In this document: in pieces, positions 1 through 40,336 of the stretch
Layout: each line of letters begins with the position of its first letter
Numbering within the stretch: position 1 is the first letter of the stretch
Source of the DNA: Acidimicrobiales bacterium
Lineage (GTDB): Bacteria; Actinomycetota; Acidimicrobiia; Acidimicrobiales; RAAP-2
Length of the DNA stretch: 40,336 bases
Reading direction: 5' to 3'
NCBI GenBank assembly: GCA_017883025.1
Contig: JADGOH010000003.1
Location: 1-40,336, forward strand
Notes under the pieces: model-generated
What the model saw: the letters and a program-made list of their open reading frames with translations, nothing else
Database searches by the model: none
Told to the model about the DNA's origin: nothing
Program-made: the position numbers and the translations under genes

Positions 1-1350
1 CATGCCGATGCCCAGGAAGACCAGGACCGCACCCAGGCCGACGAGCTGGATGGCCGGCGCTGTCAGGCCGACGACGAGCACCACGACCCCCAGCAGCCCG
101 ATCACGGAGCCGACGACGACCCGTCGCCGCGACGACTCCCCCTGGTCGCCGCGTTGGTCGGTCAGCGCGGCCACCGGGGGGATCCGCACCGCCCGACGGG
201 CGGGGCTGATGGCCGACACCACGGTGACCCCGACGCCCACGACGAGCGCGGCGACCACCGTGCGGGTCTGGAAGACCAGGGCGCCGGTGGGGAGTGTGAT
301 GCCGAATGCACGCAGCAGGGCCTCCAGGCCGACAGCGGCGAGCACGCCCAGGCCCAGGCCGATGAGGGACGCCACCACGCCGACGATCCCGGCCTCGAGC
401 AGCACCGAGCGGAAGACCTGTCGGCGGCTGGCGCCCACGATCCGCAGGAGGGCGAGCTCCCTGGTCCGCTGGCCGACGATGATCGAAAAGGTGTTGAAGA
501 TGGTGAAGCCGCCGACGAACAACGAGATGAACGCGAACACCAGCAGCGCCGTCGAGAAGAACCCGAGCGCCTGGTTGATGGCGCTGGACTGCTCGTCGGC
601 CACGGTCTGACCGGTGACCACCTCCACCCCCGGCGGCAGCACCCCGGCGATGGCGTGCCGGACGGCGGCCTGGTCCGCCCCCGGCGCCGTGACCACGTCG
701 ATGGCGTTGAACTGGCCCGGGAGATTGAACAGCTGCTGGGCCGTCGGTAGCCAGAAGGCGGCCAGCGTCGCGCCGGCCAGGTTGTCGGCGGTGCCGAACC
801 GGACGATGCCGGTGAGCGTGAACGTCTGCGACGGCCCCGCCAGCAGGACCTTGACCTGGGCGCCGACGACGAAGTGGTACTTCGTGGCCGTCCCCCGGTC
901 CATGACCACGTCGTGAGGGGTCGTCGGCGCCGTCCCCTGGACGAGGGTGAGCGCCGACAGCTTCGGGTTCGGGTCGAAGGACAGCCCGATGGTCGGCGCG
1001 CCGCCGGTGGTCACCGCCTTGCCGGTGGGTGCGACGAACTGGGCGTAGCCGCCCACCGTCCCCTGGGCGGCCGCCACGCCGGGCACGGCGCGCACCGGCC
1101 CGAGGATCGACTCGGGGATCGCCTTGCGCTGCGTGCCGTTGCCCGAGGTGCCGGTGAAGGCTGCCTTGCCCCGCACCTCGAAGTCGATGTTCTGGTAGAT
1201 GTGCCCGAACAGGGTGGTGAACGTGCTGTGCAGCGTGTCGGTCAGGACCAGGGTGCCGGAGATGAAGGTGACACCGAGCACGATGGCCATGGCCGTCAGC
1301 GCCAGGCGCAGCTTGTGGGCGAGGAGCCCCGAGACGGTCACCTTCCACAT
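1..1350 (-). CDS. ABC transporter permease, FtsX/MacB-like (partial, runs off left edge)
   Basis: Reverse-strand translation begins MWKVTVSGLLAHKLRLALTAMAIVLGVTFISGTLVLTDTL and contains FVGGFTIFNTFSIIVGQRTRELALLRIVGASRRQV, typical of FtsX-like permeases; directly downstream of an ABC ATPase. Confidence 0.9.
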   Translation of the reverse strand, partial: MWKVTVSGLLAHKLRLALTAMAIVLGVTFISGTLVLTDTLHSTFTTLFGHIYQNIDFEVRGKAAFTGTSGNGTQRKAIPESILGPVRAVPGVAAAQGTVGGYAQFVAPTGKAVTTGGAPTIGLSFDPNPKLSALTLVQGTAPTTPHDVVMDRGTATKYHFVVGAQVKVLLAGPSQTFTLTGIVRFGTADNLAGATLAAFWLPTAQQLFNLPGQFNAIDVVTAPGADQAAVRHAIAGVLPPGVEVVTGQTVADEQSSAINQALGFFSTALLVFAFISLFVGGFTIFNTFSIIVGQRTRELALLRIVGASRRQVFRSVLLEAGIVGVVASLIGLGLGVLAAVGLEALLRAFGITLPTGALVFQTRTVVAALVVGVGVTVVSAISPARRAVRIPPVAALTDQRGDQGESSRRRVVVGSVIGLLGVVVLVVGLTAPAIQLVGLGAVLVFLGIGM

Positions 1351-1351
1351 A

Positions 1352-2125
1352 TCAGCCGCCCAGGCGCTTCATCTGCTCCAGCACGGAGTCGGCCGTCGGC
1401 TCGAGGAGCTCCCCCACCACTCGGCCGTCGGCCAGGAACACCACCCGGTCGGCGAAGGCCGCGCCCCGGGCGTCGTGGGTCACCATCACGATCGACTGGT
1501 GGAATTCGGTGACCGACCGGCGCAGGAAGGCCAGCATCTCGCCCGAGGCGTTGGAGTCGAGGTTGCCCGTCGGCTCGTCGGCGAAGATCAGGTCGGGGCG
1601 TCCGATGAGGGCCCGGGCGCAGGCGGCGCGCTGCTGCTGGCCGCCGGAGAGCTCACTCGGCCGGTGGTCGAGCCGGTCGGCGATCCCGAGCTGCTCGACC
1701 AGGTAGTCGAACCAGGCCTCGTCCACCTGCCGGCCGGCCAGGTCGGCGGGCAGGGTGATGTTCTCCCGGGCGGTCAGGGTGGGCACCAGGTTGAACGACT
1801 GGAACACGAAGCCGATCCGGTCGCGCCGCAGCTGGGTCAGTCCGGCGTCGTCGAGTCGGCCGATCTCCTGGTCGCCGATGAAGGTCTGCCCCGAGGTCGG
1901 GGTGTCCAACCCGGCCATGCAGTGCATCAGTGTGGACTTGCCCGACCCCGACGGCCCCATGACGGCGGTGAACCGACCCTGCTCGAACTCGACGTCCACT
2001 CCGGCGAGCGCATGGACGATGGCGTCGCCGGTGCCGTAGGTCTTGACCAGTCCCACGGCCCGGGCGGCCGCCGGCGGGGCCGACGGCTCGGCCGGCTGGG
2101 CCGGCAGTTGATCAGTGGACGTCAT
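1352..2125 (-). CDS. ABC transporter ATP-binding protein (LolD/MacB type)
   Basis: Walker A GPSGSGKST, signature LSGGQQQR, Walker B LIFADEPTGNLD; start taken at MTSTDQLPAQ (longer ORF to 2197 possible). Confidence 0.93.
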   Translation of the reverse strand: MTSTDQLPAQPAEPSAPPAAARAVGLVKTYGTGDAIVHALAGVDVEFEQGRFTAVMGPSGSGKSTLMHCMAGLDTPTSGQTFIGDQEIGRLDDAGLTQLRRDRIGFVFQSFNLVPTLTARENITLPADLAGRQVDEAWFDYLVEQLGIADRLDHRPSELSGGQQQRAACARALIGRPDLIFADEPTGNLDSNASGEMLAFLRRSVTEFHQSIVMVTHDARGAAFADRVVFLADGRVVGELLEPTADSVLEQMKRLGG

Positions 2126-2168
2126 GGCATCAGCCTCCTCGACGGGTGCGGCACGACCCGTGGCGATG

Positions 2169-3101
2169 CTAACGGCCGTCGTCGGTGCCCGTGGCATGCC
2201 GTGGCGTGGCCCGTCGGGCCACCTCGTCGGCGAACCGACCGGCGGCCGCCGGGTCCGTCCCCAGGAAGAAGGCCGGCTCGGCCAGCTCCACCTCCAGGAC
2301 GGCGTCCGTCCCGTCGTCGAGGGTTACCACGTCGATGCGGGCGTACAGCAGGGGGTCGAACACGCCGAGGCGTGTGGCCACCAGCCGGGCCACGGCGTCC
2401 GAGGCTGCCTCCACCACCGCCCGACGTGCCGGGGTCAGGGGCTCGGGCGCCAGGCGTTCGGTGTAGTTGCCGCCGACGAGGCCCCCGCCGAGCGCCAGGA
2501 GCGGTCCCTTCCGCACCGCGTGGGAGACGGAGCCGGCGAACAGCAGCGTGCTCACCTCCCCGTCGGTGGCCACCGAGGTGACGGCCGGCTGGACCAGTGC
2601 CGCCCTGCCGTCGGCCAGGATGTCGGCGGCCAGGTCGGCGGCGGCCGGGTCCCCGGGTGCGAACCGCCCGGTGCAGCGGCTGCCAGCCGAGACGACCGGC
2701 TTCACCACGACCTCGCCGTCGACGCCCGCGAGGGCGGCGGCCACCGCCGAGGCGTCGTCGCACACGGCTGTCGGGATCACCGGTACACCGGCCGCCGCCA
2801 GGTCCACCAGGTACCGCTTGTCGAGGTTCCACCCGATGACGGCGGCCGGGTTGTGCAACGTCCCGAGCCGGTCGACCCGGCCGAGCCAGGCGCGGAAGTC
2901 GTCGAAGTGGTCGAGGTAGTCCCACGTGGAGCGCACCACCACCAGGTCGTAGTCGGCCCACGGCACGGCCGGGTCGGACCACACGGCGTGGTCGAGTGCG
3001 ATGCCAGCGGCGGCGCACGCCGCCTCGTGGAACGGCCGGTCGGTGTCGTCGTGGCCCAGCACGTCGGTCGGGGCGGTGGCGAAGGCCACGCGGGTCGTCA
3101 C
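2169..3101 (-). CDS. ATP-grasp domain protein (RimK/DcsG-like)
   Basis: 310 aa ORF with VVVRSTWDY, NPAAVIGWNLDKRYL, VVVKPVVSAGSRCTGRF and DAVLEVELAEPAFFL, characteristic of the hypothetical ATP-grasp family. Confidence 0.7.
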   Translation of the reverse strand: MTTRVAFATAPTDVLGHDDTDRPFHEAACAAAGIALDHAVWSDPAVPWADYDLVVVRSTWDYLDHFDDFRAWLGRVDRLGTLHNPAAVIGWNLDKRYLVDLAAAGVPVIPTAVCDDASAVAAALAGVDGEVVVKPVVSAGSRCTGRFAPGDPAAADLAADILADGRAALVQPAVTSVATDGEVSTLLFAGSVSHAVRKGPLLALGGGLVGGNYTERLAPEPLTPARRAVVEAASDAVARLVATRLGVFDPLLYARIDVVTLDDGTDAVLEVELAEPAFFLGTDPAAAGRFADEVARRATPRHATGTDDGR

Positions 3102-3162
3102 CGGCCGGCCCGGTCCGTGGCGGTGCCGGGGCGGGCCGGCCGGGGGCGCCCTCCGTACGAGC

Positions 3163-3300
3163 TCAATTGTGGTGGGGCGGGCGCTCGTGACGCTGGCGCT
3201 CGGCCCAGCACCGGTCGCAGTCCTCGCAGGAGCGGCCGTCGCCCCCGCTGCGGTGCACGCCGGGGTGTCCGCAGTAGGGGCAGGGCTGGACTGTTCCCAT
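3163..3300 (-). CDS. Small zinc-ribbon protein (about 45 aa)
   Basis: MGTVQPCPYCGHPGVHRSGGDGRSCEDCDRCW: CxxC plus CxxCxxC; short ORF, start inferred. Confidence 0.5.
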   Translation of the reverse strand: MGTVQPCPYCGHPGVHRSGGDGRSCEDCDRCWAERQRHERPPHHN

Positions 3301-3396
3301 CAGGTTCCTCCTGCGTCCGGCGTCCCGGTGGCCGCTCCGGCCGGGGGACCGGAAACGGTCTCCGACCACAGCAGGCTCGGGCGGCCGTCCCGACGA

Positions 3397-3472
3397 TGGC
3401 TCCGGGGGTGAGACTCGAACTCACAACCCTCTGATTAACAGTCAGATGCTCTGCCGATTGAGCTACCCCGGA
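3397..3472 (-). tRNA. tRNA-Asn (GTT), 3' CCA encoded
   Basis: Reverse complement TCCGGGGTAGCTCAATCGGCAGAGCATCTGACTGTTAATCAGAGGGTTGTGAGTTCGAGTCTCACCCCCGGAGCCA folds as a cloverleaf: acceptor TCCGGGG/CCCCGGA, anticodon loop CTGTTAA, T-loop TTCGAGT. Confidence 0.96.
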
Positions 3473-3587
3473 ATCGGTGCCGCCACGGCCGGTGCCGCTC
3501 CATCGGAGGGCCGGCGTGCCAGTGGAGATTAGCCGTTCGGCGCGGCCTGCAGGATCGCAGGTGCACGCCGGCGCGAACCGGGGCACA

Positions 3588-3902
3588 ATGGCGGCCGTGA
3601 AGCTACGTGTCGCCACCGCAGCCGCCTTTGCCGCCGGGTTCGCCCTCGGCACCCGGTCGCGCCGCACCCGCCTGCTCGTCGTCGCCGACGACGGCTCGAC
3701 CATCCGTGCCCGGTCGGGCTCGGTCCGAGCCGTGCCGGCCAAGGCCCGAGCCGTGGCCGTGCTCGGCGTCGTCCGGGTGCGCGACGCCGTCGGTGTGCGC
3801 CTGGGCTGGCGCGACGGTGAGGATGCCGCCGACGCCCTGGTGATCGAGATGGCCGGCGACCTGGCCAACGCCATCAACGGCCGCAGCACCCTCGCCGGCT
3901 GA
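3588..3902 (+). CDS. Hypothetical protein (about 104 aa) with hydrophobic N-terminus
   Basis: ORF MAAVKLRVATAAAFAAGFALGTRSRRTRLLVV...; codon-position GC pattern looks coding; start inferred. Confidence 0.6.
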   Translation: MAAVKLRVATAAAFAAGFALGTRSRRTRLLVVADDGSTIRARSGSVRAVPAKARAVAVLGVVRVRDAVGVRLGWRDGEDAADALVIEMAGDLANAINGRSTLAG

Positions 3903-3967
3903 CGGCCGCGACCCCTCCCACTGGCGATCGCGGGGCAGTAGCCGCTGTCCTGGCGGCCGCCGGGTGC

Positions 3968-4707
3968 GTGGCCGCCGACGACGAGGCCGCCGAGCTCCTG
4001 ACCGCCGCCCCCGATCCCGGCGTCCTGGCTGCGATGGTGACCCGCCGGGTGGCGGGCGAGCCCCTGGCCTGGATCACCGGCACGACCGAGTTCTGCGGGC
4101 TGACGGTCGGCGTGCATCCTGGTGTCTACGTACCCCGCTGGCAGTCCGAGGCTCTCGCCCGGACGGCAGCGGACCTTCTGCCCGCACGGGGCACGGCGAT
4201 CGACCTGTGCACCGGTGCGGGCGCGGTGGCGCTGGTTCTCCAGACGACGCGGCCAGGCGCCCGGGTGGTCGCCACCGAGTCCGACCCGGTGGCCGCGGCG
4301 TGCGCCCGGTCAAACGGCGTCGTCGTGTACGAGGGGGATCTGGACGGTCCGCTGCCCGGCGACCTGGCCGGAAAGGTGGACGTCCTGTGCGCAGTGGCGC
4401 CCTACGTGCCCGCTGACGCCCTGCACCTGCTCCCGCGGGACGTCGTCGCCCATGAGCCCCGGGCGGCCCTGGACGGCGGCGTGCACGGCATGGAGGTGCT
4501 CATCCGGGCGATCGGGTGCAGCACCCGATGGGTCGCCCCGGGCGGCTGGCTCCTGCTCGAGGCCGGGGGCGGCCAGTTCCCCGAGGTGGTGACGCTGTTC
4601 TCCCGGGCCGGGTACGGGTCGGTCCGGGTCCTGGAGGACGGGGACGGCGACCCGAGGGCCGTGTGCGGCAGGCTCGGACCCGGTGGCGGCCCGGTGGCCG
4701 CTCCGGC

Positions 4708-4711
<4 letters not shown>
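3968..4711 (+). CDS. HemK/PrmC-like putative protein N5-glutamine methyltransferase
   Basis: [19 protein letters not shown]-binding motif, [47 protein letters not shown]-terminal start may lie upstream. Confidence 0.78.
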
Positions 4712-6140
<1,429 letters not shown>

Positions 6141-6144
<4 letters not shown>

Positions 6145-8039
6145 GCCTTCTGCCCGGATCCGTTCGTTCGTGCCCTCACCAGAAGCCACGCTACCAACGA
6201 GCGCGAGGCCTGCGCTGCCGAGGTGGGATCGTCCAGTTCCTGGAGCCGGACGGCCAGCTCGGCGGCGTCCCCCATGGCCCGGGTCGAGGTCCGCGCCTCG
6301 ACCGTGAGCTGCGGCAGCTCCCGGCGGACCACGTCACGGACGAGCTGGTCCACCACCTCGTCGGGCTCCGATCGGGGCTCCTCGACGGTGAGGCGGACCA
6401 GGAGCTTCTGGACCCGGGCTGGCGCGGCGTCGATGGCGTCGCCCAGATCGTCGGCCTCGACCAGGGCGCAGAACGCGGCGCGCTGGACCGGGTCGCTGAA
6501 CAGCTCCGGCTCGAGCCGCTCCCCCATGTCCTCGGGCCGGTGGATGGCCAGCCGGAGGGCCTCGAGACCCGGACGGAACTCGGGGCTCGTCGACCCGCCG
6601 ACCGAGCCGCCGCCGTCCCGGCCGTCGTCGTCCCACGGCTCCCACTCCGGCTCCGCTCCGTCGGGGGAGTCGTCGTAGCCGCGGGGGTCCCTGTCCTCGG
6701 GCGGGACCGATGGACGCGACGGGCTGCGCTCCGCCCGGGACGGCGGCGTGCGGGGGCCCGCTCGTCGGATTCGCTCGAGCCGGTCGCGCAGCGCGGCGGG
6801 CTCGAGGCGGCACCGCTCGGCCACCTGCATGACGTACTGGTCGCGGACCAGGTCGTCCGGGTGCTCGGCCACGGCGGCCAGGGCGTGGTCGGCGGCCCGG
6901 GCCCGACCTTCGGGCGTCGACAGGTCGGCGGCGTCGAGGATCCGCCCGAGCCGGAACTGGAGGAAGGGCTTCGCCCCTTCGACCGCCGCTCGCAGGGCTG
7001 CCGGGTCGCTGCGGGCCAGGTCGGCCGGGTCGGAGCCGGGCGGCAGGGCGGCCACGGCGACGTCGATCTCGAGCGAGCGCTCCCACTCGTAGAAGCGGCC
7101 GGCCGCGGACTGGCCGGCGCCGTCGGCGTCGAAGGCCAGGACCACCCGCGTGGCAAAGTTCTTCAGCAGCCGCACGTGCTCCTCGGCCAGGGCGGTGCCG
7201 CAGGTGGCGACCGCCCTGGGCACACCCGCCTCGAAGAAGCCGATCACGTCGGTGTACCCCTCGCACACCACGACCTCGCCCGAGGCGATCACGTCCTGCT
7301 TGGCCCAGTTGAGGGCGTAGAGGGTGCGCCGCTTGGAGTAGATGGGGGTCTCGGTGGAATTCTTGTACTTCGCCGGGTCGGTGCTGCCCGGCAGGATGCG
7401 GCCACCGAGCGCCACGGGGTTGTCGGACGGGTCGCAGATCGGGAACAGCACCCGGGCCCGGAAGGCGTCCTGGAGCCGGCCCCGCTTGTTGACGAAGCCG
7501 AGCCCGGCGCCGGTGGCCACGTCCTCGCCCAGTCGGAGCGCCGTGCACAGGGTGTCCCATCCGTCGGGGGCCCACCCGAGGCGGAACCGCCGCACCACCT
7601 CGCCGTCGTACCCGCGGCTGCGCAGGTAGTCGCGGGCCTGGCCGGCGTCGGCGCCGGTCAGCAGGCGCTGGTGGTACCACTCGGTGGCCCGTTCCATGGC
7701 ATCGAGGAACACCTTGCGCTTCTGGTTGTCCCGCCCCCCGGCACCGTCCTCGCGGATCGTGATCCCGGACTTGTCGGCCAGGCGGCGCACGGCGTCCACG
7801 AAGTCGAGGTGCTCCATCTCCCGCACGAAGGTGATGGCGTCGCCGCTCTTCTGGCAGCCGAAGCAGTAGTAGAAGCCCTCCTCGGCGTTGACGCTGAAGG
7901 AGGGGGACTTCTCGGTGTGGAAGGGGCAGAGGCCGACCCATCGCTGGCCCTGGCGCTTCAGCGCGGCATGCTCGCCGATCAGGGCGACGATGTCGGTGGC
8001 CGCCCGTACCCGGGCCACGTCCTCGTCCGGGATGCCCAT
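6141..8039 (-). CDS. dnaG: DNA primase
   Basis: CHC2 zinc site [48 protein letters not shown]. Confidence 0.98.
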
Positions 8040-8120
8040 GGGGACGACGGTACCGCGTCCACGCGACGCCTGGTCCGGACGGCACCGCCCGGGGGTCCCG
8101 GGACGGTCCGTCGATGGGGC

Positions 8121-10955
8121 TCAGCGCTTGGCGGTCGCCTTCTTGGCCGGGGTCTTCTTGGCGGCGGCCTTCTTGGCCGGGGTCTTCTTGGCCAGGGCCT
8201 TCTTGGCGGTGGTCTTCTTGGCCAGGGCCTTCTTGGCGGTGGTCTTCCTTCCCAGGGCCTTGGCCGCCTGCGTGGCACGCGCCTTGTCCCGCGGGCCCGT
8301 CAGGCCGGCCAGGACGGCCTGCGCCGCCGCCAGCCGGGCAATCGGCACCCGGAACGGCGAGCAGCTCACGTAGTCGAGGCCGGCCGCCGCGAAGGTCTGG
8401 ATGGACTCGGGGTCGCCGCCGTGCTCGCCGCACACGCCGACCTTGAGGCCCGGGCGGGTGGCCCGGCCGCGCTCGGTGCCGAGGCGGACCAGCTCGCCCA
8501 CGCCGTCGGCGTCCACCACGTCGAACGGGTTGGCCTTCAGCAGGCCCTCCTCGAGGTAGGCCGACATCATCCGGCCCTCGACGTCGTCGCGGCTGAAGCC
8601 GAAGGTCATCTGGGTGAGGTCGTTCGTGCCGAAGGAGAAGAATTCGGCTTCTTCCGCGATCTCCCCGGCCCGCAGGGCGGCCCGTGGCGTCTCGATCATG
8701 GTCCCGATCAGGACCTCGAGGTTGCCGGTCGCCGACTTGGCGCCCTTCCTGGGCGAAGCGACCTCGGCCTGCGCCGCCTCGATGGCCGACACGGCCCACG
8801 AGCGGGCCAGCGCCAGCTCTTCGCGCGACACGGTCAGGGGGATCATGATCTCGATGATCGGATGGCCGCCGGTGCGCACACGGTCGAGTGCGGCCTCCAT
8901 GAGGGCCCGGACCTGCATGGCGTAGAGCCCGGGCTTGAGCACACCGAGGCGCACGCCTCGGGTACCGAGCATCGGGTTGAACTCGTGCCACAGCTTGGCC
9001 GCCTCGAACAGCGCCGTCTCCTCGTCGGTCAGGCCGACAGTGGCCTCCTTGATGGCCAGTTCCGTGGTGCTGGGCAGGAACTCGTGCAGCGGCGGGTCGA
9101 GCAGCCGGATGGTGACCGGCAGTCCGTCCATGGCCTCCAGGATCTCGAGGAAGTCGGCCCGCTGGGCGGCGCGGAGCGCCTCGAGCGCCCGTTCCTCCTC
9201 GGCCGGGGTGTCAGCCAGGATCATCCGGCGCACGACCGGCAGGCGGTCCTCGGCGAGGAACATGTGCTCGGTGCGGCACAGCCCGATGCCCTCGGCCCCG
9301 AGGTTGCGGGCGTTGGTGGCGTCGGCGCCGTTGTCGGCGTTGGCGCGCACGCCAAGGTGGCCGACCCGCACCTCGTCGGCCCAGCTCAGGATCAGGTCGA
9401 ACTCAGGGGGCGTCTCGCCCTGGATGACCTCGACCTGGCCGAGCACGACGGTCCCGTTGGTGCCGTCGACCGAGATCCAGTCGCCTTCGGCGACCACGAT
9501 GTCGCCCACGGTGAACGAGTGTGCACCGATGCGCAGGGCCTCGGCGCCGACCACGGCCGGCTTGCCCCAGCCGCGGGCCACGACGGCGGCATGGCTGACC
9601 AGGCCGCCGCGTGCGGTCAGGATGCCCTGGGAGGCCAACATGCCGTGCACGTCCTCGGGGGACGTCTCACTGCGCACGAGCACGACGGCCTCACCCCGCT
9701 CGGCGGCCGCCTGGGCCTCGTCGGCGGTCAGGTAGACCCTGCCCACCGCTGCGCCCGGCGAGGCGCCCAGACCCTTGACCAGGACCCTGTGTCCGGTCGA
9801 GGCGAACTGCGGGTGGAGGACCTGCTCGAGGTGCTCACCCGTGATCCGGCCGATGGCCTCGTCCTTGGTGAGCTTGATGGCCCGCTCGGACACCATGTCG
9901 ACGGCCATGCGCAGGGCTGCCCGGCCGGTGCGCTTGCCGACGCGGGTCTGGAGCATCCAGAGCTTGCCCTGGTCGATGGTGAACTCGGTGTCGCACATGT
10001 CCCGGTAGTGGTGCTCGAGCCGGGCGAAGATGGCCAGGAGCTCCTTGTGGATCTTCGGGAACGCGTCCGCCAGGGCCGACAGGGGCTCGGTGTTGCGGAT
10101 GCCGGCCACGACGTCCTCGCCCTGGGCGTTGATCAGGAAGTCCCCGTACTCGCCCTTGGCGCCCGTCGCCGGGTCACGGGTGAAGCCCACGCCGGTGCCC
10201 GACGTGTCGTCGCGGTTGCCGAACACCATGGCCTGGACGTTGACGGCGGTGCCGAGGTCGTGGGCGATGCGTTCGCGCACGCGGTAGGCGATGGCGCGGG
10301 GGCCGTTCCACGAGGCGAAGACGGCCTCGATGGCGCCGCGCAGCTGCTCGTCGGGGTCCTGGGGGAACGGCTTGCCGGTGTGACGCTCCACGATCTGCTG
10401 ATACGCCTCGACCAGGTAGCGGAGCAGCTCGATCGGGACCCCGGCGTCGGAGTCGGTGCCGGCCAGCTCTTTGGCGGCGTCGAGCAGCGAGTCGAACTCC
10501 TCGCCCGGCACGCCGAGGACGATGCGGCCGTACATGGCGACGAACCGGCGGTAGGAGTCGTAGGCGAAGCGCTCGTCGTCGGTCTGGCGGGCCAGACCCT
10601 CCACCGACTTGTCATTGAGGCCCAGGTTGAGGACGGTGTCCATCATCCCCGGCATCGAGAACTTGGCGCCCGACCGCACGGACACGAGCAGTGGGTCCTC
10701 GGCGTCGCCCACGCGCTTGCCCATCGTCCTCTCCAGGCGGGTGCGGGCCTTGGCGATCTCGGCGGTCAGCCCCTCGGGCCAGCCCCCCTCCATGTACGCC
10801 CGGCAGGCGGTGGTGGCGATGGTGAAGCCCGGGGGCACCGGCAGGCGCAGCACCGACATCATCTCGGCCAGGTTGGCACCCTTGCCGCCGAGGAGGTCCT
10901 TCATCTCCATCGGGGGCTTGCGGTGGGAGTGGTCGAAGTCGAAGACGAACGGCAT
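8121..10955 (-). CDS. ppdK: Pyruvate, phosphate dikinase with Lys/Ala-rich C-terminal tail
   Basis: [47 protein letters not shown]-term [41 protein letters not shown]. Confidence 0.97.
8124..8288 (-). repeat. In-gene tandem repeat encoding [15 protein letters not shown] tail of PPDK
   Basis: Repeated blocks such as 'cttcttggccagggccttcttggcggtggt' and 'cttcttggccggggtcttcttggcggcggc'. Confidence 0.9.
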
Positions 10956-11078
10956 GAGGAAGGGTCTCCTAGGTGGATCCGGGGCAGGGTCGGTCCGCGC
11001 ACGGGCTGTGCGCCGACCTGCAATCCTACCCCCGGACCACTTGGACGCCGGACCCCGGGGCGTCCGCCACCCAGTCGT

Positions 11079-11963
11079 TCAGAAGCTGGGCGGCAGCAGG
11101 GTGTCCGGCGCGCCGAAGGCGACGAGGACGAGGCCGACGCCGACCGGCACGGCCACCCACGGCGCCATCCGGGCCGGCCACCGCCCCGCGGTCCGTCGCC
11201 GGACGAGCCGGACGACGACGAGGAGCGCCACCAGTCCGGCGACCGCGCCCCCGAGCTCGAGCCAGGTGGCCGGCGCGTGCACCGGGTCGCGCCGCTGTGC
11301 TGCCTCGGCACCGCCCGGGTTCCGGACCGTCGGCGCCGGCGGCGTCACCAGGTCGGCCACCACGACCAATCGCTGGGCCGCGCTGTACTTCGGGTTGCAC
11401 GTGGTGAGCGTCAGCTCGGGCGTGGGGGACGGATCGAGGACCGCCCCGTCGGATGGCGCCACGACGGCCGACCGGGCCACGCGATAGGTGAACCGGCCCT
11501 GGAGCGTGGTGACCTGGATCGGGTCGCCGGGATGCAGCCGGTCCAGCCCGTAGAACGGGGCGCCGTGGGTCGTCCGGTGCCCGGCGGCGGCGGCGTTGCC
11601 GGCCTGGCCCGGCAGGGCGGTCGCCGGGTAGTGGCCGGGGCCCGCCGCCAGCTGCGACGCGTCCACTCCCTCGACCATCACCTGATCCAGCCCGAGCTTG
11701 GGGATCACCAGGACCCCGACCGGGTCACCCACCGCCGGGTACGGCACGGCCACGGCCTCACCACGGGCCCGTGCCGTGTGTGCCGCGGACTCGGCCTGGT
11801 CGAACTGGGACCGCAACGCCGACTGGGCCCGCCAGTGGCCGACCGCGGTCCCCCACTGCTGGTAGGCGACGAAGGCGACCAGGAGTCCGGCAGCGACCAG
11901 CAGCCACCGGCCGGCGGTGCCCAGCGCCGACGGCCCGGGCCCCGTCGGCCCCGTGTCGCTCAC
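11079..11963 (-). CDS. Class E sortase
   Basis: N-terminal TM, AGHRTTHGAPFYGLDRLHPGDPI (catalytic His), LTLTTCNPKYSAAQRLVVVA (catalytic Cys and Arg), C-terminal TM segments. GTG start. Confidence 0.93.
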   Translation of the reverse strand: MSDTGPTGPGPSALGTAGRWLLVAAGLLVAFVAYQQWGTAVGHWRAQSALRSQFDQAESAAHTARARGEAVAVPYPAVGDPVGVLVIPKLGLDQVMVEGVDASQLAAGPGHYPATALPGQAGNAAAAGHRTTHGAPFYGLDRLHPGDPIQVTTLQGRFTYRVARSAVVAPSDGAVLDPSPTPELTLTTCNPKYSAAQRLVVVADLVTPPAPTVRNPGGAEAAQRRDPVHAPATWLELGGAVAGLVALLVVVRLVRRRTAGRWPARMAPWVAVPVGVGLVLVAFGAPDTLLPPSF

Positions 11964-11967
11964 CCGG

Positions 11968-14049
11968 TCAGGTCGACGGACTGTCGTCCCGGCGGTCCAC
12001 CAGGACGGGCCGCGGACCCCGGCGTGCCCGGTCGACGACCAGCAGCATCGCACCCGCCAGCGCGAGGACGACGGCGATCCCGAGGGGCAGTCGGACGTCC
12101 TCACCGGTCATGGCCAGTCCGCCACCCGACGCCCCGGTGTCGGTGGCGGCCACGCCGCCGCCCAGGGTCGTGGTCGTGGTCGCCGGAGCGGCCGTGGTCG
12201 TGGTGGTGGTCGGGGGCGTGGCCGTCAGGGCATTGGTGAACGCACACGTGACGTGCGGGTCGGCGGGCGTCAGGGTGACCAGCACGTCCGTCGACGTCGG
12301 GTCGGTGCTGGCGCCGTTGCAGGTGATCGGCTGTGGGGTCCAGGTGCCACCGGGCGTGTCGGCGGGACCCGTCTCCACGATCGAGTACTGCCCGAGGTCG
12401 AGCGCGTCGAGCGAGTAGTCACCGGAGACCTGCGTGGCGGTGGTCGCCACCCCTGCCTGGATGGTGGTGGCCGAGTAGACGGGGTCGGCGGTGTCCCCCT
12501 CGCCGGTGGGAACGGTCGGGACGATGGCGAACTCGGTTGTACCGGTTCCGCCCGTGGTCGTCTTGGTGAGGGTGATCGAGCCGGTCGGGGTGAACGTGTT
12601 GGTGAGGAGGCAGTCGAACGGCGTGTTGCCGGGGGGCGGCACCGACTGGGGGATCAACACATGGAAGAGCAGTGGGTCGTTCGGGTCGGGCGCCTCCGTG
12701 GTGCCGTTGCACTCGAGTGCCGACAGCGTCCAGGAACCGGCCGGCGTCGTGGCGGGGAGTTGCTCGCTCACGTCGTACGTGGCTCCTCCCACCGGGATGG
12801 CGTCGGCCGTGGTCCCCACCAGGACCGGCACGCTGTCCACCAGGGTGGTCGCGCTCAGGTCGAGTGCGGGTACGCTCGGCGGCTTCACCGTGATCGGGAA
12901 CGGCCCGCCCACACCACCGACGGTCTGCTTGAACAGGCTGAGTTGGGTGACGTTGGGGTCGTCCACGTACGTGCAGGTGACGGCATCCCCGGCGCCGGCC
13001 ACCAAGTTCGCGACCTCGGGATCCGTGGTGGAGGTGTACGGCGAGCCGGAGCTGAACGCGTTCCCGTTGATCGTGCTGGTGCCGAGGGTGCTCGTGCAGG
13101 TCACCGAGGCGAAGTTGAAGTCCGGGCTGAACAGGTCTGTCGGGTCGCTCGGATGGTTCGGGTTGGGGACCAGCTCGCGGAAGTTCCACGGGGTCGCCGA
13201 GGCGCGGACGAAGGTGATCGACTGTGCCGTCGACGCCGTGAAGTCACCATTGGCGTTGTAGGAGATGTCGCCCCGGAAGTGGAAGATCTCCGGGCTCTCC
13301 GCTCCCTGCCCCAGCTGCTTGACGACCGTCACCGTGGCGGCGGGCTTGGGCGGCGTGACGGCGTAGTAGTAGCAGAACACGTGGGTCTGGCCCGAGGGGA
13401 AGCCGACCCACTCCACGTTGTCCCCGTTGAGGTTGTCGACGGCGCAGCGCAACGCGCCGAACCCGTACTTGCCGGCGCCGAACGCGCCGCTGCCCAAGGG
13501 GTCGGTCGTGGTGCCGCCCTGGAGCCAGAGCTGGTGGTTGGACGCCTGGGTCACCTGCGCTTGCGTGAGGGTGGTGGTGACGGCGCCGGCGATCGTGGAT
13601 CCCGTGGGGTTCCCTTTCGTGTCGAGGAGGGGGACCGAAGCCTGTGAGGTGAACGGCGGCGACACCGGGTTCGACACCCTGGACAGGTTGGTGCCCGGCG
13701 TCTTGCCGTTGATTCCGTTTCCGAACTGGAACTGCCAACCGGACAGCGGGGTGCAGTTGGGCTGGTTCGGAGTCTCGACCGACGGGGCGATCGGCTGTCC
13801 GGAGACGTAGGCGGTGTTCGCCCCCAGGTTCTGCAGGCTCTCCTGGATGTTGTTCCGGGCCAGGTTGGCCGTGATGTCCTGATAGGTGCCGCATTGTCGG
13901 GCCACGAACGTGACGAGGTAGGTCCCGGGCGACGCCGCCTGGGCCGACGGCCCGACCGCCTGGGTGAGCACGGCCGCCACCGGAGCGAGGGCAAGGAGGG
14001 CGACCCCGGCGGTGCGGATCCGATGACTGCTCCGACGGTGACGGTCCAC
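11968..14049 (-). CDS. Secreted, sortase-anchored surface protein with repeated prealbumin-like (DUF5979/SpaA-like) domains
   Basis: GTG start VDRHRRSSHRIRTAGVALLALAPVAAVLTQAV signal peptide; repeats SITLTKTTTGG.../LSLFKQTVGGVGG.../VTVVKQLGQGAES...; Thr-rich linker; C-terminal LAMTGEDVRLPLGIAVVLALAGAMLLVVDRARR. Confidence 0.88.
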   Translation of the reverse strand: MDRHRRSSHRIRTAGVALLALAPVAAVLTQAVGPSAQAASPGTYLVTFVARQCGTYQDITANLARNNIQESLQNLGANTAYVSGQPIAPSVETPNQPNCTPLSGWQFQFGNGINGKTPGTNLSRVSNPVSPPFTSQASVPLLDTKGNPTGSTIAGAVTTTLTQAQVTQASNHQLWLQGGTTTDPLGSGAFGAGKYGFGALRCAVDNLNGDNVEWVGFPSGQTHVFCYYYAVTPPKPAATVTVVKQLGQGAESPEIFHFRGDISYNANGDFTASTAQSITFVRASATPWNFRELVPNPNHPSDPTDLFSPDFNFASVTCTSTLGTSTINGNAFSSGSPYTSTTDPEVANLVAGAGDAVTCTYVDDPNVTQLSLFKQTVGGVGGPFPITVKPPSVPALDLSATTLVDSVPVLVGTTADAIPVGGATYDVSEQLPATTPAGSWTLSALECNGTTEAPDPNDPLLFHVLIPQSVPPPGNTPFDCLLTNTFTPTGSITLTKTTTGGTGTTEFAIVPTVPTGEGDTADPVYSATTIQAGVATTATQVSGDYSLDALDLGQYSIVETGPADTPGGTWTPQPITCNGASTDPTSTDVLVTLTPADPHVTCAFTNALTATPPTTTTTTAAPATTTTTLGGGVAATDTGASGGGLAMTGEDVRLPLGIAVVLALAGAMLLVVDRARRGPRPVLVDRRDDSPST

Positions 14050-14148
14050 CGTCCAAGTTTCCCACAGCCGGCTGTCGGCGGGCCGTGATGGTCGAACGGT
14101 GCGCCCGTTCCCGATCGTCCGATCGTCCCCGCCGGCCCGAGCGTCCCC

Positions 14149-14483
14149 CTGTCCGAGACGAAGGCCGGGCTCTTCAAGGCGCTGGGCCATCCGGCCCGGA
14201 TCCGCTGCCTCGAGATCCTCGCCTCCGGCGAGCGGTCGGTCGACGAGCTCCAGTCCCTGGTCGGATCGAGCTGTCCCACCTGTCCCACCTGTCCCAGCAG
14301 CTCGGCGTCCTGCGCTGTGCCGGACCGGTGTCGTCCGGCAAGGCCGGATCGTCGGTCCTCTATTCCACCAAGGACCCGGAGCTGATCGAGCTGATGGCCG
14401 TCGCCCGCCGGCTCCTGGTGGGCTCGTTGCTCGAGACCCACACGTCGCTCGCGGGCCTCGAGGAGCCGGTGACCGGATCGTGA
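14149..14483 (+). pseudogene. ArsR-family HTH regulator remnant (frameshifted, no standard start codon)
   Basis: Frame 1: LSETKAGLFKALGHPARIRCLEILASGERSVDELQSLVG; after a -1 shift near 14267: IELSHLSHLSQQLGVLRCAGPVSSGKAGSSVLYSTKDPELIELMAVARRLLVGSL. Confidence 0.82.
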
Positions 14484-14707
14484 CGTCCCGTCCGGCCGAC
14501 ACGACCGCACGGGCCGTGTGGAGCCCACCCGATTCCTGCCCCGTCGGGCCGGCTACCGCGGGATGGCGCGTCCGTGGCGGCACGACGTGGTCGTCGGGGG
14601 TCTTCGGCGGCTCCGACCTGCAGGTGTCCGGCCCGACCGGGGCCATGGTGGTGGTGCTCCTGCCGGTGGTGGCGCACTTCGGCGCCGGGGCGGTGCACCC
14701 CGGCTGA
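14480..14707 (+). pseudogene. SulP-family anion transporter remnant (truncated, frame-disrupted)
   Basis: VFGGSDLQVSGPTGAMVVVLLPVVAHFGAGAV matches the SulP N-terminal signature; a preceding fragment FLPRRAGYRGMARPWRHDVVVGG lies in another frame; the rest of the transporter is absent. Confidence 0.75.
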
Positions 14708-14745
14708 GCGCCGGGTGCCGACCGGTACCGGTCGGTCGGGTCCGC

Positions 14746-16086
14746 TCAGGCGGCGTCCATGCGACGACGCAGCTCGGCCAGCAGCCCGTCCACGGGGACT
14801 CGCACCTGCTCGGTCGTGTCGCGGTCGCGCACGGTCACGGCGTGGTCCTCGAGCGAGTCGAAGTCGACGGTCACGCACCACGGCGTCCCGACCTCGTCCT
14901 GACGGCGGTAGCGCTTGCCGATCGACTGGGTGGTGTCGTAGTCGCACATGAACTGGGGCTGGAGCATGCCGAGCACGGAGCGGGCCAGCGGCTCGAGGGT
15001 CTCCTTCTTCGACAGCGGGAGCACCCCCACCTGGTAGGGGGCCAGCCTCGGGTGGAGCCTCAGGAGGGTGCGGGGCTCGCCTCCGACCTCGTCCTCCGTG
15101 TAGGCGGCCAGCAGGAAGGCCATCATGGTGCGGGTGGCGCCGGCGGCCGGCTCGATCACATGGGGCACGTAGCGCTCGTTGGCCGCCTGGTCGTAGTACT
15201 CGAGCTTCTCCCCCGATGCCGCGGCGTGGGCCCTGAGGTCGAAGTCGGACCGGTTGGCGATCCCCTCGAGCTCGTCCCATCCCCACGGGAAGCGGAACTC
15301 CACGTCGGCGGTGCCCGACGAGTAATGGGACAGCTCGCTCGCCTCGTGGTGTCGCAAGCGCAGCTGGTCCTCGGTGATGCCGAGGTCCAGGTACCACCGG
15401 TAGCGCTGGTCGAGCCAGTACTCGAACCACTGCTGGGCCTCGGCCGGCGGCACGAAGTACTCCATCTCCATCTGCTCGAACTCCCGGGTCCGGAAGACGA
15501 AGTTCTGGGGGGTGATCTCGTTGCGGAACGACTTGCCGACCTGGGCGATGCCGAACGGCGGCTTCATACGCGTGGTCTGGAGCACGTTGAGGAAGTTGAT
15601 GAACATGCCCTGCGCCGTCTCGGGGCGGAGGTAGGCGACGGCACCCTCGTCCTCGAGTGGGCCGGCGTGGGTCTTGAACATCAGGTTGAAGGCCCTCGCC
15701 TCGGTGAACTCGGTCGAGCCGCAGGCGGGGCACACCCCGTCGATCTTGTCCTCGCGCCAGCGCTGGTGGCACTTCATGCAGTCGACGAGCGGGTCGGTGA
15801 AGGTGGCCAGGTGGCCGGAGGCGGCCCACACCGCGGGTGGCGACAGGATGGCCGCGTCCAGGCCGACGACGTCGTCGCGGCGCTGGACCATCGACTCCCA
15901 CCAGGCGTTCTTGACGTTGCGCAGGAGGTTGACCCCGAGCGGGCCGTAGTCGTAGGTGGAGCGGAAGCCGCCGTAGATCTCGGCCGACTGGAAGATGAAG
16001 CCGCGCCGCTTGCAGAGGCCGACCACCTTCTCCATGAGGTCGGCGCGGTCGGGCTGCATCTCGGGGTTGGCTTCCGGCTCGGGCAT
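14746..16086 (-). CDS. glyS: Glycyl-tRNA synthetase (alpha2/dimeric type)
   Basis: AEIYGGFRSTYDYGPLGVNLLRNVKNAWW; DCMKCHQRWREDKIDGVCPACG; ETAQGMFINFLNVLQTTRMKPPFGIAQVGKSFRNEI. Confidence 0.97.
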   Translation of the reverse strand: MPEPEANPEMQPDRADLMEKVVGLCKRRGFIFQSAEIYGGFRSTYDYGPLGVNLLRNVKNAWWESMVQRRDDVVGLDAAILSPPAVWAASGHLATFTDPLVDCMKCHQRWREDKIDGVCPACGSTEFTEARAFNLMFKTHAGPLEDEGAVAYLRPETAQGMFINFLNVLQTTRMKPPFGIAQVGKSFRNEITPQNFVFRTREFEQMEMEYFVPPAEAQQWFEYWLDQRYRWYLDLGITEDQLRLRHHEASELSHYSSGTADVEFRFPWGWDELEGIANRSDFDLRAHAAASGEKLEYYDQAANERYVPHVIEPAAGATRTMMAFLLAAYTEDEVGGEPRTLLRLHPRLAPYQVGVLPLSKKETLEPLARSVLGMLQPQFMCDYDTTQSIGKRYRRQDEVGTPWCVTVDFDSLEDHAVTVRDRDTTEQVRVPVDGLLAELRRRMDAA

Positions 16087-16224
16087 AGGCGGCAAGCGTA
16101 CCGGGTGCTCCTGGTCGCCCGACCCCGGGCCCGGTACCGGCGGCCAGGACCCCTTGCGTCGTTTCCGGGCCGATCGCACGCCGGGCCGCCACCCGGATTC
16201 GGATCGTCGGGTCCCCTCCTGCGG

Positions 16225-17346
16225 TCAGCCGGGGTCCGGGTCCGCGAGGTAGCCCGTGACGGCGTTGGCCAGCAGTCGGCCCCGGACGGTCAGGACGGCC
16301 CGGTCGCCCACCCGCTCCACCAGCCCCTCGAGGTCGGGGTCTTCGGGCAGCGCCCCGGACGGCACGCCCCTCGAGGTCCGCAGCGCCAGCGCCAGCGCCT
16401 CGAATCGGCGTCGGCCGGCGTCGAGCACCTCCTCGCCGGCCACCGTCGACCCGTCGGCCCCGATCAGCGCCACGTAGCGGTCGGGCGTGCGCACGTTCCA
16501 CCAGCGTCGGCCGGCCCGATGGGAGTGGGCGGCAGAGCCGATGCCCCGGTAGTCGCCCTGGTCCCAGTACAGCTGGTTGTGGCGACACTCGTGACCCGGG
16601 AGGGCCCAGTTCGAGATCTCCTCCCACCGGTACCCGGCGGCGGACAGGACGCGGTCGGCCGTCTCGTACCGGCCCGCCTGCACGTCGTCGTCCGGGTGGC
16701 GGTCCGGCACCCGGTCGAGCGGGGTGCCCGGCTCGACGGTCAGGGCGTAGGCGCTGATGTGCGGCGGGGGCGCCGGCAACCCCAGCACGTCGGCCAGGCT
16801 GCGCTCCCAGTCCTCGTCGCGCTCCCCCGCCCCGCCCAGGATCAGGTCCATGTTCCACGATGCGAAGCCGGCCTCGGCGACCAGTGCGGCGGCGTCGGTC
16901 ACGTGGGCCGGACCGTGGCGGCGGCCCAGGCCCTCCAGCACGTGACCCACGGTCGACTGCACCCCGAGCGACACCCGGGTGACGCCGGCCGCCCGGTAGG
17001 TGGCGAGCAGTTCGGGTGTCACGTCCTCGGGGTTGCACTCGACGGTCACCTCGGCGTCGGACGCCACCGGCACGGCGGCGAGCACCGACACCAGCAGATC
17101 GGCCGGGAGCCGCGACGGGGTGCCGCCGCCCACGAAGACCGAGGCCGCCGCGGGCATGCCCTCGCGCTCGACGGCACGCCGCAGCTCGGTCACGCAGGCC
17201 GCCGCGTACGCCTCCATCAGGTGGTCGCGGTCGGTGTAGGTGGCGAAGGCGCAGTAGTCGCACCGGTGCCGGCAGAACGGCACGTGCACGTACACGCCGA
17301 ACGACGTGGCGGCGTCAGGCTCCGGGGTCGGCGGGTCGGCGGTCAA
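16225..17346 (-). CDS. hemW: HemW-like radical SAM protein (coproporphyrinogen III oxidase family)
   Basis: FGVYVHVPFCRHRCDYCAFATYTDRDHL (CxxxCxxC), FVGGGTPSRLP, VTVECNPEDVTPELL; probable TTG start overlapping the phr stop. Confidence 0.9.
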   Translation of the reverse strand: MTADPPTPEPDAATSFGVYVHVPFCRHRCDYCAFATYTDRDHLMEAYAAACVTELRRAVEREGMPAAASVFVGGGTPSRLPADLLVSVLAAVPVASDAEVTVECNPEDVTPELLATYRAAGVTRVSLGVQSTVGHVLEGLGRRHGPAHVTDAAALVAEAGFASWNMDLILGGAGERDEDWERSLADVLGLPAPPPHISAYALTVEPGTPLDRVPDRHPDDDVQAGRYETADRVLSAAGYRWEEISNWALPGHECRHNQLYWDQGDYRGIGSAAHSHRAGRRWWNVRTPDRYVALIGADGSTVAGEEVLDAGRRRFEALALALRTSRGVPSGALPEDPDLEGLVERVGDRAVLTVRGRLLANAVTGYLADPDPG

Positions 17347-18710
17347 GACGGCCCGGCCGCACCGGCCGCGGCCGCTCTGGCCTCGTCCCACCGGGCCAGT
17401 GCCTCGACACGTTCGGTGGCGTGGTCGACGATCGGGGCCGGGTACCCGGACGATCCGTGCTCCGGCACGTACCGGGCCACGTAGGCACCGTCCGGGTCGA
17501 ACCGCTCGGCCTGCCGGTCGGGACTGAACACCCGGTGGAACGGCGCGGCGTCGGTCCCGGTGCCGGCCACCCACTGCCACCCGTGGTTGTTGGAGGCCAG
17601 GTCACCGTCGATCAGCTGGTCCATGAAGTGGGCGGCACCCCGGCGCCAGTCGAGGTGGAGGTCCTTGACCAGGAACGAGGCGGTCAGCATGCGCACGCGG
17701 TTGTGCATCCACCCCTCGGCGCGCAGTTGGCGCATCCCGGCGTCCACCAACGGGTAGCCGGTGCGTCCTTGGGCCCACGCGGCGAACCGTGCATCGGCCT
17801 CGGGCCCGGAGTCCCACCGCAGGAACCGGCCGGCCGGGGCCAGCGGCTCCCAGGCAGAGTCCGGGCGGTGCCAGAGCACGTCGGCGTAGAACTCGCGCCA
17901 GGCCAGTTCGGACCGGAACACGTCGCCGGAGGGGCCGGCCGGGACCCGGGCCAGCACCTGGCGGGGGTGGATCGTGCCGAACCGGAGGTGGGGTGACAAC
18001 CGCGACGTGCCGGCCAGGTCGGGACGGTCCCGGTCGGCGGCGTACGTGGCGACAGGCCCGCCGAGGAACGCGTCGAGCAGCCCGGCGGCCGCGGACTCGC
18101 CCGTGGCCGTCCGGACCGGCGCGACCGCCGACGGGTCGCGCACGAGGTCGCCCCAGGCGATGTCGCTCGCCACGGTGGCCCAGGTGGCGCCGGTCGGACG
18201 CCCGGTCGGCCTCGGCCAACCGTGGGCCTCCCACGCCCGGCGGAACGGGGTGAAGACCCGGTACGGGTCGCCGGACCCCGTCGTCACCCGTCCGGGCGAC
18301 ACCGCGTAGGGAGACCCGACGAGACGCAGCGACCTCCCCGCCGCCGACAGGGCGGCCGCCACCCGGGCGTCACGCCGGCGGCCGTACGGGGCACAGTCCC
18401 CGGTGGCCACGACCACCTCGGCGCCGGCTTCGGCCGCCACCTGCGGGACCACGTCCTCCGGCCGGCCGCGCCGGAGTGTCAGCCTCCCGTCGAGCGCGAG
18501 TTCGAGCCCGCCCAGGGTCCGCACCAGGTAGTCCTGGCGGTTGGGCCCACCCGAGGCCAGCAGCCCGTCGTCGGCCACGAAGAGCGGCACCACCGGCCGC
18601 CCCGTGGCACGTGCCTCGTCGACGGCGGCCAGCAGGGCCGGGTGGTCGGCGAGTCGCAGATCGCGGCGGAACCAGAACACGACGGAGGAGTTCGGCGTGG
18701 ACGTGGTCAC
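17343..18710 (-). CDS. phr: Deoxyribodipyrimidine photolyase / cryptochrome family
   Basis: VVFWFRRDLRLADHPAL; SRLSPHLRFGTIHPRQV; GRTGYPLVDAGMRQLRAEGWMHNRVRMLTASFLVKDLHLDWRRGAAHFMDQLIDGDLASNNHGWQW. Confidence 0.96.
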   Translation of the reverse strand: MTTSTPNSSVVFWFRRDLRLADHPALLAAVDEARATGRPVVPLFVADDGLLASGGPNRQDYLVRTLGGLELALDGRLTLRRGRPEDVVPQVAAEAGAEVVVATGDCAPYGRRRDARVAAALSAAGRSLRLVGSPYAVSPGRVTTGSGDPYRVFTPFRRAWEAHGWPRPTGRPTGATWATVASDIAWGDLVRDPSAVAPVRTATGESAAAGLLDAFLGGPVATYAADRDRPDLAGTSRLSPHLRFGTIHPRQVLARVPAGPSGDVFRSELAWREFYADVLWHRPDSAWEPLAPAGRFLRWDSGPEADARFAAWAQGRTGYPLVDAGMRQLRAEGWMHNRVRMLTASFLVKDLHLDWRRGAAHFMDQLIDGDLASNNHGWQWVAGTGTDAAPFHRVFSPDRQAERFDPDGAYVARYVPEHGSSGYPAPIVDHATERVEALARWDEARAAAAGAAGPS

Positions 18711-18726
18711 CGGTGTGCGCCCGTGG

Positions 18727-19452
18727 TCAGGAGACCTGGCCGGCCCGGACCGCCCGGAGCCGGCGGTCGAGATGGGCCTCCATGGCCACGGTGGCGAGCG
18801 CCGTCACCTCGTCGGTGCTGGCCGAGTGGGGCTCGGCCAGCACTCCGGACAGCCCGCCGCCCAGGGTCCGGCGCAGCAGGGCGAGCCCGTCGGGCGACAG
18901 CGGCCGGCCCCGGCGGCACGACCGGCACAGGACGCCGCCCTCCACGATGTCGAAGGCGACCAGCTGCTCGTCGTCGTCCTCGCCGCACGAGACGCAGCCG
19001 TCGAGCACGGGGGCCGATCCCTCGAGGGCCAGGACCTTGAGGAAGAAGGCAGGTGCCACCATGGGCGAGTTGCGCTCGGCGAGCGCGGCGAGGGCCCCGA
19101 CCGCCATCTGGTAGAGCCGGGGGTTGGCGTGGCGCTCCTGACCCACCTGGTCGACCACCTCCAGCATCGACAACGCGGCGGACACCCGGTCGAGGTCCTC
19201 GCGCACCGGCCGGAACGTGTCGATGACCTCGACCTGGTTGATCGTGTCGAGGTCGCCCCGGCCCTGCCACCCGAGCAGTGCGACATGGCTGAGCGGCTCG
19301 AGGCGGGACCCGAACTTGGACGTCGTCCGGCGCACGCCCTTGGCCACGGCGCGGACCTTGCCGTGGTGCTCGGTCATCAGGGTCACGATCCGGTCCGCCT
19401 CGCCCAGGCGGATGGTGCGCAGCACCACCCCCCGGTCGCGGAACTGGGTCAT
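18727..19452 (-). CDS. recO: DNA repair protein RecO
   Basis: MTQFRDRGVVLRTIRLGEADRIVTLMTEHHGKVRAVAKGVRRTTSKFGSRLEPLSH; zinc site CVSCGE...LCRSC. Confidence 0.95.
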   Translation of the reverse strand: MTQFRDRGVVLRTIRLGEADRIVTLMTEHHGKVRAVAKGVRRTTSKFGSRLEPLSHVALLGWQGRGDLDTINQVEVIDTFRPVREDLDRVSAALSMLEVVDQVGQERHANPRLYQMAVGALAALAERNSPMVAPAFFLKVLALEGSAPVLDGCVSCGEDDDEQLVAFDIVEGGVLCRSCRRGRPLSPDGLALLRRTLGGGLSGVLAEPHSASTDEVTALATVAMEAHLDRRLRAVRAGQVS

Positions 19453-19808
19453 CGTGCGGCGCCGGGCCCCCCGGCCGGGGTGCCGTCGGCGTCGTCGTCC
19501 GCGGGCGCACGGCGTCCCTCGCCGTAGAGCGTCGACACCGGCACGGGATCGAGGTCGGGGCGGTTGAACCGCGGTGCCGGGCGGCCCGCCCGTCGGCCGC
19601 TCACCAGGTTCCCCATGCCGATCATGACGACCAGGACGGCCGGGATCACGACGAACGGGGCCGCGGCGGTGAACCCGGCGTGCCACGCCAGCACGACACC
19701 GGCGTAGACGATGAGGCCGACCACCCAGCCGGTGATGATCCACACGCCCCCGGCGTCGTCGCGCACCCGCTCGGGCACACCGCCGGCCCGCGCCGGGACT
19801 CGCCTCAC
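19449..19808 (-). CDS. Small two-TM membrane protein of unknown function
   Basis: GTG start VRRVPARAG...VWIITGWVVGLIVYAGVVLAWHAGFTAAAPFVVIPAVLVVMIGMGNLVSGR; 4-nt overlaps with uppS and recO. Confidence 0.75.
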   Translation of the reverse strand: MRRVPARAGGVPERVRDDAGGVWIITGWVVGLIVYAGVVLAWHAGFTAAAPFVVIPAVLVVMIGMGNLVSGRRAGRPAPRFNRPDLDPVPVSTLYGEGRRAPADDDADGTPAGGPGAAR

Positions 19809-20572
19809 GTGACACCCCCGTACCGACGCTGGCGGCGTTGGAAGTCCCGCACGGCGGCGAAGAGGTGCGTGCGCCGGAAGTCGGGCCACAGCACTTCGTC
19901 GAAGACGAGCTCGCTGTAGGCCAGCTGCCACAGCAGGAAGTTGGACACCCGGTGCTCGCCCGAGGTCCGGATGACCAGGTCGGGGTCGGGTTGGTCGGGG
20001 AAGTACAGATGGGACCGGATCGCCTTCTCTGTGACCTTGTCGGGCTTCACGCCCTCGGACACGAGGGCCTGCACGGCGTCGACGATCTCGGCCCGGCCGC
20101 CGTAATTGAACGCCATGGTGAGCGTGCAGCGGCGGTTGCCCTCGGTGAGCTCGATGGACTCGTCCATCCGCTTCAGCACCCGCTTCGGGACCCGCCAGTC
20201 GCGCCGGCCGGCGAACCGGATGCGGACGCCCTTGTCGTTGAGCTCGTCACGCCTGCGCATCAGGAGGCTCTCGTTGAAGCCCATCAGATAGCGGACCTCG
20301 TCGGGTGGCCTGCGCCAGTTTTCGGTGGAGAAGGCGTACATGGTGATCCACGGGATCCCGAGTTCGAGCGCCCCCTCGACGGCGTCGAGCAGTGCCGCCT
20401 CCCCGGCGGCGTGACCTTCGGTGCGGGGCAGGCCTCGCCGTGCCGCCCACCGGCCGTTCCCGTCCATCACGCACGCGACGTGCGCCGGGATCGGCCCGTC
20501 AGCGACGTCGGCGGCGGTCAGGATCTCGTCCCGCCCGCCCGTGTCCCCGGCGCTCCCCTGATCGTTGTCCAC
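19805..20572 (-). CDS. uppS: Isoprenyl transferase (undecaprenyl diphosphate synthase family)
   Basis: HVACVMDGNGRWAARRGLPRTEGHAAG; MYAFSTENWRRPPDEVRYLMGF; LVIRTSGEHRVSNFLLWQLAYSELVF. Confidence 0.96.
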   Translation of the reverse strand: MDNDQGSAGDTGGRDEILTAADVADGPIPAHVACVMDGNGRWAARRGLPRTEGHAAGEAALLDAVEGALELGIPWITMYAFSTENWRRPPDEVRYLMGFNESLLMRRRDELNDKGVRIRFAGRRDWRVPKRVLKRMDESIELTEGNRRCTLTMAFNYGGRAEIVDAVQALVSEGVKPDKVTEKAIRSHLYFPDQPDPDLVIRTSGEHRVSNFLLWQLAYSELVFDEVLWPDFRRTHLFAAVRDFQRRQRRYGGVT

Positions 20573-20706
20573 CCTTCGAACCTATCCCGTCGGCCGACCC
20601 GACCGTACCGTCCCGGCACCCTCCGGGCCCCGTCGCCGGGACTCGGGAGCGCCGCACCCGTGGCCCGGTGGTTGAGTCACCGCCCGGTGGCGACTAGACC
20701 CTCCCC

Positions 20707-21465
20707 ATGACCCCGTGGGCCGCCCTGGCCATCTTTGCCGCAGGGCTGGGCGCCGGGACCGTCAACGTGATCGTCGGTTCGGGGTCGCTCATCACCTTCC
20801 CGACGCTGCTGGCGCTCGGCTACCCGCCGGTGCTCGCCAACGTCTCGAACAACGTGGGCCTGGTGCCCGGCAGCGCCAGTGCCGTCCACGCCTACCGGCG
20901 AGAGCTGGTCGGCCAGCGGTCACGACTCCTGACGCTCGGGCCGGCATCGCTGGCCGGCGGCCTGACCGGCGCCGTCATCCTGCTGGCGCTCCCCCACGGC
21001 GTGTTCAAGGCGGCGGTCCCGGGCCTCGTCCTGCTGGCCGCAATCCTGATGGCACTCCAGCCCCGGGTCACCTCGTGGCTGGCCGAACGCGGCGACCGCC
21101 ACGTCCACGGTGGTGCCCCACTGGTGATCGGCGTCTTCCTCACCGGGATCTACGGCGGCTACTTCGGTGCCGCCCAGGGGGTCATCCTGATGTCCCTCCT
21201 GGCGATCTTCATCGACGACGACCTCCAGCGGCTGAACGGCGCCAAGAACGCGCTGGCCCTCATCGTCAACGGGGTGGCCGGCATCGTGTTCGTCCTCGTC
21301 GCCCACATCAATTGGTCGGTGGCCGGCCTGATCGCCGCCGGGTCGATCATGGGCGGGCAGCTCGGCGGCCACTACGGCCGGCGCCTGCCCACCGCCGTCC
21401 TGCGGGCCTGCGTCGTGTTCGTGGGCGTGTCCGTGTCGATCGTCCTGTTCGTGGTCTGGCACTGA
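20707..21465 (+). CDS. TSUP/TauE-SafE family membrane transporter
   Basis: Polytopic membrane ORF with GAGTVNVIVGSGSLITFPTLLALGYPPVLANVSNNVGLVPGSASA and GIYGGYFGAAQGVILMSLL. Confidence 0.92.
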   Translation: MTPWAALAIFAAGLGAGTVNVIVGSGSLITFPTLLALGYPPVLANVSNNVGLVPGSASAVHAYRRELVGQRSRLLTLGPASLAGGLTGAVILLALPHGVFKAAVPGLVLLAAILMALQPRVTSWLAERGDRHVHGGAPLVIGVFLTGIYGGYFGAAQGVILMSLLAIFIDDDLQRLNGAKNALALIVNGVAGIVFVLVAHINWSVAGLIAAGSIMGGQLGGHYGRRLPTAVLRACVVFVGVSVSIVLFVVWH

Positions 21466-22157
21466 TGGGGCCGGACCGGGGGACCCAGGAGCCCGCCGAC
21501 GCCCACCGACCCCTGACCGAGATCGTTGACGGCGACACCACCTGGCGCTTCGACGACGCATTCCTCACCTCGCGCTGGACGTGCATCTGGGGCCGGGGCT
21601 GCCTCGGCATCCTCGACGAGCCGGCGCCCGTGCTGGGCCAGGGGTGCTGCTCGGTGGGCGCCGAGCTCGACGGTGTCGACGAGGCCATGCGGATCTCGGC
21701 CCTTGCCGACACCCTCGAGCCCGGACGGTTCCAGTTCCACGCCGAGGCGGCGGCCGGCGGTGTCTTCGCCGACGACTCCCGGACCGCCACCCGGGTGGTC
21801 GACCACGCGTGCATCTTCCTCAACCGTCCGGGGTTCGCCGGCGGGGCCGGCTGTGCCCTGCACCTGGCCGCCCTGGACGCCGACGAGTCGACCCTCGACT
21901 TCAAGCCGTCGGTGTGCTGGCAGCTGCCGGTCAAGGTCGACTGGGCCGACGACGGCGCCGGGGGCGAGGTGGCCACCGTGCGGGCGTGGCGGCGGACGGA
22001 CTGGGGGCCCGAGGGCGAGACGATGGCCTGGTGCTGCACCGAGGGCGACCTCGCCTACGTCGGCGACCGGCCGGTGGTCGAGTCGTTGGGCGAGGAACTC
22101 GAGACCCTCGTCGGCACCCCGGTCTACCTGGAGCTGCGGCGGCGCCTGACGGACTGA
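21465..22157 (+). CDS. Cysteine-rich conserved hypothetical protein (possible metal/Fe-S binding)
   Basis: 230 aa, TCIWGRGCLGIL, GQGCCSVGAEL, HACIFLNRPGFAGGAGCALHLAA, MAWCCTEGD; ATG overlaps the previous TGA (TGATG). Confidence 0.75.
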   Translation: MGPDRGTQEPADAHRPLTEIVDGDTTWRFDDAFLTSRWTCIWGRGCLGILDEPAPVLGQGCCSVGAELDGVDEAMRISALADTLEPGRFQFHAEAAAGGVFADDSRTATRVVDHACIFLNRPGFAGGAGCALHLAALDADESTLDFKPSVCWQLPVKVDWADDGAGGEVATVRAWRRTDWGPEGETMAWCCTEGDLAYVGDRPVVESLGEELETLVGTPVYLELRRRLTD

Positions 22158-22222
22158 CTGGGGATGCGGCCCGGGCCGCCGACGCCACCGGGCCCCCCGG
22201 GACCGCCCGGTAGTGTCGGCGG

Positions 22223-24382
22223 ATGCCCGACGAGGTGACAGACACGCTGCGGGCCGTCGCCGCCGGGCTGCCCGGCGGGGGCGAGTCGCGGCCGGGCCAG
22301 GAGGAGATGGCCACCGCCGTCGCCGCCTCGATGGCCGGTGGTCGCAACCTCGTGGTGCAGGCCGGCACCGGCACGGGCAAGTCCCTCGCCTACCTGGTGC
22401 CCGCCGCCCTGTCCGGCGAGCGGGTCGTCGTCGCCACCGCCACCAAGGCCCTCCAGGACCAGCTGGCCGACAAGGACCTCCCGCTGGTGGCGAGCGCCAC
22501 GGGCGACGAACTGACCTTCGCCGTGCTCAAGGGGCGAAGCAACTACGTCTGCCGCCAACGCGTGTCCGAGATCGGCGGCCGCGGCAGTCAACTCACCCTC
22601 GAGCCCGGGTCGGCCGACCCGCCCGACGCCGACGACACCCTGACCCCGGCTGCCGAGGTCGAAACGTCGGACCCCGCCACCATCGCCGACCAGGTCCGGA
22701 GCCTGGTGCGCTGGTCCGAGGGCACCACGACCGGTGACCGGGCCGAGCTTCCCTTCGAGCCGCACTTCCGGGCGTGGGCCATGGTGTCCACCACGGCGCG
22801 CGAGTGCCCGGGCGCCTTCAAGTGCCCGTCGGGTCGGGACTGCTTCGCCGAGCACGCGCGGGGCCGGGCCGCCGACGCCGACGTCGTCGTGGTCAACACC
22901 CACCTCTACGGCGCCCACCTGGCCAGCGGCGGGGCGGTGCTGCCCGAGCACTCGGTGGTGGTGTTCGACGAGGCCCACGAAGTCGAGGACGTCATGACCG
23001 ACTGCCTCGGGCTCGAGGTCGGACCCGGCCGGTTCCGGGCGCTCGCCACCGCCGCCCGGCCGGTGATGGACGAGGCTGACGCCGGTGCGGCCCGGGCGAT
23101 CGAGGCCGTGGCCGGCGTGGCCGACGTGTTCCACCGGGTGCTGCGGCCGTGGTCGGGCAAGCGCGTCCCTCACGCGGACCTGACCGATGGCATCGACCCG
23201 GCCGCCGGCCTCCCGGGTGCCGGCGACGACGAACCCGAGACCGACGACGGGGAGCCGCAGGGCCTCGAGCTCGGACTGGCTCCGGTGGCGAAACCGGTGA
23301 AGCGGACGGCCGCGTCCACCGGGACGACGAGGGCGACGACGGTCGGCGCCGTCGGGTCGGACCCGGCCATCGGCACCTTGCTGGCACTGGCCACCGGTCG
23401 GGTCGGGCGCCTGGTCGACCACCTGCGACGGGCCGAGCGGGAGGCAGGCGACACCGAGCCGAGTGCCGAGCGAGCGCGGCGCGACCGGGTGCTGCTGGCC
23501 GCCGGCCACCTGGCCTCGGACCTGGCCCGCATCGCCCTGCTGGGCGACGGCGAGGTCGCCTGGGTCGAGGACAGCGCCCGGGCACCGTCGCTCCGGGTCT
23601 CCCCCATCGACGTCGGGCCCGTCCTGGCCGAGCAGCTGTGGGGGAACGTGACCGGCATCCTCACGTCGGCCACCGTGCCGATCGGCCTGGCCGACCGCCT
23701 GGGCATGCCCCCGCGGGCCACCGACTCCCTCGACGTGGGCAGCCCGTTCGACTACCGCACCCACTCGTTGCTCTACGTCGCCCGGTCGCTGCCCGACCGC
23801 CGGTCGCCGGCGGCCGAGCCGGCCATGCACGACGAGCTCGAGGTCCTGATCAACGCCGCCGGGGGCCGCACCCTGGCGCTGTTCACCAGCTGGCGGGCCA
23901 TGCGGGCCGCCGTCGAGGCCCTCGCCGACCGCCTCGCGGTGCCGATCCTCAGCCAGTCCGACCTACCCAAGCCGGCCCTCGTCGAGTCCTTCCGCTCCGA
24001 CGAGGCGGCCTGCCTGTTCGCCACCCTCGGGTTCTGGCAGGGCGTCGACGTGCCCGGCCGGACCCTCAGTCTGGTCACCATCGACCGCATCCCGTTCCCC
24101 CGACCCGACGACCCCGTCCTCGAGGCCCGACGGGAGCTGGCCGGCGGCGGCGCGTTCGGGGTGGTCGACCTTCCCCGTGCCGGCACCCTGCTGGCCCAGG
24201 GGGCTGGCCGGCTCATCCGGTCGTCCGCCGACCGGGGCGTGGTTGCCGTGCTGGACAGTCGGCTGGCGACGGCCCGCTACCGGGCGGCGCTGCTCGAACG
24301 GGTCCCGCCGATGAAGCGCACATTGGACCGCGACGAGGTGGAGGCGTTCCTCGCCGACATCGCGGCGTCGGCCGCGGGCTGA
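22223..24382 (+). CDS. dinG: DinG/XPD-like ATP-dependent DNA helicase with probable Fe-S domain
   Basis: QAGTGTGKSLAYLVPA; NYVCRQR...RECPGAFKCPSGRDC four-Cys cluster; VVVFDEAHEVED; LFATLGFWQGVDVPGRTLSLVTIDRIPFP; QGAGRLIRSSADRGVVAVLDSR. Confidence 0.92.
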   Translation: MPDEVTDTLRAVAAGLPGGGESRPGQEEMATAVAASMAGGRNLVVQAGTGTGKSLAYLVPAALSGERVVVATATKALQDQLADKDLPLVASATGDELTFAVLKGRSNYVCRQRVSEIGGRGSQLTLEPGSADPPDADDTLTPAAEVETSDPATIADQVRSLVRWSEGTTTGDRAELPFEPHFRAWAMVSTTARECPGAFKCPSGRDCFAEHARGRAADADVVVVNTHLYGAHLASGGAVLPEHSVVVFDEAHEVEDVMTDCLGLEVGPGRFRALATAARPVMDEADAGAARAIEAVAGVADVFHRVLRPWSGKRVPHADLTDGIDPAAGLPGAGDDEPETDDGEPQGLELGLAPVAKPVKRTAASTGTTRATTVGAVGSDPAIGTLLALATGRVGRLVDHLRRAEREAGDTEPSAERARRDRVLLAAGHLASDLARIALLGDGEVAWVEDSARAPSLRVSPIDVGPVLAEQLWGNVTGILTSATVPIGLADRLGMPPRATDSLDVGSPFDYRTHSLLYVARSLPDRRSPAAEPAMHDELEVLINAAGGRTLALFTSWRAMRAAVEALADRLAVPILSQSDLPKPALVESFRSDEAACLFATLGFWQGVDVPGRTLSLVTIDRIPFPRPDDPVLEARRELAGGGAFGVVDLPRAGTLLAQGAGRLIRSSADRGVVAVLDSRLATARYRAALLERVPPMKRTLDRDEVEAFLADIAASAAG

Positions 24383-24404
24383 GCGCCCGCACCGGCCTCA
24401 TACG

Positions 24405-25268
24405 ATGGGGCCCATGCCCGGCCGCACGGGAAGGCGATGGTTCACGCCCCCGCGGTGGACCGGCGCGTTCACGGACTTCTTCGACCGTCGCGTGGACCGG
24501 GTGGCCGGCTCCCCCGAGAGGGCCGTCGCCATCACGGACGGTTGGGTCGCCAAGGCACAGCAGCGCTACGGGCCGGACTCGTGGAAGACGGTCAACACGA
24601 TGGAGGCTGCGGCCAAGCGCCGCGACGCCGTCGGTGACCACCAGGGGGCCCTCGGGCTCCGCCGCCAGGTCCTGGCCAAGCGCCGGGAGCACCTCGGCCC
24701 CGGGCACCGCCAGTCCCTGAGCGCCGAGTACGCACTGGCCGGCACCCTGCTCGGCCTCGACCGGCCCGACGAGGCCCGCCCCTACGCCGACCACGCGCTC
24801 GAGTGCTACGTGGCCGAGCTCGGCCCGGACGACCCGACGTCGCTGGCCGCGCTCGAGCGCAGCGCACGGATCCAGCTCCAACTGGGCGAGACGGCCGAGG
24901 GGGTCTTCAAGTACCGACGGGCCATCACCGGCTTCCGCGACCTGGGCGACGACGAGCGGGCCGAGCGGGTGACCATCAACCTCGGGCGGCTCCTGCTGGC
25001 ACGGGGCGACCAGGAGGACGCACTCGAGGTCTTTCGCGAACTGGTCGACGTCCAGGGCCGCCGGCTCGGACCCGACGACCCCGCCACCCTGGCGTCGCTC
25101 CGGGACATGGCCCTGACGCTGGCCCGGCTGGGGCGGCTGCGGGAGGCGAAGGTGGTGGCGCAGAACCTGGTCGACGGGACGTCCCGGGTCCAGGGGGCCG
25201 ACCACGAGTCGACGGCCGACGCCCGCCGGCTGCTCGACCGGATCGACGCGTCGCTGCAGGCCGACTGA
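24405..25268 (+). CDS. Tetratricopeptide (TPR) repeat protein
   Basis: Repeated LGxDDPxTLASLxxMAxxLxxLGRxxEA-type units (kinesin-light-chain-like TPRs). Confidence 0.85.
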   Translation: MGPMPGRTGRRWFTPPRWTGAFTDFFDRRVDRVAGSPERAVAITDGWVAKAQQRYGPDSWKTVNTMEAAAKRRDAVGDHQGALGLRRQVLAKRREHLGPGHRQSLSAEYALAGTLLGLDRPDEARPYADHALECYVAELGPDDPTSLAALERSARIQLQLGETAEGVFKYRRAITGFRDLGDDERAERVTINLGRLLLARGDQEDALEVFRELVDVQGRRLGPDDPATLASLRDMALTLARLGRLREAKVVAQNLVDGTSRVQGADHESTADARRLLDRIDASLQAD

Positions 25269-25277
25269 GGCGAGCCA

Positions 25278-25300
25278 ACCGCCTCAGAACCCGAGGCGGT
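25278..25300. terminator. Bidirectional hairpin between convergent TPR gene and era
   Basis: Perfect inverted repeat ACCGCCTC-agaaccc-GAGGCGGT in the convergent junction; overlaps the era stop and last codons. Confidence 0.65.
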
Positions 25301-26243
25301 CCAGGGAGTCCTCGCGCTGCTGCCAGCGCTTCTCCACCCGGACGAAAAGCTCGAGGTAGGCGCCGGGCTCCATCTGCTTGCGCACCGCCATCCCGACCTC
25401 CTTCAAGGTGGCGCCCCCCTTGCCGATGACGATGCCCTTCTGCGAGTCGCGCTCGACCAGGATCTCGCACCGGACGCGGGGCCACTCCCACTCGGTCACG
25501 CGGCAGGCGATGGAGTGCGGGAGCTCGTCGGCCACCCGGTGGAGCAGCTCCTCGCGGACGAGGTCGGCCACCCAGAACGCCTCGGCCACGTCGGTGACCA
25601 TACCGTCGGGGTAGTACTGCGGGCCGACGGGCAGGCAGGCGATCAGGGCGTCCACCAGCCCAGGCACGCCCTCGCCGGTGACCGCCGACAAGGGGAAGTA
25701 CTCGACCGGCACCGGGTCGCCACCCGACTCGGCGTCGAGCTCCTCGACCACCGCCGACACACCGGTGAGATGGCCCAGTACCCCGTCGCCCCCGACCTTG
25801 TCGATCTTGTTGACCACGACCATCAGGGTCGGGCGGCCCACCGTGTCCGGGTCACCCCCGCCGAGCTCGACGGTCAGGGCGGCCGAGCGGGCCATGGCCC
25901 GCACCCGCTTCACCGAGTTGGCCAGTACCATCCGGTCGCCCGGGCCCACGGCTCCGGTGGCCTCGACCAGGGCCACCACGGCGTCGACGTCGTCGAGCGA
26001 GGAGGTGGCCGACTCGTTCATCCGCTGCCCCAGCGCCGTCTTCGGCTTGTGGAGGCCGGGGGTGTCGACGAAGACCACCTGGGCGTCGGGCCGGTTGAGC
26101 ACCCCGCGCACCTGGGAACGGGTGGTGTTGGGCCGGGGCGACACGATGGAGACCTTGGTGCCGACCATCGAGTTCACCAGCGTGGACTTGCCCACATTGG
26201 GGCGCCCCACCACGGCCACGAATCCGGACCGGAACCTGGTCAT
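25284..26243 (-). CDS. era: GTPase Era
   Basis: GFVAVVGRPNVGKSTLVNSMVGTKVSIVSPRPNTTRSQVRGV; DTPGLHKPKTALGQRMN; KH domain GIVIGKGGATLKEVGMAVRKQME. Confidence 0.97.
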   Translation of the reverse strand: MTRFRSGFVAVVGRPNVGKSTLVNSMVGTKVSIVSPRPNTTRSQVRGVLNRPDAQVVFVDTPGLHKPKTALGQRMNESATSSLDDVDAVVALVEATGAVGPGDRMVLANSVKRVRAMARSAALTVELGGGDPDTVGRPTLMVVVNKIDKVGGDGVLGHLTGVSAVVEELDAESGGDPVPVEYFPLSAVTGEGVPGLVDALIACLPVGPQYYPDGMVTDVAEAFWVADLVREELLHRVADELPHSIACRVTEWEWPRVRCEILVERDSQKGIVIGKGGATLKEVGMAVRKQMEPGAYLELFVRVEKRWQQREDSLDRLGF

Positions 26244-27529
26244 GCGTCCTCGGACGCCGTGGCGTCCGCCATGGGCCGGATCGTGACCCGCTCGATGCGC
26301 CGGCCGTTCACGCGGGCGACCTCGAGCCGGAGCCCGTCCGAGGTGACCGCCTCGCCGGCGACGGGGACGTGGCCGAGCAGGTCGAACACCAGGCCGCCCA
26401 CGGTGTCCCAGGCGCCGGTCGGCAGGTGGGCGTCGAGCAGGTCGTTGACCTCGTCGACCGGCAGACGGGCGCTCACCCGGAGCCCGCCACCGGCCAACTG
26501 CTCCACCGGGATCTCCTCGACGTCGAACTCGTCGACGATCTCGCCCACCAGTTCCTCGATCAGGTCCTCGAGGGTGACCAGGCCGGCCGTGCCCCCGTAC
26601 TCGTCGACCACGACGGCGAGGTGGAACTTGTCCGACTGCATCTCGCGCATCAGGTCCGCGACCCGCTTGGTCTCGGGGACGAAGTGGGCCTCGCGCAGGT
26701 GGGACCCGACCGGCTCGCCGCCCCGTCCGGCCCGGATCTCCCGGATCAGGTCCTTGGTGTAGGCGATGCCCGCCACGTCGTCGATCTGCTGCTCGACGGC
26801 CGGCATCCGGCTGCGCCCGGCCTCGAGCGCCACGTCCAGCGCGGCCTCGACCGCCTCGTCGGCGCCGATGGTCACCATGTCGGTCCGGGGCACCATGACC
26901 TCGCGGACGACGGTGTCACCGAACTCGATGATGGAGTGGATGAGCGCCCGCTCCTCCCGCTCGATCACGTCGCCCTCGACGGCCACGTCGGCCATGGCCA
27001 GCAACTCGGACTCGGTGACCAGGGCGCCCGCGTAGCCGCCCTTCTGGCCGATGAAGAGGTTGGCCAGGCCGTTCAGGCCGCCCGAGACCAGGCGGACCGG
27101 GGGGAAACGGATCACGGCGGACACGATCGGGGCGCTGAACAGCGCGGCCCGCTCGGGGTGGTGGACGGCCCAGTTCTTGGGCACCGCCTCGGCGAACACG
27201 AAGATGACCACGATCTCGAAGACGGTCGCGGCGGCCACGCCCCAGGCGCCGAACCACCGGACGGCCAGGATCCCGACCAGGGTGGCCACGACCAGCTGGC
27301 AGATGAGCACCAGCAGCAGCACCGGGTTGAGGAAGCCCTGGGGGTCCTCGGTGAGGCGGACCAGCACCTTGGCCCCCCGTTTGCCGTCGTCGGCCAGGCT
27401 CTTGGCCTTGGCCCGTCCCGTCCGCACGAGCGCCGTCTCGGCCAGGGCGAGGAGCGCCGAGGCGGCCAGGAGCAGGAGCACCACGACGGACAGGGCCACG
27501 TCCTCGGGGCCGAAGGTGACGGCGGTCAT
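26240..27529 (-). CDS. CNNM/CorC (HlyC) family protein with CBS domains
   Basis: N-terminal DUF21-type TM domain (LALAETALVRTGRAKAKSL), VREVMVPRTDMVTI, VDEYGGTAGLVTLEDLIEELVGEIVDEFD. Confidence 0.94.
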   Translation of the reverse strand: MTAVTFGPEDVALSVVVLLLLAASALLALAETALVRTGRAKAKSLADDGKRGAKVLVRLTEDPQGFLNPVLLLVLICQLVVATLVGILAVRWFGAWGVAAATVFEIVVIFVFAEAVPKNWAVHHPERAALFSAPIVSAVIRFPPVRLVSGGLNGLANLFIGQKGGYAGALVTESELLAMADVAVEGDVIEREERALIHSIIEFGDTVVREVMVPRTDMVTIGADEAVEAALDVALEAGRSRMPAVEQQIDDVAGIAYTKDLIREIRAGRGGEPVGSHLREAHFVPETKRVADLMREMQSDKFHLAVVVDEYGGTAGLVTLEDLIEELVGEIVDEFDVEEIPVEQLAGGGLRVSARLPVDEVNDLLDAHLPTGAWDTVGGLVFDLLGHVPVAGEAVTSDGLRLEVARVNGRRIERVTIRPMADATASEDA

Positions 27530-28053
27530 CCGGTCGCCGGGTCGAGCAGCGGGGGAACCCGGTAGTAGCGGTCGAGGAGCTGTTGCTCGCGCCGCTCCAT
27601 CCGCTCGGCCTCCTCGTCGACGACATGGTCCATGCCGAGCAGGTGCAGGATGCCGTGCACGACCAGCAAGGCGATCTCGTCGTCGAAGGTGACCCCGTGG
27701 TCCACCGCGTTCAGGGCGGCCACGGCCGGGCAGATCACCACGTCGCCGAGGAGCAGGTGGCGGCCGGTCGGGGCCTCGATGGACGCCGGGCCGGTCCCGC
27801 CCTCGTCCGGGGAGCGTCCGCTGCGGTCGATCTCGTCCTCGATCGGGAACGAAAGGACGTCGGTCGGCCCCTCCTTGTCGAGGAAGCGCAGGTTGAGGGC
27901 GGCGATCGACTCCTCGTCGATGAAGAGCAGCGACACCTCGGTGTCCTCGGTGATCCCCTCGGCCTCGAGCGCGGACCGGGCCAGGGCGGCCCAGCGGTCG
28001 ACGGCCACCGGGTGGTCCGACTGCTCGTCGGCCGCGTAGATGTCGAGGCTCAC
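27526..28053 (-). CDS. ybeY: Endoribonuclease YbeY
   Basis: VVHGILHLLGMDHVVDEEAERM (HxxxHxxxxxH) and TDVLSFPIEDE. Confidence 0.95.
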   Translation of the reverse strand: MSLDIYAADEQSDHPVAVDRWAALARSALEAEGITEDTEVSLLFIDEESIAALNLRFLDKEGPTDVLSFPIEDEIDRSGRSPDEGGTGPASIEAPTGRHLLLGDVVICPAVAALNAVDHGVTFDDEIALLVVHGILHLLGMDHVVDEEAERMERREQQLLDRYYRVPPLLDPATG

Positions 28054-29111
28054 GACCGCCCCGGTCCGTTCGACGATCCGTTGCCCGAGCCGTGTGCGAC
28101 ACCGTTCGTCGGGGACGACGACCCGTTGGACGGGGTGCCGGACGACGGACCGGCCTCCCCGCGGTCGTAGGCGGTGACGATGTCGGCCACGATCTTGTGG
28201 CGGACGACGTCCTGGGCCTTCAGGTGGACGAATCCGAGGTCGGGCACGCCGCCCAGGACCGCCTCGAGGCCGACCAGGCCGGACCGGCCGCCGGGGATGT
28301 CGACCTGGGTCATGTCGCCGGTGACGACCGCCTTCGAGCCGAATCCGATGCGGGTCAGGAACATCTTCATCTGCTCGGGGCTGGTGTTCTGGGCTTCGTC
28401 CAGGATGATGAACGAGTTGTTGAGGGTCCGGCCCCGCATGAACGCCAGCGGCGCCACCTCGACGGCCCCCTTGTCGATCAGGCGCTGCGCTCCCTCGGCC
28501 TCGAGCAGGTCGTGCAGCGCGTCGTACAGGGGGCGGAGGTAGGGGTCGACCTTGGCCAGCATGTCCCCCGGCAGGAAGCCCAGCCGCTCGCCAGCCTCGA
28601 CGGCGGGACGGGTGAGGATGATGCGGCTCACCTGGCGGGCCTGCAGTGCCTGGACGGCCAAGGCGACGGCCAGGTAGGACTTGCCGGTACCGGCGGGCCC
28701 GATGCCGAAGGTCACGATGTTGCTCCTGATGGCGTCGGCGTAGGCCTTCTGCCCTCCGGTCTTCGGCCGCACCGCCCGACCCCGGGACGAGCGCACCAGC
28801 TCGCTGGTCAGGACCTCGGAGGGGCGGACGTCGTCGTGGAGCATGTCGATCGTGCGGCCGAGCTGTACGGGGTCGAGGCCCTGCCCGGACTCGAGCAGGA
28901 TGATCAGCTCGTGGAAGAGCGAGGCGACGTGCTCGGCCGAGGCGGCCCCGTCGGGTCCGGTCCCCTCGAGGGAGACCTCATTGCCCCGGACGGCGATCCG
29001 GACGTTCGGGAAGGCACGCTCGATCTGGCGGAGCAGCTCATCGCGCTGGCCGAGGAGACCGGCCATGAGGTGGTTGCCGGGGACGAGGATCTTTACCGGG
29101 GTGCCTGCCAC
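28050..29111 (-). CDS. phoH: PhoH family ATPase
   Basis: [77 protein letters not shown]; Ser/Gly/Asn-rich C-terminus. Confidence 0.96.
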
Positions 29112-29219
29112 GTGCGTTCTGCCTGCGACCCTACCAGCGGCCCGGGGCCGCCCGGACGCACCGCCGGGCCAGGATCGGTCGGGGACACGGTCGGCAGGGA
29201 CACGGTCGACCGGGTCCGT

Positions 29220-29579
29220 TCAGCCGGGGGGCCAGTCGAACGAGCGCCCGCCGAGCACGTGGAGGTGGAGGTGGGGCACGGTGTTCGAGGCGTCGTGCCC
29301 GACGTTGAACGCCAGGCGGTAGCCGCGGTCCTCGCCGCCGAGGCCTTCGGCGTCGGCCACGGCCCTGGCCGCCACCAGCAGGGCCAGGACGTCCTCGGCA
29401 TCGTCGGGTCCCACCGTCGAGGCGTTCACGATGTGGTGACGGGGCACGATCAGGACATGGAGCGGGGCCTGGGGCGCGATGTCCCGGAACGCCACGGTGC
29501 GCTCGTCGCGGCGGACGACGTCGGCCGGGATGTCGCCGGCCACGATGCCGCAGAACAGGCAGTCGGGGTCGGTCGTCAC
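29220..29579 (-). CDS. HIT family hydrolase
   Basis: CLFCGIVAGDIPADVV...PLHVLIVPRHHI...VPHLHLHVLGGRSFDWPPG (HxHxH motif). GTG start inferred. Confidence 0.95.
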   Translation of the reverse strand: MTTDPDCLFCGIVAGDIPADVVRRDERTVAFRDIAPQAPLHVLIVPRHHIVNASTVGPDDAEDVLALLVAARAVADAEGLGGEDRGYRLAFNVGHDASNTVPHLHLHVLGGRSFDWPPG

Positions 29580-29589
29580 CTGCCGGCGG

Positions 29590-29895
29590 TCATCCCTCGG
29601 CCGCCAGGCGCTCCTGGTGTACATGGTTCCCGTTGCCGTTGCCACCGCCGTGGACGACGCGTGTCGGACCCTTGACCTCGGGGTAGAGGTGCTCGAGGCT
29701 GCCGGGCACGATGCGGCTCGACTCGATGAAGTCGTCGACGTCGGTCTCCTTCAGCCGGATGACCCGGCCGAACTTGTAGGCGGCCAGGCCGCCCTCGTCG
29801 ATGAACCGGTAGAGGCTGCGCAGGGTGACCCCGAGGCGCTCGGCCGCCTCCTTGGTGCTCAGCCAGCTGATGTGGTCACGGTCGGCGTCGGTCAT
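29590..29895 (-). CDS. Small excisionase/MerR-type helix-turn-helix protein
   Basis: WLSTKEAAERLGVTLRSLYRFIDEGGLAAYKFGRVIRLKETDVDDFIESSRIVPGSLEHL; TGATG overlap with the upstream BldD-like gene. Confidence 0.88.
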   Translation of the reverse strand: MTDADRDHISWLSTKEAAERLGVTLRSLYRFIDEGGLAAYKFGRVIRLKETDVDDFIESSRIVPGSLEHLYPEVKGPTRVVHGGGNGNGNHVHQERLAAEG

Positions 29896-30494
29896 CAGAC
29901 CGCGACGAGCAGCCCGAGCTCGTCCAGGCGGGCGCCCATGCTGTCCGGGGTGACCCCGAAGAGGCAGGCGATGGCCCGTACGTCCTCGGCCCGGATCGTG
30001 ATCATCCTGCCGTTGAAGTCCTGGCGGTGCACCTGGATCATGCTCAGGAACCGGCGCAGCAGATCCCGCTCCGGTCCGCTCACCGTGTGGAGCTTCGTGA
30101 GGTCGATCGCCACCTTGTCGGGCACCGTCGAGGCCGGGGCGGCACTCCGCCCGTTGGCCGACCGGTCGTCGGACGAGCCCGACGCCCCCCACCGACCACC
30201 CGGTGTGGCATCGTCGTTGGGCAGTAGCTGGTCCACCGGCACGTCGTAGAGCTTGGCCAGGCGCTGGAGGCGCGGAACCGAGATCGCCCGCTCCCCACGC
30301 TCGTAGGCGCCCAGCACGGACGCCTTGAACTCCTGGTCCGACATGGCCTCGACCGCCTGGAGCGACAGTCGCATCTGCTTGCGCATCGCCCGCAGCCGCG
30401 ACCCGACAGCGCGGGCGTAGGCGACCCTGGCCGCCTCCTCCTGCTCGTCGTCGTCCACTGCAACGACCGCCTTTTCCGTCACTGTCACTGTCAT
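29895..30494 (-). CDS. BldD-like transcriptional regulator (XRE HTH plus C-terminal c-di-GMP-binding-type domain)
   Basis: VGSRLRAMRKQMRLSLQAVEAMSDQEFKASVLGAYERGERAISVPRLQRLAKLYDVPVDQLLP; C-term VAIDLTKLHTVSGPERDLLRRFLSMIQVHRQDFNGRMITIRAEDVRAIACLFGV. Confidence 0.88.
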   Translation of the reverse strand: MTVTVTEKAVVAVDDDEQEEAARVAYARAVGSRLRAMRKQMRLSLQAVEAMSDQEFKASVLGAYERGERAISVPRLQRLAKLYDVPVDQLLPNDDATPGGRWGASGSSDDRSANGRSAAPASTVPDKVAIDLTKLHTVSGPERDLLRRFLSMIQVHRQDFNGRMITIRAEDVRAIACLFGVTPDSMGARLDELGLLVAV

Positions 30495-30570
30495 GGTCAA
30501 GCCCTCCGCTCCCACCGATTGCGCCCCTCGAGCCTGAGTTCGCAGTCCGAACCCGCTGTCGAGCTTCCGT

Positions 30571-30585
30571 CTCACGCAGCGTGAC
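30571..30585. promoter_or_regulatory. Predicted BldD box upstream of the BldD-like gene
   Basis: CTCACGCAGCGTGAC fits the Streptomyces BldD consensus NTNACNC(A/T)GNGTNAN at every specified position. Confidence 0.7.
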
Positions 30586-30652
30586 GAGAGCCGAGGCCCC
30601 TCACATGCCGTGTGAATTTCCTTAGAAGACCAGTTTTCCTCACGGAGCGTGG

Positions 30653-31453
30653 TTACGCAAGGGGCAGAACTACGCCATTGCGGAGGGCGCACAGGAGCGC
30701 CCCGGCCGTGACGGCGGCCGTCTCGGCCCGCAGGACGGTGGCGCCGAGGCCCACCGTGGGGCCGAACCCGACGCGCTCGGCCGGGTCCCATCCGCCCTCG
30801 GGGCCGATGGCCAGGGTCGGACGGTCGAGGCTCGGCGCCGACCCACCTGCGTCGGCGAGGGCCATCGGGGCCCCGGCCAGGGCGGCCACGTCCTCGAGCC
30901 GACAGACGGCGGTGACCTCCGGGAGTCGAGCCCGACGGCACTGGGCCGCCGCCTCGCGGACGACCCGCCGCAGTCGCTCGACCGACCTGGCCGCACGATC
31001 GCCCTCCCACCGCACCACCGAGCGTGAGGTTCTCAGGGGCACGATCCGGTCCACCCCGAGCTCGGTCAGCTTCTGGGCCACCCACTCGGGGCGGTCACCC
31101 TTCGTCGGGGCGAACGCCACCGTCACCTCGGGCCCCGGAGCGAGGTCCACCACGGCCGGCCCGTCGGGCACGAGCAGTCCGGCCGGGTCGGCGCCCCGGG
31201 CCCCCCTGGCCGGAACGATCGGGGCGATCCGGCACGGTACCCACCGCCCGGTCCCGTCGGCGGCGATCACGGACTCGCCGGGGCGGAGGCGGAGCACGTC
31301 GAGCAGGTGGCGCACGTCGGCGTCCTCGACCACCGGTGACCCGGGGTCGGCCACGAACACCATGGCGGCCGCGGCCACCAGGAGCGGGTCGGGGCCACGG
31401 GGCACAGGGGCTTCGTCGGGGGCCGGCGCCTCCCCCGCTCCTGCCGGGGGCAT
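30653..31453 (-). CDS. rsmE: 16S rRNA m3U1498 methyltransferase RsmE
   Basis: VRHLLDVLRLRPGESVIAADGTGRWVPC; VAQKLTELGVDRIVPLRTSRSVVRW; LAIGPEGGWDPAE. Confidence 0.93.
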   Translation of the reverse strand: MPPAGAGEAPAPDEAPVPRGPDPLLVAAAAMVFVADPGSPVVEDADVRHLLDVLRLRPGESVIAADGTGRWVPCRIAPIVPARGARGADPAGLLVPDGPAVVDLAPGPEVTVAFAPTKGDRPEWVAQKLTELGVDRIVPLRTSRSVVRWEGDRAARSVERLRRVVREAAAQCRRARLPEVTAVCRLEDVAALAGAPMALADAGGSAPSLDRPTLAIGPEGGWDPAERVGFGPTVGLGATVLRAETAAVTAGALLCALRNGVVLPLA

Positions 31454-31455
31454 CG

Positions 31456-32598
31456 TCAGCTGAGCGCCGAGCGGATCTTGGAGAAGAGGCCCTCGTGGTG
31501 CGGGGCGTCGCCGAGCTCCTCCGCACGCGCCCGGGCCAGGGTGACGAGCAGCTCCCGCTGGTGGTCGTCGAGGTCGGTCGGCGTGTCCACCTGGACGTGG
31601 ACGAACAGGTCGCCCCGGCCCCGGCCCCGCAGCTTGGGCACGCCCAGGCCCCTGAGGGTCAGGACCGTGCCGCTCTGCGTGCCGACGGCGATCGACAGGT
31701 CACGTGCGTCGTCGAGGGTGTCGAAGGGCACGCTGCCCCCGAGCGCGGCCAGCGCCATGTGCACGTGCACGGTGGCGTGGAGGTCGACCCCCGAACGCTG
31801 GAACGCCTCGTCGGGCGTGACCGCCAGGTGCACGAAGAGGGCGCCGTTGGGCCCACCCCGGTACCCGGCCGGGCCGTGGCCGGCCAGACGCAGCGTGGAA
31901 CCGTCGTCCACGCCCGCAGGGATGTCGACGGTCAGCGTGCGGGACTCGTTCCGGCGGCCGTCGCCCCGGCAGTCGGCGCACAGCGTCTCGATCGACTGGC
32001 CGGTGCCCTGGCAGCGGTTGCACGGCACCGCGGTGATCACCTGGCCGAGGATGGACTGACGTACCCGGCGCAGCTCGCCCGCCCCCTGGCACTCGGGGCA
32101 CCGGACCACGGAGGTGCCCGGCTGGGCACCGGTGCCTTCGCACGTCTCGCAATGGACGGGGGTGGTGACGTCCACTTGGCGCTGGACCCCGAAGACAGCC
32201 TCCCGGAAGGAGAGCTCGACCACCATCTCGGCGTCGGGGCCGGGCTGGGGGCCGGTCCGGCGGCGCCCGCCGCCCGCGCCCCCCATCCCGTTGAAGAAGG
32301 CGTCGAAGAGGTCGCCGAGGCCGCCGGCGCCGAACGGGTCGCCGCCGGCCGGTCCGGCGGCACCCTGGCCGAACACGCCGGCGTGGCCGAACTGGTCGTA
32401 GCGGGCGCGGCGCTCGGGGTCGCTCAGGACCTCGTACGCGAGGCTGATCTCCTTGAAGTGCTCGCCGTCGGCGTCGTCGTCGCCGTGGTTGGCGTCCGGG
32501 TGGTGCTCACGGGCCTTGGCCCGGTAGGCGCGCTTCAGTTCCTCGTCGGTCGCGTTCCGGCCGACGCCCAGCAGTTCGTAGAGGTCGGTCTCGGTCAT
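31456..32598 (-). CDS. dnaJ: Chaperone protein DnaJ
   Basis: J domain DLYELLGVGRNATDEELKRAYRAKAREHHPDANHG; four zinc-finger repeats CETCEGTG, CPECQGAG, CNRCQGTG, CADCRGDG. Confidence 0.98.
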   Translation of the reverse strand: MTETDLYELLGVGRNATDEELKRAYRAKAREHHPDANHGDDDADGEHFKEISLAYEVLSDPERRARYDQFGHAGVFGQGAAGPAGGDPFGAGGLGDLFDAFFNGMGGAGGGRRRTGPQPGPDAEMVVELSFREAVFGVQRQVDVTTPVHCETCEGTGAQPGTSVVRCPECQGAGELRRVRQSILGQVITAVPCNRCQGTGQSIETLCADCRGDGRRNESRTLTVDIPAGVDDGSTLRLAGHGPAGYRGGPNGALFVHLAVTPDEAFQRSGVDLHATVHVHMALAALGGSVPFDTLDDARDLSIAVGTQSGTVLTLRGLGVPKLRGRGRGDLFVHVQVDTPTDLDDHQRELLVTLARARAEELGDAPHHEGLFSKIRSALS

Positions 32599-33659
32599 CG
32601 GGCCGACTCGCCCAGACGCTCGCCCAGGCGGTCACCCACGACACGGGCGGCGGCAAGGGCCAGCGGGTAGTTCATCCGGGTGGGCCCGAGCAGGCCGATG
32701 GTGCCGGCCTTGATCCCGTCGACCGACACCGGCATCACCACGATGGCGCACGAGGCCAGGGGCTCCACGCCGTGCTCGGTGCCGATGGCCACCGTGAGGC
32801 CCGTGTCGAGGATGTCGCGCAGGAGCGAGACGACGACGAGCTGCTGCTCCAGGATGGTGAGCACCGAGCGCACCGTGTCGACGGCGTCGAAGGCGGCCGC
32901 CATGCGCGACGACCCGCCCACGAACAGCTGGTCGTGGCCGTCGGCCTCGCCGAGGGAGCGCAGCGCCGCCACGCCCGACGCCACCACGGTATCGACCACC
33001 GGGACGGCACTGGGGGCCGCCACGGGGGCGACCTGGGCCAGGGGCGACCCGAGGGCGTGGGCGGCCAGACGGCCGCCGGCCTCGGACACCACGGCCTCGT
33101 CGGCGTCCTCGGGCAGCTCGATCGACTGCTTCTGGACGGCTCCGTCCGCCAGGACGACCACGACGAGCGCCAACCGGTGGCCGAGGCCGACGAGCTGGAC
33201 CGACCGGACGGCGGCCGACTCGTGGGACGGTCCGACCACCATGGCCGTGCAGTCGGTCAGATCGGCGAGCAGGCCCGAGGTGCGCTCGAGCATCTCCTCG
33301 ATCTCCCCGTGGGCATGGTCGAAGAACTGGCGGACCTGTTGGCGGCCGCCCGGGTCGAGCGGACCGGGGCCGCCGAGCTGGTCGACAAAGAACCGGTAGC
33401 CCTTGTCGGTCGGGATCCGACCGGCCGAGGTGTGGGGCTGGGCCAGGTAGCCGTCGCGCTCGAGCGCCGCCATGTCGGACCGGACGGTGGCCGACGACAC
33501 GCTCACCCCGGGGGCGTCCACCACGTGCTGGGAGCCCACGGGCAGGGCCGAGCCGATGTACTCGTTCACGACCGCGTTCAGGATCGCCGCCTTGCGGCTG
33601 TCGAGGCCCCCGTCGCCGGGGTGCGTCGGTTCACTGGTGCGCTCGTCGGAGGTCGTCAT
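32595..33659 (-). CDS. hrcA: Heat-inducible transcription repressor HrcA
   Basis: LDSRKAAILNAVVNEYIGSALPVGSQHVV; VSSATVRSDMAALERDGYLAQPHTSAGRIPTDKGYRFFVD. Start at MTTSDE placed downstream of CIRCE. Confidence 0.96.
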   Translation of the reverse strand: MTTSDERTSEPTHPGDGGLDSRKAAILNAVVNEYIGSALPVGSQHVVDAPGVSVSSATVRSDMAALERDGYLAQPHTSAGRIPTDKGYRFFVDQLGGPGPLDPGGRQQVRQFFDHAHGEIEEMLERTSGLLADLTDCTAMVVGPSHESAAVRSVQLVGLGHRLALVVVVLADGAVQKQSIELPEDADEAVVSEAGGRLAAHALGSPLAQVAPVAAPSAVPVVDTVVASGVAALRSLGEADGHDQLFVGGSSRMAAAFDAVDTVRSVLTILEQQLVVVSLLRDILDTGLTVAIGTEHGVEPLASCAIVVMPVSVDGIKAGTIGLLGPTRMNYPLALAAARVVGDRLGERLGESAR

Positions 33660-33721
33660 GGGTGGTCGCCAGGCGTCCGGATCGACCGAGGGGAGGTACC
33701 CGGCGGTCGGAGCGGTCGCTG

Positions 33722-33748
33722 TTGGCACTCCATCCTAGTGAGTGCTTA
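33722..33748. promoter_or_regulatory. CIRCE element (HrcA operator)
   Basis: TTGGCACTC-catcctagt-GAGTGCTTA versus consensus TTAGCACTC-N9-GAGTGCTAA; immediately upstream of hrcA. Confidence 0.92.
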
Positions 33749-33757
33749 CCGGTCCCG

Positions 33758-33781
33758 GCCGACCACCCCCGGGTGGTCGGC
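33758..33781 (-). terminator. Strong hairpin downstream of the MBL-fold gene
   Basis: Perfect 10-bp stem GCCGACCACC-cccg-GGTGGTCGGC, between the MBL gene stop and CIRCE; no U-tract. Confidence 0.5.
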
Positions 33782-33816
33782 ACGCCGGGGAGCCGTGCCG
33801 GCGGCCTGCTGCCCGG

Positions 33817-34533
33817 TCAGGACAGGTACTGGGACCCGTAGGCGTCGGCCAGGTCGTAGAGGGCACGGCGCCCGTCGCCCCGGAACGACGAGCCGTGCAT
33901 CAGTGCCAGCGTCGTCGGTTCGAGGTCGCCGAGCTTCCGCAGCACCGCCGTGGTGTCCGGGGCCAGGGAGGTGCTCCGGAACAGCGCCTCCGCCTCCATG
34001 GAGGGCCCGATCAGGTCCTCCTCGGTGACGGCCGGGCCGTCGCCCAGGTGGGTGAAGAGGTCGCCGCAGAGCAGCGTCCGTGTGGTCTCCTCGAACAGGA
34101 CCCGCGCCTCCCACCCGTGGGGGACGTGCGGGGTGTCGATGTGCCGTACCCGCAGGCTCCCCAGTCCGATCACCTCGCCGTCGGCCAGCGCCCGTGGTGG
34201 CCGGTCGGCCATTTCGGTGAGCGACACCAGGCAGCCCAGCGCGCCGTGGGCGACCTGCGCGTCAGGGGCCGCGGCCAGGAACTCGTTCATGGCGCCGCAC
34301 TCGTCGGACTCGACGTGGCCGAAGGTGATCCATCGGAGACTGGCCACGGGCAGCACCTGGTCGATGGCGGCGCACACCGACGGGAACATCGACCGGTGTC
34401 CGGTGTGGAAGAGCAATGGCTCCTCGTCGGCGAGCAGGAACTGGTTGAACGTGAACCCGTCGGGCCCGATCGCCCGATCGCAGGTGGAGAGGCGGAAGAT
34501 GCCCGGCGCGATCTCGTCGACGGTCGTGGCCAC
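33817..34533 (-). CDS. MBL-fold protein resembling the stand-alone diiron (ODP/FprA-type) domain
   Basis: FTFNQFLLADEEPLLFHTGHRSMFPSV, ITFGHVESDECGAMNEFL (HxExD), IDTPHVPHGWEARVLFEETTRTLLCGDLFT. GTG start inferred. Confidence 0.82.
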   Translation of the reverse strand: MATTVDEIAPGIFRLSTCDRAIGPDGFTFNQFLLADEEPLLFHTGHRSMFPSVCAAIDQVLPVASLRWITFGHVESDECGAMNEFLAAAPDAQVAHGALGCLVSLTEMADRPPRALADGEVIGLGSLRVRHIDTPHVPHGWEARVLFEETTRTLLCGDLFTHLGDGPAVTEEDLIGPSMEAEALFRSTSLAPDTTAVLRKLGDLEPTTLALMHGSSFRGDGRRALYDLADAYGSQYLS

Positions 34534-34695
34534 GGTGGGGCCCCCTGTGCAGGTCAGCTCCCCGACCCACCCGGATGGCGTGGCGGTGGAGCAGGAGGCC
34601 ACCCAGGCGGCCGCCTGCCGACCGACCCTAGCGGGTGGGTCCCCGCCGTTCCCGGTGCACCGCCCGGTCGTCCCCGGGGCTCCCGCCGCCGCGGA

Positions 34696-35355
34696 TCAGG
34701 CGGTGGCGATGAACATGCGCTCGGTCATCGCCGGGCCGAGTGCGATGGCGGCGTCACCCAGGATCAACGTCAGGGTGCCGTCCGGGGCACGGGACTGGAC
34801 CACGGCGGTGGTGCCCGGGGTCAGTCCGTTGTCGCCCAGGTAGGTGAGCGAGTCCGCCTCGTGCTCGACGCTCTCGGTGATCCGCACCAGACGGACCTGC
34901 TCCCCCGGCTGCGCCTCGGCCAGGCGGCGCTGGCCGGCGCTGTCGGGCGTCACCCCGGGGATCGGGTTGCCATGCGGGCAGGTGGTCGGGTTGTCGAGCA
35001 GGACGACCAGGCGCGCCTCGACGTCGTCGCTGATCACGTGCTCCCACCGGCCGGCCTCGACATGGGCCTTGTCCCAGTCCAGCCCGATGATGTCGACGAG
35101 CAGGCGCTCGGCCAGGCGGTGCTTTCGGACGACCCCTTCGGCCAGTGCCTTTCCGGCCGGGGTCATCGAGATGCGCCTGCCCGTCCGGGCGATGAGGCCG
35201 TCCGCCTCGAGGCGGTCGAGCATCTCGGACACCGAAGGTGCCGCCTTGCCCAGCCGCTCGGCCAGACGGGCCTGGATCACCGGGATCCCTTCCTCCTCGA
35301 GGGCGAAGATCGTTTCGAGGTACTCCTCGACCGGCGGGTGGAAGCGGTCAAGCAC
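34696..35355 (-). CDS. DtxR/MntR-family metal-dependent transcriptional regulator
   Basis: EEYLETIFALEEEGIPVIQARLAERLGKAAPSVSEMLDRLEADGLI; HRLAERLLVDIIGLDWDKAHVEAGRWEHVIS; NPTTCPHGNPIPG; C-terminal SH3-like region. Confidence 0.94.
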   Translation of the reverse strand: MLDRFHPPVEEYLETIFALEEEGIPVIQARLAERLGKAAPSVSEMLDRLEADGLIARTGRRISMTPAGKALAEGVVRKHRLAERLLVDIIGLDWDKAHVEAGRWEHVISDDVEARLVVLLDNPTTCPHGNPIPGVTPDSAGQRRLAEAQPGEQVRLVRITESVEHEADSLTYLGDNGLTPGTTAVVQSRAPDGTLTLILGDAAIALGPAMTERMFIATA

Positions 35356-35365
35356 GCCGCTGATC

Positions 35366-36811
35366 CTACGGCACCGGCGGTGGGATCGCTCCGGGGTCCG
35401 GCCCCGCCGTCCCCGGTGGGCGACGCGGACGGCGGCGGGTCGGCCGGGCGGCGCGGCGCGCCGCCTCGGCGGCCTGCAGCTTCGGCACGACCGTCACGGT
35501 GTAGGCGGCCGAGGCCGCCCCCATCGCCAGGATGATGACCAGCGGGACAGGACTGAACCTGTTGTTGACCGACACCGAGGCCACCAGGGCGAGGACCGAG
35601 AAGACCACCAGGCCGGCGATGGCCACGACCCGGACGATCGGGACCCGGAAGGGACGGTGGTGGTCGGGGACCCGGCCCCGCAGTCGCAGTACGCAGAAGG
35701 CGGCGACCGCGTAGATCATCCCCTCGAGGGCGGCCCCCACGGCCACCAGGACCTGCCAGCCGGAGCCGCCGACGACCTCGACGACCACCGAGACGGCGAA
35801 CGAGGTCGTCCCGAGCAGCAGCACCGGCACCCACGGGACGGCCCGGTCGTTGAGACGGGCCAGCAGCGGGGGCAGGCTCCCCTCCCGGGCGGTGGCGTAG
35901 ACGAACCGCGACGCGGTGATGAACCCGCCGTTGAAGGTGTTGAGGGCGGTGACCGTGGTCACGGCGGCCATGATCCAGATGCCGGCCGCGCCGAACGCCT
36001 TCTGGCCGAGCGCCAGCTGCGGGTACGCGGTGATCAGCTGCGCATGGGTCAGCACGTGGCTCATGGCGGTGGTCATGGCCGCGCACACCGCGAACAGCAC
36101 GGCGACGGCGATGAGCATGGCCCGGTGGATGTGCTTCGGGTCCCGGACCTCCTCGGCATTGGTGGTCACCCACTCGAAGGCGCTGTAGAGGAAGATCCCG
36201 AGCGCCACCGACTCCAGGAACCCGGCGCCCGAGTGGTGGTGGACGGGCTGGAACGGCGTGCGCAGTGCGGTCCCCGACCGGGCGAGGGCAACGACGGACA
36301 CGACCAACGTGGCGGCCAGCACGATCGAGGTGGCGACGTCCTGGAGCCATCCGGCCACCTTGACGCCGCGGAGGTTGGACAGTACCGCGACCGCCAGCAG
36401 CGCCAGGGTCCACACGGCGGTCAGCCATCCCGGTGCGTGCAGCACGTGCGTGAGGGCGGCACTGACGATGAAGGCGTCGGCCGCCACGACGAGGACGATC
36501 GTGCTGAGGTAGGTGAACGTGATGGTCAGCGCCACCCGGTCGTCCATGGCGCCGGACATGTAGCGCCGGATTGCGGCGGCGGTGGGGAACATCCCGTTCA
36601 GCTCGCCGAAGAAGGCCCAGGCCATGAGGGCCAGCAGGCCGGCGACTCCGATGGAGATCCACGCGGAGTCGCCGGCCACGTAGGCGACGAGGCCGGCAGC
36701 CGCCAGGTACTGCAGGGCGGCGAAGGCCAGGCCGGTCGAGGTCGACACGGCCGTGCGCAGGCTCATGGCTCGGCGCAGGGTGGCCGCCGGGGCGGGCGCG
36801 CCCTCGCTCAT
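35366..36811 (-). CDS. APC-superfamily amino acid/amine permease
   Basis: About 12 hydrophobic segments; GLAFAALQYLAAAGLVAYVAGDSAWISIGVAGLLALMAWAFFGELNGMFPTAAAIRRYM. Confidence 0.88.
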   Translation of the reverse strand: MSEGAPAPAATLRRAMSLRTAVSTSTGLAFAALQYLAAAGLVAYVAGDSAWISIGVAGLLALMAWAFFGELNGMFPTAAAIRRYMSGAMDDRVALTITFTYLSTIVLVVAADAFIVSAALTHVLHAPGWLTAVWTLALLAVAVLSNLRGVKVAGWLQDVATSIVLAATLVVSVVALARSGTALRTPFQPVHHHSGAGFLESVALGIFLYSAFEWVTTNAEEVRDPKHIHRAMLIAVAVLFAVCAAMTTAMSHVLTHAQLITAYPQLALGQKAFGAAGIWIMAAVTTVTALNTFNGGFITASRFVYATAREGSLPPLLARLNDRAVPWVPVLLLGTTSFAVSVVVEVVGGSGWQVLVAVGAALEGMIYAVAAFCVLRLRGRVPDHHRPFRVPIVRVVAIAGLVVFSVLALVASVSVNNRFSPVPLVIILAMGAASAAYTVTVVPKLQAAEAARRAARPTRRRPRRPPGTAGPDPGAIPPPVP

Positions 36812-36839
36812 CGGTGCGCCCGCGACCGGTGCCGCCGGG

Positions 36840-37199
36840 TCACTGGTCGAGGAAGGCGACCATGGACATGGCGTCGAGGCGCATCACGTCCTCGGAAGAC
36901 CCGGCCAGGACGATCTCACCCGAGACGTACTTCTCCGACGGGTTGAGGTCCCCCCAGAACAGGTCGGCGAAGTCCTCGCTGGTGGCCGACACCACCAGGT
37001 CGGGCCGGTCGACGAGTCCGTGCCGTAGGTCGGCCAGGACCGAGCCCGACACGGCGATGGTGAACCCGTCGCCCGTGTCGGTGGCCATCAGGTGCACGGT
37101 CCGGTCCCAGCCCCGCAGCATCCGGGCCAGGCGGGCGTTGCCGTTGCAGCGCACCTGCCAGTCGGCGTAGGCCTCGGCGATCTCGTCGGCGGTGGCCAT
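36840..37199 (-). CDS. SCP2 sterol-binding domain protein
   Basis: MLRGWDRTVHLMATDTGDGFTIAVSGSVLADLRHGLVDRPDLVVSATSEDFADLFWGDLNPSEKYVSGEIVLAGSSEDVMRLDAM. Confidence 0.82.
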   Translation of the reverse strand: MATADEIAEAYADWQVRCNGNARLARMLRGWDRTVHLMATDTGDGFTIAVSGSVLADLRHGLVDRPDLVVSATSEDFADLFWGDLNPSEKYVSGEIVLAGSSEDVMRLDAMSMVAFLDQ

Positions 37200-37201
37200 C
37201 C

Positions 37202-38617
37202 CTATCGGCCCCCCGGTGCGGCGGCACCCGCCCCCAGCGCGGCGGCCACCTCGGTCGCCACCCGCTCGCCCGACTCGAGCGCCCCCTCGATGTAGCCGGA
37301 CCACGCCGACGCCGTCTCCGTGCCGGCCCAGTGGATCGGGCCCACCGGGCGCCGCAGGCTCGGTCCGCACCCGGTCAGCACTCCTGGGCCCAGGCACGCC
37401 ACCGGACCGCCCCGGGTGAACGGCTCGGCCGACCACCGCTGCTCGGTGAACTCGACCGGTCCGGCCGCCTCGGGGCCGAAGGCTCGGGCCAGCTCCTCCA
37501 GGCACGCCCCTCGCCGGCCGTCGGGCCCGGCGGACTCGGACAGGCGGTCGGCCGGACCGGCGATGAACCCCATCAGCACGCCGTGGGACCCGTCCTCGGG
37601 CGAGTCGTCGAACGTGGCCCGCAGCAGCCCGGTGTCGGCCACGATCTGGCCCGACAGTCCCGCGTCGCGCCAGAAGGGACGGTCATAGACGGCGTGGACC
37701 TTCGTGACCGAGCCCATGGGGGCGCGCTGGGCCAGCTGGTCGCGGGCGCCGGGCAGCGGCGGGTCGAAGGCGATCCTCCCGTGGACGGCCGGGGGCATGG
37801 CCACCACCAGTCGGCGCGCGTCGACCCGCCAGGGCGCACGCACCCCGTCGGCGCCGGCGCGGTCGGCGGTCACCGTGACCCCGGACGGGCCGTGCGCAAC
37901 GCCCACCACCGGGGCGTCGAGCACCACGCGGTCCCCCAGGCCCTCGGCCAACCACACCGCCATCTGCTGGGCCCCCCCGGTGAACCGTCGCTCCTGGGCG
38001 CCCCCGGAGGTGCGGATGAGCGAGGACATCGAACCGCCGCCGTGCGCGTAGCCGAGCACGTAGAGCAGCGACAGCTCGTCGGGCCCGCAACCGAACACGG
38101 CGAGGGTGGCGGTGGCCACGAGGGAGCGGGCCACGTCGGTGTCCGCTGCGGTCGCCACCCATTCGGCCAGGGTGATGCTGTCGAGGAACCCGGCGTCCGG
38201 ATGGTCCCACGGGCTGCTGGGCGAGACCTCCTGCGCCAGCAGGTCGAGGTCGAGCAGCGTGGCGACGGTGTCGGCCGACCCGTCCGGGTCCGAGGTCGGG
38301 ACGAGCCCGGTGAAGGGGTGGAGGCCGCCCGAGCGCACCTCGAGGTTGGATCCCTCGACCCAGGTGGGGAACCGGGTCACGCCGCACTCGTCGGCCAGGG
38401 CCTGGAGCCGGTCCTGGGTCGGGCCGATCCACTGGCCGCCCTGGTCCACCACGGCACCCGACCCGGTGACCTCGGTGAACACCCGACCACCCACCCGGTC
38501 TCGGGCCTCGAGGACCACCACGTCGAGGCCGGCGGCGGCCAGGTCCCGGGCCGCCCGCAGGCCCGCGTACCCGGCGCCCGCTACGACCACGTCGGCGGTC
38601 TGCTCCACTCCGGTCAT
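37202..38617 (-). CDS. FAD-dependent flavin monoamine oxidase family protein
   Basis: VVVAGAGYAGLRAARDLAAAGLDVVVLEARDRVGGRVFTE; GGQWIGPTQDRLQAL; C-term IHWAGTETASAWSGYIEGALESGERVA. Confidence 0.94.
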   Translation of the reverse strand: MTGVEQTADVVVAGAGYAGLRAARDLAAAGLDVVVLEARDRVGGRVFTEVTGSGAVVDQGGQWIGPTQDRLQALADECGVTRFPTWVEGSNLEVRSGGLHPFTGLVPTSDPDGSADTVATLLDLDLLAQEVSPSSPWDHPDAGFLDSITLAEWVATAADTDVARSLVATATLAVFGCGPDELSLLYVLGYAHGGGSMSSLIRTSGGAQERRFTGGAQQMAVWLAEGLGDRVVLDAPVVGVAHGPSGVTVTADRAGADGVRAPWRVDARRLVVAMPPAVHGRIAFDPPLPGARDQLAQRAPMGSVTKVHAVYDRPFWRDAGLSGQIVADTGLLRATFDDSPEDGSHGVLMGFIAGPADRLSESAGPDGRRGACLEELARAFGPEAAGPVEFTEQRWSAEPFTRGGPVACLGPGVLTGCGPSLRRPVGPIHWAGTETASAWSGYIEGALESGERVATEVAAALGAGAAAPGGR

Positions 38618-38707
38618 GTCCCCTCCCGAGGGCGGCGCCCCGTCGGTCGGATGGCGCCCGCAGCCCCGACGGTGGCGGGCGCAGGACCGGCCGGTACCGT
38701 GGGGTGC

Positions 38708-39127
38708 GTGGACACTACCCCGAGACCCGATCCCGGCGACGGCGATCCGGAGCCCGTGGGAGGGGTCGCGCCGGGGGCTCCCGGCGCTGCGACCGCCGAC
38801 GACGCGACTCCCGAGCACGTGGCCCCCGGGGACGGGACGGACGAGCAGGACGAGGACGACCCGGGCCCCCACGACCCCCTGCGCTTCAACCACTGGATGA
38901 AGCGGTCCACCGCCGGCGCCGTGCTGTCGGGCATCGCCCTCGGGCTCCAGCAGGCGCTCGAGCCCAAGCGCGAGCTGCCGGCATTCGTCATGGAGGCACC
39001 CGGCGAGCCGGAGGACCCCGACGCGCCCATCACCCTGCACTTCGACCCGGACGACCCGACGAAGACCGTCGCCGTCATCCGCACACCGGCCGCCGGCACC
39101 GCCCGCACCACCGACCCCGACCGGTAG
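38708..39127 (+). CDS. Hypothetical protein with acidic, Pro/Asp-rich N-terminus
   Basis: GTG start VDTTPRPDPGDGDPEPV...DPLRFNHWMKRSTAGAVLSGIALGLQQALEPKRELPAFVMEAPGEP. Confidence 0.65.
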   Translation: MDTTPRPDPGDGDPEPVGGVAPGAPGAATADDATPEHVAPGDGTDEQDEDDPGPHDPLRFNHWMKRSTAGAVLSGIALGLQQALEPKRELPAFVMEAPGEPEDPDAPITLHFDPDDPTKTVAVIRTPAAGTARTTDPDR

Positions 39128-39169
39128 TGCCGGCCGACCCGGCCACCGACCACCGAGCGGGGCGGCCGG

Positions 39170-40336
39170 TCAGGAGATCGTCATCGTCCCCGGGGGGTTC
39201 GTGGGCCCACCCGGTCCCGTGCCCAGCACCCACTCGTCCAGGACGACCAGTGCGTCGTTTCGCCCGCTGGCCACGTGGAAGCTGTGGTCGAGCGTCGGCA
39301 CGTAGGTGATGGCGAAGACCCCGTGCTTCGCCACCCGCTTCAGCTCGTGGGCGTGACCCCGTCCGATTCCGGGCCACTCGTCCGGGCCCAGGACGACCAG
39401 GAGCGACGTGCCGCTGTCGACCACCCGGCGCAACGAGCCGACCGGGTCCTTGCGGTCCCTGCCGAGGTCGGCCGCCCACCACACCCGGTCCGGCAGGTGC
39501 TTCGTGACGGGCCGGAAGACGCCCTTGTCGCGCAGCGACCCCAGGAAACGCCGCTTCGGCGCACCGGGTGTGGGCGGGGCCTCGTCGGGATCCCCCCAGG
39601 CGGACACCCGTGCGCCGTCGATCAGGTCCCCCATTCCCCCGGCGGCCGGGTCCGAGGACGGGAGGCGCAGCGGGTTGAGGACGGCGACCCCGCCGACGTG
39701 GGTCGTCGGGGCGGCCTGCAGCGCGTGGTAGGCGCCGGCGCATAGTCCGAGCAGCACCACCTCGCCCGGGTCGGCGGGCGCCAGGAAGCGGACGCCCTCC
39801 TCGACGTCGCCCAGTGCGCCGGGCGGGTAGCTCGAGGACTCGCCGGGAGGGCCGGTGTCCGGGCTCTCCCCCACGTTGCCGATGTCCATGCGGAGGCAGC
39901 GGACCCCTTCGGCGGCCCACCGGCGACCGAGCTCGACCCATTGGCGCCCGGGCCCGACGTGGTGCAGGCTCCCGGCGTTCAGGAACAGCGCCGCCCCGAA
40001 CGCAGGCACGGGACCGCTGGAGGTCCGCACCCGGTCGTGCCCGTGGGCATCGGCACCCGGGCCCGGTTCGGGTTCGGGTTCGGACACGATGCCGAACAGT
40101 CCCGCCCGGCCGAAGAGGACGGCCCGCTCGGTGACCGGCGCCCCGCCGGGGGGCTCGACCCGGGCCCTCGTGCGGATGGTGGGTCCGAGATCGACCGGGC
40201 CGTCGGACCCGCCCGAGGCGAGGACGAACTCGATGACGGCGTCGAGGTCCTCCCGGTCCACGGAGGCCCGCATCAGTTCGACGCCGAAGAGCCGGTCGAC
40301 CCCGGTGCCGGAGCGGCGGGTGCACCACTCGGGGCC
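39170..40336 (-). CDS. Alpha/beta hydrolase-like protein (partial, continues past right edge)
   Basis: ALFLNAGSLHHVGPGRQWVELGRRWAAEGVRCLRMDIGNVGES; nucleophile elbow GLCAGAYHAL; VPTLDHSFHVASG. Frame is open upstream of the internal Met at 40273 (GPEWCTRRSGTGVDRLFGVELM...). Confidence 0.75.
   Translation of the reverse strand, partial: GPEWCTRRSGTGVDRLFGVELMRASVDREDLDAVIEFVLASGGSDGPVDLGPTIRTRARVEPPGGAPVTERAVLFGRAGLFGIVSEPEPEPGPGADAHGHDRVRTSSGPVPAFGAALFLNAGSLHHVGPGRQWVELGRRWAAEGVRCLRMDIGNVGESPDTGPPGESSSYPPGALGDVEEGVRFLAPADPGEVVLLGLCAGAYHALQAAPTTHVGGVAVLNPLRLPSSDPAAGGMGDLIDGARVSAWGDPDEAPPTPGAPKRRFLGSLRDKGVFRPVTKHLPDRVWWAADLGRDRKDPVGSLRRVVDSGTSLLVVLGPDEWPGIGRGHAHELKRVAKHGVFAITYVPTLDHSFHVASGRNDALVVLDEWVLGTGPGGPTNPPGTMTIS

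Follow-up and report, generated by a model that had tools for sequence, protein, structure and literature searches.

The window, i.e., the whole stretch of 40,336 nucleotides of DNA from an uncultivated Acidimicrobiales bacterium analyzed here, carries on its minus strand the gene order hrcA, dnaJ, rsmE, bldD, HTH_17, HIT protein, phoH, YbeY-like, CorC-like and era, where the YbeY-like and CorC-like names were assigned by eye. The rsmE-type gene lies directly upstream of bldD, and its stop codon abuts a conserved site that we refer to as the spacer operator. In the Acidimicrobiia loci that we examined, an rsmE motif mostly preceded bldD as well. On the other side, the start codon of the HTH_17 gene overlaps the bldD stop by one nucleotide (TGATG), and the two genes are likely co-transcribed. 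A protein with the pattern W[LM]STKEA...LYRFIDEG...PGSLEHLYPE stands directly behind bldD in most close relatives (L013–L073), and the HTH_17 protein is a conserved partner regulator. We also considered this neighbor as BldC, but found no credible BldC match among the solved structures, where the listed top match was a repeat-driven artefact. An earlier note, made from the sequence alone, had placed the BldD-like regulator and its box at 29590–30655, a range that also takes in the separate HTH_17 gene. Elsewhere in the window, a DtxR/IdeR-family metal-dependent repressor with a FeoA-like domain is encoded at 34696–35355 on the minus strand (192.6 bits, below the NCBIfam DtxR equivalog cut-off of 290).

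Table 1 Features of the bldD locus and of the second promoter carrying the same box.
Feature	Position	Strand	Evidence
bldD orthologue, 199 aa (ATG at 30494, stop 29895–29897)	29895..30494	−	Pfam, PDB sequence search, AlphaFold/Foldseek, 25-orthologue alignment
HTH_17/excisionase-like gene, 101 aa	29590..29895	−	Pfam HTH_17 4.2e-14, TIGR01764
rsmE-type 16S rRNA methyltransferase gene	30653..31453	−	Pfam PF04452 1.9e-34
Codons of the R157-x-D159-x8-R168-x-x-D171 signature and R173	29976..30026	−	alignment; contacts per PMC4151990
Perfect BldD box TCACGCTGCGTGA, presumed 5′ leader, auxiliary, lineage-specific	30572..30584	−	consensus scan, 31-region comparison
Conserved operator CCACGCTCCGTGA, CAC-N5-GTG core, between presumed −35 and −10	30640..30652	−	31/31 regions; class-wide enrichment
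Presumed −35 TTGCGT, overlapping last codons and stop of rsmE	30655..30660	−	conserved TTGC.T; inference
Presumed −10 AAAACT, 17 nt from −35	30632..30637	−	A at position 2 and T at position 6 in all 31 regions
DUF1707/monooxygenase promoter loci	L127/L180 around G000:C64:8103		orthologues L181, L182, L184, L189

In Pfam profile searches, the 199-residue protein matched BldD-like_C (PF21179) with 65.6 bits (cut-off 27, E 3.5e-18) and HTH_3 (PF01381) with 43.6 bits (cut-off 23). The HTH_3 domain spans about residues 30–92 and is followed by a disordered linker (about 95–122) and the BldD-like C-terminal domain (about 127–196). The score against the NCBIfam BldD equivalog NF050110 was 139 bits, below the cut-off of 250, and we therefore address the protein as a BldD-family orthologue and not as a curated BldD. 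When searched by sequence against the solved structures, it had BldD entries as sole strong matches, i.e., the DNA-binding domain 2ewt at 5.8e-16 and the C-terminal entries 4oaz, 2mc4, 5khd and others. We modeled the protein with AlphaFold from 25 orthologues (mean pLDDT 77, with a disordered linker), and this model retrieved the same entries in Foldseek, with rmsd values of 0.9 for the DNA-binding and 1.5–2.3 for the C-terminal domain; with a pTM of 0.40, the mutual orientation of the two domains in this model is unreliable. A single BldD-like_C protein was detected in the own genome, which is 72% complete, and PF21179 occurred in 93 of 297 sampled genomes of the phylum. Sequence, fold and single copy thus agree with the earlier proposal of a protein that is BldD-like over both domains. 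As judged from sequence and predicted fold, it is the Acidimicrobiia orthologue of the Streptomyces bldD product, a two-domain BldD relative.

In Streptomyces, BldD is mainly known as a brake on development that depends on c-di-GMP. The ligand contacts described for BldD are Lys84, Ile110, Arg114, Asp116, Asn118, Ser123, Arg125, Asp128 and Arg130 (Tschowri et al. 2014, PMC4151990). Their equivalents here, taken from the PDB-search alignment with BldD numbering counted from the named Arg114, are K127, I153, R157, D159, N161, T166, R168, D171 and R173, i.e., eight of nine contacts are identical and the remaining one changes Ser to Thr. The signature R157-Q-D159-(FNGRMITI)-R168-A-E-D171 has the R-x-D-x8-R-x-x-D spacing of RGD-x8-RQDD in BldD, and both Arg and both Asp are kept, as the earlier note had read from RQD-x8-RAED. 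All 43 distinct orthologues gathered around the 199-residue protein carried this signature. From these residues, we infer that the protein binds c-di-GMP.

The own genome, as far as it is complete (72%), contains 11 GGDEF and 10 EAL domain matches, and a GG[DE]EF or SGDEF motif was present in all eight GGDEF loci checked. Among 61 relatives, GGDEF domains were found in each of the 46 that bear BldD, and BldD was missing from each of the six genomes lacking GGDEF (one-sided Fisher test 9e-5, ignoring shared ancestry and genome reduction). This co-occurrence independently supports a functional link of BldD to c-di-GMP. Five genomes of the same family (G019, G022, G023, G024, G027) have neither GGDEF nor BldD; these are mostly of 1.7–2.1 Mb, and the larger one, G024, has 3.1 Mb.

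BldD might nevertheless bind its operator without needing c-di-GMP. At high concentration, the DNA-binding domain of Streptomyces BldD can form dimers even in isolation (PMC4151990), and four more distant orthologues (L204, L210, L211, L212) have lost the ligand signature and kept a well-conserved DNA-binding domain. In the protein studied here, however, the ligand contacts are all kept, and the presence of BldD tracks that of GGDEF; ligand-independent binding hence appears quite improbable. The genomes of the four signature-less orthologues (G026, G020, G040 and G037, respectively) retain 7–12 GGDEF proteins each, and in three of the four a recognisable upstream box is absent. They are possibly c-di-GMP-independent descendants.

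Upstream of bldD, the TNAC-N5-GTNA box occurs twice, in perfect form at 30572–30584 and as imperfect but conserved CCAC-N5-GTGA at 30640–30652. The perfect box reads TCACGCAGCGTGA on the plus and TCACGCTGCGTGA on the minus strand and lies about 78–90 bp before the bldD start codon. It matches the consensus at all nine specified bases, as had been claimed before, and it is the sole exact match in the window. Moreover, its 13-mer is identical to that in the 21-mer oligonucleotide CCCCTCACGCTGCGTGACGGG of the BldD co-crystal (PMC4151990). Shuffling of the window gave 0.10 expected exact matches and at least one match in 9 of 100 shuffles; a perfect box anywhere in 40 kb is therefore unremarkable. 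A perfect box inside the bldD upstream region of about 160 bp is remarkable, however, with a chance of about 4e-4 by simple scaling.

A second box with at least eight of nine consensus bases, at 66–81 bp from the first, was found in four of 31 same-family regions, i.e., in the window, L012, L014 and L025. The earlier note had taken the leader box as the autoregulatory site: a site of this type does lie upstream of bldD, but the box that was singled out is kept in just these four regions. From this sequence comparison, the leader box is a lineage-specific addition, and the selected operator is the imperfect box at 30640–30652, which lay within the range of the earlier note and was unmentioned there. 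Between the two boxes, at 30602–30616, sits the inverted repeat TCACATGCCGTGTGA (TCAC-N7-GTGA). We rejected this repeat as a BldD site; its spacing is wrong and it was not seen in the aligned upstream regions of relatives.

The CAC-N5-GTG 13-mer of the imperfect box was present in all 31 distinct same-family bldD upstream regions. It is embedded in a conserved footprint, TTGCRTAA-CCACGCTCCGTGAG-cAAaACT, with a mean information of 1.38 bits per base; the corresponding values are 0.21 for the leader that follows and 0.51 for the end of rsmE that precedes it. Conservation of TTGCRTAA may stem in part from rsmE coding and its stop codon. The spacer box and the presumed −10 both lie past this stop, and the presumed −35 type also recurs at the DUF1707 promoter described below, which does not adjoin rsmE. 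TTGCGT and AAAACT are likely a −35/−10 pair; a strict sigma-70 promoter and terminator scan called none, these two elements included.

For more distant relatives, we analyzed 34 loci, 14 from earlier searches and 20 newly fetched, over 330 bp before the conserved N-terminal tyrosine. CAC-N5-GTG was found in 18 of these against 3.6 expected from dinucleotide shuffles, and five loci reached a consensus score of 8/9 or more where 1.0 was expected, with p values that are optimistic because some loci are interrelated. As a positive control, ten high-scoring Streptomyces-type BldD genomes gave CAC-N5-GTG in 10/10 (0.36 expected).

The spacer box matches seven of nine published consensus bases and differs at the first T and the central G; by our own very rough estimate, an equally loose match would occur by chance in a 29-bp footprint with about 8%. 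In the own genome, the strict consensus was found at two places compared with three for the reversed control, i.e., at background frequency. The match might hence be a coincidence and bldD not autoregulated at all; the perfect matches in about 9% of the 40-kb shuffles would agree with this. The genome-wide background, which the earlier note had named as an outcome that would refute its own proposal, is outweighed by the position-specific conservation at bldD in 31 of 31 relatives, and together with the class-wide enrichment upstream of bldD this makes a coincidence extremely improbable.

A real BldD orthologue could also act elsewhere while another regulator, e.g., the co-transcribed HTH_17 protein, binds the promoter footprint. 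This would fit the footprint (TTGC to ACT), which exceeds the length of a BldD box, the two deviating consensus bases and the HTH_17 gene that overlaps bldD by one nucleotide. However, variation among relatives keeps exactly the CAC/GTG half-sites, and the box center drifts to the canonical GCTGC/GCAGC in L024, L049 and L061. Moreover, the distant loci are box-enriched though a motif scan found no HTH_17 beside bldD. We therefore consider control by another regulator unlikely.

The locus probably harbors a BldD-type, c-di-GMP-dependent, autoregulated circuit, with its main operator elsewhere than had been proposed. With good, though not full, confidence we suggest that a c-di-GMP-caged BldD dimer represses its own gene via the spacer palindrome. 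A c-di-GMP cage on the C-terminal domains would hold two BldD subunits together, and the dimer would bind the CAC-N5-GTG palindrome between the bldD −35 and −10 and block RNA polymerase there. High c-di-GMP would then repress bldD, i.e., act as negative autoregulation. Repression would probably be strengthened by the perfect box that the window species and its closest relatives have in their leader, here 68 bp downstream of the palindrome. To the observed family, fold, ligand contacts, box position and diguanylate cyclase co-occurrence, this model adds the presumed promoter elements, the predicted c-di-GMP binding with its stoichiometry, and the presumed repressing direction. The direction of regulation cannot be revealed by sequence alone, and c-di-GMP-bound BldD might conversely activate its gene or, from the two boxes of the window, which are 68 bp apart, act both ways. 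With a site centered between −35 and −10, however, blocking of RNA polymerase is the normal outcome, and the known Streptomyces effect is repression, bldD itself being listed among the repressed targets of Streptomyces BldD in the passages on bldD of PMC4255298; we thus hold activation to be very improbable.

Streptomyces BldD, as developmental master repressor, has a large regulon that takes in sporulation and cdg genes. The earlier note had also envisaged a possibly new regulon here. A broad new regulon did not hold up, as the strict consensus did not exceed its reversed control (two against three) and looser forms were near background: neither CCACGCTCCGTGA with one mismatch nor YCACGCWSMGTGR rose clearly above it in 21 genomes. 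A large regulon defined by the consensus was hence not apparent in the genome-wide scans. The spacer box has exact copies in other parts of the own genome (C50, C149), which were discarded, as they lie at unrelated places and recurrence was not seen. The eight GGDEF loci were also scanned for boxes, where most loci stop short of the gene start. More targets may exist, because the operator possibly follows the Streptomyces consensus less strictly.

The promoter design was searched as TTG-N5-YCAC-N-CW-NN-GTG in 14 same-genus genomes, which gave 25 matches compared with 10 in the reversed control. By position, most of these were bldD promoters, including that of G002 with the box CCACCCAGCGTGA. 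Five matches (G000, G005, G007, G011, G012) were one other conserved promoter. The leftover matches, at neither bldD nor DUF1707, were rejected as targets, as they are non-recurrent and do not outnumber the 10 of the control. The second promoter, TTGCGYAACCACGCTCCGTGTCAYCACAATTGG in its best-conserved form, lies between a DUF1707 gene and a divergent luciferase-like monooxygenase gene; by eye, the DUF1707 protein has a C-terminal membrane helix. Its GTG follows 7 nt after CACAAT, which suggests that the transcript is leaderless. In G007, the frame is shifted by the deletion of a single base, but the box and −10 are still recognisable, which argues for conservation of the DNA and not of the protein. 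G006 (L183) has a broken and G009 (L186) a degenerate form of the site. The same box at two promoters with differing −10 sequences is as expected of an operator.

As a tentative reading, which we regard as possible but rather doubtful, the Acidimicrobiia BldD may be a small c-di-GMP switch and not a developmental master repressor, with operators in promoter spacers and with only bldD (together with HTH_17) and the leaderless DUF1707 gene as recurrent targets in the genus. If true, the BldD circuit seen here could represent an earlier, pre-developmental state. The intact contacts and the conserved operator in a different class of the phylum suggest that c-di-GMP control and autoregulation may predate the developmental role. 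This question of age becomes testable through the conserved operator, the second promoter and the signature-less orthologues.

A convincing bldD orthologue has been reported in Acidimicrobium, from the same order of bacteria as the present host (Chandra & Chater 2013, PMC4255298). In its passages on bldD, this work placed bldD in very early actinobacteria and proposed that its roles in simpler actinomycetes may be non-developmental; it predates the c-di-GMP discovery, and these passages do not cover the ligand site or a lineage operator. Because bldD was already known from Acidimicrobium, the novelty lies in a control site that is conserved and in a single candidate target. In the literature searched, which mostly left subscription journals outside, we found neither the conserved spacer operator nor the second target described.

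The RsiG-WhiG switch (PMC8325347) is likewise a Streptomyces developmental c-di-GMP effector that has also been reported from Acidimicrobiales, in three of four species, but it belongs to an unrelated family and works by an unrelated mechanism, i.e., as an anti-sigma factor. Compared with Streptomyces-type BldD, the Acidimicrobiales protein has about 37–40% identity and a longer N-terminus and linker. Synteny differs as well: in Acidimicrobiia, bldD stands behind rsmE, whereas three Streptomyces-type loci have it between efp/nusB-like and pyrR/pyrB-like genes, as named by eye from the translations. Also, the promoter box is CCAC-N5-GTGA here, and a large regulon defined by the consensus was not seen. 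In contrast, the two-domain architecture, both folds, the signature and eight of nine contacts are shared with Streptomyces BldD (PDB 2ewt, 4ob4, 4oaz, 5khd; PMC4151990), as is a box before the bldD gene itself; the leader box equals the crystal 13-mer.
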